Below, piece after piece: positions 1-64,000 of a stretch of DNA of 64,000 nt (positions within the stretch are counted from its first letter, which is position 1; each line of letters begins with the position of its first letter). Position numbers and translations under genes: made by a program. The stretch comes from Candidatus Neomarinimicrobiota bacterium (GTDB lineage: Bacteria; Fidelibacterota; UBA2242; B5-G15), in assembly GCA_017656425.1 (NCBI GenBank), contig JACDNV010000011.1:1-64000 (forward strand), in the 5' to 3' direction. Below the pieces are notes generated by a model. That model was not told the origin of the DNA, ran no database searches, and worked only from the letters and a program-made list of their open reading frames with translations.

Positions 1-28
1 AACAAAATCATAATTGATAAAAGTAGAA

Positions 29-198
29 AGTTCAACGTTAGGAAAGTTCAATGTTAAGAGAGTTCAATGTTAAATAGTTCAACGTTAAAAAAGTTCAATG
101 TTCAACGTTAAAGAGTTCAACGTTCGACGTTTTAGAGTTCAATGTTACTACCTGCACAAATTTAGAACGTAAAACCCCGAACCTTGAAACCAGATCCT
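29..198. repeat. Inverted-arm composite spacer repeat, copy 1
   Basis: The left arm (29-146) is an irregular array of GTTCAACGTT / GTTCAATGTT words spaced by A/G-rich linkers. The core (147-176) begins ACTACCTGCACAAATTTAG. The right arm (from about 177) carries CGAACCTTGAA-type words, the reverse complement of the left-arm word. The core recurs near 466, 1298, 2860, 3232 and 3850. No reading frame in it looks like a protein. Confidence 0.8.
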
Positions 199-466
199 TG
201 CTTGCAACAACCCCCGCGTGTCATTGCGAGGAGTCCCATTGGGACGACGAAGCAATCTGCTTCAAAAGAAGCCTGGCACTCAAAACATACCATAACCACC
301 TCAACCAGGAGAGATTGCCACGCTTCGCTCACGCTCGCTCGCAACGACAGGATGGGATGATTTCTCCTTCATTCATCACCTATCAAAATCTCAATAGAAA
401 ATTTAACAGAACCAGGAGTTCGAGGTTAAAAGAGTTCAACGTTCGACGTTTTAGAGTTCAATGTTA
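137..466. repeat. 330-bp duplicated block, copy A
   Basis: This block is repeated at 2850-3179 with the same length and roughly a dozen substitutions counted by eye. It includes one spacer core, a right arm, the 131-bp palindromic element and the start of the next left arm. The absence of indels suggests a recent duplication or recombination between spacer copies. Short reading frames inside both copies are by-products of the repeat. Confidence 0.85.
219..349. repeat. 131-bp MITE-like palindromic element, copy A
   Basis: The ends are inverted: TGTCATTGCGAG at the left and CTCGCAACGACA at the right. A second inverted pair lies inside (GAAGCAATCT and AGATTGCCACGCTTC). It has no transposase gene. 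Elements with ends of this kind (CATTGCGAG...CTCGCAATG) are common intergenic repeats in many bacterial phyla, so this is probably a non-autonomous element or a REP-like structured repeat. Confidence 0.75.
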
Positions 467-533
467 CTACCTGCACAAATTTAGAACGTAAAACCCCGAA
501 CCTTAAACATAGAACTTTGAACTTTGAACCATC
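426..533. repeat. Inverted-arm composite spacer repeat, copy 2
   Basis: The left arm has GTTCAACGTTCGACGTT and GTTCAATGTT (ending 465). The core at 466-495 is nearly identical to copy 1. The right arm (496-533) contains GAACTTTGAACTTTGAACC. Between its right end and the DUF2283 gene at 610 nothing further is recognisable. Confidence 0.75.
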
Positions 534-609
534 TTCTGGTCATCTCCATCTTTCATTTCTCGTCGCGTCCCTGGCGGGAGGTACTAAGCCATATTCTCAG
601 ACTTCTAAT

Positions 610-825
610 TCACCCCATTAATACCTCTACAGGAATTCTTATATCCTCCCGGGTGGGATCGCTGATAAAATTCAATATCTCGAAACCTATCACCCTCCCA
701 TTTTTGTCTTTTACCAAAATCACTTCTGCTTCTGTTTCTTCTGAAAACATCTCTTTCTCAGGATCATCAAACCATACATTGAGAGTATTCCCTTTATGAT
801 CATAAAATATTCTTATTTTCTCCAT
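610..825 (-). CDS. DUF2283 family small protein
   Basis: A 71-residue protein with the DUF2283 pattern: paired N-terminal strands (residues 4-19, IRIFYDHKGNTLNVWF), an acidic middle, and the strand GRVIGFEILN (43-52). The family's molecular function is not established; its members often sit beside small RelE-, DUF4258- or nuclease-like genes in probable toxin-antitoxin pairs. Here the start codon overlaps the 3' end of a broken nuclease-like gene (813-1180), which fits translational coupling with that partner. Because the partner is damaged, this may be an orphan partner, possibly antitoxin-like. The upstream GGGGAGG on the coding strand is a good ribosome-binding site. Confidence 0.85.
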   Translation of the reverse strand: MEKIRIFYDHKGNTLNVWFDDPEKEMFSEETEAEVILVKDKNGRVIGFEILNFISDPTREDIRIPVEVLMG

Positions 826-1180
826 AACTCCTCCCCAACTTTTATTTTATTAGTCAAATACGTTGTTATCACAAATCCTGTCGAATTTTCTATTTTCACC
901 ACAACGCATAAAAAATGTTTTACCAACCTTTTATAATAAAGTTGCACTGATTTGTCCCATTTACTTAGTCGCACCATATCCGGGTCCTTTCCTTTAAAGT
1001 ATCTTTTATCTCTTGAAAATAATCGGCCATCACTGGATGTTTTTCGCTAATTATTCTATTCCATTGATTACTATCCAGTCTTACAGCCTTGTTCAGAGGG
1101 GTTTTTACTCTAAAAACTAACAAATAATCAATCCCGTTTTTATACTCTACATTTACAATTAGTGCTACTGGCGGGATTAC
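813..1180 (-). pseudogene. Broken nuclease-like (PBECR-type) gene, frameshifted and 5'-truncated
   Basis: Two minus-strand frames together make one protein. The first runs from 1180 with NGIDYLLVFRVKTPLNKAVR and QWNRIISEKHPVMADYFQEI, then stops. The second continues as GKDPDMVRLSKWDKSVQLYY, LVKHFLCVVVKIE and GFVITTYLTNKIKVGEELW, ending at 813 inside the next gene's start. This arrangement resembles small predicted nucleases that pair with DUF2283 proteins. The frame change falls at 992-998, which reads T TTA AAG in the first frame, a canonical -1 slippery heptamer. No ATG/GTG/TTG lies near the expected start: the 5' end abuts spacer repeat at 1181. Decay is the simplest reading; recoding is possible. 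Confidence 0.7.
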
Positions 1181-1188
1181 CTAGATGT

Positions 1189-1440
1189 TAAGGAAAGTTC
1201 AACATCAAGAGAGTTCAACATTAAAAAGTTCAACGTTCAACGTTAGGAAGTTCAATGTTTTAAGAGTTCGACGTTCGACGTTTGAGAGTTCAATGTTACT
1301 ACCTGCGCAAACTTAGAACGTAAAACCTTGAACCTTGAACTTTGGAACCTTGAACTTTGAACTTTGAACTTTGAACCTTGAACTTCGAACTTTGAACTTT
1401 GCACTTTGAACCTTGAACTTCGAACCTCGAACCTTGAAGA
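1189..1440. repeat. Inverted-arm composite spacer repeat, copy 3 (longest right arm)
   Basis: The left arm (about 1193-1297) has repeated GTTCAACATT / GTTCAACGTT / GTTCGACGTT words. The core is 1298-1327. The right arm (1328-1440) is a degenerate 7-bp tandem array of TTTGAAC / CTTGAAC with more than a dozen units. The two arms could pair as a long imperfect hairpin. The rest of the gap to 1516 is AT-rich with nothing recognised. Confidence 0.8.
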
Positions 1441-1516
1441 ATCTGACCAATACTTTCCTAAATATTCCTTATTTTAAAGAAAATTTTATACCATATTTTC
1501 CTTATGAAAAGGAAAT

Positions 1517-2791
1517 TTATGATAAAAGCCATTTCAACACAGAGACTACCTTTACCTTCTTATCTCCAATAATTTCCTCCGCTTCCCCATCTAAACTCAC
1601 AATTAGCCCCTCTTTGATTCCAAATACATTCATCGTTTTCAATAACCCTGAAATCTCTCTTTCTCTAATATCCGGATTCCAGCTAAGCGTAACCTGCACC
1701 GGAACAAGTCGCTTAAACTCCTCAACCAGAAAATCACATTCAAAATTATTCTTATAGAAGTACACTTTCCCCCCTCTTCTGCAAAGCTCAGTAAAAACCA
1801 TATTCTCGAGCAATTTACCTTTTTCATCTTCCAGAGAAATAGAATTTGCCGTATATAGACCATTATCATAAAAATAAATTTTTTTGTTGCTCATTTCCTG
1901 TTTAACAACTGAAGGCTCATATTTTCCTACCACTGCGGCAACATAGTTATCTGCTATATACTCTATAAACTCATAAAGAATATTTTTACCTATAGAAATT
2001 CCCCGAGATTTCAACTCATTAAAAATCTTATTCACCGAAAACTCTCTGGTAAAATTGCCAAACAACCTCTTAATCATATATTTCAGGATATAACTATTTC
2101 TGATCCGATACTTCTCTATTATATCCCTGTAGAGCATTAAGTTAAGATACTCCTGCAATACCCTCAGCTTCAAACTCTTATCAAAATTCACTATTTCCGG
2201 ATATCCACCCCATAAAAGGTATTCCTCAAACATCCTGTTTACCTCTGAAATACCTTTACTCGAATATAAATCCACCTCAACTCCTTTAAATGTCAAAAAC
2301 TCTCTGAAAGAGAGAGGCAGATTTTCAATCGTTATTGCTCTCCCCCTTAAGGACGCTGATATTTCTCTACTTAAAACTCTCGAATTTGAGCCCGTGATAA
2401 AAATATTCTTTGTTCTGGTATCATACACCCTTCGGACAAATTTTTCCCAGTTCTTCAGGTTCTGAATCTCATCGAAGAAAACAAAAATCTCAGCATCCTT
2501 TACATCATGATACAACTCTTTGTACGCGATAAAAATATCATCGTAATCAAAACTCTCAAGCAATAACCTCTCATCTTCAAAGTTTATATAAAGTATCCGT
2601 TTCTTCTCTATACCCCTACTTATCAAGTCCCTCATCGTCTGGAACAAAAGGTATGTCTTACCCGATCTTCTTGGCCCCGTTATTGAAATAATCTTACCTG
2701 TATCCACCGGTACAGCAACTTTTCTTCTTTTCAGCTCAGGAAAATCACCTACGTGAAACTCTCTGATTATTCTCTTCAAAATCTCTCTCAT
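1517..2791 (-). CDS. AAA+ ATPase with C-terminal DUF4143 domain
   Basis: A 424-residue ATPase of the AAA_14/DUF4143 type, common in accessory regions of bacteria and archaea. Visible are Walker A GPRRSGKT (39-46), Walker B IFVFFDEIQ (102-110), sensor-like TGSNS (133-137) and LRGR (148-151). The C-terminal half carries the DUF4143 region, including VYFYKNNFECDFLVEE, which resembles a degenerate restriction-nuclease-like fold. The biological role of the family is unclear. I place the start at 2791 (MREILKRIIREF); a longer reading to 2833 would add 14 residues encoded by spacer repeat. A spacer core lies about 70 bp upstream and may carry the promoter. Confidence 0.88.
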   Translation of the reverse strand: MREILKRIIREFHVGDFPELKRRKVAVPVDTGKIISITGPRRSGKTYLLFQTMRDLISRGIEKKRILYINFEDERLLLESFDYDDIFIAYKELYHDVKDAEIFVFFDEIQNLKNWEKFVRRVYDTRTKNIFITGSNSRVLSREISASLRGRAITIENLPLSFREFLTFKGVEVDLYSSKGISEVNRMFEEYLLWGGYPEIVNFDKSLKLRVLQEYLNLMLYRDIIEKYRIRNSYILKYMIKRLFGNFTREFSVNKIFNELKSRGISIGKNILYEFIEYIADNYVAAVVGKYEPSVVKQEMSNKKIYFYDNGLYTANSISLEDEKGKLLENMVFTELCRRGGKVYFYKNNFECDFLVEEFKRLVPVQVTLSWNPDIREREISGLLKTMNVFGIKEGLIVSLDGEAEEIIGDKKVKVVSVLKWLLS

Positions 2792-2810
2792 GGGGCTACC
2801 CCGTTTAAAG

Positions 2811-2910
2811 AGTTCGACGTTAGAAAAGTTCAACGTTCAACGTTATGAAGTTCAATGTTACTACCTGCGCAAATTTAGAACGTAAAACCCCGAACCTTGA
2901 ACCCAGATCC
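2811..2910. repeat. Inverted-arm composite spacer repeat, copy 4
   Basis: The left arm has GTTCGACGTT and tandem GTTCAACGTT words, ending with GTTCAATGTT at 2850-2859. The core is 2860-2889. A short right arm with CCTTGAAC follows. It lies immediately upstream of the ATPase gene as transcribed. Confidence 0.75.
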
Positions 2911-3179
2911 TTGTTTGCAATAACCCCCGCGTGTCATTGCGAGGAGTCCCATTGGGACGACGAAGCAATCTACTTCAAAAGAAGCCTGGCACTCAAAACA
3001 TACCATAACCACCTCAACCAGGAGAGATTGCCACGCTTCGCTCACGCTCGCTCGCAATGACAGGATGGGATGATTTCTCTTTCATTCATCACCTATCAAA
3101 ATCTCAACACAAAATTTAACAGACCCAGGAGATCGAGGTTAAAAGAGTTCAACGTTCGACGTTTGAGAGTTCAATGTTA
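2850..3179. repeat. 330-bp duplicated block, copy B
   Basis: Same length and order as 137-466, with scattered substitutions (for example TGCGCAAA for TGCACAAA, and GCAATGACA for GCAACGACA). After it, copy B continues as GTTCAATGTTAGATAG rather than into a core, so the right junction differs from copy A. Confidence 0.85.
2932..3062. repeat. 131-bp MITE-like palindromic element, copy B
   Basis: Second copy of the element at 219-349. Its ends TGTCATTGCGAG and CTCGCAATGACA form a perfect 12-bp inverted pair, whereas copy A has one mismatch. It sits inside the larger 330-bp duplication. Confidence 0.78.
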
Positions 3180-3270
3180 GATAGTTCGACGTTAGAAAAG
3201 TTCAACGTTCAACGTTATGAAGTTCAATGTTACTACCTGCACAAATTTAAAACCTTGAACCTTGAACTCA
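3147..3270. repeat. Inverted-arm composite spacer repeat, copy 5 (shortened core)
   Basis: The left arm has several GTTCAACGTT / GTTCGACGTT words ending at 3231. The core from 3232 lacks the GAACGT segment (ACAAATTTAAAACC). The right arm is TTGAACCTTGAAC. From 3270 to 3304 a G/C-richer stretch (AGCTGTGGCGT...) leads into the DUF2283 stop. Confidence 0.7.
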
Positions 3271-3304
3271 GCTGTGGCGTCACACCGTCCTCCACAATGG
3301 CGTG

Positions 3305-3532
3305 TTAAGCAGCTTTTTGAGTTATTAATTCTTTTTCAAATTCAACTGAATAAGATAGTACCGTCTTTAAATCCATTCTTTTCGAAGCGTTGAGAATTTC
3401 AATACCTACAATTCTATTGTCAGAGGTTGTATCTATATTGATACCCTCATCAATTTCTATAACCCCTTCTGGAGTTTCATCACTCAGCTTCAGATACAAT
3501 GCATCTACTTCATCATCGTAGTATACTTTCAT
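3305..3532 (-). CDS. DUF2283 family small protein, partner of DUF4258 gene
   Basis: A 75-residue DUF2283 protein: MKVYYDDEVDALYLKL at the N-terminus and the conserved strand NRIVGIEILNAS (39-50). Its ATG overlaps the stop of the upstream DUF4258 gene by 4 bp (ATGA), so the two are translationally coupled. DUF2283/DUF4258 pairs are widespread and proposed as toxin-antitoxin modules; by analogy this would be the antitoxin-like partner. It is more distant from the protein at 610-825 than a recent duplicate would be, so the two modules arrived separately or diverged long ago. Confidence 0.87.
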   Translation of the reverse strand: MKVYYDDEVDALYLKLSDETPEGVIEIDEGINIDTTSDNRIVGIEILNASKRMDLKTVLSYSVEFEKELITQKAA

Positions 3533-3756
3533 TTCTTTCTCCCTTTCTTTACAGGATAACTTGTTATTACAGTTACTATATCATCTTCCACAGAAACGAC
3601 AATTTTCAATGGATATTTGAACCCTCGAACATATTCCACAATCTCTTGATTGCCCTGAATCAATTTCTTTTTCTCGAGAATTTCTTTGATTGTTCTTTCT
3701 GAAATCTTATACAATTTCCCCCTTCTCTTCGCATGACGAGAAAATTTAATCTTCAC
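3529..3756 (-). CDS. DUF4258 domain protein (probable toxin-like partner)
   Basis: A 75-residue, strongly basic protein with the DUF4258 layout: SRHAKRR (6-12), a central helix (ISERTIKEILEKKKLI) and the paired strands PLKIVVSVEDDIVTVITSYP (49-68). The family is RelE-like in size and context and is predicted to act on RNA, but no activity is established for this protein. It is the first gene of a two-gene unit with the DUF2283 gene (4-bp overlap). A spacer core lies about 95 bp upstream (3850-3879). Confidence 0.83.
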   Translation of the reverse strand: MKIKFSRHAKRRGKLYKISERTIKEILEKKKLIQGNQEIVEYVRGFKYPLKIVVSVEDDIVTVITSYPVKKGRKK

Positions 3757-3799
3757 AAAGTACTATATCCCTCTTACTTTCTGTTCAACACTACTTTCA

Positions 3800-3956
3800 G
3801 AGTTCGATGTTTTAAAAGTTCAACGTTCAACGTTATGAAGTTCAATGTTACTACCTGCGCAAACTTAGAACGTAAAACATCAAACCTTTACTTTGAACTT
3901 CGGAACTTTGATCTTGGACCTTGAACTTTAAACTTTGTAACTTTGAACTCCGAGCT
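3800..3956. repeat. Inverted-arm composite spacer repeat, copy 6
   Basis: The left arm has GTTCGATGTT, tandem GTTCAACGTT and GTTCAATGTT (3840-3849). The core is 3850-3879. The right arm (3880-3956) is a degenerate TTTGAAC / CTTGAAC array. It is upstream of the DUF4258/DUF2283 pair and downstream of the broken hicA. Confidence 0.75.
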
Positions 3957-4015
3957 CAGGCATGGAACAAAACAGCAGTTATTCAGCGTCTTGATAAGTA
4001 AGCAATATATCAGTT

Positions 4016-4242
4016 TTATAAAAGTTGCTTGAACTCTTCAACAGTTAATCCAGCTCGTTTTATGATCTTTCGCAATGTACCCTTTGCTAACTCATGATGA
4101 TCTGGAACAACAACTCGTCTATGCGGATACACAACTTGTCGTAAAACACTATGCGGCTGCCTTTTTGTCTATCTTTTTCATAACCTATCTTCCGCAAAGC
4201 TGCCACCACTTCACGTCCTGATATCCGCGGAAGCGTACTCAT
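4016..4242 (-). pseudogene. hicA: hicA toxin pseudogene (frameshift, catalytic His lost)
   Basis: The minus strand encodes MSTLPRISGREVVAALRKIG and then, after a frameshift at a run of T (ATA GTG TTT TAC), continues in another frame as LRQVVYPHRRVVVPDHHELA and IIKRAGLTVEEFKQLL, ending at 4016. Joined, it is a full-length HicA (YcfA) mRNA interferase. There are two lesions: the frameshift, and Arg at residue 30, where HicA proteins carry the catalytic His (the intact neighbour at 4799-5026 has His at 30). The start overlaps the hicB stop by 4 bp. The toxin is therefore probably inactive while its antitoxin gene is intact. Confidence 0.8.
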
Positions 4243-4451
4243 ACAATAACATCTACAATTTCTTCATCTATGGGAGGTGGGATAGGTTCATCATGAGCCT
4301 TCAGACTTTCAATATAGACTTCTATCGCTTCTTGAATATTTTCCAAAACCTCTGCACGTGTCTTCCCTTGAGAAATACAGCCAGGTAGAGAAGTGACCTC
4401 CGCTACAAACATTCCATCTTCGTCCTGCTCAATAATGACTCGATACTTCAT
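4239..4451 (-). CDS. hicB: HicB family antitoxin
   Basis: A 70-residue short HicB. The fold is recognisable from MKYRVIIEQDEDGMFVAEV, LPGC at 22-25, GKTRAEVLENIQEAIEVYIE, and an acidic/proline tail. HicB binds and neutralises HicA; this short form has no separate DNA-binding domain. In transcription order hicB precedes the broken hicA with a 4-bp ATGA overlap. With the toxin dead it is an orphan antitoxin that could still act against related HicA toxins, such as the pair encoded about 0.4 kb upstream as transcribed. Confidence 0.88.
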   Translation of the reverse strand: MKYRVIIEQDEDGMFVAEVTSLPGCISQGKTRAEVLENIQEAIEVYIESLKAHDEPIPPPIDEEIVDVIV

Positions 4452-4575
4452 AACTTCCCTCTACTTATTACTATTGTCAGCAACCATACCCACCCGCCCT
4501 CTGAAGTATCTGCCTGCCAACAGACAGGTCAGCGGAGCAGATGGTTATGTATTTAAGCCTGTTTAACGTTACTGA

Positions 4576-4790
4576 GTTCAACGTTCGAGATTTTTTCCGC
4601 TTGCCCCGAAGGTTCGTAGAACTCCTTTGGAGGGTCTCTTTTCCAGAGGGATCTCTTTCCCATAGGGATCACTTTGAGATGAGATGAGATGAGACAGGCT
4701 TGCAGGCTGATAGGCTTGCTAGCTTGCTCTCTGGCTCGCTTGCCGGCTGAGCGTGGCAGAAACTTGAACTTCGAACATTGAACATCGAAC
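4576..4790. repeat. Second spacer type, copy 1 (GAGATT core with 17-bp tandem units)
   Basis: It starts with a GTTCAACGTTCGAG left arm. A different core follows (4587-4708): a segment GAGATTTTTTCCGCTTGCCC, about three degenerate 17-bp units beginning TCTCTTTTCCAGAGGGA, and a GAGAT tandem. Then comes a GGCTTGC-rich stretch, and finally a right arm with TTGAACTTCGAACATTGAAC (4764-4783). The outer arms match the other spacers while the inside is unrelated. The remainder of 4452-4575 has nothing recognised. Confidence 0.7.
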
Positions 4791-4798
4791 ACATAGAG

Positions 4799-5026
4799 TC
4801 ACAATTTCCTTATAAACTTATCAACCGAAAGTCTTGCTTGTTTTAATATATGTGCTAATGTAGACCTCTTTATAGGCTTATGAGCAGGAACGATTAATTT
4901 TAATACTTTACTCCCTTCGCGTTTCTGCAGCCTAATATGATAACTCCTCCTCCGAACTATAACCCAACCATCTCTCTGTAACGCCTTTATAACTTTATCA
5001 TAATTAAGACTTGGAACCTTGCTCAT
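4799..5026 (-). CDS. hicA: HicA family mRNA interferase toxin
   Basis: A 75-residue HicA/YcfA protein with a double-stranded-RNA-binding-like fold that cleaves mRNA when free of HicB. The catalytic His is at position 30 in RRRSYHIRL. The C-terminal half has VPAHKPIKRSTLAHILKQAR, typical of the family. Length is normal and no lesion is visible. Its ATG overlaps the hicB stop by 4 bp (ATGA), giving the order hicB-hicA as transcribed. It is divergent from the pseudogene at 4016-4242, so the two hic modules are not a recent tandem copy. Confidence 0.9.
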   Translation of the reverse strand: MSKVPSLNYDKVIKALQRDGWVIVRRRSYHIRLQKREGSKVLKLIVPAHKPIKRSTLAHILKQARLSVDKFIRKL

Positions 5027-5226
5027 ATAGCTAATTCCAATTCCTCGGCCCCCGAAACAGTTAATACATCATCCTCTACCGATTCCAGATATAGCTCGAT
5101 TGCTTCTTTTATGTTTTTTATAGCTTCCTCTCTTGTGTCTCCCTCAGAAATACATCCGGGCAAAGAGGGCACTATCACAGTGTATCCACCATCCTCACTT
5201 GGCTCTAAATAAACTTTTATTTTCAT
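5023..5226 (-). CDS. hicB: HicB family antitoxin
   Basis: A 67-residue short HicB: MKIKVYLEPSEDGGYTVIVP, LPGC at 22-25, then TREEAIKNIKEAIELYLESV. It is the first gene of an intact hicB-hicA pair. GGAGGAGAGG just upstream of the start on the coding strand is a strong ribosome-binding site. It is similar in layout to the HicB at 4239-4451. Confidence 0.9.
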   Translation of the reverse strand: MKIKVYLEPSEDGGYTVIVPSLPGCISEGDTREEAIKNIKEAIELYLESVEDDVLTVSGAEELELAI

Positions 5227-5279
5227 CCTCTCCTCCTTTTAGCCCGATAAAACATCACAAGGAATTCGTTTTGAAAAAA

Positions 5280-5434
5280 GTTCAACGTCCGACATTATGA
5301 GAGTTCGAGATTCTTTCCGCAAGTCCCGAAGGTCCGTAGAACTCATTTTGAGGATCTCTTTTCCAGAGGGATCTCTTTCCCATAGGGATCTCTTTGAGAT
5401 GAGATGAGATGAGATGAAACAGGCTTGCAGGCTT
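5280..5434. repeat. Second spacer type, copy 2
   Basis: It opens with a GTTCAACGTC left-arm word. The core 5307-5434 matches 4587-4708 closely: GAGATTCTTTCCGCAAGTCC, CCCGAAGGTCCGTAGAACTC, then TCTCTTTCCCATAGGGA units and a GAGAT tandem. It lacks the TTGAAC right arm seen in copy 1, running instead into the S23 cassette flank. The two copies bracket the intact hicBA pair. Confidence 0.7.
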
Positions 5435-5462
5435 GTTCAACTAACTTCAACCTTATATTCTT

Positions 5463-5480
5463 AATTCTCAATTCTACATT
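5463..5480. repeat. 18-bp direct repeat, left flank of S23 gene
   Basis: AATTCTCAATTCTACATT is repeated perfectly at 5856-5873, on the other side of the four-helix-bundle gene. It lies in a short stretch of related TTCTCAA words. This is consistent with the gene moving, or being lost, as a unit bounded by direct repeats. Confidence 0.7.
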
Positions 5481-5485
5481 CTCAA

Positions 5486-5833
5486 TCATTTCACGCTGTT
5501 TGATGTTGTTTTTACTATTGATGACAATATCATACAGAGTTCCTCAACTCTTTCAAAAATTTCTGAACCATCAATATATCCAGAATCTTTCAATAACCTC
5601 AGCCAGTATCTAGTTTCTTTTGCTTCCTTTAATGCTATATTCATTTTAGCTAAAAAATCTCTCTTACTCTGCGCTGACTCAGCTTCCTCAACATTCGCAC
5701 CTATTGATGTTCCAGACCTCAAAAGCTGCTTTGAAAGTACAAACTCTCTTCTATTCTCAACCAAAAATTTATAAACCCTTATCACCTCCAATGCAAACTC
5801 ATAACTCTTATTCACTACCAGATTATCTCTCAA
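5486..5833 (-). CDS. Four-helix-bundle protein (S23/IVP family)
   Basis: A 115-residue all-helical protein of the S23 family, first known from ORFs in intervening sequences of 23S rRNA and now found widely as stand-alone genes. The signature RSGTSIGANVEEA (39-51) and the Arg/Tyr/Trp-rich KEAKETRYWLRLL are clear. No biochemical function is established; related proteins act as nucleic-acid-binding accessory proteins in diversity-generating retroelements. The gene is bracketed by a perfect 18-bp direct repeat and is not inside an rRNA here. A second, divergent family member lies at 25194-25568. Confidence 0.9.
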   Translation of the reverse strand: MRDNLVVNKSYEFALEVIRVYKFLVENRREFVLSKQLLRSGTSIGANVEEAESAQSKRDFLAKMNIALKEAKETRYWLRLLKDSGYIDGSEIFERVEELCMILSSIVKTTSNSVK

Positions 5834-5855
5834 CTACCTTCTTCCCCTAATTCTC

Positions 5856-5873
5856 AATTCTCAATTCTACATT
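5856..5873. repeat. 18-bp direct repeat, right flank of S23 gene
   Basis: Perfect match to 5463-5480, within AATTCTCAATTCTCAATTC-type simple sequence just upstream of the S23 start. Confidence 0.7.
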
Positions 5874-5880
5874 TTACATT

Positions 5881-6172
5881 ATCTTTTACGGCTTCGCCAC
5901 CTCAGTCACAGGTGACTCAATTCAATTTAAACTATTTATCCCTTACAAACTTACCGCTTCTAAATCCTGCTCTATTTATCAATTACGACAATAATTTAAT
6001 ACCATATTCTCGTAAAAAAAATGTTGATTTTATATTTTTAGTCTGGGAAGATCAAAGCTGTGATTTATATCAAATAATTACACATTTTGTGATCTAAAAT
6101 GAATTTTAATATATATTAAGACATTATAACTATATTGAAATAATTTCAAATATGAAAGAAAACCAAATAAAT
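5881..6172. other. Noncoding AT-rich gap
   Basis: Nothing convincing is encoded. A small perfect inverted repeat AGTCAC-AG-GTGACT lies at 5904-5917, next to GGCTTCGCC, probably the edge of the S23 cassette. The remainder is very AT-rich and precedes the stop of the Por-tailed gene. Confidence 0.5.
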
Positions 6173-7579
6173 TCATTTTATAACAAGAATTTTCCTTACT
6201 ACACTTATACCTTCTAAATCAATTCTTAATAAATACACCCCTGATTGCAAATAACCACAATCGAATCTAAATGTATTGGTATAAGAGGATAACTCCGTAT
6301 TCGTAAGAAGTCTTATCAGACATCCTCTAATATCATATATTGAAATTGATACTCGTGACTGTCTTTCTAATTTTATATTCAAATTAAAAAATATATTTGC
6401 TGGATTGGGATATATTTCTATATTATATGAATTATCTATTGTGTTCGTATCATTGGATGGAACTACAATAGTTCGAACTATATCAATATACTTTGTTTCT
6501 TTGCCATCGTAATCAACACTGCTTAAAAGATAACTGTATGTACTACCTTTTGTAACATTTCTGTCAGTAAAAGTATAGTTATTTGGATATGAGCACGTAC
6601 CATGTCCAGTAAGCTCATCATAATCAGCAAAACTTGCCATCATTTTAAATTCAGAATCATTTATACTCCTGTAAATTTTAAATCCTAAATTATCAATTTC
6701 TGACTCAGTTATCCATTCCAGTTTAATATCAGGTTCAATATATTTCACATTAAAATATGAGATCATTACAGGCAATGAACCGTCGGTATATATGAAATTT
6801 GCATAATAAATATCATCCAGATGAATACACGCTTTATTACCTTCACTACTTCCTCCATAAAACATCCATGAATCTATACTTGCACCATCTAAGAGCCCAC
6901 CCTTAGGTAAGTCATCCCCGATAAGCTCGCCATTTACCCATAAATCATATTTATTAGGTGCAACAGCTTGTACTCCATTGTAGTTATAATTTTTTGTGCT
7001 GGATGAATTATTTCCCCATATTTCTATTACATAATTCGTATTTTGATTTAACGTTACCCCACTCAATTTTTTCCAGCTATCACTATCTCTGTAATATACA
7101 CATACAGTACTATCAGTTATATAATCAAAACGAAGACCTGTAAAAACCATATCAGTAGAGAAACTGCTATTATTTGAATAACAATTTCCATCCCCCTGAA
7201 AAAAATACCACTTCCCACCGGTTCCACCACTGAAACGAATCAAAAATTTGATTGTGAAGCTATTCCCTGGTGAATAATTATAAACACTGAATTTGTTGTA
7301 TGATGTAGAGCTGGAAGCTACCCCCTTTAGCTCGGATTCGGAGCCAAATCCTGCTATACCTGGATTTTCAAGATAAAATCCACCTCCACCACTACCAACT
7401 CTGACTCTCTCTGTTCCGCCATTTGCCCCGGGTGATGGTAAAAACGTGGTGTCTTCACCAGAAGTAAAACTTCCTGTATCAACTCCAAAACTATAATACC
7501 ACACTTGAGCATGTAATAGTTGTAAAAATGAAGCATAAACAAACAATCCAATGATAATGAATCTTAAATATTTAACCAT
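6173..7579 (-). CDS. Secreted protein with Por/type IX secretion C-terminal tail
   Basis: A 468-residue exported protein. Residues 1-24 form a signal peptide ending LLHA. Residues about 25-270 are Ser/Gly/Tyr/Asn-rich and predicted all-beta, resembling a LamG/concanavalin-like sandwich (FTIKFLIRFSGGTGGKWYFF; YDLWVNGELIGDDL; HLDDIYYANF). Residues about 275-365 look like a fibronectin-III-like domain (DIKLEWITESEIDNLGFKIY). The C-terminus (about 385-468) has the Por sorting-domain pattern, with IEIYPNPA and SGVYLLRIDL. In FCB bacteria such tails direct export by the type IX system and surface attachment. It follows araA as transcribed, so a role in binding an arabinose-containing glycan is possible but unproven. 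Confidence 0.8.
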   Translation of the reverse strand: MVKYLRFIIIGLFVYASFLQLLHAQVWYYSFGVDTGSFTSGEDTTFLPSPGANGGTERVRVGSGGGGFYLENPGIAGFGSESELKGVASSSTSYNKFSVYNYSPGNSFTIKFLIRFSGGTGGKWYFFQGDGNCYSNNSSFSTDMVFTGLRFDYITDSTVCVYYRDSDSWKKLSGVTLNQNTNYVIEIWGNNSSSTKNYNYNGVQAVAPNKYDLWVNGELIGDDLPKGGLLDGASIDSWMFYGGSSEGNKACIHLDDIYYANFIYTDGSLPVMISYFNVKYIEPDIKLEWITESEIDNLGFKIYRSINDSEFKMMASFADYDELTGHGTCSYPNNYTFTDRNVTKGSTYSYLLSSVDYDGKETKYIDIVRTIVVPSNDTNTIDNSYNIEIYPNPANIFFNLNIKLERQSRVSISIYDIRGCLIRLLTNTELSSYTNTFRFDCGYLQSGVYLLRIDLEGISVVRKILVIK

Positions 7580-7611
7580 TTAATTAGCCGCTTTATCTTT
7601 ATTCGCTAGTA

Positions 7612-7639
7612 AATTATTTAATGAATTTATTATAGTCAA
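7612..7639 (-). promoter_or_regulatory. Weak promoter candidate for the Por-tailed gene
   Basis: On the minus strand TTGACT (7634-7639) is followed after 16 bp by TAATTT (7612-7617), about 35 bp before the start codon. The match is modest and the surrounding DNA is AT-rich, so it may be chance. Confidence 0.25.
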
Positions 7640-7680
7640 TTATTTTTTTTAATTCTTAAAAATAAAAAATAATTAATTAT

Positions 7681-9147
7681 CTATGTTCTAAATCTGACTT
7701 CTTCAACTTTTGTATTTTCATCTATTTTTACTAGCTCAATACCCGCTATCTCAACAAAATCCTCTAAGTAGTTAATGTCAATTGCCTGACTGAAAACCGT
7801 ATGGTGAGCTCCACCAGCGTAGATCCATGCGGTAGCAGCTGTCTTCAAATCCGGTTTTGGTATCCAGAATACCCTTGCCACAGGTAACCTAGGCATTGGT
7901 CTTGGCGGTTTTATTGTCTTTACTTCATTCACTATCAACCTGAATTTATCGCCTATGTCTATTAATGATGCATTAATAGCTTCACCCTCATCAGCATCAA
8001 AAATCAATCTTGGTGGATCATCCTTTCCTCCAATAGAAAGCGGATAAATCTCTATTCGAGGCTTTTCACTGGCAATTGATTCACATACCTCCAGCATGTG
8101 TGCTCCAAGAACAATCATATTCCCCGGCTCTAAGTGATACGTATAGTCCTCCATAAATGTTGTACCTCCGTTTAGACCATCTGACATCACTTTTACAGCT
8201 CTTACCATAGCCGCTGTCTTCCAATCTCCTTCTGCACCAAACCCATATCCCTTCGCCATTAATCGCTGGACTGCAAGTCCGGGTAATTGCTTAAGCCCAT
8301 GCAAATTTTCAAATGTTGTTGTAAACGCTTTAAAATTACCATCTTTTAAAAACCTTTCCAGTCCTATCTCAATTCGAGCTGCATCTTTCAAATTCTGATA
8401 CTTCTCTCCCCCTTCCAGAAGTTTTTGATCTATCTCGTACTGTTCTTTATACTCTTCAATTAGGTTCAGAATCTCTTTCTCATCTACATTATTAACATAT
8501 TCTACCAGATCACCAACACCGTATCCATTTACCGAAATACCAAATACCTTCTCTGCTTCTACCTTGTCACCTTCTGTTACAGCCACATCTCTCATATTAT
8601 CACCAAATCTTGCTATTTTCATCCCCTGCATGTCAGCCCAGGCAACGGCTACCCTCATCCAGATAGCAATCTTCCCCAGGGTCTCATCATCCTGCCAGTG
8701 ACCGGTTACAACCTTCCTTCTTATTCCCATTCTTGTACAGATATATCCAAACTCTCTATCACCATGGGCAGATTGATTCAGGTTCATAAAATCCATATCT
8801 ATCGTATCCCAGGGGATATCCCTGTTGAATTGCGTATGAAAATGAAGCATAGGTTTTTTTAGAATATTTAGTCCCCTTATCCACATTTTTGCAGGTGAAA
8901 ATGTGTGCATCCAGAAAATTACCCCAACACACTCTTTTTGACTATTCACATCATGACATACCTTTTCTATAGCATCAGAAGTTGTAACTACCGACTTAAA
9001 CAAAAGCTCAACAGGTAGTTTACTAGATTTATTTAACTCATTTACCATACTTTGCGAATGCTCTTCAACTTTCCTTAATGTTTCCTCACCGTATAAATGT
9101 TGACTACCTGTAACAAACCAAACTTTGAAATTCTTATAATCAATCAT
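7681..9147 (-). CDS. araA: L-arabinose isomerase
   Basis: A 488-residue enzyme converting L-arabinose to L-ribulose (Mn2+-dependent). The metal/catalytic residues known from E. coli AraA are present at almost the same numbers: Glu306 (GFGAEGDWK), Glu333 (TTFMEDYTYHLE), His350 (LGAHMLE) and His449 (AGGAHHTVF). The length is normal. It is the last gene of the ara operon as transcribed, 16 bp after araD. Confidence 0.97.
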   Translation of the reverse strand: MIDYKNFKVWFVTGSQHLYGEETLRKVEEHSQSMVNELNKSSKLPVELLFKSVVTTSDAIEKVCHDVNSQKECVGVIFWMHTFSPAKMWIRGLNILKKPMLHFHTQFNRDIPWDTIDMDFMNLNQSAHGDREFGYICTRMGIRRKVVTGHWQDDETLGKIAIWMRVAVAWADMQGMKIARFGDNMRDVAVTEGDKVEAEKVFGISVNGYGVGDLVEYVNNVDEKEILNLIEEYKEQYEIDQKLLEGGEKYQNLKDAARIEIGLERFLKDGNFKAFTTTFENLHGLKQLPGLAVQRLMAKGYGFGAEGDWKTAAMVRAVKVMSDGLNGGTTFMEDYTYHLEPGNMIVLGAHMLEVCESIASEKPRIEIYPLSIGGKDDPPRLIFDADEGEAINASLIDIGDKFRLIVNEVKTIKPPRPMPRLPVARVFWIPKPDLKTAATAWIYAGGAHHTVFSQAIDINYLEDFVEIAGIELVKIDENTKVEEVRFRT

Positions 9148-9163
9148 ATCAAACCCCTATCAT

Positions 9164-9859
9164 TTATCTATTTTTTTGACCATAATAAGAATCAGGACCA
9201 TGTTTTCTTAAATAATGTTTTTTTATTACATATTCTGGTAAATCTTTTACATCTGGATTTAATAACATAGTTTTAAAAGCCATCTCAGCAATCTTTTCCA
9301 GTATTAAACTATTTTTAACGGATTCAATAGGTGTTTTACCCCATGTAAATGGGCCATGACCTGCGACAAGTATTCCTGGATTCGAATGTAAATCATACTT
9401 TTTCATTGTTTCGACAATTACCTTTCCTGTATTTCTTTCATAATCTTCAAAAACCTCTGCTTCGGTAAGATATCTGGTTAATGGGACTGAACCAAAAAAA
9501 TTATCCGCATGAGTAGTGCCAAGGCATGGTATTTCCATATTTGCCTGAGCAAATACTACTGCATAAGTACTATGAGTGTGTGTAACGCCACCTATTTCTG
9601 GAAAAGATTTGTACAACTCAATATGAGTCTTTAAATCAGTGGAAGGATTTAATTTTCCCTCGACAACCCTTGCATCAAGAGAGACCACTACCAGATCATC
9701 AACTGTTAAATCATCATAGTCCACACCGCTTGGCTTTATGACAATCATGTTTTTTTCTCTATCAATACCACTAACGTTTCCCCATGTAAGGATTGCAAGA
9801 TTATATTCTTTTATCAGTTTATTAGCTTTTAACACTTCTTCTTTTAACTTTTCAAGCAT
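9164..9859 (-). CDS. araD: L-ribulose-5-phosphate 4-epimerase
   Basis: A 231-residue class II aldolase/epimerase that converts L-ribulose 5-phosphate to D-xylulose 5-phosphate, the exit to the pentose phosphate pathway. Zn ligands are visible: His94 and His96 (GVTHTHSTYA) and His168 (VAGHGPFTWG), with TWGNVSGID and STD (73-75) for phosphate binding and catalysis. The start overlaps the araB 3' end by 8 bp. AraD-type rather than fuculose aldolase is supported by the AraA/AraB context. Confidence 0.96.
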   Translation of the reverse strand: MLEKLKEEVLKANKLIKEYNLAILTWGNVSGIDREKNMIVIKPSGVDYDDLTVDDLVVVSLDARVVEGKLNPSTDLKTHIELYKSFPEIGGVTHTHSTYAVVFAQANMEIPCLGTTHADNFFGSVPLTRYLTEAEVFEDYERNTGKVIVETMKKYDLHSNPGILVAGHGPFTWGKTPIESVKNSLILEKIAEMAFKTMLLNPDVKDLPEYVIKKHYLRKHGPDSYYGQKNR

Positions 9860-11558
9860 CGTTTACCTTCCTTATTGAGTCCCTTATTTCTAGAAGTTCC
9901 TTCATAATGCTATACAGATTACCTTCAAATTCTTTTGTACCAAACGCATCATGCAATTGACAATAGAGCTTATACAGCCTTTTATAAACTTTATTATTAT
10001 CCACATCGGGATGATATACTTTACTAGTACCTGACATTTTACTCTGCGCTTCAAAGACAGAGTCATATCCACCCGCCTCGCTACCGGCTGCCACAGCACC
10101 AAAAATCGCAGCACCAAGGGCACAGGTTTGTTCGCTTCTCGTAACCTTCATTGGTCGACCAATAATGTCTGCATATATCTGCATTAAAAGTGGATTCTTA
10201 AATGCCAATCCTCCACAATTTATCACATCTTTAACTCCAACTCCATACTCTTCAAGCCTATCAATAATCCTCAATGCACCAAATCCAGTAGCTTCTATCA
10301 GCGCTCTATAAATTTCGTGAGGTTTAGTATGAAGAGTCTGTCCCACAAGGAGACCGGTGAGCCGAGCATCAACCAGTATAGTCCTGTTTCCATTATTCCA
10401 GTCAAGAGCAAGTAAGCCACTTTCACCAGGTTTTATCTTTTCCGCCATCATACTAAGAGTCTTGAATTTTTCAGCAGTTGTAGATCCATAACTCTCCGGG
10501 ACCAGATTGTTTACAAACCATAAAAAGATATCACCAACACCTGACTGCCCGGCTTCTATTCCATAATATCTCTCTATTACAGAACCGTCAACAATACCAC
10601 AAACGCCGGGAATATCAGCGAGCTCTCTATTTTTAGGATAAATCATAATATCACAGGTACTGGTTCCAATTATCTTTACTAAAGTTTCTTCTTTTATTCC
10701 AGCTCCCACAGCTCCCATATGAGCATCAAAAGCACCAACTGCTACAGTTACATTTTCACTTAGTCCTAATTTTTCCACCCAGTAACCTGACAGATTACCT
10801 ATTCTATTATTCGATGTACACGCTTCTTCATAAAGGTTATCTCTTAATTTCTCAAGCCCGGGCGATAAGATCTTTAAAAATTCCTTATCAGGCAATCCTC
10901 CCCATTCCTTATTGTACATCGCTTTATGTCCAGCAGCACATACACTCCTTTTTATATTTCCTGGCTTTGTATCACCAACAAGATTGGCAGGTATCCAGTC
11001 ACATATCTCCACCCAGCTATACGCAGCATCAAAAACCTCAGGATCAATGTTCTTGCAGTGTAAAATCTTGCTCCAGAACCATTCTGATGAGTACACACCC
11101 CCTATCTTGGCAAGATACTGAGGTCTATACTTTCTGGCAGTTTCTGTGATATAACCGGCCTCTCTATGACTTGTATGATCTTTCCATAACCAGACATATG
11201 CGTTGGGATTATTTTTAAACTTCTCATAATAACAAAGGGGGGCCCCATCTTCATCCACTGGCATTGGACTGCTACCGGTTGTATCAACACCTATACCTAT
11301 AACATCTTCATTTTTAAAATTTTTATCATTTTCCTTGGCTATTTTTAAACTTTCTTTTATGGTATCCTCAATTCCTTTTAAATAATCATCGGGGTTTTGA
11401 CGTGCAAGTTCAGGATTTTTTGAATCGATAATAACTCCATTTTCTCCAGATGGGTAATCATAAACGTATGTCGCTACCTCTTCGCCGTCATTGATGTTTA
11501 CAATGACAGACCTGACCGAATTAGTGCCAAAATCCAGTCCGATTGAATACTTTGGCAT
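9852..11558 (-). CDS. araB: Ribulokinase
   Basis: A 568-residue FGGY-family kinase phosphorylating L-ribulose. It has the N-terminal phosphate-binding loop GLDFGTNSVRSV (7-18), VGIGVDTTGSSPMPVD, and the C-terminal FGGY pattern ATGFGALRIIDRLEEYGV with NCGGLAFKNPLLMQIYADII. The length matches bacterial AraB. It lies between the symporter and araD, in the order galM-symporter-araB-araD-araA. No araR/araC regulator gene is present in the window. Confidence 0.97.
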   Translation of the reverse strand: MPKYSIGLDFGTNSVRSVIVNINDGEEVATYVYDYPSGENGVIIDSKNPELARQNPDDYLKGIEDTIKESLKIAKENDKNFKNEDVIGIGVDTTGSSPMPVDEDGAPLCYYEKFKNNPNAYVWLWKDHTSHREAGYITETARKYRPQYLAKIGGVYSSEWFWSKILHCKNIDPEVFDAAYSWVEICDWIPANLVGDTKPGNIKRSVCAAGHKAMYNKEWGGLPDKEFLKILSPGLEKLRDNLYEEACTSNNRIGNLSGYWVEKLGLSENVTVAVGAFDAHMGAVGAGIKEETLVKIIGTSTCDIMIYPKNRELADIPGVCGIVDGSVIERYYGIEAGQSGVGDIFLWFVNNLVPESYGSTTAEKFKTLSMMAEKIKPGESGLLALDWNNGNRTILVDARLTGLLVGQTLHTKPHEIYRALIEATGFGALRIIDRLEEYGVGVKDVINCGGLAFKNPLLMQIYADIIGRPMKVTRSEQTCALGAAIFGAVAAGSEAGGYDSVFEAQSKMSGTSKVYHPDVDNNKVYKRLYKLYCQLHDAFGTKEFEGNLYSIMKELLEIRDSIRKVNDA

Positions 11559-11592
11559 TTTTATTCCTCTCCATCTTTATAAAAATATCAAT

Positions 11593-13347
11593 TTATCCTC
11601 TAAAATAGAGATAAACCGCAAGTATAATTACTAATACCAACGCTGAAGCCAATACATCGCCCCATTTCCAGCTAGAACGAGACTCTTTTTTATGTTCTTC
11701 CGTCACAGTAGCATATGTTAGACCAGTTATTTTGCTTTCATTTGGTTTTTCCGTCAAATAACTTACCACAATCATTACTATCAAACTGACTAAAAAAATG
11801 AATAAGCTATAATATTGAAAGAATATATTATTAATAATCCATAAAAAGGAGCCCTCAGGGTATTCAAAACCAGGGATTAATTTTACTGGAGTATCAATTG
11901 CAAGTCGAAACAGACCAAGAAAAAATCCTACCCCAAGAGCGGCCAGGCAACCTTTAGCATTTAATCTTTTACTAAATATTCCCATAAAAAATACTACAAA
12001 AATAGGAGGTGCAAGATATGCTTGTACACCCTGCAAATAATCATAAAGTCCCTTGCTACCCTTTATAACAGGAAGCCATAATATACCTATCAATACCATA
12101 ATTGTCGTTGCTATCCTACCAACCCATACAAGTCTCTCCTGAGATACTCCTCTTCTTATCCTTGAATAAAAATCCATCGTAAATAATGTTGAGCTGGCAT
12201 TAAATACACCTGCGAGCGAACTCATCAAGGCTGCAAGAAGCCCGGCGACAACAATTCCTCTCACACCAACAGGTAAAATATTCGCTACCATTAATGGAAA
12301 AGCTTCTTGAGCCCTGTCCCTTATAATGTTTCCATTAGCATCAATTAAGTGCTGCTGAAATGCCGGAATTTTACCACTAACAGCTATAGCATAGCAGATA
12401 ATACCCGGTATGATAAAAATGAAAACAGGTAAAAGTTTAAAAAACGCAGCAGCAATTGATCCACGTCTTGCAACCTTTTCATTTGGTGCAGTCAAAACTC
12501 TCTGTACAATATACTGATCTGTTGTCCAGTACCACAGACCAACAATGGGTGCACAGAAAAGCATACCAACCCATGGATAATTATCGTTAAAATACCATGC
12601 CATCCTTGTTACCTCTTTTACAGGTGCCCATGTAGCCTGCACACCATCAGGAACAATCGGTTTCCATAAATTGAACATCTCAGAACCGGCTATAGCTTTC
12701 ATCTCTCCCCATCCACCAAGAAACTTCAAACCAAAAATTGTTACGAGTGCTGAACCAATTATCAGTATTATAGTCTGTATCGCTTCAGTATATGCTACAG
12801 CTCTCATACCACCTAAAACTGTATATAATCCAGTAATCAATATCACAAGAAGCGAACCAATATAAAAACTATCCAATCCAAGGAATCTTATTTCAGGCAA
12901 TAAGACAGAAAATACAATACCTCCTGCAAAAATACCCACAGCTATTTTAGTCAATATATAAGCAATAAGAGAGATACCCGATAATACTGTTCGTGCAGTA
13001 GGAGAAAACCTTTTCTCAAGAAACTCAGGTGTTGTAAAGACCTTTGATCTCATATAAAAAGGAACCATAACCCATGCAAGAACCAGAAGACACCATGCAT
13101 GTAACTCATAATGTGCCATTGCAACCCCATCGGTCGCACCAGTACCAGCCAGACCAACTATGTGTTCAGAGCCAATATTGGAGGCAAATATGGAAGCTCC
13201 TATTATGAACCAACCGAGGTGTCTACCGGCTAAGAAATAGTCATCGGCAGTTTTTTTCTGCCTTTTCATTACTACCCATGCTATACCAAGGATAAATGCA
13301 AAATAGGCAAATATAATTAACCAGTCAATGGGATATAACGCCTTCAC
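11593..13347 (-). CDS. Sodium:solute symporter (SGLT/SSS family), probable L-arabinose importer
   Basis: A 584-residue integral inner-membrane protein with about 13-14 hydrophobic segments. SSS-family features are visible: the N-terminal DDYFLAGRHLGWFIIGASIF, ASNIGSEHIVGLAGTGA, and the region GLLAALMSSLAGVFNASSTL with conserved Ser/Thr for the Na2 site. The family imports sugars with Na+. Substrate assignment to L-arabinose rests on its position between the mutarotase and araB genes, not on sequence. Confidence 0.93.
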   Translation of the reverse strand: MKALYPIDWLIIFAYFAFILGIAWVVMKRQKKTADDYFLAGRHLGWFIIGASIFASNIGSEHIVGLAGTGATDGVAMAHYELHAWCLLVLAWVMVPFYMRSKVFTTPEFLEKRFSPTARTVLSGISLIAYILTKIAVGIFAGGIVFSVLLPEIRFLGLDSFYIGSLLVILITGLYTVLGGMRAVAYTEAIQTIILIIGSALVTIFGLKFLGGWGEMKAIAGSEMFNLWKPIVPDGVQATWAPVKEVTRMAWYFNDNYPWVGMLFCAPIVGLWYWTTDQYIVQRVLTAPNEKVARRGSIAAAFFKLLPVFIFIIPGIICYAIAVSGKIPAFQQHLIDANGNIIRDRAQEAFPLMVANILPVGVRGIVVAGLLAALMSSLAGVFNASSTLFTMDFYSRIRRGVSQERLVWVGRIATTIMVLIGILWLPVIKGSKGLYDYLQGVQAYLAPPIFVVFFMGIFSKRLNAKGCLAALGVGFFLGLFRLAIDTPVKLIPGFEYPEGSFLWIINNIFFQYYSLFIFLVSLIVMIVVSYLTEKPNESKITGLTYATVTEEHKKESRSSWKWGDVLASALVLVIILAVYLYFRG

Positions 13348-13380
13348 TGTACACCTCCAGGTTTTTTTATGTTTTATAAA

Positions 13381-14523
13381 CTACTTTACAGAAAATTTAA
13401 ATATGGTTGTGTGAGTATATGTCTCTCCTGGTCTTAATACAGCTGATGGAAAATTTGGATGGTTAGGTGCATCAGGAAAATTCTGGGGCTCCAGACATAA
13501 TGATGTTCTAAAATTATACTTCACACCACCTTTGCCTTTCTTCGTACCGTCCAGAAAATTTCCTGAATAAAACTGAATTCCAGGCTGGTCTGTCAACAAC
13601 TCCATGTTAATTCCACTCTCAGGAGAATAAAGCTCGACTACTTTTCTTATCTGTCCGTTATAACTATTTAAAACCCAATTATGATCATATCCACCAGCAA
13701 ATTTCAACGGTTCATAATCTTTATCAATATCCTGCCCGATTTGTTTTGGCTTTCTGAAATCCATCGGTGTCCCGGTAACATCTCTTAACTCACCCGTGGG
13801 TATAAGTTCCTTATTAGTTGGAGTAAAATAATCTGCATCTATCATCAATTGATGGTTTAGGATTGTATTATCAAACGAACCGCTTAAATTGAAGTACCCG
13901 TGACTTGTCATATTTACAATAGTAGGTTTATCTGTCGTTGCTTTAAATGATATTTTCAATTCATTCCGATCTTTAAAAAGAGAATATGTAACCTTCGCAT
14001 GAAGATTCCCTGGATACCCCTCTTCGCCATCAGGACTATCGAGAGATAAAACCAAAGAGACACAGGAATCATCAGATACTGTTCTGGCATCCCATAACTT
14101 TTTCCCAAAATGATTTTTACCTCCATGCAAATGATTTTCACCATTATTTATTGTTAATTGATACTCTTTTCCATCAAGGGTAAACCGTCCTTTTTTAATT
14201 CTATTTGCAAATCTGCCAACTACGATTCCAAAAAATGAATCATCTGCTATATAATCATCCAATGAATCAAAACCCGCAAGAACATCTACCAACTTCCCAT
14301 TTTTATCGGGAACAAAAATTGAAACGAGAATACCACCATAATTTGTAATCTTAACAGCCATATCATTGTTATTTTTCAAGGTATAAAGGAAAACATCTTT
14401 ACCATTGAATGTCCCAAATTTCTCTTTCATAATATGCCTCCTATTTTTTTGACAACCAGTATAGAGTATCATAACTATTATAATAACAAAAAAATTGCAT
14501 AACAAATAAATTTCCTTTCTCAT
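13381..14523 (-). CDS. galM: Aldose 1-epimerase (mutarotase), possible lipoprotein form
   Basis: A 380-residue GalM-family protein that interconverts anomers of sugars such as arabinose or galactose. Family motifs: NGENHLHGG, NMTSHGYFNLSG, GGYDHNW, and the catalytic-Glu region CLEPQNFPDAPNHPNFPSA. Residues 1-24 form a lipoprotein-like signal with YTGC (Cys24). The start at 14523 has a ribosome-binding site (TGAGGTG), but an internal ATG at 14430 (MKEKFGTF) has an even better one (TAGGAGG). Both a periplasmic lipoprotein and a cytoplasmic enzyme may therefore be made. It is the first gene of the ara operon. Confidence 0.93.
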   Translation of the reverse strand: MRKEIYLLCNFFVIIIVMILYTGCQKNRRHIMKEKFGTFNGKDVFLYTLKNNNDMAVKITNYGGILVSIFVPDKNGKLVDVLAGFDSLDDYIADDSFFGIVVGRFANRIKKGRFTLDGKEYQLTINNGENHLHGGKNHFGKKLWDARTVSDDSCVSLVLSLDSPDGEEGYPGNLHAKVTYSLFKDRNELKISFKATTDKPTIVNMTSHGYFNLSGSFDNTILNHQLMIDADYFTPTNKELIPTGELRDVTGTPMDFRKPKQIGQDIDKDYEPLKFAGGYDHNWVLNSYNGQIRKVVELYSPESGINMELLTDQPGIQFYSGNFLDGTKKGKGGVKYNFRTSLCLEPQNFPDAPNHPNFPSAVLRPGETYTHTTIFKFSVK

Positions 14524-14744
14524 TTTTCACCTCATTTATTATTCCCCACAAAAGCTCTGCATTTTTTCTTTAAAATAAGCAATTTTTCATGCACCGTAAA
14601 AATAAACATTTTGAATCTACCAAAGCAATGTTTTTTAAGTTACATAACAATATCTTTATAGTATGCTTGTTAACAGTTTATATTTACTCACTTTAATTTC
14701 CACAAAAATATCATTTTAAAATACTATGCGTTGCGGTTATAAAT
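14524..14744 (-). promoter_or_regulatory. Upstream region of the ara operon
   Basis: This is the only sizeable gap before the galM-symporter-araBDA unit, so it probably holds the operon promoter and operator. It contains the perfect 8-bp palindrome TGTTAACA (14668-14675) and a nearby TGTTATGTAAC word on the minus strand. I cannot assign an operator to a known regulator from this. Confidence 0.35.
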
Positions 14745-15119
14745 CTAACAAATCGAACTAACAATCTTTAAGGTTAATAAATACATAACCAGAACCCAGA
14801 GAAAACTCAAAAGCGTACCAATTAGAAAATACTCAGTCAGCCTCATCTTTGTTCTATTATCACCAGAAATATCTCCGAACCTATAGATTGCCTTCATTGT
14901 TAGCAAAAACCCTATCAGCGACCGCTCTCCCATTACTAAAAGAATAAAAATTAGAGTTCTTTCTATTATACCAATATACTTTCCCGCACTATCAAATCCC
15001 TTTGGTAGATCATTTATTTTAAATGGCCTCATTACTGTCTTCACAAAAAAAGAGCCTGCAAACGCTACTAGAAGCCATGCAACAGAATATATAAAATATT
15101 TTATTACCTGATCAGACAT
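14745..15119 (-). CDS. Small membrane protein related to the C-terminal part of DUF3307 proteins
   Basis: A 124-residue protein with three hydrophobic regions (about 7-28, 51-79 and 96-117). The sequence GKYIGIIERTLIFILLVMGE, then IGFLLTMKAIYRFGDI and TEYFLIGTLLSF, matches the conserved C-terminal part of DUF3307-family membrane proteins. Those are usually about twice as long, with an N-terminal domain that is absent here. DUF3307 and SatD genes are often adjacent, and SatD lies directly upstream. The 116-bp gap between them holds two matching palindromes, so this gene may have its own regulated promoter. Function unknown. Confidence 0.75.
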   Translation of the reverse strand: MSDQVIKYFIYSVAWLLVAFAGSFFVKTVMRPFKINDLPKGFDSAGKYIGIIERTLIFILLVMGERSLIGFLLTMKAIYRFGDISGDNRTKMRLTEYFLIGTLLSFLWVLVMYLLTLKIVSSIC

Positions 15120-15189
15120 ACTGCAACGCGTAAATTCAATCCAGCTTATCTTTTATCAATATAGTTTCTTTAAGTATCTCATATATTTC

Positions 15190-15232
15190 AACCCTATATG
15201 GTTAATAATACAATACTTAACCTTATATGGTT
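15190..15232. promoter_or_regulatory. Twin 14-bp palindromes upstream of the small membrane-protein gene
   Basis: AACCCTATATGGTT (15190-15203) and AACCTTATATGGTT (15219-15232) are the same near-perfect dyad (AACCNTATANGGTT), spaced 29 bp centre to centre, about 2.8 helical turns. They lie in the only gap between satD and the membrane-protein gene, 71 bp and more before the latter's start codon. This arrangement is typical of a dimeric-repressor operator pair. Confidence 0.6.
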
Positions 15233-15235
15233 GAA

Positions 15236-15850
15236 TTATTTAATAATCACATTGTCAATTGTAAATATTGAATCTATAATCTGCCTTATTGAATAGTTAT
15301 TGATGTACTTATTTATTGATTCGGGGGACACTCTCTCAACATCAGCGACTTTTGTTATACTTCTTAATTGTTTATACAATACAAACCTTCGAAAGGTCAA
15401 TTCGTCCCATCTCCTCAATATCTGAGACATCAATACAAGATTATTATTTATAAGGTCAATAAATTCCTCTTTAAAATCACCTTTAATTCTAAAATAACAA
15501 TTTTTCTTTTTTATCTCATCTAAAGCTCTGCGAGCATATTCAAAGGCAGAACCCATCATCTCGCCAGGGTTTTCCCTGATTTCTGTATCAATCTGTCCTA
15601 TACCAATTCCAAAGCGAAACACCAATGGATAAGTCTCAGCCAGTATGGTAAATGCTAATTCAATGGGACATGACATCAATACTCCCTGTATTTCATCACC
15701 CCTTGTTACCACAAAACCAGATATCGGTTTTATCTTCTTATTTATACTCTTTATCTTTCGCGGTAAATTTTTAATATAGTTCTGGTTTCCCTCATCACGA
15801 GATTTAATCACATCAGCAGTGATAACTATATACTTTCCTTTTATCGCCAT
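15236..15850 (-). CDS. SatD family protein
   Basis: A 204-residue SatD-family protein. The N-terminal domain begins YIVITADVIKSRDE (Asp13) and has VTRGDEIQGVL (48-58), FRFGIGIGQI (78-87) and GSAFEYARRAL (100-110). That motif order resembles class III nucleotidyl cyclase/GGDEF-like folds (inference from pattern). Residues about 150-195 look like a helix-turn-helix (LTFRRFVLYKQLRSITKVAD; SPESINKYI). The family is named after the S. mutans sat locus; its role is not established. The neighbour is the small DUF3307-related membrane protein, with probable operators between the two genes. Confidence 0.82.
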   Translation of the reverse strand: MAIKGKYIVITADVIKSRDEGNQNYIKNLPRKIKSINKKIKPISGFVVTRGDEIQGVLMSCPIELAFTILAETYPLVFRFGIGIGQIDTEIRENPGEMMGSAFEYARRALDEIKKKNCYFRIKGDFKEEFIDLINNNLVLMSQILRRWDELTFRRFVLYKQLRSITKVADVERVSPESINKYINNYSIRQIIDSIFTIDNVIIK

Positions 15851-15862
15851 AAAATAAATATC

Positions 15863-16819
15863 CTAATTTTCATTTACCTGTAGCCATTCATAATATTTCT
15901 TGATACCCTGTTCTAAAGGAGTAAATTTATCCTGATAACCAGCCTCTCTTAAATTAGTTAAATCTGCCTTTGTAAAACTCTGGTATTTTTCCTTTAGCCC
16001 TGGAGGAAATGGAACGTATTCTACTTCACCTTTACCCAATATGTTTTTCCAAATATTGAAAACCTCATTAAAACTCCTTGCTATACCAGTACCCACATTA
16101 AAAATACCTTTATACTTTTTGTTAGAATTTATTGCAAAAAATAGATTCACCTTTGCAACATCTTCAACATATACAAAATCCCTCAATTGTTCACCTGGGT
16201 CATACCCATCGGAACCTTCAAATAACCTCACTACCCCTTCCCCTTTTAACTGATTGTATATCTGGTATACCATCGACGACATTTCACCCTTATGTCTTTC
16301 TCCTGGGCCATATACATTAAAGTATCTCAACCCAACTAAGGTTATATCGACATTTTTAATGATCCTGCGCACATAATTATCGAACAAAAGCTTCGAAAAT
16401 CCATAAATATTTACAGGAACTTCATTAACCCTATCTATTCTAGAATCTCTATTCTTTCCGTATACTGCAGCACTTGAAGCATATATAAAATCGATGCCTC
16501 TTGAAATTGCATAGTTTAATAACTTTTTCGAATAATTATAATTGTTATCTAACATATATTTTCCATTATATTCGGTTGTATCGGTACAAGCCCCCTGATG
16601 AAAGATTACTTTTATCTGATTGCCAGCTTTTTCTTTCTCAATGCACTCTATAAATTCGTCTTTGTCCATATAATCGAAAAATCTTGCCGTCCTTATATTC
16701 TCAAATTTAGATCCATCTTTTAAATCATCAACTATAATTATATTATCGATTCCCTCATTGTTTAGCAGTTTAACTATATTACTGCCTATAAATCCTGCCC
16801 CACCTGTTACTACATACAT
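15863..16819 (-). CDS. hldD: ADP-L-glycero-D-manno-heptose 6-epimerase
   Basis: A 318-residue short-chain dehydrogenase-type epimerase that makes the L-glycero-D-manno-heptose nucleotide used for the LPS inner core. It has the nucleotide-binding TGGAGFIG (5-12), the family mark FHQGACTDTTEYNG (73-86), ASSAAVYG, the catalytic pair Tyr139/Lys143 (YGFSK), and GLRYFNVYGPGE. HldD rather than a general GalE is supported by these motifs and by the HldE-type kinase directly upstream. Confidence 0.94.
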   Translation of the reverse strand: MYVVTGGAGFIGSNIVKLLNNEGIDNIIIVDDLKDGSKFENIRTARFFDYMDKDEFIECIEKEKAGNQIKVIFHQGACTDTTEYNGKYMLDNNYNYSKKLLNYAISRGIDFIYASSAAVYGKNRDSRIDRVNEVPVNIYGFSKLLFDNYVRRIIKNVDITLVGLRYFNVYGPGERHKGEMSSMVYQIYNQLKGEGVVRLFEGSDGYDPGEQLRDFVYVEDVAKVNLFFAINSNKKYKGIFNVGTGIARSFNEVFNIWKNILGKGEVEYVPFPPGLKEKYQSFTKADLTNLREAGYQDKFTPLEQGIKKYYEWLQVNEN

Positions 16820-16837
16820 ATATAGCCCTCCAGCGCA

Positions 16838-17818
16838 TCAAGTTACATCTTTAAGTGCACCATTTTTCATCTCATTCATCAACTCGAATTGATTGACAGT
16901 TGCTGTACCTATTTTTCCAACTACTATACCAGATGCAAGGTTCGCTATTTCACCTGATATAAAACAGTCGCCAGTAATGGCGAAAACCGCCGAAAATGTA
17001 CCAATAAAGGTATCTCCGGCCCCACTGACATCATACACTTCCTTTGCACGGGTTGGTATTCTCTTATACTCCCCATCTTTTTTCTGTATGAAGACACCAT
17101 TTTCTCCAAGGGTTACAACTAATCCATCAAGCTCATATTTGTCTATTAATGACGTAGAAAACTTCTTAATATCATTAATAGTCAGATCAAGCTTCGAAAC
17201 AGCCCACTTAAACTCATTAAAATTAGGCTTTATGATCGTAGCTCCAGTGTACTTGTTATAATTGTCACCCTTGGGATCTATCACAACCGGTACTTTGCCT
17301 CTTAACATCGAAATAATTTCTTTTGTGAGCTCAGGAGCCATTAATCCCTTTGCATAATCGGAAATAACAGCTACATCATGACCACCACTTATATCCTTAA
17401 TAAACTTAATTATGTCATTTTGAATTTTATCTTCAACATAACGAACTTCTTCCTCATCGATACGCACCACTTGTTGCTTATGTGCTATAACCCTCGTCTT
17501 AACCGTTGTAATCCTTTTATCTCTAAATATTTTTGTCTTTATACCAGCTCTATCAAAAAGCTTCTTTAATATTTTTGAATTTTCATCATGACCTGCCAAT
17601 CCTATACACATTACATTACAACCAAGTGCTCTCATATTCAAAGCAACATTACCCGCTCCACCCGGTCTATACTCAATACTCTCTACTTTAACAATAGGTA
17701 CAGGTGCCTCAGGAGAAATTCTACTTACACTGCCCCAGATATATTTATCAAGTATAAAATCACCAATTATAAGTGCATTAACTTTTTCAAAATTTTTAAC
17801 GATTTCTAAAAAATCCAT
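16838..17818 (-). CDS. hldE: D-glycero-beta-D-manno-heptose-7-phosphate kinase (single domain)
   Basis: A 326-residue PfkB-family kinase corresponding to the N-terminal domain of HldE/RfaE. Visible are RISPEAPVPIVKVE, RPGGAGNVALNMRALG and the catalytic DVSGAGDTFIGTF region near residue 268. The C-terminal nucleotidyltransferase domain of bifunctional HldE is absent, so the ADP-transfer step must be encoded elsewhere. It is 18 bp upstream of hldD as transcribed and almost touches the oxidoreductase gene before it. Confidence 0.92.
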   Translation of the reverse strand: MDFLEIVKNFEKVNALIIGDFILDKYIWGSVSRISPEAPVPIVKVESIEYRPGGAGNVALNMRALGCNVMCIGLAGHDENSKILKKLFDRAGIKTKIFRDKRITTVKTRVIAHKQQVVRIDEEEVRYVEDKIQNDIIKFIKDISGGHDVAVISDYAKGLMAPELTKEIISMLRGKVPVVIDPKGDNYNKYTGATIIKPNFNEFKWAVSKLDLTINDIKKFSTSLIDKYELDGLVVTLGENGVFIQKKDGEYKRIPTRAKEVYDVSGAGDTFIGTFSAVFAITGDCFISGEIANLASGIVVGKIGTATVNQFELMNEMKNGALKDVT

Positions 17819-17819
17819 C

Positions 17820-18797
17820 TTACTTGATCAACTTATCTATTAATGGATGGTCAAAACTTTTATCAACCCCCTCTGCTTTGGCGTTCCTTATTTGATAAAC
17901 AAGCTCAATCGAAGGTCTTACACTATCAACACCAGGTCCTTCACCTTTTAGTATTTTCTCGTACATTATTGTATGTAAATCTTCAAAACCTGAAGAAAAT
18001 TCTAATTCCTTTCCATCTATCTCAATTGATCTAAAACTCCTAATACCATCCCTCCTGACCACTTCAGGCAAGTCATTATAATCCAGAGAAAGAAACCATT
18101 TTACTCTCGCTCTTTCAAGTTCAAGAATCCCGACACATTTCTTCTCATTTGAAAGGAGCACTACTGTGTTTTCTGCTTTGCCAAAAATCCACAATAACAT
18201 ATCAAAAAAATGTATCCCGATATTCGTAGCCACACCTCCAGATTTTGATAAATCGCCCTTCCATGAGTAAAAATACCATCTACCTCTTGGTGTAATATAT
18301 GTTAGATTAATATCGTGTTTTTTAATACCGCCACCCTGCTTTAACAAAGATGATTCAGAATCAATACGTTTTTTTAAATCTTTAATAGTTTTATGTTCTC
18401 TCAGCTGCAGAATTCCCCATACTTTTCTACCATATTCTTTTTCAAGCTCCTTTAAAGCATCGAGATTCCAGGGGTTCATAACCATGGGTTTTTCGCAGAT
18501 CGCATCAGCACCGACACGAAGAGCAAAACGAATATGTGCATCATGCAAATAATTCGGTGAACATATACTGACGTAATGTATTCTTTTATCTTTTCCCAAC
18601 CTTCTCAACTTTTCGACATGGCGATCAAATCTTTCAAACTCTGTAAAAAAATCCACATCAAAAAAATACCTATCCATTACACCAACTGCATCGTGAGGAT
18701 CCAAAGCTGCAACGAGTCTGTTTCCCGTTTCCTTTATAGCTTTCATATGCCTTGGTGCTATATAACCCGCTGCCCCGATAAGTGCAAAATTCTTCAT
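17820..18797 (-). CDS. wlbA: WlbA/WbpB-type UDP-GlcNAcA 3-dehydrogenase (Gfo/Idh/MocA family)
   Basis: A 325-residue NAD-dependent oxidoreductase. The N-terminus FALIGAAGYIAPRHMKAIKE, then CSPNYLHDAHIRFAL and CEKPMVMNPWNLD, are typical of WlbA/WbpB, which oxidises UDP-N-acetylglucosaminuronate at C3 in the route to UDP-2,3-diacetamido sugar acids. The start is set at 18797 (MKNFALIG), preceded by GAGGTG; an in-frame ATG five codons earlier lacks such a site. Acetyltransferase and aminotransferase genes of the same route follow in the window, separated by two small unknowns. Confidence 0.88.
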   Translation of the reverse strand: MKNFALIGAAGYIAPRHMKAIKETGNRLVAALDPHDAVGVMDRYFFDVDFFTEFERFDRHVEKLRRLGKDKRIHYVSICSPNYLHDAHIRFALRVGADAICEKPMVMNPWNLDALKELEKEYGRKVWGILQLREHKTIKDLKKRIDSESSLLKQGGGIKKHDINLTYITPRGRWYFYSWKGDLSKSGGVATNIGIHFFDMLLWIFGKAENTVVLLSNEKKCVGILELERARVKWFLSLDYNDLPEVVRRDGIRSFRSIEIDGKELEFSSGFEDLHTIMYEKILKGEGPGVDSVRPSIELVYQIRNAKAEGVDKSFDHPLIDKLIK

Positions 18798-18849
18798 ATT
18801 CACCTCAACCAAAAATCACAAAACATAAGGTTCTTTCCAAATTTCAATA

Positions 18850-19185
18850 TTATCTAACATTTTTCAAAATTTTATAAGCTTCAGCATCAAGCATAATACC
18901 TGCTCTTATTATATTGTCAAAGGTACCGTATGGCCTATCTGTTAATAAAGAACAAACAGCTTCCCTGAATCTTAATAGTTCTTTTAACCTATCCCTCCAC
19001 TTGACATCTTCTATCATATAATCCAGCAATACCAATGCTCCATATATATGCCTTTTTACCAAATTTAAATCTTTTTCTACAAAACGACTGGCTTTAATCA
19101 AATCACTTATTACATTAAGAATCTGAGATGCAGAGTCAAGCTGTTTATATCTATCCCCAATTCCCTCATACCAGTATTTCATCAT
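18850..19185 (-). CDS. Unknown helical protein
   Basis: About 112 residues from the favoured start (MMKYWYEGIGDRYKQ, 19185); an earlier in-frame ATG at 19209 is possible. It is predicted mostly alpha-helical with heptad-like patterns (ILNVISDLIKASRFVEKDL; IYGALVLLDYMIEDV). It overlaps the 3' end of the DUF5674 gene, so the two are probably co-translated. I do not recognise the family. Its size and helix content recall HEPN- or S23-like bundles, but no diagnostic motif is present. It sits inside the surface-sugar gene cluster. Confidence 0.65.
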   Translation of the reverse strand: MMKYWYEGIGDRYKQLDSASQILNVISDLIKASRFVEKDLNLVKRHIYGALVLLDYMIEDVKWRDRLKELLRFREAVCSLLTDRPYGTFDNIIRAGIMLDAEAYKILKNVR

Positions 19186-19540
19186 CACCCAAAACATATT
19201 CATTGACAATATTCTTGATTTTCCTTTTTATCTCTTTATCGGCTATCTCCATACTTAAATTATTTAATTCAGGCTTTATATTAATCAAAGCGACATACTC
19301 TATCCTTTCCTCTGCTTTTCTAAAGGGATAGATATTTATTCCCCATATATTTCTATAATCTGAACCCTTCTCTATTAAAATCTCCTCAGAGTCAGAGTGC
19401 AAATATCCTCCAAGTGCTATGACGCCTTTTTCTATATCAACCGAAGCCTTTACCATATCGGAAAAATACATCCTACAATATTTTTTTAGTTCATCGGTGC
19501 TAACTTTCTTATTCAATATCTTTATTCCGGAATTACCCAT
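19166..19540 (-). CDS. DUF5674 family protein
   Basis: A 124-residue protein matching the DUF5674 pattern: ELKKYCRMYFSDMVKASVDI, KGVIALGGYLHSDSEEIL, EKGSDYRNIWGINIYPF, and the C-terminal EIKRKIKNIVNEYVLG. Function is unknown. The conserved acidic/His residues (LGGYLHSDSEE) and the W-G-I-N block suggest a small enzyme or binding fold. It lies 9 bp after the acetyltransferase gene as transcribed and overlaps the next unknown gene, so it is part of the operon. Confidence 0.78.
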   Translation of the reverse strand: MGNSGIKILNKKVSTDELKKYCRMYFSDMVKASVDIEKGVIALGGYLHSDSEEILIEKGSDYRNIWGINIYPFRKAEERIEYVALINIKPELNNLSMEIADKEIKRKIKNIVNEYVLGDDEILV

Positions 19541-19549
19541 TCTTAAATA

Positions 19550-20173
19550 CTATAAATTGATTAACTTTTCACCATTATATTTATATTTCAATCCACATTT
19601 TGAACATGTATAGTTCTTAACCTCATCTGGTTTTTCCTTTTTCATAACCGATTCCTCAGGAAACTTCTCAAGAATATTACCACATTCGCAAACCCAACCC
19701 CTAATTCTTGATGGAACCCCTATCACAAATGCATAATCAGGTACATCCTTTGTCACAACAGCTCCAGCTGCAATAAACGCGTGTCGACCAATAGTTACCC
19801 CACAGATTATTGTAGCATTAGCACCAATAGAAGCTCCCTCCTTTACCAGCGTCTTAACATAATATTCAGAACCCCTTTGAGGATATTTACATCTGGGAAA
19901 TTTTATATTTGTAAAAACCATACTTGGTCCACAAAAGACATAATCTTCCAGTTTCACACCCTCATATATTGATACATTGTTTTGAATTTTACAGTAATTA
20001 CCTATTACAACATTCGGCCCAATATTCACATTTTGACCTAACGTGCAGTATTTCCCTATCTTCGCATTTCTCTGTACATGGGAAAAATGCCATATCCTAG
20101 TTCCTTCACCAATCTCAACGCCGTCATCAATATAACTCGACTCGTGGACGAAAAACTTTCCCTCTTTTTCCAT
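19550..20173 (-). CDS. wbpD: WbpD/WlbB-type N-acetyltransferase (left-handed beta helix)
   Basis: A 207-residue hexapeptide-repeat acetyltransferase expected to acetylate UDP-2-acetamido-3-amino-2,3-dideoxyglucuronate. Hexapeptide turns run from about 15 to 145 (VEIGEGTRIWHFSHVQRNAK; IGPNVVIGNYCKIQNNVSIY; GASIGANATIICGVTIG). The C-terminus has a four-cysteine zinc-ribbon-like extension (Cys162, Cys164, Cys190, Cys193). It follows the aminotransferase gene by 20 bp. Confidence 0.9.
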   Translation of the reverse strand: MEKEGKFFVHESSYIDDGVEIGEGTRIWHFSHVQRNAKIGKYCTLGQNVNIGPNVVIGNYCKIQNNVSIYEGVKLEDYVFCGPSMVFTNIKFPRCKYPQRGSEYYVKTLVKEGASIGANATIICGVTIGRHAFIAAGAVVTKDVPDYAFVIGVPSRIRGWVCECGNILEKFPEESVMKKEKPDEVKNYTCSKCGLKYKYNGEKLINL

Positions 20174-20193
20174 ACTTACCTCAATACATATTA

Positions 20194-21333
20194 TTAGTTA
20201 TCATAAAATTCATAAATCTTTTCCACTATATAATTTTGCTGCTCCCTTGTCAGACCTGGGAAAATCGGTATTGCCAGTGAATGTTTTGCCAGGTATTCAG
20301 ATACTGGAAAATCTCCCTCCCTATAACCAAGATATTTAAAGCACTCCTGTAAATGAAAAGGTATGGGGTAATAGATTTCACACCCAATTTTATTATTTAA
20401 TAGATAATCTTTCAATTCGTCTCTTCTATCGGGAACAACGATCACATATTGATTAAAAATATGAAAAGAAAAATCATAAACGACGGTTGGCGTTCTAATA
20501 CAGCTGTTTTTAAATTTTTCATTATAGTATTTTGCATTCTCCTGCCTTATCCTGTGCCACTCATCCAGTTTTTTTAATTTAATTCTCAAAATTCCAGCCT
20601 GAATTTCATCAAGTCTAAAATTACCCCCAACCATAGTATGATAATATTTGGGATGAGCACCATGGTTTCTCAACTTTTTTATCCTATCTGCTAAGTCTCC
20701 ATCGTTCGTCGTAACCAAACCACCATCACCCATACAGCCGAGATTTTTACTTGGGAAAAAGGAAAAACACCCTATAAGCCCAATAGAACCAGCTCTTCTA
20801 ATACCATACTTAGATGGATATCTCGCACCTATTGATTGAGCAGCATCTTCTATAACAGGTATTCCATACTCTGATGCTATATCAAGAACCTCATCCATTT
20901 TACAACATTGACCAAAGAGATGTACGACGATAATAGCCTTTACTTTTTTTATTTTATCACTATTTTTCTCAAACCATTCCTTTAATTTTTCTGGATCAAT
21001 GTTAAACGTATCTTTTTCTACATCGATAAATACCGGAGTCGCCGATAATCTTGCAATTACACCCGCTGTAGCAAAGAATGAATAGTTGCTGGTAATCACA
21101 ATGTCACCATGACCCACATCAAGAGCCATAAGTGAAACTAAAAGAGCATCAGAACCAGAAGAGACACCAATAGCATATTTTGCTTCGCAGTAGTTCGCTA
21201 TTTCTTTTTCGAACTCTTCAACTTCGGGACCTAAAATATAACGGCATGAATCAACTATTTTGGTTATCTTCTCCAAAAGTTGATCCCTTATCGGCTCGTT
21301 CTGAAATCTCAAATCCAATAAAGGTACCTTCAT
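20194..21333 (-). CDS. wbpE: WbpE/WlbC-type sugar aminotransferase (DegT/DnrJ/EryC1/StrS)
   Basis: A 379-residue PLP enzyme that aminates the 3-keto intermediate made by the WlbA-type dehydrogenase. PLP-site residues are visible: GVSSGSDAL (56-64), EDAAQSIGA (Asp163) and the Schiff-base Lys196 in CFSFFPSKNLG. The start MKVPLLDLRFQNEPI is typical of the family. It is the first gene of the wlb-like cluster as transcribed, 77 bp after the SLC13 permease gene. WbpA (UDP-GlcNAc 6-dehydrogenase) is not in the window. Confidence 0.92.
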   Translation of the reverse strand: MKVPLLDLRFQNEPIRDQLLEKITKIVDSCRYILGPEVEEFEKEIANYCEAKYAIGVSSGSDALLVSLMALDVGHGDIVITSNYSFFATAGVIARLSATPVFIDVEKDTFNIDPEKLKEWFEKNSDKIKKVKAIIVVHLFGQCCKMDEVLDIASEYGIPVIEDAAQSIGARYPSKYGIRRAGSIGLIGCFSFFPSKNLGCMGDGGLVTTNDGDLADRIKKLRNHGAHPKYYHTMVGGNFRLDEIQAGILRIKLKKLDEWHRIRQENAKYYNEKFKNSCIRTPTVVYDFSFHIFNQYVIVVPDRRDELKDYLLNNKIGCEIYYPIPFHLQECFKYLGYREGDFPVSEYLAKHSLAIPIFPGLTREQQNYIVEKIYEFYDN

Positions 21334-21410
21334 CTCTACCTCATAGTGTATAAAAAGCTTACAAATCCGATAAAAAATTTAATATAACAACATCATCCAA
21401 AATTGATGAT

Positions 21411-23189
21411 TTACATATAGAATAGTAACCATGCTATAATTGTTACTGCAATACCGACAAAAATATTCATTAAAACGCCAATTTTTATAAAATCCATGAA
21501 CTTATATCCACCAGGTCCATACACCATAAGATTTGTTTGGTATCCAATAGGAGTTGCAAAACTGGCTGACGCAGCAATAGCAAGAACAATGAAAAGAGGT
21601 CTTGGATTCATGCCGGCAATAGTCGCCGTCGAGTATGCTATTGGGAACATGATTGCAGCCGCGGCATTGTTCGTAATAAGCTCTGTATATATACTTGTCA
21701 GAAAAAATATTCCAGCTATAACACCAACTTCACCAAAAATTTGCAAATTTCCAATAATGCCCTTTGCAATGAGTTGTGCCAATCCAGAGTTTTCCAGCGC
21801 CTTCCCTATACCAAAAGAGCTTGCAATAATCAGTAGAACATTTAAATCCACAGAGTCCTTTGCTCTATCTAAACTGATAACTCCCACGCCAACCAGTAAT
21901 ACTGCAGCTAATGAAGCAGCCAGAATAAGCGGCAGGATTTTTAAACTCGCAACGATTATCATTAAAACAAATACAACCGCGGAAAAAATAATTTTCCACT
22001 TTGGTTTTGAATAAACATCAACACTTTTCGAAACCAGAGAAAAATCTGATTTATTATACCATTTCTTGTCAAAACCATCTTTGGCAAGAAGAAGTAAAGT
22101 ATCACCGGCTCTTACTACAATATCACCAACCTTCTGCTTGATTCTCTCCCCGCTTCTATGAATTGCAAGTATTACAGCATCATAGACACTTCTGAAGTTA
22201 CTTTCTCTTATATTTTTCCCAACAAGATTGGAAGATTGAGAAACCACTGCTTCATAAAGTTTTAACACATCGGAATCATAATTCGAAAGGTCAAACTCAC
22301 TATCCTTCACAACTTCCAAACCAGGTATTTTCTGCAAATCAACAATAGTCTCAGGAAGCCCTGTGAAAAATAACCTATCTCCTTCATATATTTTTTCATC
22401 CGGTGATACAGGGGCAATTATTTCTCCCTGTCTTTCAATCTGAAATAAAAATAATCCCTTAAGATGACGTAATCCAGCGGCATGAATTGTCTTTCCGATA
22501 TGTGGAAATTGAGAATTTACCTTCATTTCAGTAACAAATTCTCTGGCATTTTGGCCAAGGTTCTGAATTATATCTTTACGATCAGGAAGTACTCTTTTCC
22601 CAATGAATGCAACCCATAGAATACCCAATAATGCAATCGGCAACCCAATCTTGGTAATTTCAAAAAATCCAAAACCTTCTATTCCTCTTTGAATCATCAT
22701 ACCATGAACTACTAAATTTGTACTTGTCCCTATAAGTGTACATACACCACCTAAAATTGCTGCATATGAAATAGGTATTAAAATTCTGGATGGAGCAATA
22801 TCATTTTTCCTTGCCCACCTTTTAACAGCAGGTATTAAAGCTGCAACAACAGGAGTATTATTTATAAAGGCTGAAATAAAAGAAACAGGGAACATAAATC
22901 TGATATATGTTCTGACTCCGATACCACCTCTGCCTTTTAATAAAATATTAATTATGTTATCTATAAGTCCAGATGCTTGTAGGGATGTACTGATTACATA
23001 TAAAATAGCGACAGTGAGCATCCCTGTATTTGAAAAACCTGCAAAAGCTTCTCTTATATTAATTACACCACCTAAGGTTAATAAGATAAGGGCAGTAAAT
23101 ACCGTGTATGAAGGCTTAAAATATTCCTTTATAAGAAAAAATGACATTAAGATTAAAATTGTAGCTGTATAAATCAACTGGAAATTCAT
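21411..23189 (-). CDS. SLC13 family permease with two TrkA-C domains
   Basis: A 592-residue membrane protein: hydrophobic segments at both ends flank a soluble middle (about 210-380) with two TrkA-C-like domains (LFQIERQGEIIAPVSPDEKI; AVILAIHRSGERIKQKVG). SLC13/DASS marks include FINNTPVVAALIPAVKRWA, LIGTSTNLVVHGMM and TNNAAAAIMFPIAYSTA. Proteins of this layout are often sulfate or other anion importers. Its gene follows sat-cysC with only 1 bp between, so sulfate import is the likely job (context inference). Confidence 0.9.
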   Translation of the reverse strand: MNFQLIYTATILILMSFFLIKEYFKPSYTVFTALILLTLGGVINIREAFAGFSNTGMLTVAILYVISTSLQASGLIDNIINILLKGRGGIGVRTYIRFMFPVSFISAFINNTPVVAALIPAVKRWARKNDIAPSRILIPISYAAILGGVCTLIGTSTNLVVHGMMIQRGIEGFGFFEITKIGLPIALLGILWVAFIGKRVLPDRKDIIQNLGQNAREFVTEMKVNSQFPHIGKTIHAAGLRHLKGLFLFQIERQGEIIAPVSPDEKIYEGDRLFFTGLPETIVDLQKIPGLEVVKDSEFDLSNYDSDVLKLYEAVVSQSSNLVGKNIRESNFRSVYDAVILAIHRSGERIKQKVGDIVVRAGDTLLLLAKDGFDKKWYNKSDFSLVSKSVDVYSKPKWKIIFSAVVFVLMIIVASLKILPLILAASLAAVLLVGVGVISLDRAKDSVDLNVLLIIASSFGIGKALENSGLAQLIAKGIIGNLQIFGEVGVIAGIFFLTSIYTELITNNAAAAIMFPIAYSTATIAGMNPRPLFIVLAIAASASFATPIGYQTNLMVYGPGGYKFMDFIKIGVLMNIFVGIAVTIIAWLLFYM

Positions 23190-23190
23190 A

Positions 23191-25197
23191 TTAGAACTGG
23201 TCAGGGTTTATAATCATATTGGCTTTTAGATAATCAATAATTTTCTTAACAGATTCGTTTACATCTAACCTATCAGTTTCGATTACTATTTCAGGGTTAT
23301 CAGGTTCTTCATAAGGAGCTGATATCCCTGTAAATTCTTTTATCTCTCCCAATCTGGCTTTTTTATATAATCCCTTTACGTCTCTTTTTTCACATATCTC
23401 AAGCGGAGCTTTTACATACACTTCAATAAACTCACCTTCTTTTAAAAGATTTCTTGCTCTTTGTCTATCTTTTTTATATGGAGATATAAAAGAGGTAATG
23501 ACAATAAATCCGGCGTCAGCAAAAAGTTTTGCTACCTCCCCAATTCTGCGGATATTTTCTTCTCTATCCTCAGGTGAAAAACCGAGGTCACTATTTAGCC
23601 CATGTCTTATATTATCACCATCAAGAATATAAACATTACATCCAGCATCAAAAAGTCTCCTTTGCAACTCAGTAGCAATGGTCGACTTTCCACTCCCCGA
23701 AAGACCTGTCAACCATATTACAACTGCCCTATGTCCGTTCCTTTTTTCCCTATCCTCCTTCATTATTTTGGTATCATGCCAAATCACAATCTTTTCATCT
23801 TTATTATTATTTTTCTGGTAATAATCCATCAAAATATCAGCCACCTCTTTTCTCATAACCCGTTCATCAATGGGTTTCCCTTCCTGCAATCTTTTACGAA
23901 GCTCCTTCCCAGATATTGAAATGATTTTATAACCTTTATCCTTGTATTCGTCAACAAGCCTCACCTTTCCCAGTTCTTCAAAATACGCAGCATATCCAAC
24001 TCTAAAAGGTTTTATTTCAAGTTTTCCACGTAATTTATCAAACTTCTCTTGAGCCTCAAAGTCACCCCATATTGGAGTCCCATCGTCAAAGGGAGCGTCA
24101 GCATGTTTCCTCCCAATTATGATATCCGTAAACCCATAATTCTGCCTATAAATTGCATGCATAATTGCTTCTTTGGGACCAGCATAAAACATTTTCATAT
24201 CCATTGCAATCAATATCACCTGATCCGTTAGATCATAGCCAACCTTTTTCCATAGCTCATCATCCTTGTCTCCAAGACCAAGTAATTTATTCTCTATTAA
24301 GGTAATATATGTTTCCATTCGTACTTCAGCTGGGACATCGTCACTTTTTGTTGCTCCTATCAGTGGGTTCAGTGCAGCTCCCGCAAAATATCCTTGTCTT
24401 GTAAGTTGCTCAAGCGCATATACTATTGTGTATTCATGTGCTCTGTGCAATGCATTTCTTGTCTGAAATGCTACAATCCTATCCCACCCTCTCTTTTTGA
24501 ATAAATTCCTTGTCTGACGAGGTGACATCAAATATTTTTCATATTTATTTGATCTTGGCCTTCGGAACGCCCATATTTTTCCACCTATAAGGTAATCCCT
24601 TGGATCATCATTAAATATTCTTGCCCCTGGATGGTCAGTTCTTTCTGTTTGATAGACAATACAATTGTATTTCCTTTTATCAAAATAAAAAATGTCTTCA
24701 ATTTTCAATAGACCTATTATTTCTCCTTTTTCTGTCCTTACCAGGACAGTATCCCCCTCCTGAAAATTTTCTATCTCTTCTGTCGAAGTAGGGAACGATA
24801 TAGGAATTGTCCATGCGTATCTCTGTCCATTCCTTACTATCACCTCCTCATCTAAAACTCTATTAAACTCTTCAGAATTCATTGGTCCTTCAAGAGGTGA
24901 TAAAACACCATCCGCAATTCTATAAAATATAGAAACATCAGCATCCGATATACTGTAAATCTTAAAATCTTTAGAATTTTTAATAATATAATCTTTCTCA
25001 TAATCTGGCAGGAATCTATCTACAAGGCCACATCCTCCATGTGGTTTTGGTATCGTCTTGTATTCACGAAGTCGCCGAAGGCGATTTCCCGAAGGGCAAG
25101 CGAAGCGCAGAGTGAATACTTTGTTAGGAGCTGTGGCGTTCCTTCGTGAATACAACATTGCAAAATGAAGATTGCAATGTGCAAATTGCAAAGTCAT
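23191..25197 (-). CDS. sat-cysC: Bifunctional sulfate adenylyltransferase / APS kinase with aberrant N-terminus
   Basis: A 668-residue fusion making APS and then PAPS from sulfate and ATP. The ATP sulfurylase part has PHGG (52-55), [12 protein letters not shown] (245-256) and [14 protein letters not shown]. The APS kinase part has the P-loop GLSGSGKST (498-506), [10 protein letters not shown] and FISPYKKDR. Family proteins normally begin just before PKPHGG. Here the first roughly 46 residues are read from repeat DNA (25060-25153 palindromic element plus S23-cassette flank), and no ATG lies at the native position. Initiation must use 25197, 25158 or a non-standard codon. No cysH/cysD genes accompany it. 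Confidence 0.93.
25060..25153. repeat. 94-bp palindromic (MITE-like) element at the 5' end of sat-cysC
   Basis: Perfect 12-bp inverted ends GTATTCACGAAG (25060-25071) and CTTCGTGAATAC (25142-25153) enclose an internal hairpin (TCGCCGAAGGCGA, from 25072) and further GCGAAGC/GTGAATAC words. It has no gene of its own, yet one frame is open through it and joins sat-cysC in frame. Confidence 0.75.
25155..25193. repeat. Left flank simple repeat of the second S23 cassette
   Basis: TGCAAAATGAAGATTGCAAT and TGCAAATTGCAAAG words. TGCAAATTG (25180-25188) is inverted as CAATTTGCA at 25559-25567, on the other side of the S23 gene. Confidence 0.55.
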
Positions 25198-25568
25198 TTT
25201 CCCCCTCCTTTCGCAGTGATTACCGATTTTGCAACAATTTTGATCAATTCGTTTGATTCAGCCAATAATGGTTGTAGCTCATTGCCAGAAATTAAGTCGC
25301 TTCTCTCCACCAGTTTCAGCCAATATAAAGACTCTCGTAATTCCTTCAAGACGAGTTGCATCTTATCTATAAAATCGGCTCTACTTTCTGCTCCACATGC
25401 CTCTTCATAATTTGCCCCAGAAGACGAAGCAGCTCGCATTAGCTGATTTGCTATGTACCGTCCCACAGCAGTCCTTTTAAGTCTAACTGTCAATTTAATG
25501 CTACTTGCTGCGAACTCTAATAGCCGTTCTGATAAATCGCTTCTATTTTTGCATTTTTCAATTTGCAT
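25194..25568 (-). CDS. Four-helix-bundle protein (S23/IVP family), second copy
   Basis: A 124-residue S23-family protein with the signature [20 protein letters not shown] and the helix [15 protein letters not shown]. It is clearly diverged from the 5486-5833 protein, so not a recent local duplicate. Its first codons (MQIEKCKN) come from the TTTGCATT-type simple repeat that forms the right flank, and its stop codon abuts the left flank; the 4-bp overlap with sat-cysC is thus produced by the insertion. Function unknown. Confidence 0.88.
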
Positions 25569-25592
25569 TCTGCATTCTGCATTGAGACATTG
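25549..25592. repeat. Right flank simple repeat of the second S23 cassette
   Basis: TTGCATTTTTCAATTTGCAT followed by TCTGCATTCTGCATTGAG. It is partly the inverse of the left flank at 25155-25193. The next 120 bp up to the wzc stop are AT-rich with no gene. Confidence 0.55.
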
Positions 25593-25715
25593 CGCTTAAC
25601 GACATTAAACTCCTCCGTCTATACAAAATAAGTTGTCTACAGTAAAGTATTTTAATTTCTTGTTAGGGTTTGTTATAGATCTATATAGCAAAATATAACT
25701 ATACTACCTTTTGCT

Positions 25716-28100
25716 TTATCGAATCTTCGACCTAAATATATTCCTGGTTAGCTCACTGCCTGTCTTCTTCTTTCTTTTCTTTTTCTTTCCCCCGTCGCCA
25801 TAGTAATGGTAGTAATAATAGTAGTAACTACCATATCCAGCCGAAACACTCACCTCATTCAATACTGCCCCTATGACATTACAATTAACGTGTGATAGTA
25901 ATTCCATGGTACGTTGTAACGCTGCCGAATCAGTTTTGTTTGCCCTGACAACAAGTACAATACCATCTGTTATTTTCGCCAGAACGGTCGCATCGGTTAC
26001 CGCTATTACTGGAGGTGTATCAAATATTATAATATCATATGTCTTTTTCAATTCTTCTAAAATCACCAGCATTCTATTTGAGGCAAGTAATTCAGATGGG
26101 TTTGGCGGTGTCTCACCACATGGAACTAAATAAAGATTATCTATTTCTGTTTCACTAATTACATTATTTAAAGGCACCATATCAAGAATTGCATGTGCTA
26201 TTCCGGGTTCCTTCGATATACCAAACACCTTATGGAGTATTGGCTTTCTAAGGTCTGAATCAATCAATATTGTTTTTCTACCCAAATTGGCAAAAGTAAT
26301 TGCTAAATTAGCTGCTGTTGTTGACTTTCCTTCACCGGGACCGGAACTCGACACAATCATCGTCTGAACGGGCTTGTCCGGGCTTGAGAATTGAATGTTT
26401 GTTCGCAGTGTTCTGTATGACTCAGCAACAGAGGATTTTGGATCGTAGTGCGTCACTAGCCTGGCTTTCAAACTCTCTCCACTTTCATAATCCTGCGATA
26501 CCTTCTGAAATTTATCTAAAGCAGTTCTGACATCTATCTCAGGCACAATCCCTATCGCTGATAAACCATAATTTTGTAACTCCTCTGCGGTCTTTATAGA
26601 TCTATCAAAATATTCCCTAACAAAGGCAAAACCAACACCTAAAAATACACCTACAAGTAACCCAAGTATAAGGTTTAATTTTTTATTGGGCTTTACAGGC
26701 TTTTCCGGTGGTATAGCAGGGTCAACTATTCTCACATTACTCATCTTACTTGCTTCAGTAATTCTTGATTCCTGATACTTTGTCTTTAGTAGCATATATA
26801 ACTTATCATTTACCTGTCTTTCTCTATCAAGGCGAGCATACATTAAACTCTTCTCAGGGAGTTTATTAAATTCTTTGTTATATCTATCTACCATATTTTT
26901 ATATTCTTTGGACTTTGTTTCAAGCTCAATTAACGCTACCTGATTAAAAAAAACATCCCTCACTAATTCCATCGATATTTTAGACTGGTCTTCGGTAGTT
27001 ATACCATAATTGGTCATTCTCTGTGCTTCAGCAACTAATTTCTCTTTTAACTGATTTATCCTTTTGTCATATTCTCTTATCACATCACTATTTGGTTCAT
27101 ACCCGTGAGTAACAATTGCAGCTGCTTTCTCGGCTTCCACTTCCGCTATCACTTTTTTTAATTGCTCTATAAGAGGATTAGAAATATTTATTGCTTCCTG
27201 TACAATCCACTTCTCTCTTTCGTTCAATAGTCTTTGTTGATTATCTAATTTTTTTCTCAAAGCCTGAACCTGGGCTACAGTAGCATAGTATTCCGCTTCA
27301 ATTGAGGTCATCTGGTCTATTAATGTCTTCGCAGCCTCCTCAAGTGCAAAGACACCCTGCTTTTCTTGAAATTCTTTTAACCTTTCCTCAGCTCTTTGCA
27401 AATCCCTTTCAACTTTTTTTAGTTGCTCTTCAAGAAAATTCTTGGTTTCTACTACCTCGCTCCTGTTAAACTCAAGGTCCATTTCATAATATTCCTGAGC
27501 AATCGTATTGGCGATTAGCGACGCCTCCACCGGATCAAAAGAACGCACTATAATGCGAATTGCCTCTGTCTCTCTAATAGGCTCTATCTTCATAGATTCG
27601 TGAAGCTTCTTTACAAAATATCTATCTAAGGTATCCTCTTCAGCTAGCTCTTCCCCAGCACCAAATATTCTTTTTACTGCATCTTTTAGACCAGCTAATC
27701 TTTCCATTATATTCAAGCCAGGTGTTTTAAGCTCTCTTGTTTCAAGAAGGTACAGACTATCAGAATATGGTGAATTCTTTAAAGATTTTATTACTCTTCT
27801 TCCAAGAGCAAAACTTTTCAATACCTCCACTTCATTATTTACCTTCAAATATTGACTGGGCATAAATGGTGATGTGAAAAGAGTAGCCTGCCCCTGAGGG
27901 GAAACAAGCATCACAAGAGCCTTCGCTTCATATTGAGGTGGAGCGGTAAATGTAAAATAAACAGTAGCAGCTAGAACAATTAATATTATCGTTATGATAA
28001 TCCATCTATTCCTATATAAGACACTAATATAGTCCCTCAGACTTATCTCTTTCTCATCAAAACCATTCTGTGATTTTATATTTAAATTATCACCATTCAT
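25716..28100 (-). CDS. wzc: Polysaccharide chain-length regulator / BY-type tyrosine kinase (Wzc-like)
   Basis: A 794-residue inner-membrane protein. The Wzz domain is N-terminal (ISLRDYISVLYRNRWIIITI, then the first membrane segment). A long periplasmic coiled coil spans about 210-430. The second membrane segment is LNLILGLLVGVFLGVGFAFV. The cytoplasmic kinase has Walker A SSGPGEGKST (585-594), Walker A' ILIDSDLRKP and Walker B IIIFDTPP. A tyrosine cluster (GYGSYYYYYYHYYG, about 755-768) is the expected autophosphorylation tail, here followed by a Lys-rich stretch. It governs capsule or exopolysaccharide export. Its start overlaps the flippase gene by 4 bp. Confidence 0.95.
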   Translation of the reverse strand: MNGDNLNIKSQNGFDEKEISLRDYISVLYRNRWIIITIILIVLAATVYFTFTAPPQYEAKALVMLVSPQGQATLFTSPFMPSQYLKVNNEVEVLKSFALGRRVIKSLKNSPYSDSLYLLETRELKTPGLNIMERLAGLKDAVKRIFGAGEELAEEDTLDRYFVKKLHESMKIEPIRETEAIRIIVRSFDPVEASLIANTIAQEYYEMDLEFNRSEVVETKNFLEEQLKKVERDLQRAEERLKEFQEKQGVFALEEAAKTLIDQMTSIEAEYYATVAQVQALRKKLDNQQRLLNEREKWIVQEAINISNPLIEQLKKVIAEVEAEKAAAIVTHGYEPNSDVIREYDKRINQLKEKLVAEAQRMTNYGITTEDQSKISMELVRDVFFNQVALIELETKSKEYKNMVDRYNKEFNKLPEKSLMYARLDRERQVNDKLYMLLKTKYQESRITEASKMSNVRIVDPAIPPEKPVKPNKKLNLILGLLVGVFLGVGFAFVREYFDRSIKTAEELQNYGLSAIGIVPEIDVRTALDKFQKVSQDYESGESLKARLVTHYDPKSSVAESYRTLRTNIQFSSPDKPVQTMIVSSSGPGEGKSTTAANLAITFANLGRKTILIDSDLRKPILHKVFGISKEPGIAHAILDMVPLNNVISETEIDNLYLVPCGETPPNPSELLASNRMLVILEELKKTYDIIIFDTPPVIAVTDATVLAKITDGIVLVVRANKTDSAALQRTMELLSHVNCNVIGAVLNEVSVSAGYGSYYYYYYHYYGDGGKKKKRKKKTGSELTRNIFRSKIR

Positions 28101-29041
28101 TTATATCCACCATAAATTTCCACATTTCTTAACCTTACGTTTAACTTAATAAAATAATACAATCCAAGCAACGTTAATGTGACAAATCCCACACCATGTA
28201 ATACAATAGAAAATCCCTGGGAAACATCTCTCGAATAACCTAAATATAACATCACTCCTATTACTCCTGCATGAAAAGTACCAATATATCCGGGAGCAGA
28301 TGGTATAGAAACTGCGATAGAAGATGCAAAAAACAATAAAATAATTTCTTTAAATCCAATATATATATTATACGATAAACCAATGGTATATATAAACAAA
28401 ATACTCAGAAACCAAACCAAAAAGGAAAAAAAGGCTAAACTCACCTTTCTTTTAACCATAATCAACGATCTCAAACCACCCAATAATTTTAAAATTCTTT
28501 CCCCAATCCCTTTATCCAATTTATTGATTTGATTTACAATCATTGAGTAATTCTTCTCTCTTATAAACAAAAAAATATAACCTAAAACTAACAAAAACAC
28601 AAATAATATCAATCCGTATATAGCAATAGTATTTATCCACACAGGTATATCATGTATTAACAGTAAAGCAAGTAAGAATATAGTTATAAACACTATCGTA
28701 TCAATCGTTCTTTCTACAATAACCGTCCCGAATATCGACATTTTAGACGTATTTTCATTATCACCCAATACGTATGCGCGTAATATTTCACCCATTCTGA
28801 AAGGAAACACATTATTCCCAAAATAACCTATGGCAGTAGCACCAAAAACCTTACGCAAATCTATTACCTTGACTTCATCCAGAATTATCTTCCATCTTAC
28901 TGCCCTAAAAAATATATTCACAATTTGTAATATTATAGAAAGTACAAGCATAAAAATATTTACATCTGATAAACTTTTAGCAAACTGTGAAAAGTCAAAA
29001 TTCTTGAAACCCAGGTAAATCCCAAGAGCACTTATCATCAA
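28097..29041 (-). CDS. Lysylphosphatidylglycerol synthase TM-region family protein (UPF0104, flippase-like)
   Basis: A 314-residue integral membrane protein with 7-8 hydrophobic segments. Family marks are FFRAVRWKIIL, GYFGNNVFPFRMGEILRAYV, ERTIDTIVF and SIPSAPGYIGTFHAGVIG. Relatives include the flippase half of MprF and proteins linked to polysaccharide or polyprenyl-lipid transfer. No lysyl-transferase domain is present. Coupling to wzc (4-bp overlap) favours a role in surface glycan or lipid translocation. Confidence 0.87.
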   Translation of the reverse strand: MMISALGIYLGFKNFDFSQFAKSLSDVNIFMLVLSIILQIVNIFFRAVRWKIILDEVKVIDLRKVFGATAIGYFGNNVFPFRMGEILRAYVLGDNENTSKMSIFGTVIVERTIDTIVFITIFLLALLLIHDIPVWINTIAIYGLILFVFLLVLGYIFLFIREKNYSMIVNQINKLDKGIGERILKLLGGLRSLIMVKRKVSLAFFSFLVWFLSILFIYTIGLSYNIYIGFKEIILLFFASSIAVSIPSAPGYIGTFHAGVIGVMLYLGYSRDVSQGFSIVLHGVGFVTLTLLGLYYFIKLNVRLRNVEIYGGYK

Positions 29042-29076
29042 ACCGACTATAGTCCTAACAAAATTTTTGCTAATCT

Positions 29077-29709
29077 TTAACCTCTTAAATCAACAAGAGT
29101 TTTTATAAATAGATTTTTTGTATCGAATAAATCTTCAGGAACATTTGTAAATTGGGTTTTGTATATTTTCATAACATATCTTACATGTTCTATATCTATG
29201 TAGCTGATTTCCCGAATCTCGCTACTACCTTCATCAATCAAAACTTTTATGTCTTTAAAATATAGCTCACCATACCTATAGCTTAAATTTAAAACCCTAT
29301 TATGTTTCATCTCTTCGATAGAAAGCAATCTAAAATTTCTATAGTTTCCGATAAATATATCATGCACAAGTCTTAATGCTGATGTGGTATCGAAATTTTC
29401 CACAACTAGTTGACTATCGTTATATGTGTAGGTATATAAATATTTACCATTACAAATAATTACCTGATCAGGAAAATCGATACGAAACTTATTCCGATTG
29501 ATATACAGTAAGCACCTCTCAACAGAACTCGTATCATCGTTGTCTATTTGTATTGCCTCAATATCTAACTTCACATTGTTTTGAACAAAATACTTATTCC
29601 TAATTGACGAAAATTCCTTCTCCAATAGCTGAGATTGAGCAGATATCAAAGATACCATTAGAATAAAATATAAAAATACATATCCTTTTATAAAAAATTT
29701 GCCAATCAT
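29077..29709 (-). CDS. lolA: Outer-membrane lipoprotein carrier protein LolA-like
   Basis: A 210-residue periplasmic protein with a signal peptide (about 1-24, ending SLISAQS). The LolA fold is suggested by the pattern of short strands (KLDIEAIQIDND; RFRIDFP-like KFRIDFPDQVIICNGKYLYT; FRLLSIEEMKHNRVLNLSYR). LolA carries lipoproteins from the inner to the outer membrane. It follows ftsK as transcribed, the usual ftsK-lolA order in many Gram-negative genomes, which strengthens the call. Confidence 0.85.
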   Translation of the reverse strand: MIGKFFIKGYVFLYFILMVSLISAQSQLLEKEFSSIRNKYFVQNNVKLDIEAIQIDNDDTSSVERCLLYINRNKFRIDFPDQVIICNGKYLYTYTYNDSQLVVENFDTTSALRLVHDIFIGNYRNFRLLSIEEMKHNRVLNLSYRYGELYFKDIKVLIDEGSSEIREISYIDIEHVRYVMKIYKTQFTNVPEDLFDTKNLFIKTLVDLRG

Positions 29710-29727
29710 CTTATATCTAATATTTTA

Positions 29728-31953
29728 TTAAAAATTATTTTCTTCTTTATCTTCGTTATCTAATCCTTCAAGATAATCCTCTCCTACAAGAACATCCCGT
29801 GGTTTACTACCAATCGCAGGTCCTACTATACCAGCCATCTCAAGCTGATCCATAATGCGCGCTGCCCTTGCAAAACCAATTTTCAATCTTCTTTGTAACA
29901 ACGAAATCGAACCTTGCTGATGCATTATGACCAACTTCATTGCTTTCTCAAAGAGAGGGTCTCTCTCTCCGCCACCATAAAATTCTTCCTGTTCCTGATA
30001 ATCGGGATTCTTCAGCTCCATTTCTTCAGGTTGAGGCTGCTTTATAATATGAGCAAGTATTCTTTCAACCTCATCAAGAGAGATAAAAGCGTTGTGGAGG
30101 CGCTGAGGTTCAGGATTTGTACTCGTAACAATCAACATGTCACCTCTACCAAGCAATTTCTCTGCACCATTTGCATCAATTATTGTTCGAGAGTCAACCT
30201 TCGATGCTACCTGAAAAGCAATCCTCGATGGAAAATTAGCCTTAATCAATCCAGTGATTACATCAACTGAGGGTCTCTGAGTTGCAATAACAAGGTGTAT
30301 TCCAACAGCCCTTGACATTTGTGCCAATCTTGTTATCGGATCTTCCACCTCCTTTGATGACATTAGCATTAAGTCAGCCAGTTCATCTATTATTACAACA
30401 ATATAGGGTAATAGTTCACCATCAAATTGCCCCAATTTTACTTTGTTATTGTACTCCTCTATATTTCGAACAACTGCATTGGCTAAAATATCATACCTTC
30501 TTTCCATTTCCGCTTCTACTGCACGCAATGCCACCAAAGCATTATCTGCACGCGTTATCACATCTTCATCAATATACTCGCAGGTCAACAAATGATAGCC
30601 CTTAAGAGCCCTGTATAATGATAACTCTAATTTCTTGGGATCTATCAGTAAAAATTTCACCTCATTAGGATAAGCTTTAAACAGAATTGAAGCTATTATT
30701 GTGTTTATACACACACTCTTACCAGATCCCGTAGCACCTGCAATCAATAAATGTGGCATTGTCGCTAAATCAAAAACACAAACATCTCCGGAAGTGGTTT
30801 TACCAAGTGCAATTGTAACTTTAGATTTTGCTTTTTGAAATTTTTCTGAGCTGATTATCTCACGTAAATAGACCAGAGCTGGTTTCCGATTTGGAATTTC
30901 CACTCCAACCACTGAAGTCCCAGGAATTGGTGCTACTATCCTTATTCGCTTTGCTTTTAAAACTCTTGCTAAATCATCTGCAAGAGCAGCTATCCTGCCT
31001 ACACGAACTCCCGATGCAGGCTCTACTTCATATCTCGTAATGATAGGACCAGGGGACACATTTACTACCTTACCACTAAGGCCAAAAGTCTCTAAGGTTT
31101 CTTCAAGTATTCTTGAATTTTCTGTTATTTCTTCTTTTGAAATTAATTTTTCTTCTCCCTTAGGCTCATTTAAAAGTTCTATCGGTGGTAATTTATAATT
31201 TGCTTTAGTTTCATCACTTCTTACAGCTTCTATGTCTTTCTTGTGCTCAGCTACTACTTTTGGTTCATATTTTTCAACTATCTTTTCATTTTCTTTGGAT
31301 ATTAATTGCTCAATAGTTTCACTTCTTTTCACATCAACATCTTTGTTGATTATTTGATCCTTAAACTCAGTTTTTCTGACCTTTTTTTCTTCTCTAATCT
31401 TTTTCAATTTTGCTGGTCTTTCGTACCTCCTCCAGAAAATTAACTTTTCAATTGGACTATAAAAACTCCAGCTAAAATATCCTCTTATATCAACAAGTAC
31501 AACAATCACAAGAAATATTATAGTGCCTATAAAACCAAGAAAATCATATATCATTCGACAAAGCATTCCTCCCAATAATCCACTATATCTAAAACCAACA
31601 AGCCCATATATTCCACTCCTAACAGATGGTAAGGACAAAAATATTGATGTGACAAGCGCTAATATCAAGATATAAACTGTAAATCTTAGAAGGCTTTTAA
31701 AATTTCTATTCGCAAAGACCCACCATCCCCACAGTATGAGCAACAATGGTATTACATAACTCGCTACACCTATAGTATACTTAATAAGGTAATGTGAAAC
31801 ATAGACACCAAGTATCCCCATCCAATTGTGTATCCTTACGTCTTTTGGAATTGATGGTTCTTCTAAAGGATCATACGAAATAAGACTAAGGAAAAGGAAA
31901 ATCCCGAGTGCTATTAAAAGAATTCCTAATATTTCCTGTCTTCTTCTATCCAT
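29728..31953 (-). CDS. ftsK: DNA translocase FtsK/SpoIIIE
   Basis: A 741-residue protein. The N-terminal 4-TM domain spans about 1-165 (ILLIALGIFLFLSLISYDPL onwards) and a charged linker about 170-265. The motor domain has EVEPASGVRVGRI, Walker A AGATGSGKSVCIN and Walker B VVIIDELADLM. The C-terminal winged-helix gamma domain ends QRRLKIGFARAARIMDQLE. It pumps chromosome DNA at the division septum and activates XerCD. The length is normal and the 3' end sits 18 bp before lolA. Confidence 0.97.
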   Translation of the reverse strand: MDRRRQEILGILLIALGIFLFLSLISYDPLEEPSIPKDVRIHNWMGILGVYVSHYLIKYTIGVASYVIPLLLILWGWWVFANRNFKSLLRFTVYILILALVTSIFLSLPSVRSGIYGLVGFRYSGLLGGMLCRMIYDFLGFIGTIIFLVIVVLVDIRGYFSWSFYSPIEKLIFWRRYERPAKLKKIREEKKVRKTEFKDQIINKDVDVKRSETIEQLISKENEKIVEKYEPKVVAEHKKDIEAVRSDETKANYKLPPIELLNEPKGEEKLISKEEITENSRILEETLETFGLSGKVVNVSPGPIITRYEVEPASGVRVGRIAALADDLARVLKAKRIRIVAPIPGTSVVGVEIPNRKPALVYLREIISSEKFQKAKSKVTIALGKTTSGDVCVFDLATMPHLLIAGATGSGKSVCINTIIASILFKAYPNEVKFLLIDPKKLELSLYRALKGYHLLTCEYIDEDVITRADNALVALRAVEAEMERRYDILANAVVRNIEEYNNKVKLGQFDGELLPYIVVIIDELADLMLMSSKEVEDPITRLAQMSRAVGIHLVIATQRPSVDVITGLIKANFPSRIAFQVASKVDSRTIIDANGAEKLLGRGDMLIVTSTNPEPQRLHNAFISLDEVERILAHIIKQPQPEEMELKNPDYQEQEEFYGGGERDPLFEKAMKLVIMHQQGSISLLQRRLKIGFARAARIMDQLEMAGIVGPAIGSKPRDVLVGEDYLEGLDNEDKEENNF

Positions 31954-33064
31954 ATGTCCGGGGCTTCATAAAAGGCGGTTTAACCACCTCCATCTCTAAC
32001 CTTTTACCCCGGTAATCTATATAAATTTTATTTCCAATTCCACTATATTCTTTTAAAACATAACCAAGTCCTATTGGCTTATTCAAAACCGGCGATATGC
32101 TACCACTTGTCACAAAGCCAATTTCTCTATCATCTATATAAATCTTATAACCGTGTCTTGGAATACCTTTATCTTTTACTACAAAGGCAACCAGTTTCCT
32201 CTTTGGACCATTTTCCTTCTCTTTTATGAGAATTTTTCTCCCAATAAAATCTCCTTTATTAAAATCAACAATCCATCCGAGTCCAGCTTCTATAGGATTG
32301 GTATTCTCATCTATATCATTACCGTAAAGGCAGTATTTCATTTCTAATCGAAGTGTATCTCTGGCACCAAGTCCTGCCGGTTTCAGACCATATTTTTCCC
32401 CTACATCAAGCAGCACATCCCATATCTTACAACTGTCCTCAATATTATGAAAAATCTCATAACCTACCTCTCCCGTATAACCCGTTCTTGAGATTATTAC
32501 ATCCACACCGGCAACCCTGCCATTACAGAAATGGTAATAATTCAGTTCCTCAAGATTTATATCGCTAATTTCCCCAAGTATATACGTTGATTTTGGACCC
32601 TGAACAGCTATTAAGCCTGCCTTATCGGATATATTTTTTAATTCAACCCCACTTATCAAATTTTTTTGAAGCCATAAGAAGTCTTTATCTATATTAGAAG
32701 CATTAACCACCATTAAAAAATAATCATTAAATCTGTATACAATAATATCGTCAACGATTCCAGAGTTCTCATAACACATTGCACTGTATTGAGCCTGACC
32801 AGGGATTAATTTAGAAACATTATTGACAGTAATATAATTTAAAAATTCCTCACTCTTTTCACCCGAAATATAAAATTCTCCCATATGAGATACATCAAAT
32901 AAACCTGCATTATTTCTCACATTTAAATGTTCATCAACAATACTTGTATACTGAAGGGGCATCAAAAATCCGGCAAAGGGGATCACTTTAGCTCCCAGTT
33001 CAACATGCCTATCGTAAAGAGCTGTTTTCTTTAACTCTTCTATCATAGCAGCCCTAATTTTCAA
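31946..33064 (-). CDS. gcvT: Glycine cleavage system T protein (aminomethyltransferase)
   Basis: A 372-residue tetrahydrofolate-dependent aminomethyltransferase that releases ammonia and makes methylene-THF from the aminomethyl group on GcvH. Marks include LFDVSHMGEFYISG, the THF-binding SRTGYTGEVGYEIF, GLGARDTLRLE and the C-terminal barrel with GFVTSGSISPVLNKPIGLGY. The first residues before MIEELKKTALYDRHVELGAK may not be used; an internal Met (about 33046) is the more usual start. It overlaps ftsK by 8 bp. gcvH and gcvP are not in the window. Confidence 0.95.
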   Translation of the reverse strand: MKIRAAMIEELKKTALYDRHVELGAKVIPFAGFLMPLQYTSIVDEHLNVRNNAGLFDVSHMGEFYISGEKSEEFLNYITVNNVSKLIPGQAQYSAMCYENSGIVDDIIVYRFNDYFLMVVNASNIDKDFLWLQKNLISGVELKNISDKAGLIAVQGPKSTYILGEISDINLEELNYYHFCNGRVAGVDVIISRTGYTGEVGYEIFHNIEDSCKIWDVLLDVGEKYGLKPAGLGARDTLRLEMKYCLYGNDIDENTNPIEAGLGWIVDFNKGDFIGRKILIKEKENGPKRKLVAFVVKDKGIPRHGYKIYIDDREIGFVTSGSISPVLNKPIGLGYVLKEYSGIGNKIYIDYRGKRLEMEVVKPPFMKPRTYG

Positions 33065-34250
33065 GCCATTCTTTTAGTCTATTCAATCCCTCTCTTATTT
33101 CATCTTTTGTAACACCTGAATATGCAATTCGAATATAGTATCTTTTTTCATCAGGTAATCTTCTTCCAAAATGTGACCTCGTTGTAAATGCCACACCGGT
33201 ATCGGCTATAGCCCTGAATACAAGTTCATCGAGAGATTTGATACCCTTCTTATCCATTGCTTCGGTAACGTCAGGAAAAAGATAAAATGTCGTATCTGGT
33301 TTATATACCCTAACTCCATTAATTGAATTTAATATATCACATGCTATATTGCGTCTTTCTTCTAATTCTTGAATCATGTTTTTATAATCTTTATCAGGGC
33401 CTTTAATTGCAGAAATTCCAGCATATTGAACGAAATGGTTTGTACATGATTCTATATTAACATTCAATTTATTTATAACGTCAATTATCCTTTTTGGACC
33501 TATCGCAGCACCAAGTCTCCAGCCTGTCATAGCGTACTTCTTAGAAAAGGTATACAAAATAATTGTCCTATTTTTTAAGCCAGAGAATGAAACGATGCTG
33601 CGAGTTTTACCCCTATATCTAATATCAAAATATGCTTCATCAGAAAGAACATATAAATCATTTTTTAAAATTAATTCAGAGAGTGCTTCCATTTCACCAT
33701 CTGAAGATTCTACACCAAGTGGATTATGACAATTATTATAAATTATTGCTTTTGTTTTTTTGGTAATCAGAGACTCAAGATTTCCTATATCAATTTTAAA
33801 TCCTTCGTTGGTTTCTAAAAATCTATAAGGCTTCGGTATACCTCCGAAATATTCAATCTGAGATTCATATATTGGATAGCCAGGTGACGGATATAGAACC
33901 TCATCCCCTGGATTTATCACTGCCTGTATAAACTTACCAATAACCGGTTTACCTCCGGGTTGTATAGATACCTCATTATAGTCATATTTAACTCCTCTTG
34001 AATTCGTAACATCTTCAGCAATAGCATCCCTTAATGCTAATATGCCTGGACTTGGCGAATACCCTGTTTTCCCATCTTTTATAGCTTTAAATGCAATATC
34101 TACAATATGTTCTGGAGTTGGGAAATTCAAATCACCGATATGAAAGGGATAAATTTTATATCCTTTGTTCTTCCATTCAAAAGTCAGTTCCGATATTTTA
34201 AAAGCAGTCTCCGTACCGAGATTTTTAAGCCTTTTTGCCAAACTCATCAT
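33054..34250 (-). CDS. Class I/II PLP-dependent aminotransferase
   Basis: A 398-residue AspC-like aminotransferase. It has YSPSPGILALRDAIA, the substrate/PLP site NCHNPLGVESSDGEM, the DEAYFDIRY motif, the Schiff-base Lys in FSKKYAMTGWRLG, and the C-terminal Arg in RYYIRIAYSG. It most resembles aspartate or aromatic aminotransferases; the exact substrate cannot be read from sequence. It overlaps gcvT by 11 bp and starts 6 bp after ruvA. Confidence 0.92.
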   Translation of the reverse strand: MMSLAKRLKNLGTETAFKISELTFEWKNKGYKIYPFHIGDLNFPTPEHIVDIAFKAIKDGKTGYSPSPGILALRDAIAEDVTNSRGVKYDYNEVSIQPGGKPVIGKFIQAVINPGDEVLYPSPGYPIYESQIEYFGGIPKPYRFLETNEGFKIDIGNLESLITKKTKAIIYNNCHNPLGVESSDGEMEALSELILKNDLYVLSDEAYFDIRYRGKTRSIVSFSGLKNRTIILYTFSKKYAMTGWRLGAAIGPKRIIDVINKLNVNIESCTNHFVQYAGISAIKGPDKDYKNMIQELEERRNIACDILNSINGVRVYKPDTTFYLFPDVTEAMDKKGIKSLDELVFRAIADTGVAFTTRSHFGRRLPDEKRYYIRIAYSGVTKDEIREGLNRLKEWLEN

Positions 34251-34256
34251 TTCCTC

Positions 34257-34850
34257 TTATAGACTTTTTAACGCTTCCTTTATCAATTCCTCGACGTTTG
34301 CCCCACTCCCAAGTTTTTTATATGCCTTAAAAACCAAATTTTTCGCCTCATTCTTTTTATATCCAAGCGTCATTAATGCAATAACTGCCTCTTCAATTTT
34401 CCCAGAAATGAAAAAATTTAAGTCTTCAATATCCGCTTCTTTATGAAGTGAAGCAAACTTTTCCCTCAATTCTACAATAATTCTATTTGCAGTTTTTATG
34501 CCAATTCCGGGTATCATCGTAAGCGCTGATATATCCCCAGCACCTATCCTTTCCTTAAACTGCTCAGGTGAAGTACCTGACAATATAGTTATAGCCATTT
34601 TGGGTCCTATGCCAGAGATACTTATTAATTGTAAAAATAGTTCTCTTTCCTCTTTTGTATAAAAACCATATAGAGATCTTACATCATCGCGTACATACAG
34701 ATGAATAAAAAGCTTTACAATTTCACCAGTTGAAGGAAGTCTTTCGTAAGTAGATATCGGTATGGATATCTTATAACCCAAGCCATTTACATCGATTACA
34801 ACCTCTGTTGGTCTTTTTTCAATCAACTTACCAGTTATATAATCATACAT
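34257..34850 (-). CDS. ruvA: Holliday junction DNA helicase subunit RuvA
   Basis: A 197-residue junction-binding protein. The N-terminal OB fold starts MYDYITGKLIEKRPTEVVID; two helix-hairpin-helix motifs are visible (LQLISISGIGPKMAITIL; ALTMIPGIGIKTANRIIVEL). Domain III at the C-terminus (EEAVIALMTLGYKKNEA) contacts RuvB. It is adjacent to ruvC with no gap; ruvB is not in the window. Confidence 0.96.
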   Translation of the reverse strand: MYDYITGKLIEKRPTEVVIDVNGLGYKISIPISTYERLPSTGEIVKLFIHLYVRDDVRSLYGFYTKEERELFLQLISISGIGPKMAITILSGTSPEQFKERIGAGDISALTMIPGIGIKTANRIIVELREKFASLHKEADIEDLNFFISGKIEEAVIALMTLGYKKNEAKNLVFKAYKKLGSGANVEELIKEALKSL

Positions 34851-35345
34851 TTATCCCTCTCTCCATTTATTTTGATTAAAATAACATATAGCTATTGCCA
34901 GCGCATCACTTTCATCATAATCGAGCTTACTTTTTTCAAGATCAAGAATTCTCTTAACCATAAAATTAACCTGGTCCTTAGTAGCAGAACCGTTCCCTAC
35001 AACTGATACCTTTATTTTAGCAGGGGAAAATTCCTCTATAGCAAGTCCATGCAATTTACCTGCAAGAAGCACAATCCCTCTTGCCTGACCCATTTTCAAT
35101 GCTGTCTGAATATTTTGTGCATATATAGCCTGCTCTACAGCCATTACATTCGGCTTCCACTTCTTTATTACTTCTGTTAAACCATTAAAAATTGTCTTTA
35201 ATCTATCCGGGAAAGAGTATTTTGATGATGTTATAATCTGTCCTGAAGTTATATATTGAAGTCTGTTTTCTCTAACTTGGAGAATCCCATATCCAGTTTT
35301 AAAAACCCCTGGATCAACACCAATAATCTTAATAGAATTACCCAT
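34851..35345 (-). CDS. ruvC: Crossover junction endodeoxyribonuclease RuvC
   Basis: A 164-residue Holliday junction resolvase of RNase H fold. Acidic active-site residues are visible: Asp in IIGVDPGVFKTGYGIL, Glu in MAVEQAIYAQN, and the Asp pair in LDYDESDALAIAICY. Its start overlaps the last base of yebC. The order yebC-ruvC-ruvA is widely conserved. Confidence 0.96.
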   Translation of the reverse strand: MGNSIKIIGVDPGVFKTGYGILQVRENRLQYITSGQIITSSKYSFPDRLKTIFNGLTEVIKKWKPNVMAVEQAIYAQNIQTALKMGQARGIVLLAGKLHGLAIEEFSPAKIKVSVVGNGSATKDQVNFMVKRILDLEKSKLDYDESDALAIAICYFNQNKWREG

Positions 35346-36100
35346 TAAAAAGAACTGGTTACTTTCTTAAGAATCTCTTCATCTATATCAAAATTTGCAT
35401 AGACTTTCTGAACATCATCATGATCTTCGAGTGTCTCCACAAGACTCAGTATCTTTTGCGCATTGTTTTCATCTACATTAACGGTATTTTTTGGAATCAT
35501 GGATATCGCAGATTCAAGTATTGGAACATTTTTTTCTTCGAAGGCTTTTTTCACACTTTCTAAATTTGAAGGATCAGTCGTTATTTCATATGCGTCCTCA
35601 GTTATATTTATATCTTCAGCACCGGACTCAGTGGCAATTATCAAAATATCATCTTCAGAAAATGCATTTTTTTTAACTGTTATAGTACCTTTTTTTTCGA
35701 ACATCCACGAAACGCTGCCTGAAGTTGCCAAATTACCGCCATACTTTGATAAAATATGCCTTATTTCAGATACCGTTCTATTTTTATTATCAGTCAAGAC
35801 CTCAATATAAATGGCAACTCCGGCAGGACCATATGCCTCGTAAACCACCTCTTCATAATTAACACCTTCAATTTCACCACAACCTTTAGCAATAGCCTTC
35901 TCTATATTTGACATAGGCATATTATGTGCCTTTGCTTGCTGAATAGCCTGCCTTAATCTTGGGTTTGAATCCTCGTCTGGACCACCCAATTTAGCCGCTA
36001 CCTGTATTTCCCTTATTAATTTGGTAAAAATCTTGCCTCTTCTTGCATCATTTACAGCTTTCTTTCTTTTTATTTGTGCCCATTTGCTATGTCCAGCCAT
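35345..36100 (-). CDS. yebC: YebC/PmpR family protein
   Basis: A 251-residue protein beginning AGHSKWAQIKRKKAVNDARR, the hallmark of the TACO1/YebC family, followed by EAYGPAGVAIYIEVLTDNKN and the C-terminal IPKNTVNVDE. Members were described as DNA-binding regulators (PmpR) and more recently as ribosome-associated factors that help translate polyproline stretches. Its place before ruvC supports a housekeeping role. Confidence 0.95.
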   Translation of the reverse strand: MAGHSKWAQIKRKKAVNDARRGKIFTKLIREIQVAAKLGGPDEDSNPRLRQAIQQAKAHNMPMSNIEKAIAKGCGEIEGVNYEEVVYEAYGPAGVAIYIEVLTDNKNRTVSEIRHILSKYGGNLATSGSVSWMFEKKGTITVKKNAFSEDDILIIATESGAEDINITEDAYEITTDPSNLESVKKAFEEKNVPILESAISMIPKNTVNVDENNAQKILSLVETLEDHDDVQKVYANFDIDEEILKKVTSSF

Positions 36101-36113
36101 TAATCACTCCTAC

Positions 36114-36593
36114 TTAATATTTCTTTATATTTTCTTTTACTTCTATTCTTGTTCTTATTATCCAAGCATCTTTCAATCCCGATTCTATCGCAATTTTTAA
36201 CAATCGCTCCGCTTCTTCTCGAGTCAGGCAATTACCTACTCTTATTTTATAATAAGGAGAATTGAATACTTTTTCAACCTCTTCATTTGGAAACAATTCT
36301 TTGCAGTATCTAAATAGCGAATCAGCAAGATAAAAATCATCAGCAGAGAATACCTGAACCTTATACCCAACTGTCTCTCTGACTCTCACACTATCGACTC
36401 TAATCTCCCCTTCATTAGTTCCCGTAAATATCTCATAAATCATTACTCCATCAAAAATTGAAATTGGTGGCTCATTAAGTTTCACTGGATCAAATGATTC
36501 ATCTTGGACTATAGTAGAATCAGGCAGACCAGTAGCAAATTGAAATAAAATCACTAATAAAGTTAAACTATATAACATCTTTCGCATAATCAC
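36114..36593 (-). CDS. SPOR-domain protein
   Basis: A 159-residue exported protein: signal peptide about 1-23 (ILFQFATG), an acidic linker, then a SPOR-like domain at about 70-150 (GYKVQVFSADDFYLADSLFR; YYKIRVGNCLTREEAERLLK). SPOR domains bind denuded peptidoglycan, often at the septum. It lies between the bat genes and yebC, 51 bp after the TPR/SH3 gene. Confidence 0.85.
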   Translation of the reverse strand: MIMRKMLYSLTLLVILFQFATGLPDSTIVQDESFDPVKLNEPPISIFDGVMIYEIFTGTNEGEIRVDSVRVRETVGYKVQVFSADDFYLADSLFRYCKELFPNEEVEKVFNSPYYKIRVGNCLTREEAERLLKIAIESGLKDAWIIRTRIEVKENIKKY

Positions 36594-36644
36594 AACTCAT
36601 TATATTAAATTTAAAGACATTTATATTCAATTAAAACGCTATTA

Positions 36645-37406
36645 TTAAATAATACCAATAGTATTCTCTCTTACCCACCCCTGCTTTCCATCGGGTAGTT
36701 CAATCCTCAACCATTGGTCTTCTTTATAAAGCACTCTGACTTTTAGCCCTTCATGAATAATAAACAAAACTACACTACCTTCCTGAGGTGCTGATAAACA
36801 TTCAAGTGATGGAATCAAAACTATACCATAATTATTTGTATTCTCATCACAAAACTTATCTATCAATAAAACTAAATTAATCAACAACAAAATCGCAACT
36901 ACAGCGATTATAAATTTTAAAACCCTCTTAATTACAGTAGAACTGATAAAATTATAACCAACAAATATAAATGATAACAATAGCATCCAGAAAGATAAAA
37001 TTTTAGCCCAACCACTTGAAGAATATATATTTTTTAGATTTCTGTACCATTCTATTAAGAAAAATGGAGGTGGTACTTCTATTCTGTCCTTAATCCTCAG
37101 ATTAGCTAACTTCAGATTGAACCTAGCATCACCATTTTTAGGATTCAATTTTAACGCTTTTTCATAATAAAGAATTGAATATCCCAGCTTTCCCATTCGA
37201 TAATAGGCATTCCCTATATTATAATATATTTTATCGGACTCATAATCATTATCAATAATTTTCTTATAAATCTCTATACTTCCAGGATAATCACCAGAAA
37301 TGTATTTTTTATTAGCATCTTCATATAGCTTTTGAACACTCAATACATCTGGCAACACAACTTCTACTAATAATAATATGATAATCAATTCTGACAAATG
37401 CCTCAT
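36645..37406 (-). CDS. batE: BatE-like TPR and SH3-domain membrane protein
   Basis: A 253-residue protein: N-terminal signal/membrane segment, TPR units (ANKKYISGDYPGSIEIYKKI; IGNAYYRMGKLGYSILYYEK), two membrane segments (about 138-160 and 165-185) and a C-terminal SH3-like domain ending RIELPDGKQGWVRENTIGII. This layout is that of BatE in Bacteroides aerotolerance (bat) operons. It overlaps batD by 4 bp. The bat complex is thought to act in envelope homeostasis or stress tolerance. Confidence 0.87.
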   Translation of the reverse strand: MRHLSELIIILLLVEVVLPDVLSVQKLYEDANKKYISGDYPGSIEIYKKIIDNDYESDKIYYNIGNAYYRMGKLGYSILYYEKALKLNPKNGDARFNLKLANLRIKDRIEVPPPFFLIEWYRNLKNIYSSSGWAKILSFWMLLLSFIFVGYNFISSTVIKRVLKFIIAVVAILLLINLVLLIDKFCDENTNNYGIVLIPSLECLSAPQEGSVVLFIIHEGLKVRVLYKEDQWLRIELPDGKQGWVRENTIGII

Positions 37407-39202
37407 ATGGTCTCCGAAAGTAGCGTCAACACCCTCTCCGTCTCGTTAACTAACTCTCTTATATTTTTACCTAATGAAATTGGTGAAAAACGCATCTCAT
37501 TTAATTGGGATAAAAGCTCAATAACTGTCTTCACATCCTCTTCTCTCAATCTCCCATTTATCGCATTTAAAATAACTTCAATGTCTGGTATTCTATTTTC
37601 AAGGAGTAATCGATCAGATACAAAGCGGGCAATTACCATATATAGTTCTGTAGCTATTAGCTTTTCTGTCCCTGTCTCTAACTTAGTTTTTATCTCTTCC
37701 AGCCTCTTTTTAGCAACCTGGAGTGCCTTTCTTCTACGTAAAACTTTTTCATTTTTAAAAATATTTATTTTATAATACTTGAGTCCATAAGAAATGGTGA
37801 TATTGAATATTGAAATACCGAGAATAAGCCAGAACCATAAACTTTTTATAAATGACTCACCTACTCTCTTTAAATGTATATTACCTGTATATATAAACCT
37901 AATATCTTCACTTAATAGCATTACTTCATCTTTCGACATACTTGCATATGAATCTGTTAAAACTCCAGAAGTAGGGACAACCTTTACCCAATGAGACATA
38001 CTTTCAGTTACTTCATATTTTTTTGTCACAGGATTAAAATAATGCAGTTTGATAGAGGGAATGTAGAAATCTTTACCAGCTCTTGGGATCAGCACATACT
38101 CATAAACAACTCTGCCTCTAATCCCGTCTCCGCTATTGTCGGTGGAACGTTCAACCTCTGGCTCAAAAATATCAACATAATCAGGCAGGTTTGGTGGATT
38201 CAATTTTACAAGATTGATATTACCAATTCCATCCACGATATATCTAAGAGTAACGGCTTGATTCTGCTTCATGATGTTGGAATCTACCATCGAATATATT
38301 TTGAATTTACCAACAGCTCCGGAGAAATCGGCTGGTTTACCAGCTTCCGGCAATGGTTTGACATTGATTTTTATAGGCTTTGAAGATACTGATATCACTT
38401 TTGTCTGCGTGAAAAATGGGCTATCAAAAAAAGGATCATTAAAAAAATCATCAAATATTGACCCTGACCTTTTTCGCGGAACAACTACCTCACAACTGAT
38501 GACCATGGGATCTATTGTTAGCTCACCTGATATTGTCGGAAAATAAGCAATCCTCTGTAGCTCCGCTTTTTTATATCTGACGCCTTCGATTATTTCTGAT
38601 TCTATTTCTGGATTGTTACTAGCAGGAAAAGCCTCCGCCCAAAAACCTCTTGCATCAGGTAGTTTATCTCTTGAAAATGTTCTTATGCTTGTTCTAAAAT
38701 ACAGTACAAAAGAAACATTAACTTCCTCACCGATATAAGCTTCTTCTTTGCTAGGAATAGCTTTTAAAAACACAGTCATGGACTCAGTTAACTGCTGCTG
38801 GCTCTTATCTGCAGGTTTTTTAGCAGTTCCTGATCTTGCAAGAACTTTCACTGTAACTTTATTAGTCGAATACGCTCGTCTACCTATTTTTATAGTAATT
38901 GGTTTTATTGTAATCTCGCCTATTTTGGTAGGAGCTAATCTCCAAGTCACAGATTTATATGAGCTCACTTTCCCATTGATAATTTGAATCTGACTGGATT
39001 GTGACGGACCTGATATAACTACATAATCATTTGATCTTGGTAAATTTATTTCAGGAAAATAGTTCGCCCCTTCTAATTCTACAGTAAAATCAAAAACTTC
39101 ATCTTCGTATATAGTATTCTTATCAACATACGCTTTTATCTTTACCTGTGCAGAAAAGGAAAGTGAAAAAATTAATAGGTTTAATAGTAATGCCCTTTTC
39201 AT
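37403..39202 (-). CDS. batD: BatD family protein
   Basis: A 599-residue protein with a signal peptide (about 1-18), an extended all-beta periplasmic part (AQVKIKAYVDKNTIYEDEVF; SFVLYFRTSIRTFSRDKLPD), a membrane segment near 455-475 (SLWFWLILGISIFNITISYG) and a cytoplasmic helical tail. This matches BatD/BatD-like oxygen-tolerance proteins in length and layout. It lies 7 bp after batC as transcribed and overlaps batE. Confidence 0.92.
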   Translation of the reverse strand: MKRALLLNLLIFSLSFSAQVKIKAYVDKNTIYEDEVFDFTVELEGANYFPEINLPRSNDYVVISGPSQSSQIQIINGKVSSYKSVTWRLAPTKIGEITIKPITIKIGRRAYSTNKVTVKVLARSGTAKKPADKSQQQLTESMTVFLKAIPSKEEAYIGEEVNVSFVLYFRTSIRTFSRDKLPDARGFWAEAFPASNNPEIESEIIEGVRYKKAELQRIAYFPTISGELTIDPMVISCEVVVPRKRSGSIFDDFFNDPFFDSPFFTQTKVISVSSKPIKINVKPLPEAGKPADFSGAVGKFKIYSMVDSNIMKQNQAVTLRYIVDGIGNINLVKLNPPNLPDYVDIFEPEVERSTDNSGDGIRGRVVYEYVLIPRAGKDFYIPSIKLHYFNPVTKKYEVTESMSHWVKVVPTSGVLTDSYASMSKDEVMLLSEDIRFIYTGNIHLKRVGESFIKSLWFWLILGISIFNITISYGLKYYKINIFKNEKVLRRRKALQVAKKRLEEIKTKLETGTEKLIATELYMVIARFVSDRLLLENRIPDIEVILNAINGRLREEDVKTVIELLSQLNEMRFSPISLGKNIRELVNETERVLTLLSETI

Positions 39203-39209
39203 ATGTCCC

Positions 39210-39902
39210 CTACCAGTCTTTATCTCTTTTTATGCCTGGTGCTCTCATCCTTAACTTTTCTTTTAAATATTCCTTTTCCTTTTCACCCAATGCATCAAGA
39301 ATTGGTTTGTACTGTTCCTTTTTATTCTCTTTTTTCCGTTCGTTTTTACTTAATTGTTCTGATACAGATTGTTTCTGGTCTTTCTTCTTATCCTTCTGAT
39401 TTTGTTGCTGACTTTTATCTGTTTGCTGCTTCTGCTTTTTTTTATTTTTATCCTCTTTATTATTTTCCTTTCGGGACTTTTTCTGCTGATTTTTCATTAA
39501 TAAGCTGTTAACCAATTCATAGTTATGCTTGGCATCATAGTCCATTGGATTTAAGAGTATTGCCTTTCTATAAAACTGCAAACTTTCCTGAAGTTTACCA
39601 GATTTAAAAAGAGTGTTCCCTATATTATAATAAACTGCAGATTTTTTTATGGAATCCTTAATAGTAATCGATTTTTCAAATTCTCGCAATGCATCATTAT
39701 ATTCACCCATCTTATAAAGCACATCTCCCTTCCCGAAATGGGCCTCTTCCATATCGGAATTTTTATTTAACACAATTTCATATTTTTTTAAAAGATCTTT
39801 ATATTTGCCCTTTTTATAGAGATTTATTTCACCTTTGGCAAATAAAAATTCTATTAAAAGAATGATCACAATAAGCGTTAGAATTAATTTGCCCCTTCTC
39901 AC
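39210..39902 (-). CDS. batC: BatC-like TPR protein
   Basis: A 230-residue protein with an N-terminal signal/membrane segment (LILTLIVIILLIEFLFAKG), three TPR units (EAHFGKGDVLYKMGEYNDAL; VYYNIGNTLFKSGKLQESLQ) and a highly charged Lys/Gln-rich tail (about 145-200). TPR plus charged tail is the BatC layout. It overlaps batB by 4 bp. Confidence 0.9.
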   Translation of the reverse strand: MRRGKLILTLIVIILLIEFLFAKGEINLYKKGKYKDLLKKYEIVLNKNSDMEEAHFGKGDVLYKMGEYNDALREFEKSITIKDSIKKSAVYYNIGNTLFKSGKLQESLQFYRKAILLNPMDYDAKHNYELVNSLLMKNQQKKSRKENNKEDKNKKKQKQQTDKSQQQNQKDKKKDQKQSVSEQLSKNERKKENKKEQYKPILDALGEKEKEYLKEKLRMRAPGIKRDKDW

Positions 39903-40939
39903 CTCGATACCTTTTTCTCCAGTATAAAAAACTCGCTTAATATCAATAACAATCCTATTATAAGGAAAATCTGATACCTGTGCTTAAACCCAGAATATTC
40001 ATGCGTCCACAATTCTTTCTTATCAAGTTTAAAAATATCATCATAAATATTATTAAAAACAGTAGCTTCTGTTCCCAAATGATAGTATTTTCCTCCGGTC
40101 TCCACTGCTATCTTCTTCAAAACGGCATCCGATAAATGAGTTATTACAATTTTACCATCTTTATCCTTTTTAAAACCAGTCTTATTACCGTGCTTATCAT
40201 ATATTGGTATAGGTGCACCAGAATACGAACCGACACCAACAGTATAAACTATTACATTGTTATTTCTGACCTGCTCTATTGACTTTTCAATATCACCTTC
40301 ATGATCTTCACCATCGGAAATTAAGATAACAACTTTACTTTTAGTCCCACCGGATTCTTTACTTTTATCAAAAATATTAAAGGCTGTATTTAACGCTTCG
40401 GCAATAGCTGTGCCCTGTACTCCAATTATATCGGTATCTATAAGATCAAGGAAAAGTTTCGCAGCACTATAGTCAAGCGTCAAAGGACAAACCGGATAGC
40501 TTATCCCGGCAAATGCCACAAGACCAACTCTATCACCTTTTAGTTTATCGATCAGTTTACTCACCTCATATTTTGCTCTTACAAGTCGATTTGGAGTTAC
40601 ATCTTCTGCCTTCATACTCAATGAAGTATCAAAACATATAACAATATCTACTCCCTTCCTTTTCACAAGTTGGAGCTTTGTACCAATCTGTGGTCCAATA
40701 AGGGCAATTATTAGAAAAAATATACCACAAATTATAAGTACATCTTTTATTTTTCTTCTCTTGATTCCCTCACCATCTATAATTCTTTTAAGAGTATCAC
40801 TATTTGAAAATCTCTTCAAGTAGACTTTATTCATCCGATAATAAATAAAAACTGATAAAATCAAAATTAAAATGGTAATAAATGTCCATAAGTACTGAAT
40901 GTTAGCAAACTTTATCATAATTAAGGTCCTACTCTCCAC
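39899..40939 (-). CDS. batB: BatB, von Willebrand factor A domain membrane protein
   Basis: A 346-residue protein: membrane segments near 15-32 and 65-85, a VWA domain (about 95-290) and a last membrane segment near 325. The metal-ion-dependent adhesion site is complete: DTSLSM, the Thr in GVQGTAIAEAL, and the Asp in LISDGEDHEG. VWA proteins usually work with MoxR-type ATPases, none of which is adjacent. It overlaps batA by 19 bp. Confidence 0.94.
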   Translation of the reverse strand: MESRTLIMIKFANIQYLWTFITILILILSVFIYYRMNKVYLKRFSNSDTLKRIIDGEGIKRRKIKDVLIICGIFFLIIALIGPQIGTKLQLVKRKGVDIVICFDTSLSMKAEDVTPNRLVRAKYEVSKLIDKLKGDRVGLVAFAGISYPVCPLTLDYSAAKLFLDLIDTDIIGVQGTAIAEALNTAFNIFDKSKESGGTKSKVVILISDGEDHEGDIEKSIEQVRNNNVIVYTVGVGSYSGAPIPIYDKHGNKTGFKKDKDGKIVITHLSDAVLKKIAVETGGKYYHLGTEATVFNNIYDDIFKLDKKELWTHEYSGFKHRYQIFLIIGLLLILSEFFILEKKVSR

Positions 40940-41940
40940 ACATTCCGTTCAAATATAAAACCCATAACAAATAACATAATTGCTGGAAATAGAAACAGAT
41001 GGTACAAATCTTTAAAGTTCATATATTCTTTAACTTTTATATCTGATTTTTCAAGGCTATTTATCTCATCATAAATTTTTTCGAGACTTCTTTCATCAGT
41101 CGCCCTAAAATATTTTCCACCAGTCATTTCCGCCATTTTCTGTAATAATTCCTCGTCTATCTCTACATCTACCATTCTATATTGAATAGACCCGTCAGGT
41201 AAAACCACTGGATATGGTGCCTTTCCTCTTCTTCCAGCCCCAATAGTGTATACCTTAATTCCGTATGCTTGCGCCATGTCGGCAGCAGTTAATGGATCAA
41301 GCTCTCCAGCATTATTTCTACCATCAGATAGTAAAATAACTATTTTACTGACAGATTGACTTCCCTTTAGTCTATTTACTGCATGCGCAAGCGCCATCCC
41401 AATTGCAGTACCATCGTATTTTTCGTCAACAAAAGTAACTCTATTAAGTAACTCATTCAATATACCATAATCTACCGTAAGAGGACACTGCAGGAAACTC
41501 ACTGCACCAAATACAATCAACCCTATTCGATCATTGTGTCTCTCATTAATAAACTTGCGGGCAACTGCTTTTACAGCTTCAAGTCGATTTGGCTGAAAAT
41601 CTGCAGCTCGCATACTTCCTGAAATATCAACCACAAGCATTATATCTATACCTTTAGTTATAAATTCTTTTTCTGTCAAACCCTTTTGTGGTCTTGCTAA
41701 CGCTAATATTAAAAGGACAATTGAAAATAGTTTTATGCCTTTTAATAAATATACCTTCCTTTTAGCGGAATCTATGCCGACTATTTCTCGTAAAGATTTA
41801 AAATTGGAATATTTAATGGATGTATAAAGAACTCTATCTTTCCTTCTTGTCCAGAGGATGATGAATGGAATTATTAATAAAAAAGCAAGAAAATACCAAT
41901 CGGTGAATATTATCATAATATCTTCTTTTCGAATAATCAA
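40921..41940 (-). CDS. batA: BatA, von Willebrand factor A domain membrane protein
   Basis: A 339-residue paralogue of BatB with the same layout. Adhesion-site residues: DISGSM, Thr in [11 protein letters not shown], and Asp in [14 protein letters not shown]. It also has the family's [19 protein letters not shown] strand before the VWA core. An alternative start at MIIFTDWYF, eight codons in, is plausible. It is the first bat gene and overlaps gatA by 4 bp; in many genomes moxR and a DUF58 gene stand here instead. Confidence 0.94.
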
Positions 41941-43325
41941 AAGCCAATTTCTGACTCTATATAATGACCAACCTGAAAAATTGTTTCTTCTTTAAAATAA
42001 TCAGCAATAAGCTGAATTCCTATAGGTAGACCATCCTTGGACTTACCTGCAGGGATATTCATAGCAGGCAATCCGGCAAGGCTTGCAGATGTAGTATAAA
42101 TATCACTAAGATACATAGATAGAGGATCCTCAACCTTACTACCTATCTCAAATGCCGTTGTTGGGCTTGTTGGTGTTAATATAATATCCACATTTTTAAA
42201 TGCTTCCACAAAATCGTCTTTAATCAGTTTTCTTACACGCTGAGCTTTATTGTAATATGCTTCATAATAACCAGCTGAGAGTACATACGTACCTAGCATA
42301 ATACGTCTTTTTACCTCATTACCAAAACCATCATGTCGTGTATCATTATACATGCTAATTAGATTACCTTTCCTTACGCTCAGTCCATATTTGACACCAT
42401 CATAACGCGCAAGATTGGAAGATGCTTCTGCTGTTGCAATTATATAATAAGTTGCTATTGTATATTTTGTATGGGGAAGGCTAATATTTACTATCTCAGC
42501 GCCTCTTTTCTCCAATTCATTTATATAATATTTAATCCTATCCTCTATTTCTTTATCCAGCCCTTCTTCAAAATACTCTTTTGGCACGCCAATTTTTATT
42601 CCATTAATATCCCTCTCCAAATTTTCTATATAATTATCGACAGGAACATCCACGCTTGTGGAATCCATTACATCATATCCTGATATTATTTGCAGTAGCA
42701 ATGCCGTATCATATATATTTTTCGCAAACACTCCTATCTGATCCAAACTGGAAGCAAAGGCAACCAAACCATATCTCGATACCCTCCCATAAGTAGGTTT
42801 TATTCCCACTACTCCACAAAATGAAGCAGGCTGTCTTATAGAACCGCCAGTATCAGAACCAAGTGCCATATCAACAAGTCTTCCTGCAACCGCGGCAGCT
42901 GACCCACCACTTGATCCACCAGGAACCATCTTTTCATTTACAGGATTTCTTGTAGGACCGAAATAAGAGTGCTCCGTTGATGAACCCATTGCAAATTCAT
43001 CAAGATTCGTCTTACCTATAATAAGTCCATCCTCAGCTATTATTTTTTCCACGACCGTCGCATTATACGGCGGGATGAAATTCTCCAGTATACGGGAGGC
43101 ACAAGTTGTCGGATAACCTTTTACACATATATTATCTTTTATACCAATAATCTTGCCAGCTAACTTACCAGCTTTTCCTTGAGTGATTTTATTTTCTATC
43201 ATGGCTGCAATTTCAACAGCATCATTTACTACATTAATAAAAGCATTGTATGGATTATTTTTCCTTATTTTTTCAATTATATTAATAGTTCTTTCCCGTA
43301 GAGAGGACTTAGTCATTTCTTTCAT
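41937..43325 (-). CDS. gatA: Asp-tRNA(Asn)/Glu-tRNA(Gln) amidotransferase subunit A
   Basis: A 462-residue amidase-signature protein that supplies ammonia to GatB for tRNA-dependent amidation. The Ser-cisSer-Lys triad regions are present: [10 protein letters not shown] (Lys), [15 protein letters not shown] (cis-Ser) and [17 protein letters not shown] (nucleophile). The tRNA-type rather than a general amidase is indicated by [15 protein letters not shown]. gatB and gatC are not in the window. Confidence 0.95.
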
Positions 43326-43344
43326 TCCGTTTCTCCCTGAAATT

Positions 43345-43569
43345 TTATTCTTTTTTCTCTGACTCTTTCTCTTTCTTTGGTGGCTCTATATACTTATCTT
43401 CCTTGATCGATTCGTTTATCTCTTCTTCAATTTCCTTTGTGGCTTTTTTAAACTCTTTTAAGCTCTTACCGAGCCCTCTCGCAAGTTCTGGTAATCTCTT
43501 TGCACCAAAAAGCAATAGCAGTACTAAAAGTATCAGCAATATCTCTCCAAATCCAAGGTTTCCAAACAT
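43345..43569 (-). CDS. tatA: Sec-independent translocase component TatA/TatB-like
   Basis: A 74-residue protein with one N-terminal membrane segment ([20 protein letters not shown]), the FGxxxLPELAR hinge and an amphipathic helix, then an acidic/Lys tail. It forms the twin-arginine pore. The [20 protein letters not shown] pattern fits TatA better than TatB. TatC is not present. The gene has a clear ribosome-binding site (GGAGGTGAG) before the start. Confidence 0.92.
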
Positions 43570-43583
43570 TGCTCACCTCCAAA

Positions 43584-43859
43584 TTATCTCCAGAACCTTA
43601 AAAGGTAATAGGCCACTAAAAGACCAATTATACCTATAAGGTTCAATTTTAAAGTAAAGCCAATTGTTAGAGAAAATAAAACCAGATCAACTACACTCGG
43701 ACCAAGCATGATATCAATAGACCTCAAGAATACATCCTTAACGACACCGTCAGGTAAAGCATATTTTATAATTTCTCCAAATAATGAACCAATCATCAAA
43801 CCAATTAACAAAATACCGAGCGCAAATAAAACGCTAAATCTACCTCTTGACCTTTCCAC
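43584..43859 (-). CDS. DUF4321 membrane protein
   Basis: A 91-residue protein with two or three hydrophobic segments (FALGILLIGLMIGSLFGEII; VDLVLFSLTIGFTLKLNLIG) matching DUF4321. Function unknown. It lies between purQ (adjacent, no gap) and tatA (14 bp). Confidence 0.75.
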   Translation of the reverse strand: MERSRGRFSVLFALGILLIGLMIGSLFGEIIKYALPDGVVKDVFLRSIDIMLGPSVVDLVLFSLTIGFTLKLNLIGIIGLLVAYYLLRFWR

Positions 43860-44546
43860 TTAATTCTTCCCAATCAAAGATTTAAAAATTCCCAACCCAT
43901 CATCAGAACCAAGTATTTTTTCCGATGCTCTTTCGGGATGTGGCATCATACCAAGTACATTACCCTCTTTATTTAGTATCCCTGCAATATTCAAGATTGA
44001 TCCGTTTGGATTCGCCAGATCAGTGACGTTTCCGTCACTGTCACAGTACTGAAATACTATTCTGCCATTATCCTGTAATTCCTTTACAGTATTATCATCT
44101 GCGAAATAATTACCGCTATAGTGAGCAATAGGCATTTTCAATACCTGTCCATCTTTTAGATTTCTTGTGAAAATAGTATCTTTATTTGAAACCCTTATAT
44201 ATACCTCTTCACATCTAAATCTCATTCCATTATTTGGAATTAATGCACCAGGAAGCAAACCTGCCTCAAGCAATATTTGAAATCCATTACATATACCCAT
44301 AATTGGATTCCCACGCTTTGCCAGTCTCATAACTTCCTGCATTACAGGGGAAAACCTCGCTATAGCGCCTGCCCTAAGGTAATCACCATAGGAAAATCCA
44401 CCTGGTAATATAATTGCGTCGTAACCACGTAAATCTGATTCCTTATGCCATATTAGATTGGTTTGAACCTTTAATATTTTCCTAAAAACGTAATAAGAAT
44501 CATAATCGCAATTTGATCCAGGAAAAACCACAATTCCTACTTTCAT
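43860..44546 (-). CDS. purQ: Phosphoribosylformylglycinamidine synthase, glutaminase subunit
   Basis: A 228-residue class I glutamine amidotransferase that hydrolyses glutamine for FGAM synthesis. It has [11 protein letters not shown] at the N-terminus, [15 protein letters not shown], the nucleophile Cys in [18 protein letters not shown], and His/Glu in [10 protein letters not shown]. It is the small-subunit form needing PurS and PurL; purS overlaps by 4 bp and purL is absent from the window. Confidence 0.96.
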
Positions 44547-44800
44547 TTCCCTTCCTCAACAACTTCAAATTCATAACTCTGAATAACGGGATTAGCAAGC
44601 AGCCTATCACAAGCATTCTTTGTAACCTCTTTTGCTTTATTAACATCTATACCTGACCCAAAACTCAACTCGAAGTATTTACCTGTATGAACTTCCTCAA
44701 TTCCCTCAAATCCCAGCGACTTTAAAGCATTATTTATTGTTTTCCCTTCCGGATCCAGTATTCCAGGTTTGTATCTGACTATAATTTTAGCTTTAACCAT
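44543..44800 (-). CDS. purS: Phosphoribosylformylglycinamidine synthase subunit PurS
   Basis: An 85-residue subunit beginning [20 protein letters not shown] and continuing [20 protein letters not shown], both standard PurS segments. It bridges PurQ and PurL. I place the start at 44800, preceded by AAGGGGAG; a longer reading (to 44851) would run far into pssA and adds residues foreign to the family. The start lies within the last codons of pssA. Confidence 0.93.
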
Positions 44801-45533
44801 TTCTTTCTCCCCTTCTTCTCGCAATAACAATCCTGGGTTCTTCATATCCATTCATCCAATTTATTATATGATATACGATGAATAGAGTGAAAAATGGAAA
44901 TATCACAAAACCAGGTTTAATAACCATAGAAATAAAAATTAATAAAATAATAGCCGATCTAATAGAATAATGAATACTTCTCTTAAAACTTATATGTGGA
45001 AGCAGGCTAAATCTAATTTTGCTCACCATAAGAAATGAAAGAGTAACAACCATCGGAAGAAGTATCCTCGGATCACCGTAATTTTTATAAATGCTATAAT
45101 TGAACCACAGGTAAGAAGTCATAGTAATCGCACTTACTGGCACCGGCAAACCAAGATAATAGCTTTTTCTTCCTGTTGACTGAGCAATAACATTGAAGCG
45201 AGCAAGTCTAATAGCCCCAAAAAGTAGAGGGAAAAAGGCTATCATTGCACCAACTATCTCGAGTTCGGACAAATACACATTATAAATCAATATAGATGGA
45301 GCGAGACAAAATGAAACTATATCAGCAAGAGAGTCAAACTCTATCCCAAACCTTGAATCTTTCCCAATTAATCTGGCTACCTTACCATCCAGAGCATCAA
45401 AAATTGAAGCAAGTATTATCAATATGATTGCAGAAATATAAGCTCCCTCAATCACCTTTGTAATAGCAAAAAAGCCCGAGAATAAATTCAATATAGTAAA
45501 TAAACTGGGTATAAATGAGGTCTTAAGTCTCAA
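44793..45533 (-). CDS. pssA: CDP-diacylglycerol-serine O-phosphatidyltransferase
   Basis: A 246-residue membrane enzyme making phosphatidylserine. The CDP-alcohol phosphatidyltransferase signature is complete (DALDGKVARLIG, then FGIEFDSLADIVSF). The N-terminus FIPSLFTILNLFSGFFAIT and several further hydrophobic segments fit the type II PssA. It overlaps psd by 4 bp, so the two steps to phosphatidylethanolamine are co-translated. Confidence 0.94.
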   Translation of the reverse strand: MRLKTSFIPSLFTILNLFSGFFAITKVIEGAYISAIILIILASIFDALDGKVARLIGKDSRFGIEFDSLADIVSFCLAPSILIYNVYLSELEIVGAMIAFFPLLFGAIRLARFNVIAQSTGRKSYYLGLPVPVSAITMTSYLWFNYSIYKNYGDPRILLPMVVTLSFLMVSKIRFSLLPHISFKRSIHYSIRSAIILLIFISMVIKPGFVIFPFFTLFIVYHIINWMNGYEEPRIVIARRRGERNG

Positions 45534-46171
45534 TTTATTTCTCCTATAATAGTTTGACCTGCTTTTACTTTCTGACCTATACTTACATTAATGCTCGAAG
45601 TAATAGGAATTATCAAATCGACTCTCGATCCAAACATAATCATACCGATTCTCTGCCCCTTCAAAACTTTATCATCCTCACAAACATAACTTACAATACG
45701 TCTTGCAATTACACCAGCGATTTGTTTAACTACAAAATTGTACTTTCCATTATTGAAATATATTACGTTTTTTTCATTTTCTTTATCAGCCTTTTTTTTA
45801 TAAGCAGCAATGAATTTCCCTTCCTTATATTCTATTTTTTTCACGGTTCCAGGAAGAGGTGCCCTATTAACATGAACATCGAATAAAGACATAAAAATCG
45901 AAATTAAAATCGAATTACCGCAGAAGTGGTCATTAACCTCTTCAATTTTTATTATTCTCCCATCAGCAGGAGATACTATAATTTTGTCCCCACCAGGTAT
46001 AATTCTCTCAGGGTCACGGAAGAAATAAATGGTAAAACCAAATAGGAAAAGCGAAATGATAAAAAGAACATTTATAATATCCGATTTTATAAATATCATC
46101 AGTATAGCAAGAGTAAACGACAATAAAAAAGAAGGAAAAATTATTTTAACACCCTCTTTAGCAATTTTCAT
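45530..46171 (-). CDS. psd: Phosphatidylserine decarboxylase (short form)
   Basis: A 213-residue PSD of the small type. Two N-terminal hydrophobic segments are followed by VSPADGRIIKIEEV, FMSLFDVHVNRAPLPGTVKK and the self-cleavage site GS in GMIMFGSRVDLIIP, where the serine becomes the pyruvoyl cofactor. The product is phosphatidylethanolamine. Paired with pssA. Confidence 0.94.
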   Translation of the reverse strand: MKIAKEGVKIIFPSFLLSFTLAILMIFIKSDIINVLFIISLFLFGFTIYFFRDPERIIPGGDKIIVSPADGRIIKIEEVNDHFCGNSILISIFMSLFDVHVNRAPLPGTVKKIEYKEGKFIAAYKKKADKENEKNVIYFNNGKYNFVVKQIAGVIARRIVSYVCEDDKVLKGQRIGMIMFGSRVDLIIPITSSINVSIGQKVKAGQTIIGEIN

Positions 46172-46182
46172 AAAATAGCCCT

Positions 46183-47481
46183 CTACGAATTCCCTAAAAC
46201 ATTCTCATAAATATAATCAACTTTTTTAAGAATTCTACTCTCATTAAAAACTTCCTTTAGTTCATCCTTTTTAATCCTAGCTCTAACATTACTATCCTTC
46301 AGTAATAATTCTAAAAAATCTTTCTTTGTTCTCCATGCTTCCATTGCATTTTTCTGAACTATTTCGTATGCTTGTTCTCTTGTAAATCCCGCCTCTACTA
46401 ATTTAAGAAGTACCCCCTGTGAGTATATAAGTCCTTTTGTAAGATTCAAATTCCTCTTCATATTCTCGGGATATACAGCAAGTCCAGATAGTATTTTTAT
46501 CATATCATTTAGCATAAAATCTATAACTATGCACGCATCTGGAATTATCACTCTTTCAGTGGATGAGTGCGATATATCCCTCTCGTGCCAGAGAGCTATA
46601 TTCTCCATTGCAGTCAGGCTATACCCTCTTAATAATCTAGATAATCCACAGATGCGCTCACACATTACGGGATTTCTTTTATGTGGCATTGCTGAAGAAC
46701 CTTTTTGTCTTCTACCAAATGGTTCCTCTGCTTCTAGTACCTCTGTTCTTTGCAGATGTCTTATTTCAAGAGCAATTTTCTCCAGAAGTGCTCCTATTAG
46801 TGCTATCGTATTTATAAAGAAAGCATGCCTATCTCTTTGTAATACCTGATTTGATATTGAGGCAGGTTTTAGTCCTAGATTCTTACATACCCTTTTTTCT
46901 ACCTCATGGTCAATATAAAAATATGTACCAACTGCACCTGAGATTTTCCCAAAACTTATCTGCTCTACTGCAAGTTTAAATCGCTCAATATTTCTTTTCA
47001 ACTCCTCATACCAAATTAAAAATTTCAACCCAAATGTTATCGGTTCTGCATGTATACCATGAGTTCTCCCAATCATTATCAAGTTTTTATATTTAAAAGC
47101 TTTCTCTTTCAGAATTTCTAGGAGTTTGTTAAGTCTTTTTTGAATCAACTCTGATGCCTCTTTAATTTGAAGTGAAAGAGCTGTGTCAAGCAAATCTGAT
47201 GAGGTCATCCCCATATGAATAAATCTTGAAGAGGGACCCACATATTCAGCTACATTGCTAAGAAATGCAATAACATCATGTCTTACCTCTTCCTCTATTT
47301 GCTTTATCCTATCAACGTTAAAGTTTGCTTTCTCTTCAATAATCCTGAAATCTTTTTCTGGTAACTTGCCCATATCTTTGTATACTCGACATACTTCAAC
47401 CTCTACCTTTAACCAGGTACGAAATTTGTTCTCCTCACTCCATATATTCCCCATTTCAGGCAAAGTATATCTTTCAATCAT
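46183..47481 (-). CDS. purB: Adenylosuccinate lyase
   Basis: A 432-residue fumarase/aspartase-superfamily enzyme acting twice in purine synthesis (SAICAR to AICAR, and adenylosuccinate to AMP). The signature loop GSSAMPHKRNP is intact, with HMGMTSSDLLDTALSLQ and MIGRTHGIHAEPITFG. The length is typical of the bacterial short form. It lies 11 bp upstream of psd as transcribed and 8 bp after degP. Confidence 0.96.
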   Translation of the reverse strand: MIERYTLPEMGNIWSEENKFRTWLKVEVEVCRVYKDMGKLPEKDFRIIEEKANFNVDRIKQIEEEVRHDVIAFLSNVAEYVGPSSRFIHMGMTSSDLLDTALSLQIKEASELIQKRLNKLLEILKEKAFKYKNLIMIGRTHGIHAEPITFGLKFLIWYEELKRNIERFKLAVEQISFGKISGAVGTYFYIDHEVEKRVCKNLGLKPASISNQVLQRDRHAFFINTIALIGALLEKIALEIRHLQRTEVLEAEEPFGRRQKGSSAMPHKRNPVMCERICGLSRLLRGYSLTAMENIALWHERDISHSSTERVIIPDACIVIDFMLNDMIKILSGLAVYPENMKRNLNLTKGLIYSQGVLLKLVEAGFTREQAYEIVQKNAMEAWRTKKDFLELLLKDSNVRARIKKDELKEVFNESRILKKVDYIYENVLGNS

Positions 47482-47489
47482 GCCAACTC

Positions 47490-48569
47490 CTATTCAAGCA
47501 CTAATTGAAATTCTATCCTTTTTCCATCTCTGATACCAACAAATTTTACAATGTCTCCTCTCTTATAAAAATTCTCCTGTATCTCATCTATTATATCATA
47601 CTTGTTTTTTATTTTCCTATTGTTTATTTGTATTAATATATCGCCAATTTTTATTCCCGCTTTTTCAGCTGAGCTTCCCTTTTTTACATTGGTCACGATC
47701 ACTCCAGCCACTTCTTCCAGCCCAAGATACCTTGCAAGAAAAACATCTATATCCTGAACAGTCAGACCTGTTCTGAATGATCGGTCCACTTTCCCATATT
47801 TCTTCAATTCTTCCACAACTACCTTGACTCTATTTATAGGAATTGCAAATCCAATCCCTATTGATCCTTCGCTCAAAGCACTTCCTGTAAAAATGAAAGT
47901 ATTTATTCCAATTACCTCACCATTCACATTAACAAGGGGTCCACCGCTATTGCCCGCATTTATAGATGCATCTGTCTGTATCATATCCTGATAGACTCTT
48001 CCACTTTCCTGCTTTCCAAAATCAATGTCCACGCCAGAAACTATACCAACAGTTGCTACAGGATTGTGAGCAACATTAAAAAGTCCAAAGGGATTGCCTA
48101 GTGCCACGACCCATTCACCAACAATTATATCGTCGGAATCACCAAGCTTTGCGTATTTAAAATTTTTACCATCTATTTTGAGTAGTGCTATATCCGTGAG
48201 ATTATCCACCCCGACTATCTTTGCTTCAAATTCTCTACCTCCCACTAAGGATACAACAACTTTTTCCGCATTTTCTATTACATGTGCATTTGTTACTATA
48301 TAACCATTAGAACTTATTATAAATCCAGAGCCCAAACTTTGAACTCTCCTTCTTATGATTTGCTCCGGGAACAAAAACCGCAATAGTGGATCATCAAAAA
48401 ATGAACCTGTCACATACTCCTGGATAGCTATAACATTTATCCCCGCAACAGCTGGACCAACATCTTCAATAGCACGAGTTATTGCATTTCTTCGAGAACA
48501 GTCTATATCACTCTGGGCATAAACTAAAACTATTAGTACAAATATGTTAATTAAAATCTTAAATTTCAT
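47490..48569 (-). CDS. degP: HtrA/DegP-type periplasmic serine protease with one PDZ domain
   Basis: A 359-residue exported protease: signal peptide about 1-18 (LIVLVYAQS) and a trypsin-like domain with the full triad (His in [13 protein letters not shown], Asp in [10 protein letters not shown], Ser in [14 protein letters not shown]). One PDZ domain (about 255-350; [20 protein letters not shown]) follows, as in DegS/HhoB-like members. It acts in envelope protein quality control. It overlaps the transaldolase gene by 4 bp. Confidence 0.94.
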
Positions 48570-49210
48570 TTTCCCACTTTTCTCCAGTCTTCAAGGAATC
48601 TATTTATACCCATATCTGTCAATGGATGCTTTATCATCTTCTCCAGCACTGTAAATGGAATAGTACAAATATCAGCTCCAATTAACGCAGCTTCAACAAT
48701 ATGAAGAGGATTTCTAATACTTGCTACTATAACCTGAGTTTTAAAATTATAATTTCTATAAATCTGTACTATCTGTTCTACTAACTCCATTCCTATATGA
48801 CTTATATCATCCAGGCGCCCCACAAAAGGTGATACATATGTCGAACCAGCTTTTGCAGTAAGTATTGCCTGCAGAGAAGAAAAAACAAGTGTCGTGTTTG
48901 TTTTTATTCCTTCTGAAGTGAGAATTTTTATAGCTTTTAACCCCTCAAGAGTAATTGGAATTTTTATGACTATATTATCACCTATTTTTGCCAGCTCCCT
49001 TGCCTCTTTTACCATTCCTTCTGCATCAAGACTTACGACCTCAGCACTTACAGGACCATCAACTATACCGCAAATATCCTTCAAAATCTCCCTGAAATTA
49101 CCTTTTTCCCTACTTAATAAAGTAGGATTTGTCGTCACACCATCAAGTATACCCCATGATTGGGCCATTTTTATCTGTTCAATATTCGCAGTATCGATAA
49201 AAATTTTCAT
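48566..49210 (-). CDS. fsa: Transaldolase / fructose-6-phosphate aldolase family
   Basis: A 214-residue TalC/FSA-type enzyme. It starts [20 protein letters not shown], has [14 protein letters not shown], the Schiff-base Lys in [17 protein letters not shown], and [16 protein letters not shown]. The short family includes true transaldolases and fructose-6-phosphate aldolases, which cannot be told apart here. A pentose-phosphate role would serve the arabinose pathway's D-xylulose 5-phosphate. Confidence 0.93.
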
Positions 49211-49225
49211 CTCCCCCCTCTTTTT

Positions 49226-49960
49226 CTAATAAACTACCTCTTTCAAGAATAAACCTCTGGCTGGTGCACTTATAACTTGCACTCTATTATCCTTATTTTC
49301 AAGTAGATTTTTGAAGTCCTCAATTGTATAACGACCTCGGGCAACTTCAATCATTGTTCCAACCAACATTCGTACCATTGTCTGTAAGAATCTATTTGCT
49401 GAAATTGTATAAATGAAAAAATCACCTTCATCTTTCCAAAAAGATTCAATAACATTACATTCTTTGTTTTTAACTACACAGGTAGATTTGCAAAATCTTT
49501 CAAAATTTCGCCTACCTAATATCATATCACTACAGATTTTAAGCTTATTGAAATCAAACTCGAAATGTGGCTTCCAGCTATATATTCTTTCAAAAGGACT
49601 ATAGTTTTTAGTTATTTTATAAATATAGGTCCGCTTCTTTGCCGAAAAGCGGGCATGAAACTTCTTATCTACTTCCTCACAGGACTTTACATTTATATCT
49701 GGTGGTGTTCCAGAGTTGATTACTATTCTTACCTTTTCAACCGATAAATTAGTATTAAGATCAAAATGTGCTACCTGTCCGAGAGCATGCACTCCTGCAT
49801 CAGTTCTTCCCGCCCCTACCACGTTCACCCTTTCCCCACTACCAAGAGGTTGTAATGCATCTTCTATTGCCTGCTGGATTGTTCTTGAGCTTTTTTGCCT
49901 CTGCCATCCAGCATAATTTGTACCGTCGTATTCGACTATTATTTTAAACCTTTTAGACAT
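49226..49960 (-). CDS. truA: tRNA pseudouridine(38-40) synthase
   Basis: A 244-residue TruA with the catalytic Asp in VGAGRTDAGVHALGQVAHFD, the N-terminal KIIVEYDGTNYAGWQRQK and the C-terminal FLQTMVRMLVGTMIEVARGR. It modifies the anticodon stem-loop. I set the start at 49960 (MSKRFKII), which overlaps the ecfT stop by 8 bp; the six-residue longer form adds nothing conserved. Confidence 0.95.
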   Translation of the reverse strand: MSKRFKIIVEYDGTNYAGWQRQKSSRTIQQAIEDALQPLGSGERVNVVGAGRTDAGVHALGQVAHFDLNTNLSVEKVRIVINSGTPPDINVKSCEEVDKKFHARFSAKKRTYIYKITKNYSPFERIYSWKPHFEFDFNKLKICSDMILGRRNFERFCKSTCVVKNKECNVIESFWKDEGDFFIYTISANRFLQTMVRMLVGTMIEVARGRYTIEDFKNLLENKDNRVQVISAPARGLFLKEVVY

Positions 49961-50687
49961 ATATGATTGTAATTGCAAATGAAGTGATCAATAAAAATAA
50001 AATCCAATCCTTTAAAACAAATTTCAATCTTTTATAATAAGTACGCTTTCCCTTTCCATATCCTCTAATGTACATCGATAAAGAGAGAGTATCTGCTTTT
50101 TTCAAGATATACACCATCAAAGGAGATAGGATATTTTTAAACTCTTTGATTCTACCAATTACCGTACTGTTCCGATCAACATTAAAAAAATTCCTATAAC
50201 TCTGGTCAATATCCTTCACCTCCCTTTTAACTATAGGAAAAAATCTAATACCAATAAAAATTATCATGAAAAGATCATCAACTGGAAACTTCAGCTTCTT
50301 TAATGGACACAATATAGAATAGACCGAATCAATCAGTTCAATTCCATTTATCCAGTTGAACGCAAACCCGGATACTAAAAATAGATTTAATAATCTGATT
50401 GTAAACATAATGGAGACTAATAATCCTTCATAGCTAAAGGTAAATCTAACCCCTCCTATTGAAAAATTAAGTGAGGTAAAAATCACATGTATAGTCAGTG
50501 TCAACGGAATAAATACCAGAAAAAGCCTGACTGAATCTATGACTCTATTTAAATATTTACTTACGATTAAAAACAGTACAAATAAAAGCAAAATAATGGA
50601 TTGGAATAATAAATTTGTCTTTACAAAAATAATTACCAGCAAAGCAATAATTATGAAGAGCTTGACTCTGGGATCAAATTTTACCAT
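49953..50687 (-). CDS. ecfT: Energy-coupling factor transporter transmembrane protein EcfT
   Basis: A 244-residue membrane protein with about five hydrophobic segments. EcfT marks are the N-terminal KFDPRVKLFIIIALLVIIF and the Ala/Arg coupling region near the end (KADTLSLSMYIRGYGKGKRT). It is the scaffold of ECF-type vitamin or metal importers, but no EcfA ATPase or S component is in the window. It overlaps the preceding gene by 7 bp. Confidence 0.87.
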   Translation of the reverse strand: MVKFDPRVKLFIIIALLVIIFVKTNLLFQSIILLLFVLFLIVSKYLNRVIDSVRLFLVFIPLTLTIHVIFTSLNFSIGGVRFTFSYEGLLVSIMFTIRLLNLFLVSGFAFNWINGIELIDSVYSILCPLKKLKFPVDDLFMIIFIGIRFFPIVKREVKDIDQSYRNFFNVDRNSTVIGRIKEFKNILSPLMVYILKKADTLSLSMYIRGYGKGKRTYYKRLKFVLKDWILFLLITSFAITIIYV

Positions 50688-51328
50688 TTCAAATCCAGAC
50701 TAATTGAGGTTACAACCCCTGGTAAATGGTAAAATCGTGGTCTCAAAGATAATTCGGGTTCTTCAAGCCTTTTTCTAGTTATAGCAATAATATCTATTGC
50801 ACTTACTATTCTATTAACCGCAAGCCCAGCAAAAAGCATTGATGCGTTACGATAAAATATACCACTTCTTATTCTGTACTTATCAAATCTTTTCTTATTG
50901 GCTTCACTATCCCATGCCCAGAAGTATTTCTCATTCAAGGGATATACCAAGTCTATCTGCCTATTCCTGAGCTTTTGCTCATTGTATTCATATATATTCA
51001 GGTAATTTCCTACATCTGTAAAATATTGCATATCTTTGCCATCAGGATCTATCTCAGCGTGTGACACAGCAAAAGCTACTACTGTATTATAATACAATCT
51101 GCCGTAATATCTTGACAATACATATCCAGCCATAAGACCCAAATCAGCAAGGTTCAGTAAATATCCTCTCTGGTGTCTACCCAATGTATGCTCCCCCCAA
51201 CCAGGAAATATCAAAGATTTTAAAAGAATAACCCTTGCTTCACCAAAACTTAATTTTTCTTCCTCCTGAGCAGTGATAGTGCTTACCACAAGGATTATCG
51301 CCAAAGAAAAAACCAATAACTTTTTCAT
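50681..51328 (-). CDS. DUF5683-like exported protein
   Basis: A 215-residue protein: signal peptide about 1-20 (LVFSLAIILVVSTITAQ), then ILLKSLIFPGWGEHTLGRHQ and RGYLLNLADLGLMAGYVLSR, the SxxxPGxGqxy-type motif of DUF5683 proteins found in FCB bacteria. It has a probable membrane pair and a last segment NRIVSAIDIIAITRKRL. Function unknown. The start at 51328 overlaps the lnt stop (ATGA); longer readings enter lnt. Confidence 0.75.
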   Translation of the reverse strand: MKKLLVFSLAIILVVSTITAQEEEKLSFGEARVILLKSLIFPGWGEHTLGRHQRGYLLNLADLGLMAGYVLSRYYGRLYYNTVVAFAVSHAEIDPDGKDMQYFTDVGNYLNIYEYNEQKLRNRQIDLVYPLNEKYFWAWDSEANKKRFDKYRIRSGIFYRNASMLFAGLAVNRIVSAIDIIAITRKRLEEPELSLRPRFYHLPGVVTSISLDLKW

Positions 51329-52899
51329 CGATTCTCTTCCTTCCTCTTTATAAATATAGCAACAATCAACACAGCCAAAGTTATTGTATTGAGTATAGAA
51401 AACCAATCCCCTATTTTAGTATTCAAACTTCCTGTACCTGTTAAAACATCAGCTACTAAATAACCTTTCTTATTAAAACCTATCTTTCTCTTAACCTTTC
51501 CATCTGGCATTATAATCATTGATACCCCAGTATTCGCTGCTCTTACCACAGGAATTCTATTCTCAACAGCTCTAAATCTGGATATTTCAGCGTGGAGATA
51601 AGGAGCTGAAGTCATACCAAACCAAGCGTCATTTGATATGACTACAAGCATTTCAGAACCTTTTTTTACCCCTTTTCTTACAATATCTGGAAATGATGAT
51701 TCATAACAGATAGCAACAGTGAACTTCACCTCACTTTTACTGTTGGTGTCTGATGTATTACTAGTATTTATTTTAAATATAGTAATACTATCACCCGATT
51801 CAAAATTACCCTGTCCAAAATTTATATTTCCTAACTCTGGGAATACACTTGATAAAGGGATATATTCTCCAAGAGGAACCAGCCTCAATTTACTGTAAGT
51901 AGGAATACTTCCCTCATCAGGTGGTATAAGGAAAGCAGAGTTATAATATTTGTACTCTCCGCCTATTCTTTTAAAATCAGGTACACCAGTCAATAAATAA
52001 ACCTTATGCTCTTTCATTTTATTTCTAATTCTTACCATTTCACCGTGCTGGTTTAGACGCAGATATACAGGAACTGCAGTCTCAGGCCAGACTACCAGAT
52101 TCACATTATGCTCTGCAACCGAATCCGTGTAGTTATATAAAGTATTCATAACATCATCGTAATAAATTTTAGTCCACTTTTCGTTTGGATCAATGTTCGG
52201 CTGTACAATCCCAACTCGAATGAATTTCCCTTTGTTCGATTTTTCAGAATACATTGATATTCTGATGATTCCATAAATAAAAACTATGGCGAAAGAAATG
52301 CAAATAAAGCTCAGAAGAATTTTCCTTGCTCTAAGACTAATATTCTTAAAAAACAAAAGATATAATATAGAATTAACCATTACCACAAAAAAACTCAATC
52401 CAAATGACCCAAAAATATCAGAAATCTGGATTAATGGTAAAAAATACAACTGCGTATAGCAGAGATTATTCCATGTGAAACCGAACCTTCCCAGCGACCT
52501 CAAATATTCAATGCTAACCCAGATGACGGGAAGCAGTGCAATAGCTTTAATCGCACCAAGCTTTTTTCCTAGCAGACCAAAGATAAAGCCTATCATAGCA
52601 TAATTCAATGAAAGGAAAAGCACAGCAGAAATCATAGATAGCACCGCCCAATACCATTCTGTACCTTTATTTAATGAAAGCCAATATAATATTCCAAGAT
52701 TCAACATTACTCCGAATAAAAATCCCTTTTCAACCCCTAGGTTGAATTTATCTCTTTCAAAAGCATAGATTAAGGGAATCAATGCCATATACGATATAAA
52801 ACCAAGCTTGAGTGGAGGAAATCCAGTAATGACAAGAATTCCAGATATTATTACAAGAATGTTTGGATGCAGCCTGTTAAAAATCTTCTTCACTATCAT
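51325..52899 (-). CDS. lnt: Apolipoprotein N-acyltransferase
   Basis: A 524-residue inner-membrane enzyme adding the third acyl chain to lipoproteins. Six or so N-terminal membrane segments precede a nitrilase-like domain with Glu in VVWPETAVPVYLRL, Lys in YSKLRLVPLGEYIPL and Cys in VAICYESSFPD. A final membrane segment lies at the C-terminus. The start is set at 52899 (MIVKKIFNRLHPN); an earlier TTG at 52941 would deepen the overlap with ruvX. Its presence with lolA shows that mature triacylated outer-membrane lipoproteins are made. Confidence 0.94.
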   Translation of the reverse strand: MIVKKIFNRLHPNILVIISGILVITGFPPLKLGFISYMALIPLIYAFERDKFNLGVEKGFLFGVMLNLGILYWLSLNKGTEWYWAVLSMISAVLFLSLNYAMIGFIFGLLGKKLGAIKAIALLPVIWVSIEYLRSLGRFGFTWNNLCYTQLYFLPLIQISDIFGSFGLSFFVVMVNSILYLLFFKNISLRARKILLSFICISFAIVFIYGIIRISMYSEKSNKGKFIRVGIVQPNIDPNEKWTKIYYDDVMNTLYNYTDSVAEHNVNLVVWPETAVPVYLRLNQHGEMVRIRNKMKEHKVYLLTGVPDFKRIGGEYKYYNSAFLIPPDEGSIPTYSKLRLVPLGEYIPLSSVFPELGNINFGQGNFESGDSITIFKINTSNTSDTNSKSEVKFTVAICYESSFPDIVRKGVKKGSEMLVVISNDAWFGMTSAPYLHAEISRFRAVENRIPVVRAANTGVSMIIMPDGKVKRKIGFNKKGYLVADVLTGTGSLNTKIGDWFSILNTITLAVLIVAIFIKRKEENR

Positions 52900-53335
52900 T
52901 GGAATGCTTTGGATATCCTCCCACTTTACCCCTCGAATCAAGATAGGTCTGCAAGATTAGTGAAGCAGATATCATATCAACTTTATGTTTATTATGCCTA
53001 ATTTTTTCACCTTTGAAATGCATGGTTCTCATCGCTTCAGCAGTAGTCAGTCTCTCATCTATAATAAAAATCCCGATATCAATAACCTTTTTTAGTTTAT
53101 CAACAAACTCTCTTACCTTTATAGTTTGCTTAGTGTCACCACCACTCATTGACAAAGGCATACCAACAATAAGAGCCTCAACATTATTTTCTTTTATCTC
53201 TCTTAATATTTCATCAAAAATATTATCTCCATTATTGATGATCACCTTATACGGTGATGCAATAATCTTTAACTCATCGGATAAAGCTATACCTATTCTT
53301 TTATCACCATAGTCTATTCCCATTAATCTTCCCAT
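52877..53335 (-). CDS. ruvX: Putative pre-16S rRNA nuclease RuvX/YqgF
   Basis: A 152-residue RNase H-fold protein: GIDYGDKRIGIALSDELKII, VGMPLSMSGGDTKQTIKVRE, IDERLTTAEAMRTMHFKG and the last acidic motif HKVDMISASLILQTYLDSR. It is proposed to process the 5' end of 16S rRNA. The short C-terminal tail (HSNDSEEDF) overlaps lnt. Confidence 0.94.
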   Translation of the reverse strand: MGRLMGIDYGDKRIGIALSDELKIIASPYKVIINNGDNIFDEILREIKENNVEALIVGMPLSMSGGDTKQTIKVREFVDKLKKVIDIGIFIIDERLTTAEAMRTMHFKGEKIRHNKHKVDMISASLILQTYLDSRGKVGGYPKHSNDSEEDF

Positions 53336-53398
53336 AACTGTCTCTTTTTTTATTTTTTCTATATATTTTTATAAAAATAATATGGCTAAAAAGAAATA

Positions 53399-55573
53399 TT
53401 ATCTCCTTTCAATGCTTATTATACCAGGGACTCTATAAACCCTTTCAATAACTTTATTTAAATGATCAATGTTACCGACCTGTATCAGCAATGACACGTT
53501 AGCAAGCGATTCATCCACCTTGCCTTCAACACCCACAATATTGGTATTTGTGTAGGTTATCGCATCCATTATGTCGCGAAGTAGACCTTTTCTCTCCTGA
53601 GCAAGTATCTTTATTGGAACCGTAAACTGTTGTCCCTTACCAACATCCCACTCAACATTAATAATCCTATCGGTCGAATCGATCATTGCTGGTATATTTT
53701 TACAATCGTTTTTATGAATTATAATACCTCTACCTCTACTGATAAATCCCAGAATTTCATCACCCGGGATTGGATTGCAACACTTTGCAAAGGACACCAT
53801 CATGTTTTTTATACCATCGATTTTAACACCTCGTATGGAGGTAATAGTTCTTTGATAAATGAGCTTTTCGTAATCCTCTTTTTCAATTTCCTCTTTTTTA
53901 TGAGGAAAAAGCTTTGAATATATGCTGTGAACAGTTATAATTCCGCTTCCTACCGCCTCATAAAGTTTGTTTATATCTTTGTAGCCAAAAACATCCAGAT
54001 TTTCACAAATGGTTTTTAAAAATTTTATATCCTTATGCCTTCTATCCTCTTTTTCTAATATTTCTTTTCCGAGCTTTATGGACTCATCCTGCTGAATCTT
54101 CCTTAACCATCTTTTTATAGAACCGATCGCTTTCCCTGTCTTTACAAACTTAAGCCAGGCATAGCTTGGTCTCTGATTCTCAGAAGTCAAAATTTCTACT
54201 GTTTGACCACTTTTAAGCTCCGTATTCAACGGAACAATCCTGCCGTCTACTTTTGCACCAATACACTTATAACCAACTTCTGTATGCACAGCGAAAGCAA
54301 AATCAACAGGTGTAGCACCCTTTGGTAATCTAATAAGATCTCCTTTTGGAGTAAAAACAAAAATCTCATCTTTGAATAAATCTATCTTCAATGTTTCAAG
54401 AAACTCTCTTGGATTCCCTGACTCTGTTTTCAATATTTCAATCAAATCCCTAAGCCAGCTAATGTATTTGTCTAACTCATCTGGTTTATCCTTTGACTCC
54501 TTATATCTCCAGTGTGCTGCTACACCCTCCTCGGCAACCAGATCCATCTCCTCGGTTCTTATTTGCACCTCTACCACTTTTCCATCTGGACCACGTACCG
54601 TTGTATGAATCGATCTATATCCATTGGTTTTAGGATTTGCAATATAATCTTTAAATCTTTCCATAATCGGGGTATAGATACTATGAACAATACCGAGTAT
54701 CGAATAACAATTTTCTTTTGTATCGGTAATTAATCGAATTGCCATTAGATCATAAATTTCCTCGAAAGATTTATGACGCACCTGCATTTTTTTATATATT
54801 GAATAGTAATTCTTCGTCCTTCCTATTATCCTCGCCGGAATACCCTGTTCCTTCAAAGCTTTCTCTATCGGAATGGAAAACTTATTTATATATTCTTCCT
54901 GAGCCTTTTTGCTTGCCTTTAATTTCTGGTGAATATATCTGTAAGCATCATAATCAAGCGTTTTTAAAACTAAATCTTCCAGCTCTGATTTAATTTTGAA
55001 CATTCCAAGTCTATGGGCAAGAGGTGCATACACATCACGAGTTTCAGTAGCTATCCTCAGTTGCTTAACAGAAGGTAAATACTTCAAAGTCTGCATATTA
55101 TGTAATCTATCAGCAAGTTTAATAATTATTACCCGTATGTCATCTGCAACACTTAACAATAATTTTCTAAAATTATCAGCTTGCTCTTCCTTTTTGCTGA
55201 TAAAAGAAATTCCACTTATTTTTGTAACACCCTCTACGAGATTAGCAACATCCTCACCGAATACTTCTTTTATATCATCATAAGTTATATTAGAGTCTTC
55301 AATCGTATCATGAAGGAGACCACCCATAACTGTAGCTACATCCATACCGAGTTCTGCAAGAGTCATTGCAACTCTATAGCAATGCTCAAAATATGGTTCT
55401 CCAGAAAGTCTTTTCTGCCCCTTATGAGTAGACTTCGCAAATTTATAAGCAGTCCACAATTTCTCATAATGCTCGGTAACATCATGGCCACTACTCATAA
55501 TGGCATAAATAAGGTCTATAAACTTCTTTGGTCTTTTCTCTACGGTTTTCTTTTCTACCTTGACCTCTGCCAT
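53399..55573 (-). CDS. relA: Bifunctional (p)ppGpp synthetase/hydrolase RelA/SpoT
   Basis: A 724-residue stringent-response enzyme in the order HD hydrolase (about 45-200), synthetase (about 240-360), TGS (about 395-455), zinc-finger-like/helical region and ACT (about 650-724). The HD motif GGLLHDTIEDSN and LADRLHNMQTL are intact, so hydrolase activity is expected. The synthetase has PKTNGYRSIHTTVRGPDGK. The TGS part reads VFTPKGDLIRLPKGATPVDF. It lies in the same gene run as gmk and rpoZ, as in many genomes. Confidence 0.96.
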   Translation of the reverse strand: MAEVKVEKKTVEKRPKKFIDLIYAIMSSGHDVTEHYEKLWTAYKFAKSTHKGQKRLSGEPYFEHCYRVAMTLAELGMDVATVMGGLLHDTIEDSNITYDDIKEVFGEDVANLVEGVTKISGISFISKKEEQADNFRKLLLSVADDIRVIIIKLADRLHNMQTLKYLPSVKQLRIATETRDVYAPLAHRLGMFKIKSELEDLVLKTLDYDAYRYIHQKLKASKKAQEEYINKFSIPIEKALKEQGIPARIIGRTKNYYSIYKKMQVRHKSFEEIYDLMAIRLITDTKENCYSILGIVHSIYTPIMERFKDYIANPKTNGYRSIHTTVRGPDGKVVEVQIRTEEMDLVAEEGVAAHWRYKESKDKPDELDKYISWLRDLIEILKTESGNPREFLETLKIDLFKDEIFVFTPKGDLIRLPKGATPVDFAFAVHTEVGYKCIGAKVDGRIVPLNTELKSGQTVEILTSENQRPSYAWLKFVKTGKAIGSIKRWLRKIQQDESIKLGKEILEKEDRRHKDIKFLKTICENLDVFGYKDINKLYEAVGSGIITVHSIYSKLFPHKKEEIEKEDYEKLIYQRTITSIRGVKIDGIKNMMVSFAKCCNPIPGDEILGFISRGRGIIIHKNDCKNIPAMIDSTDRIINVEWDVGKGQQFTVPIKILAQERKGLLRDIMDAITYTNTNIVGVEGKVDESLANVSLLIQVGNIDHLNKVIERVYRVPGIISIERR

Positions 55574-55593
55574 AAATTATCTTTATTTGTATT

Positions 55594-57018
55594 TTAAAAG
55601 GTATTTGATATTGCTTCCTCCCGAGGAGGTGAATAATCTTCAAATCTAGCGTATCTATCAATAAAAACTGCTTTTACGGTGTCTATTGGACCATTTCTTT
55701 GCTTTGCAACAATAATTTCAGCTTTCTTTTCCTCATCATGGCTTATCCCCTCTTTTTCCCTGCTCTTCTTATACATTACAGGTCTATAGACAAAAATTAC
55801 CACATCCGCATCTTGTTCTATTGCTCCCGACTCTCTTAAATCAGATAGTTGTGGACGGTGATCACCACCTCGCTGCTCAGGTGCTCTTGACAATTGTGAC
55901 AATGCTACCACAGGAATATCAAGCTCTTTTGCCAGTGCTTTCAAACCCCTTGAAATCTCAGCAATCTCCTGCTGTCTACTATCGGAAGCTCTTGTGGCTC
56001 TGATTAATTGAAGATAATCAATAAAAATTACCTTTACATCCTTTTCAGCCTTTAATCTTCTTGCTTTTGCCCTGATTTCAAGCATTGTAGGAGAGGGAGA
56101 ATCATCTATGTAGATAGGAGCCTTTGCCAGTTCACCTGATTTTACACTCAGCTTCGACCATTGTTCACGAGGTAATCTCCCGGTTCGCACAAGATGGCTA
56201 TCTACTCTTGCTTCCGCACAAAGCAATCTCATGGCTATCTGATAATCAGCCATTTCAAGGCTGAAAAAGCCAACGGGAATTCTCCATTCCACCGCCGCAT
56301 TTCTTGCGATAGTCAGTGCCAAGGCTGTCTTACCCATACCCGGTCTACCAGCAATAATAACGAGATCCCCGTTGTGGAATCCTGATGTAAGACTGTCTAG
56401 GTCTGATAGCCCTGTTGGGACACCTGTTGTATCCCACTTTTTATTATGAATCGCATCAAGATATTCAAAAGTTTCAGAAAGCACATCTTCAAATTTCTTA
56501 AAACCAGCCTTTAGTCTTCTTTCTGATAGAGCAAATATTCTCTCTTCAGCTCTATCTAATATGTAAAATACATCTTCTTTTCCCTCATATGCTTCTGACT
56601 GGATTTCGTTAGCTGCACTGATCAATTTTCTTAAAGTGGATTTTTCAAGCACAATCTGGGCATAGTATTCTATATTTGCAGCTGATGGGATAGACTCCAC
56701 GAGCCCGGTTATGTAATAAGCCCCACCAGCCAATTCAAGCTTATTATCTCTTTTCAATCTATCTATTACACTAAGCTGATCGACTGGCTGAGCTTCGTTA
56801 AAAAGCTCCACCATTGCGCCAAAAATAACTTGATGTTGTGTGCTGTAAAAATCACCTTGCTCAAGATATTGGAGAGCTTTACTAACAGCCTCTTTTTCCA
56901 GCATCATAGCTCCGAGGACCGCTTGTTCCACCTCTATAGAATGAGGTGGAACTCTCAGCACTTCACTAATGCCCACATCAGAACTATTTCTTTTGTCATT
57001 TGACTTACTCCTTGCCAT
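55594..57018 (-). CDS. dnaB: Replicative DNA helicase DnaB
   Basis: A 474-residue hexameric helicase: N-terminal domain (VPPHSIEVEQAVLGAMMLEK), linker, and RecA-like motor with Walker A IAGRPGMGKTALALTIA, Walker B VIFIDYLQLIR, ALSQLSRAPEQRGGDHRPQL and DLRESGAIEQDADVVIF. No intein or insertion is visible. It lies 20 bp upstream of relA/spoT as transcribed. Confidence 0.97.
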   Translation of the reverse strand: MARSKSNDKRNSSDVGISEVLRVPPHSIEVEQAVLGAMMLEKEAVSKALQYLEQGDFYSTQHQVIFGAMVELFNEAQPVDQLSVIDRLKRDNKLELAGGAYYITGLVESIPSAANIEYYAQIVLEKSTLRKLISAANEIQSEAYEGKEDVFYILDRAEERIFALSERRLKAGFKKFEDVLSETFEYLDAIHNKKWDTTGVPTGLSDLDSLTSGFHNGDLVIIAGRPGMGKTALALTIARNAAVEWRIPVGFFSLEMADYQIAMRLLCAEARVDSHLVRTGRLPREQWSKLSVKSGELAKAPIYIDDSPSPTMLEIRAKARRLKAEKDVKVIFIDYLQLIRATRASDSRQQEIAEISRGLKALAKELDIPVVALSQLSRAPEQRGGDHRPQLSDLRESGAIEQDADVVIFVYRPVMYKKSREKEGISHDEEKKAEIIVAKQRNGPIDTVKAVFIDRYARFEDYSPPREEAISNTF

Positions 57019-57019
57019 T

Positions 57020-57667
57020 TCAATCCGCCTCTTTTAAATAAATTTCTTTTATTTTTTCAAAATCCTCAACTATTGCCTTTTCCAGATTTGGATTTCTAAG
57101 TACAGCAGCAGGATGGTAAGTTACCATTAAATCTATATTATGATATTTAAAAATAGAATGTCTGAATTGACCAAGCGTATACTCCATTTTTAATAAAGCC
57201 TTCGCCGCGGTTAATCCAAGGCATACAATCAATTTTGGATTTATCAATTGTAATTGGGCAATCAGATAGGGCTCGCACTGTGAAATCTCGAAAGAACTTG
57301 GTGTACGATTATTCGGTGGTCGACATTTCAACACATTACCGATAAAGACTTCATTTCTGTCAATTCCAACCATCTTAAATAGTCTATTAAGTAGCATCCC
57401 CGCTCTTCCAACAAACGGCTTGCCCTGTAGATCTTCGTCCCGCCCCGGAGCCTCGCCAATAAAAACTATATCAGCTTGCAGATTGCCAGATCCAAAAACT
57501 GTATTTGTTCTTGTCTTATGCAAATTACATTTCTTACAATTTTCTACGGCTTTTTTTATCTCGTTTAATTTTTCTATTGGATTTATTATCACTTTACCAG
57601 GTTCTTCAGTAAGAATTAACTCATCACCAAACAGTTCCATTTGTTGTTTTAAATATTTTTCAACCAC
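57020..57667 (-). CDS. Family 4 uracil-DNA glycosylase (iron-sulfur)
   Basis: About 215 residues. Family-4 marks are [19 protein letters not shown] (two Fe-S cysteines), [40 protein letters not shown] with further cysteines, and the catalytic-region [12 protein letters not shown]. It removes uracil from DNA. The start is uncertain: GTG at 57667 has the best spacing to GGAAGG, while TTG codons at 57673 and 57694 are alternatives overlapping coaBC. Confidence 0.93.
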
Positions 57668-57674
57668 GTTCAAA

Positions 57675-58865
57675 TTACCTTCCCTCGCCCGCAACTATTT
57701 CAATCAATTCTCTTGCAATGTCTATCTTTTTATCTTTTAATAAATCCCATTTATTCCCATTCTTTGAATATAGGACTATTTCATTGTAATCAGACTCAAA
57801 AGCAGTATCTACCTTTGTTGGATCATTCCAAGCTATATAATCAATACCTTTTTCTCTCAATTTCTTTAATGTATTTTCTTTCCCATTGACAGTTTCTACA
57901 CTAAATCCAACCACTACAGTATCAGGATAATTTTTCTTGTATGCCTTTATAATATCTTCAGCATAACTAATTTTAACTGTTCTTACACCATCTGATTTCT
58001 TTATCTTGCCATTGAACTTTTCGGGTACAAAATCCTCAATAGCAGCTGCCATAAATAAATAATCAGCATCTTTCATTTCCAGAAGAGCTTTCAACATCTG
58101 CTGGCTAGTCTGGACTTCAATATACTCTATAAATGGTATCTTTTTCAGATTATTTGGTCCTGCTATCAGAGTCACATCCGCTCCCATTATATATGCTTGC
58201 TCAGCTATTGCAAACCCCATTTTGCCGCTTGATCTGTTGGAAATAAATCGTATATCATCGATATATTCACGTGTCGGGCCAGCAGTCACAACAACTTTTT
58301 TCCCTGTAAGAAACTTCTTTTTACCTAATTTTCTCAATATTGCCAAGAGAATTTTATCTTCGTCAGCAAGCCTTCCAATACCACAGGTTTTACAGGCAAG
58401 TTCCCCTTCTTCACTTTCAACAATTTCATATCCAAGATTTCTTAATTTTTTCATATTTTCCTGAGTTACTGGATTCAAATACATTCTGTCATTCATTGCA
58501 GGAGCAATCAAGGTATCAATTCCTTTCACCATCGCTATCGTAGTAAGCAGATTATCTGCAATTCCATTTGCAATCTTTCCTATAATATTAGCTGTCGCCG
58601 GACAGATAACTAGTAGATCTGCTCCCCTTGCAAGATCTATATGAACTGTACCTTTTGCTTCGCTTTCAAACATTTCGGAAAAAACAGGATTCCCTGTTAA
58701 TGTCTCAAACAATAGTGGACTGATAAATTTCTTAGCTGAGTCAGTCATAATCACAGTAATATCAGCTCCTTCGCCTCTGATCAGATGACGTATTATACCT
58801 GCTGATTTGTAAATAGCTATACTTCCAGTTAATCCAAAAAGTATTTTTTTATCCTTCAGTCTCAT
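57675..58865 (-). CDS. coaBC: Bifunctional phosphopantothenoylcysteine decarboxylase/phosphopantothenate-cysteine ligase
   Basis: About 396 residues covering two steps of coenzyme A synthesis. CoaC (N-terminal flavoprotein): [40 protein letters not shown] and the substrate-loop Cys in [15 protein letters not shown]. CoaB (C-terminal): [40 protein letters not shown] and [10 protein letters not shown]. The start is set at 58865 ([11 protein letters not shown]); it overlaps rpoZ by 17 bp. Confidence 0.95.
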
Positions 58866-59157
58866 CCTGCTTCTCTTCAGATTTTGAATAAGTTGCATAT
58901 CTGTACTCTATTCTTCCACCAAGCATCTCTTTTAGAGCCATAGTCGTCGGTTTTTCAATCTTATCGTAATCGATTTCCTGTTCCTCTTCAAAATCTTCGA
59001 AATACTCTTCCAGGGCTTCACTTTTATACACGACTGGATTTTTAGCAACTCTCAATGCATTGATCTGGTTTGCCCTTCTTGCCATAGCAACAATAATTTC
59101 AAAAACATCCTTTGACTTCTGCAATAGCTTACCAAATTCAATAGTGTCTACTGCCAT
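58849..59157 (-). CDS. rpoZ: DNA-directed RNA polymerase omega subunit
   Basis: A 102-residue protein with the omega pattern: KDVFEIIVAMARRANQINAL near residues 17-36 and PTTMALKEMLGGRIEYRYA near 71-90. Omega aids RNA polymerase assembly and forms part of a ppGpp site in some bacteria. Position between gmk (20-bp overlap) and coaBC is the classical arrangement. The acidic C-terminal tail is unremarkable. Confidence 0.92.
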   Translation of the reverse strand: MAVDTIEFGKLLQKSKDVFEIIVAMARRANQINALRVAKNPVVYKSEALEEYFEDFEEEQEIDYDKIEKPTTMALKEMLGGRIEYRYATYSKSEEKQDETEG

Positions 59158-59716
59158 TTTTCTTCACCTCCTCAATTATTTCCAAAACTTTATTCACTGT
59201 TTCATCCAGCCTATCATTTACTATTTTGTAATCATATTGTTCACCAAGTTTTAACTCCTGGTGAGCTCTCTTTTTTCTCATTCTCAATGAATCCTCATTA
59301 TCAGTTCCTCGTGATCTTAATCTTCTATCAAGCTCCTCTTCACTCGGGGGCAGTAAAAATATCGACACGGAATTTTCTGGATAAAATTTCCTAATATTCA
59401 AACCACCCTTCACATCAACATCAAGAAGTAAAATTTTCCCGTCTCTAATTGCTTTCTCAAGCGCCGATTTCAATGTACCATAATAATTATGAAAAATCTC
59501 TTCCCACTCGGCAAATTCACCTCTTTTTATCTTTTTTTCAAATTCATCCCTGGTCAAAAAATAATATTCCCTGCCATTTACCTCCCCAGGTCTTGGGCTT
59601 CGTGTAGTGCAGGATACGGAAAACTCGAAACCATTATTAGTCTCAAGCAATTTTTTACAGACAGTGGTTTTGCCTGTCCCTGATGGCGCTGATATAATAA
59701 CCAGTAACCCACTCAT
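59138..59716 (-). CDS. gmk: Guanylate kinase
   Basis: A 192-residue GMP kinase: P-loop IISAPSGTGKTTVCKKLLE, GMP-binding SVSCTTRSPRPGEVNGREYY, and LLLDVDVKGGLNIRKFYP. Length normal. It overlaps yicC by 4 bp and rpoZ by 20 bp. Confidence 0.96.
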   Translation of the reverse strand: MSGLLVIISAPSGTGKTTVCKKLLETNNGFEFSVSCTTRSPRPGEVNGREYYFLTRDEFEKKIKRGEFAEWEEIFHNYYGTLKSALEKAIRDGKILLLDVDVKGGLNIRKFYPENSVSIFLLPPSEEELDRRLRSRGTDNEDSLRMRKKRAHQELKLGEQYDYKIVNDRLDETVNKVLEIIEEVKKNGSRHY

Positions 59717-60594
59717 AATATATTTTGAGCCTGCTCTCTTATCTTTTCCAGTTCATCTTTAATATTTACAACTATGTGTGAAATCTGAGCATTTTCGGAC
59801 TTTGACCCAATTGTATTTGCTTCTCTATTCATTTCCTGGATGAGAAATTGTAATTTCTTACCAACAGGTTGATCTAACTCTATAAATTTTTTAAATTGAC
59901 TGATATGAGAATGGAGCCTATCGCACTCTTCCGTGATATCAAGCTTTCTCGATAAAATACTAGCCTCCATAATGAGACGATTTTCATCAATTTCAACATC
60001 TTCCAATAGTAGCCGAACTTTCTCTTTTAACTTTTTAAAAATCTCCTCTTTATTCTTTTTATACAGATCTTCTATTCTACCAAGATCCTTTTCAATATTT
60101 CCAAGATATGAATAAAAAAATTCCTGTATGGCTTTCCCCTCTTCAGCTCTCATTGAATCCACTTTATCTAAAGCTTCTATCAGAACTTCTTTAACAGGTT
60201 CAAAATACTTCTGAGCATCAACTTCAGGGATGGTCAATTCAGAATAATCTGAGATACTTAAGATATGTGATAGATTTATCCTTTCTCTGATACCCAACTC
60301 TACTGTTGCTTTCCTCAGCTCATCGTAATATCTTCTCATCAACGGGATATTTAAATGCAAATAATCAAAGTTTACTTTATCATCATTACCTATGTTTATC
60401 ACAACTTTAATAGAACCACGATTCAGTTTTTCGGAGATCAATTTCTTAAACTCATCTTCATAATCTGATAAAAACTCAGGCATTTTCAGATAAATATCTA
60501 TAAATCTATTATTCAATGACTTGACCTCTATGGTAACCTCTCCAATCTCCATCATCTTTGTTACTTTTCCGTATCCCGTCATACTTTTTATCAT
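59713..60594 (-). CDS. yicC: YicC/YloC family endoribonuclease
   Basis: A 293-residue protein starting MIKSMTGYGKVTKMMEIGEV, with EVKSLNNRFIDIYLKMPEFL and the C-terminal FLIQEMNREANTIGSKSENA. The family is described as an RNase (YicC). It is the first gene of the long run that ends at wzc. GAGGAT lies 7-8 bp before the ATG as a ribosome-binding site. yicC-gmk-rpoZ-coaBC is a widely conserved order. Confidence 0.94.
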   Translation of the reverse strand: MIKSMTGYGKVTKMMEIGEVTIEVKSLNNRFIDIYLKMPEFLSDYEDEFKKLISEKLNRGSIKVVINIGNDDKVNFDYLHLNIPLMRRYYDELRKATVELGIRERINLSHILSISDYSELTIPEVDAQKYFEPVKEVLIEALDKVDSMRAEEGKAIQEFFYSYLGNIEKDLGRIEDLYKKNKEEIFKKLKEKVRLLLEDVEIDENRLIMEASILSRKLDITEECDRLHSHISQFKKFIELDQPVGKKLQFLIQEMNREANTIGSKSENAQISHIVVNIKDELEKIREQAQNIL

Positions 60595-60625
60595 TAGCGA
60601 ATATCCTCAATCATCTACCAGTATT

Positions 60626-60655
60626 AATTTAAAAATTAAGTAAAACAATAATCAA
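60626..60655 (-). promoter_or_regulatory. Weak promoter candidate for the yicC-led gene run
   Basis: On the minus strand TTGATT (60650-60655) is followed after 18 bp by TAAATT (60626-60631), about 30 bp before the start codon. The position is sensible but the match is modest in AT-rich DNA. Confidence 0.3.
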
Positions 60656-60905
60656 CTTCTGGAATTCACATAAGCCTCTGATTATCAATTTATATTGTGA
60701 CTTTTTTTATTTTTAAAATTATATAATACTTTAAACAAGTGAACATATTAAACTATATCAATCTACACAAATAATCATAAAGAACTTTATTTTAACTTCT
60801 TTATAAAATTATTGAAAAGTGCCTATTAGTGTAAATATGCCTAACAAAAGCAATATGAAGCAATCAGTATGGCAATCATTAAAAAAATATAGTGTTTCAA
60901 AAATT

Positions 60906-60933
60906 TGACAGTTGACAAGGAAAAATTAAAATT
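60906..60933 (+). promoter_or_regulatory. Plus-strand sigma70-like promoter match in noncoding DNA
   Basis: TTGACA (60906-60911), 16-bp spacer, TAAAAT (60928-60933). A second TTGACA overlaps at 60913-60918. It points away from yicC and toward the 3' end of the beta-barrel gene, so any transcript would be a small RNA or antisense. No plus-strand gene follows. Confidence 0.4.
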
Positions 60934-61100
60934 CTTTTTTTATATTTTATGACATAATATGGTCTATTAATATTTTTAAAGCCTGAAATAAAATTCGAAA
61001 TGATGCCAGAGTATCTCTATCTGTTAATATGTTTAGACTGGGAATTTGTATTATAAAATAAGCCACCATCTTATAATCATTTTTACTTATAAACTTTTCC

Positions 61101-62297
61101 TCAGAAATAATACTTCACTTTTAGAAATAACAGATCATTACTATCAAACCTTCCAAAAAAGCTATCCCTATTCCCATTAAAAATAAATCCGCCGACCAAA
61201 ATATTCAGATTATCAATCATATCCAGTTCAAGATTTAACCCCGACATAAACGACTCATCTTCAATATTATACAATAAAATCAATGCTGGCTTTATTGTCT
61301 CATTAGCAGATTTGTAGTTTAAAAATGTAGTAAAAATACGTCTCCTTTCCTCCTGAATAATTTTAGGATTGTAATCAGCAATTCTCTCTTCAATATACTG
61401 CATACTTATGTTTAAATTCATAAGCAACTCATAATCAAATCCAACACAATATTGATAAAATGGGCTTTTAACTGAAGTTAAATCAATCGTGCTGAAATGT
61501 CTTTGTTTGTAATATCCACCCTCACCTCTTAAGACAATCGCTCCAAAGGGCTGAGAAAAACCAAACCCGTAAAAGGTAAACCATCGATAGGTTTTCATAA
61601 TTAAGCTATCTTCCATACTTATCTTCATTATAGGAGTATACTCCATCTTTCTTAAAAATACCAATGATAAATCAGTTCCAAAAAGAAATGTAGAGAATCT
61701 ACCACCTAGACCAACATTGGCTAAGTTATTTTCAACCTTTTTATCCATTATTTTAAATCCCTGAAACGCTGGCGGAAACTGAATGGAAAATATTGACCAC
61801 CTACCTGTTGAAGGTAGTACTGAGTTCTTAAATTCTGGAATAGCAATAATTTCAAAACCACTATTACCCCTATATATTTTCCCTCTCAGAATATTTACCG
61901 GAGTTCTTATATCATTAAAATCTTGAAGTAAAAAGTACGAGAGGTCAAGTGGGTTGACTATATCATTAACAAAATATCCATCAACCTTACCCCACACTAC
62001 GTGCTGTCTGCCAAGTTTTAAACTAAACCATGAAGAAAAATACTCAACCCACGCTTCACGAAGTGATATTACCTCACTTTGCTTATTTAAATCATGTAAA
62101 AAATCAACTACAAATAGACCATGCAGATTTTCTGTATAAGCTTCCGTATTTAACTGGAATCTATTGTATTCAATAAGAAACTCATGTTCACCCCCGATTT
62201 GGACCGCATAGAAACTCTTTAAAACCCCATTTATTGTATATTCTACTGATAGAACAATCTTTATAGTAAGAAAAACCAACAAAATAAGCTTTTTCAT
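61101..62297 (-). CDS. Outer-membrane beta-barrel protein (DUF1302-like)
   Basis: A 398-residue exported protein: signal peptide about 1-18 (LILLVFLTIKIVLSV), then alternating strands typical of a barrel, ending with an aromatic C-terminal residue (FLKVKYYF), as outer-membrane proteins do. FSLKLGRQHVVWGKVDGYFV and DIVNPLDLSYFLLQDFNDIR match the DUF1302-type pattern (GRQ..VWG). Such proteins are commonly encoded with an RND transporter and a LolA-like protein, as here; it lies 2 bp after the latter as transcribed. Exact cargo unknown. Confidence 0.82.
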   Translation of the reverse strand: MKKLILLVFLTIKIVLSVEYTINGVLKSFYAVQIGGEHEFLIEYNRFQLNTEAYTENLHGLFVVDFLHDLNKQSEVISLREAWVEYFSSWFSLKLGRQHVVWGKVDGYFVNDIVNPLDLSYFLLQDFNDIRTPVNILRGKIYRGNSGFEIIAIPEFKNSVLPSTGRWSIFSIQFPPAFQGFKIMDKKVENNLANVGLGGRFSTFLFGTDLSLVFLRKMEYTPIMKISMEDSLIMKTYRWFTFYGFGFSQPFGAIVLRGEGGYYKQRHFSTIDLTSVKSPFYQYCVGFDYELLMNLNISMQYIEERIADYNPKIIQEERRRIFTTFLNYKSANETIKPALILLYNIEDESFMSGLNLELDMIDNLNILVGGFIFNGNRDSFFGRFDSNDLLFLKVKYYF

Positions 62298-62299
62298 GG

Positions 62300-63091
62300 T
62301 TACTTCCCCAATAATAATATTCTTCCAGACTCAAGCATACTTACTGTAAAAATATTTTCTTCTAGAGGTTTATCATAGGCTATATCCTCAATTTCTATAA
62401 TCGTCTTATGCTTTTTCTGAATATTATTCATTTGAAGTTTTGTGTATAACCATCTGCCATTTGCATTCTCCAAACGATCACAAACCATACGTTTTAACAG
62501 ATTACCATTATTGTCGAAATAATCCACCCTCTTTATAACCCATTTCTCTGGTAATACCCAGAGGATTCGCTTACTGTAGGTTGGTTCCTTCTCTAAAGGA
62601 ATCGCCTCTATTTTAAAACATTCAACGCTATCAATTACCTCCTTCCCAATTAACTCAAACTTATCCTCATCAAGGCTTCTGCCTCCAAGGTCATCATAGG
62701 TAAAGTCAGTTCCCATAAAATACTCACTTTTACTCTTACCAGCTATCCTTTTTACTCTCTTTACTGCAGGTAGATACAACCACCTATCATCATCCTTAGA
62801 AGGAATATTATAGCTCCAGACCAGAAGTGCAGTCCCCCGTATATCGTTTGGATAGTCGAAAACCACAAGCGTCTTCTTATCAACATCTCCCTTTTCATAA
62901 TCTTCCTCAAACCTTACGACAGTTCTCTCCCTCTTCTGCCCTCTCTTATTTATTAAAATCATTCTGGATTTAGCAACAGCAGTTTTATATTTATTTTCCT
63001 TATCAACCTTCTCCATTATTTCACGGCCTGTTTGAGACAAAACTATTGAAAAATAAAAAACTGAAATGATAAAAATTATGATCTTTCTCAT
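62300..63091 (-). CDS. LolA-like outer-membrane lipoprotein-sorting family protein
   Basis: A 263-residue periplasmic protein: signal peptide about 1-19 (IFIISVFYFSIVLSQ), then the family's GREIMEKVDKENKYKTAVAK, LLVWSYNIPSKDDDRWLYLP, SKSEYFMGTDFTYDDLGGRS and YSKRILWVLPEKWVIKRVDY. It is distinct from the LolA at 29077-29709. Members accompany MMPL/RND exporters and are thought to carry a lipid or lipoprotein across the periplasm. It overlaps the next upstream gene by 4 bp. Confidence 0.87.
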   Translation of the reverse strand: MRKIIIFIISVFYFSIVLSQTGREIMEKVDKENKYKTAVAKSRMILINKRGQKRERTVVRFEEDYEKGDVDKKTLVVFDYPNDIRGTALLVWSYNIPSKDDDRWLYLPAVKRVKRIAGKSKSEYFMGTDFTYDDLGGRSLDEDKFELIGKEVIDSVECFKIEAIPLEKEPTYSKRILWVLPEKWVIKRVDYFDNNGNLLKRMVCDRLENANGRWLYTKLQMNNIQKKHKTIIEIEDIAYDKPLEENIFTVSMLESGRILLLGK

Positions 63092-63426
63092 TTTACTCCC
63101 CTCCTTCCATATACAATCATCATAACAGGTGGTGTTAAAAATAAACTCATGAAAAATGCCTTAAGAAACCTTTTTCTGAATTTGAACTCAGCTACTCCCG
63201 ACGCCTGGAGACATATTATAAAATATATTGCAATTACAATACTCAAATTATCCAGTAAAAAATTTCCAATAGAGGCCCACCATCCGCTATTGTAAGGTAA
63301 TTGCTCTTTAAACCATCCAATAAACCAGTCAAAAAATCTATACAGCCAATAGCCAATGATACCGACAGAGCCAATTATAAAGATTCTTTGAAAAACAAAA
63401 TCAATTTTTTTCTCTTTTTCTTTCAT
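63088..63426 (-). CDS. Small membrane protein of the RND locus
   Basis: About 112 residues with three hydrophobic segments (IFIIGSVGIIGYWLYRFFDW; FLLDNLSIVIAIYFIICL; AFFMSLFLTPPVMMIVYG). The start is set at 63426 (MKEKEKKIDF), preceded by GGGAGAG and overlapping the RND gene by 26 bp; an in-frame ATG nine codons earlier is less likely. No family recognised. It presumably forms part of the exporter system. Confidence 0.7.
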   Translation of the reverse strand: MKEKEKKIDFVFQRIFIIGSVGIIGYWLYRFFDWFIGWFKEQLPYNSGWWASIGNFLLDNLSIVIAIYFIICLQASGVAEFKFRKRFLKAFFMSLFLTPPVMMIVYGRRGVK

Positions 63427-64000
63427 AGAAAAACTCTCCCTTAATTGAAACAATTACAACAGGTATCAACGTCAAAGCTCCCATCAGACAGGTTGCTATG
63501 GAGAAAATAATTAAAAATCCGAAAAAGTAAATCGGTAAAAATCTTGAAAAGAAAAGCACACTAAAGCCCACTATAACTGACAGTGCATTGTACACTATAC
63601 CTTTACCGGTGGTATTTAGAGTCTGTAGTATGGATTCTTCTTTACTTAAACCGGAATTAAGTTCCTTTCTAAATCTGTAAATAAAGTGAATTGTATAATC
63701 CACTCCCACACCAATCATAATACTCGAAAGCATCATAGTAGCTACATTCAGCTCAATCTTCAAATACCCCATAAGTCCGAACACGACTGCCATAGCCACT
63801 ATAAGCGGGATTATAGAAACTAATCCAGTCCGAATTGATTTAAAAAAAACAGCACAGACTATAAAAACAAGCACTATTGAAAATGCAAGACTATATGCCT
63901 GTCCTCTAACTATCAAATTTACAAGCTCACCAATTACTACTGCCATCCCCGTGACTACTGGAAATTCTTCCCGTGATAAATTCTTTTTAATAAAATTCTT
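63401..64000 (-). CDS. RND superfamily (MMPL-type) exporter, C-terminal part, cut by the window edge
   Basis: The minus-strand frame is open to the last base of the window, so the protein starts outside it; the 200 residues seen are its C-terminal end. Five membrane segments and the RND motif region GVGVDYTIHFIYRFRKEL, followed by NTTGKGIVYNALSVIVGFSV, identify the C-terminal transmembrane domain. The GxGxDY motif carries an Asp typical of proton-coupled RND/SSD transporters. It is the first visible gene of the unit with the LolA-like and barrel proteins. Confidence 0.9.
   Translation of the reverse strand, partial: KNFIKKNLSREEFPVVTGMAVVIGELVNLIVRGQAYSLAFSIVLVFIVCAVFFKSIRTGLVSIIPLIVAMAVVFGLMGYLKIELNVATMMLSSIMIGVGVDYTIHFIYRFRKELNSGLSKEESILQTLNTTGKGIVYNALSVIVGFSVLFFSRFLPIYFFGFLIIFSIATCLMGALTLIPVVIVSIKGEFFYERKREKN

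Follow-up and report, generated by a model that had tools for sequence, protein, structure and literature searches.

A toxin-like gene beside an intact DUF2283 gene has very probably lost its frame through a small tandem duplication, next to a slippery heptamer most likely present by chance

Introduction

Does a canonical −1 slippery heptamer, placed exactly where a toxin-like gene changes frame, point to programmed frameshifting, or does it lie beside an ordinary mutation? The locus that raises this question is found 1 kb from one end of contig C11, within the first 64 kb of that contig (the whole stretch of 64,000 nucleotides that was analyzed, hereafter the window), in a 2.8-Mb genome that is 99.66% complete. 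An earlier note had placed TTTAAAG at 992–998 of the minus strand, and we confirm that this is a canonical heptamer, positioned in phase for a −1 slip at the meeting point of the 2 frames. The same note called this coincidence striking for a possible toxin, and favored decay. The features of the locus are as follows:

965–1123, minus strand: N-terminal half of the toxin-like gene (frame a), with a TTG start; 52 aa, the last 8 residues out-of-frame
813–992, minus strand: C-terminal half of the toxin-like gene (frame b, −1 relative to frame a), without an inner stop
992–998, minus strand: heptamer TTTAAAG, of the form X XXY YYZ, in phase with frame a
985–995, minus strand: period-5 direct repeat AAAGGAAAGGA at the break, within a stretch of 11 nt here vs 6 nt in relatives
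813–977, minus strand: possible separate open reading frame from ATG 977, overlapping the frame-a stop by 13 nt, with an AAAGGA-type Shine-Dalgarno upstream
610–825, minus strand: intact DUF2283 gene, the presumed antitoxin partner, overlapping the toxin stop by 13 nt as in most relatives

Results

Both halves belong to a family found beside DUF2283

Read on the minus strand, frame a runs open from 1180 through TTG 1123 to its stop codon at 967–965 (...DTLK ERTRIWCD), and frame b runs open from 1046 to its stop codon at 815–813 (GKDPDMVRLS...LWRK). They meet at TTTAAAG, the sole X XXY YYZ heptamer within their 82-nt overlap. Both halves are homologous to an intact family and align with it end to end, the N-terminal half matching positions 1–46 of the family profile at 34.7 bits and the C-terminal half positions 41–99 at 49.8 bits. 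The gene downstream of the window copy matches PF10049 (DUF2283) at 37.2 bits (cut-off 23); a DUF2283 gene follows in 83 of 85 relatives, with the 13-nt overlap in 75.

The family is well represented in cyanobacteria, Chloroflexota, and other phyla. Within the window's own phylum, the N-terminal half alone found 2 weak relatives and the C-terminal half alone found 1 strong relative (G002) plus weak ones. The −1 read-through product used as a query retrieved 6 plasmid records, in Synechocystis, Chondrocystis, and Leptospira, and 3 of these together with the read-through formed the search alignment. With this alignment as query, 228 relatives were retrieved from genome_contigs, and in the window's phylum 4 of 245 genomes gave matches, the window's own among them; the weak phylum matches L005 and L008–L019 were set aside from the analysis. 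Of the 228, we retained the best 80, the ranking being by likeness to an intact protein, a choice that favors intact copies and disfavors split ones; 76 were taken as intact, and 4 (L047, L054, L062, and L068) carry insertions or inner stops. A tblastn search of phages with the C-terminal half gave no match, none of 44 stretches from viral contigs (alignment A1) and none of 69 stretches found in genome_contigs with the N-terminal half was confirmed, and the same genome yielded no convincing paralogue.

The toxin-like gene probably retains its 5′ end, which the earlier note had taken to be missing, because the product of TTG 1123 (MLVFRVKTPLN) aligns with the annotated start of P0001 from the Synechocystis plasmid pSyn7338-2, and also with VNKFEILTPLN, i.e. 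at the starts of relatives. TTG 1123 is a poor ribosome site, with no convincing Shine-Dalgarno ahead of it. Upstream of it, at 1124–1180 of the minus strand, frame a has 19 further open codons (VIPPVALIVNVEYKNGIDY) without a usual start codon; their translation looks protein-like, and no relative of it was found.

A probable BECR-type toxin

The family is unnamed and lies near Pfam DUF4258 and PBECR2. The read-through product scores 18.1 with PBECR2 (below the cut-off of 27.1), P0001 and P0002 score up to 22.1 with DUF4258 (below the cut-off of 25), and DUF4258 matches at E < 0.01 in 5 of 32 relatives. In PMC11980606, DUF4258 is listed as a BECR-fold toxin family with target unknown. For the 32 relatives, NCBIfam and PADLOC each gave 1 stray weak match; PHROGs gave nothing convincing, and the best solved structure by sequence had E 0.89.

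A model of the Chloroflexota member L079, from 32 relatives, has a mean pLDDT of 92.7. By VIA-align it resembles 7m5f (a contact-dependent inhibition system; Z 6.9), 7vd7 (a toxin-antitoxin complex; Z 6.5), BrnT (3u97; Z 6.3), and RelE (2kc8; Z 5.0), values below 8 that may reflect only a common arrangement, and Foldseek gave no match in the PDB with E < 0.001. The gene probably encoded a protein of about 100 aa with a RelE/BrnT-like (BECR) nuclease fold, and we infer that this protein was probably an RNase toxin of the BECR type, with DUF2283 as its partner. In the literature searched, DUF2283 was named in no paper found, and nothing on point emerged on programmed frameshifts or toxin inactivation in toxin-antitoxin pairs.

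The break carries 5 extra nucleotides within a five-base repeat

The break maps between helix 44–52 and strand 56–59 of the L079 model (L51 and P54). In the alignment, the gap between 2 conserved residues, Leu and Pro, is exactly 2 residues in all 81 uninterrupted relatives, i.e. 76 from genome_contigs (among the best 80 of 228), L022–L024 from plasmids, L107, and L109. The 6 broken relatives left out of this count (L047, L054, L062, L068, L025, and L004) also have 2 residues there by eye. The window gene has 11 nt between this Leu and Pro vs 6 nt in relatives. A −1 slip would therefore place 4 residues (KGKD) in the gap, 2 more than in any relative counted, and the fusion does not join the 2 halves as family members read, as had been proposed.

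A perfect 5+5 repeat lies at the break and can be found in 2 registers. In the window's long open reading frames, 91 of 54,845 positions mark the start of a repeat of this kind, so that one falling exactly at the break is unlikely by chance. Among the best 80 of 228 relatives, all with DNA, only 1 has a 5+5 repeat near the equivalent place, and its gene is unbroken. Eleven nucleotides within a period-5 repeat are what a 5-nt tandem duplication leaves, and on the sequence such an event accounts for length, frame, and repeat together. The earlier preference for decay is thus borne out by the uninterrupted relatives, the repeat, and the excess length: in all likelihood the gene is an ordinary toxin pseudogene whose frame was lost by a small tandem duplication, with the heptamer nearby by chance.

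An assembly or sequencing error, with the gene intact in the cell, would leave the same picture. We consider it unlikely. The locus is known from a single genome, near a contig end, with a single disruption in a gene that is otherwise well conserved, all of which would suit an error; against this, short-read errors do not typically take the form of a five-base repeat lacking a homopolymer, and a second toxin nearby is also frame-broken.

Frame breaks elsewhere in the family and region

That second toxin is a hicA gene, and the pair is arranged as follows:

about 4242–4020, minus strand: HicA, frameshifted, both pieces matching PF07927 (E 3e-7 and 2.2e-7)
4451–4239: HicB, intact, beside HicA

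The broken HicA lies 3.2 kb from the broken toxin-like gene, and its 82-nt frame overlap contains no X XXY YYZ heptamer. With 2 toxins broken and both antitoxins intact within 4 kb, the region is consistent with ordinary toxin decay.

Breaks also occur in relatives, at other places. G002 (L004), the strongest phylum relative retrieved with the window's own pieces, is open at the site of the window's break and switches frame at profile positions 55–61, compared with 41–46 in the window. In the phylum of L026, a cyanobacterium, 45 of 386 genomes match (64 rows), a survey that covers 1 phylum and is less biased toward intact copies than the best 80 of 228. From these rows, 16 stretches with partial matches or stops were taken: L144 (G250) has a clean frame switch at profile positions 62–72, L145 and L146 each match in 2 partial pieces, and each of the remaining 13 gives one match, either partial or nearly complete. 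None of the 16 shows a clean frame switch at positions 41–46. In L145 (G420), profile pieces 1–25 and 39–93 match overlapping DNA in different frames, and the partial matches of L145 and L146 are overlapping or shortened.

A second DUF2283 gene and an uninterrupted DUF4258-like gene lie at 3305–3532 and 3529–3756 of the minus strand, which places 2 related toxin-DUF2283 pairs within about 3 kb. The broken toxin locus, together with a large open reading frame at 1517–2833, lies between the 2 copies of a 300-nt direct repeat (111–410 and 2824–3123; 95% identical), and 21 matches to a 132-nt core of this repeat occur in the genome. Between the genes there are also 6 diverged copies of a 138-nt element in which GTTCAACGTT and GAACTTTGAAC units abound:

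45–182, 364–501, 1196–1333, 2758–2895, 3130–3267, and 3748–3885: copies of the 138-nt element

The heptamer and the internal start codon

The duplication could also have created something functional: a Shine-Dalgarno before ATG 977, and with it a translationally coupled two-peptide toxin, with or without −1 slippage to the full-length protein. To this combination we assign a slim chance; if true, a frame-broken toxin would be kept as a dampened or split toxin beside an intact antitoxin. Its 2 components can also be considered separately, and each then appears very improbable.

As for slippage, programmed −1 frameshifting at TTTAAAG would yield a small, regulated amount of full-length toxin, and the heptamer is indeed canonical, in phase, and at the junction, with a frame-b side that is open and ends in the conserved overlap with DUF2283. 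However, among 18,299 codon positions in 52 open reading frames of at least 150 aa in the window (35% GC), 182 carry an in-frame X XXY YYZ heptamer, TTTAAAN in 43 cases, and the heptamer alone is not above chance, because at least 1 is expected in the 27 codons (82 nt) of frame overlap with P ~0.24. Relatives keep a single uninterrupted frame without this heptamer, the outcome that the earlier note had itself named as speaking against the idea: none of the best 80 of 228 relatives, all with DNA, has TTTAAAG at the corresponding site, and 4 of them have some in-frame heptamer nearby. A stimulatory stem-loop downstream, another of the suggested signs, was not seen either, all 5 stretches downstream of or around the heptamer being predicted weaker than their shuffles (z +1.08 to +1.33, in a model that excludes pseudoknots). 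Nor does the product have the length of any relative counted. With a chance probability of this size, a place that is not conserved, and extra length and a repeat that fit duplication, the coincidence loses its force as a sign of programmed frameshifting. Most likely, the heptamer beside the break arose by chance from Leu-Lys codons, the genome being AT-rich.

As for the internal start, ribosomes could terminate in frame a at 965 and reinitiate at ATG 977, the 2 fragments then reassembling. The reading frame from this ATG shares 13 nt with the end of frame a, AAAGGAAAGGA precedes the ATG at good spacing, and the cut falls in a loop of the modeled fold. Such an arrangement is seen in no relative, though, overlapping starts of this kind easily arise by chance, and joint folding of the fragments is conjectural; we doubt it strongly.

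A frame-transition survey (PMC3711429) requires at least 5 genes and a conserved site for a programmed frameshift, and treats singletons as likely indels or sequencing errors; by those rules, the window break is a singleton indel. The least probable alternative is phase variation through gain or loss of the 5-nt unit. Phase-variable tracts are usually longer than the 2 units present here, and 79 of 80 relatives (best 80 of 228) lack such a repeat at this place. In its favor stand the frame-changing direct repeat within the coding sequence and the published classification that takes tandem repeats near a break as the sign of phase variation (PMC3711429, Table 1).

Discussion

We propose that the ancestral locus would have been a toxin-antitoxin pair in which a toxin-like gene of about 100 aa overlapped DUF2283, the intact second gene, which probably encoded the antitoxin. 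A period-5 tandem duplication, most simply through strand slippage during replication, would then have shifted the frame in the loop that connects the second long helix to the following strand, so that the predicted protein ends after 52 aa; both the direction of this change, i.e. a gain in the window copy, and the ensuing loss of function are presumed. The C-terminal half is free of stops and retains most of the conserved residues, which suggests that the break is recent, or that some product is still made.

A break of this kind is of little consequence in itself: slippery-looking heptamers are common in AT-rich genes, and members of this DUF2283-adjacent toxin-like family, which is widespread, are often broken. 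Its use lies in a caution: the length of the junction in relatives tells a small duplication from a programmed slip even with a canonical heptamer at the break.

Compared with known systems, the window gene resembles the unnamed family beside DUF2283 (e.g. P0001 and L079) in that its halves align end to end with the family and overlap the downstream gene by the same 13 nt, and differs from it in being split between 2 frames, with 11 nt vs 6 at the break. To BrnT, RelE, and contact-dependent inhibition toxins, the L079 model shows middling structural similarity (Z 5.0–6.9), which below Z 8 may reflect only a common arrangement, and it has no Foldseek match under E 0.001. Finally, bacterial genes with programmed −1 frameshifts include dnaX and IS3-type transposases. 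The window gene is like these in having an in-phase X XXY YYZ heptamer where its frames meet, and unlike them in that the heptamer is not conserved, has no predicted downstream structure, and would give a product that is not collinear with relatives.
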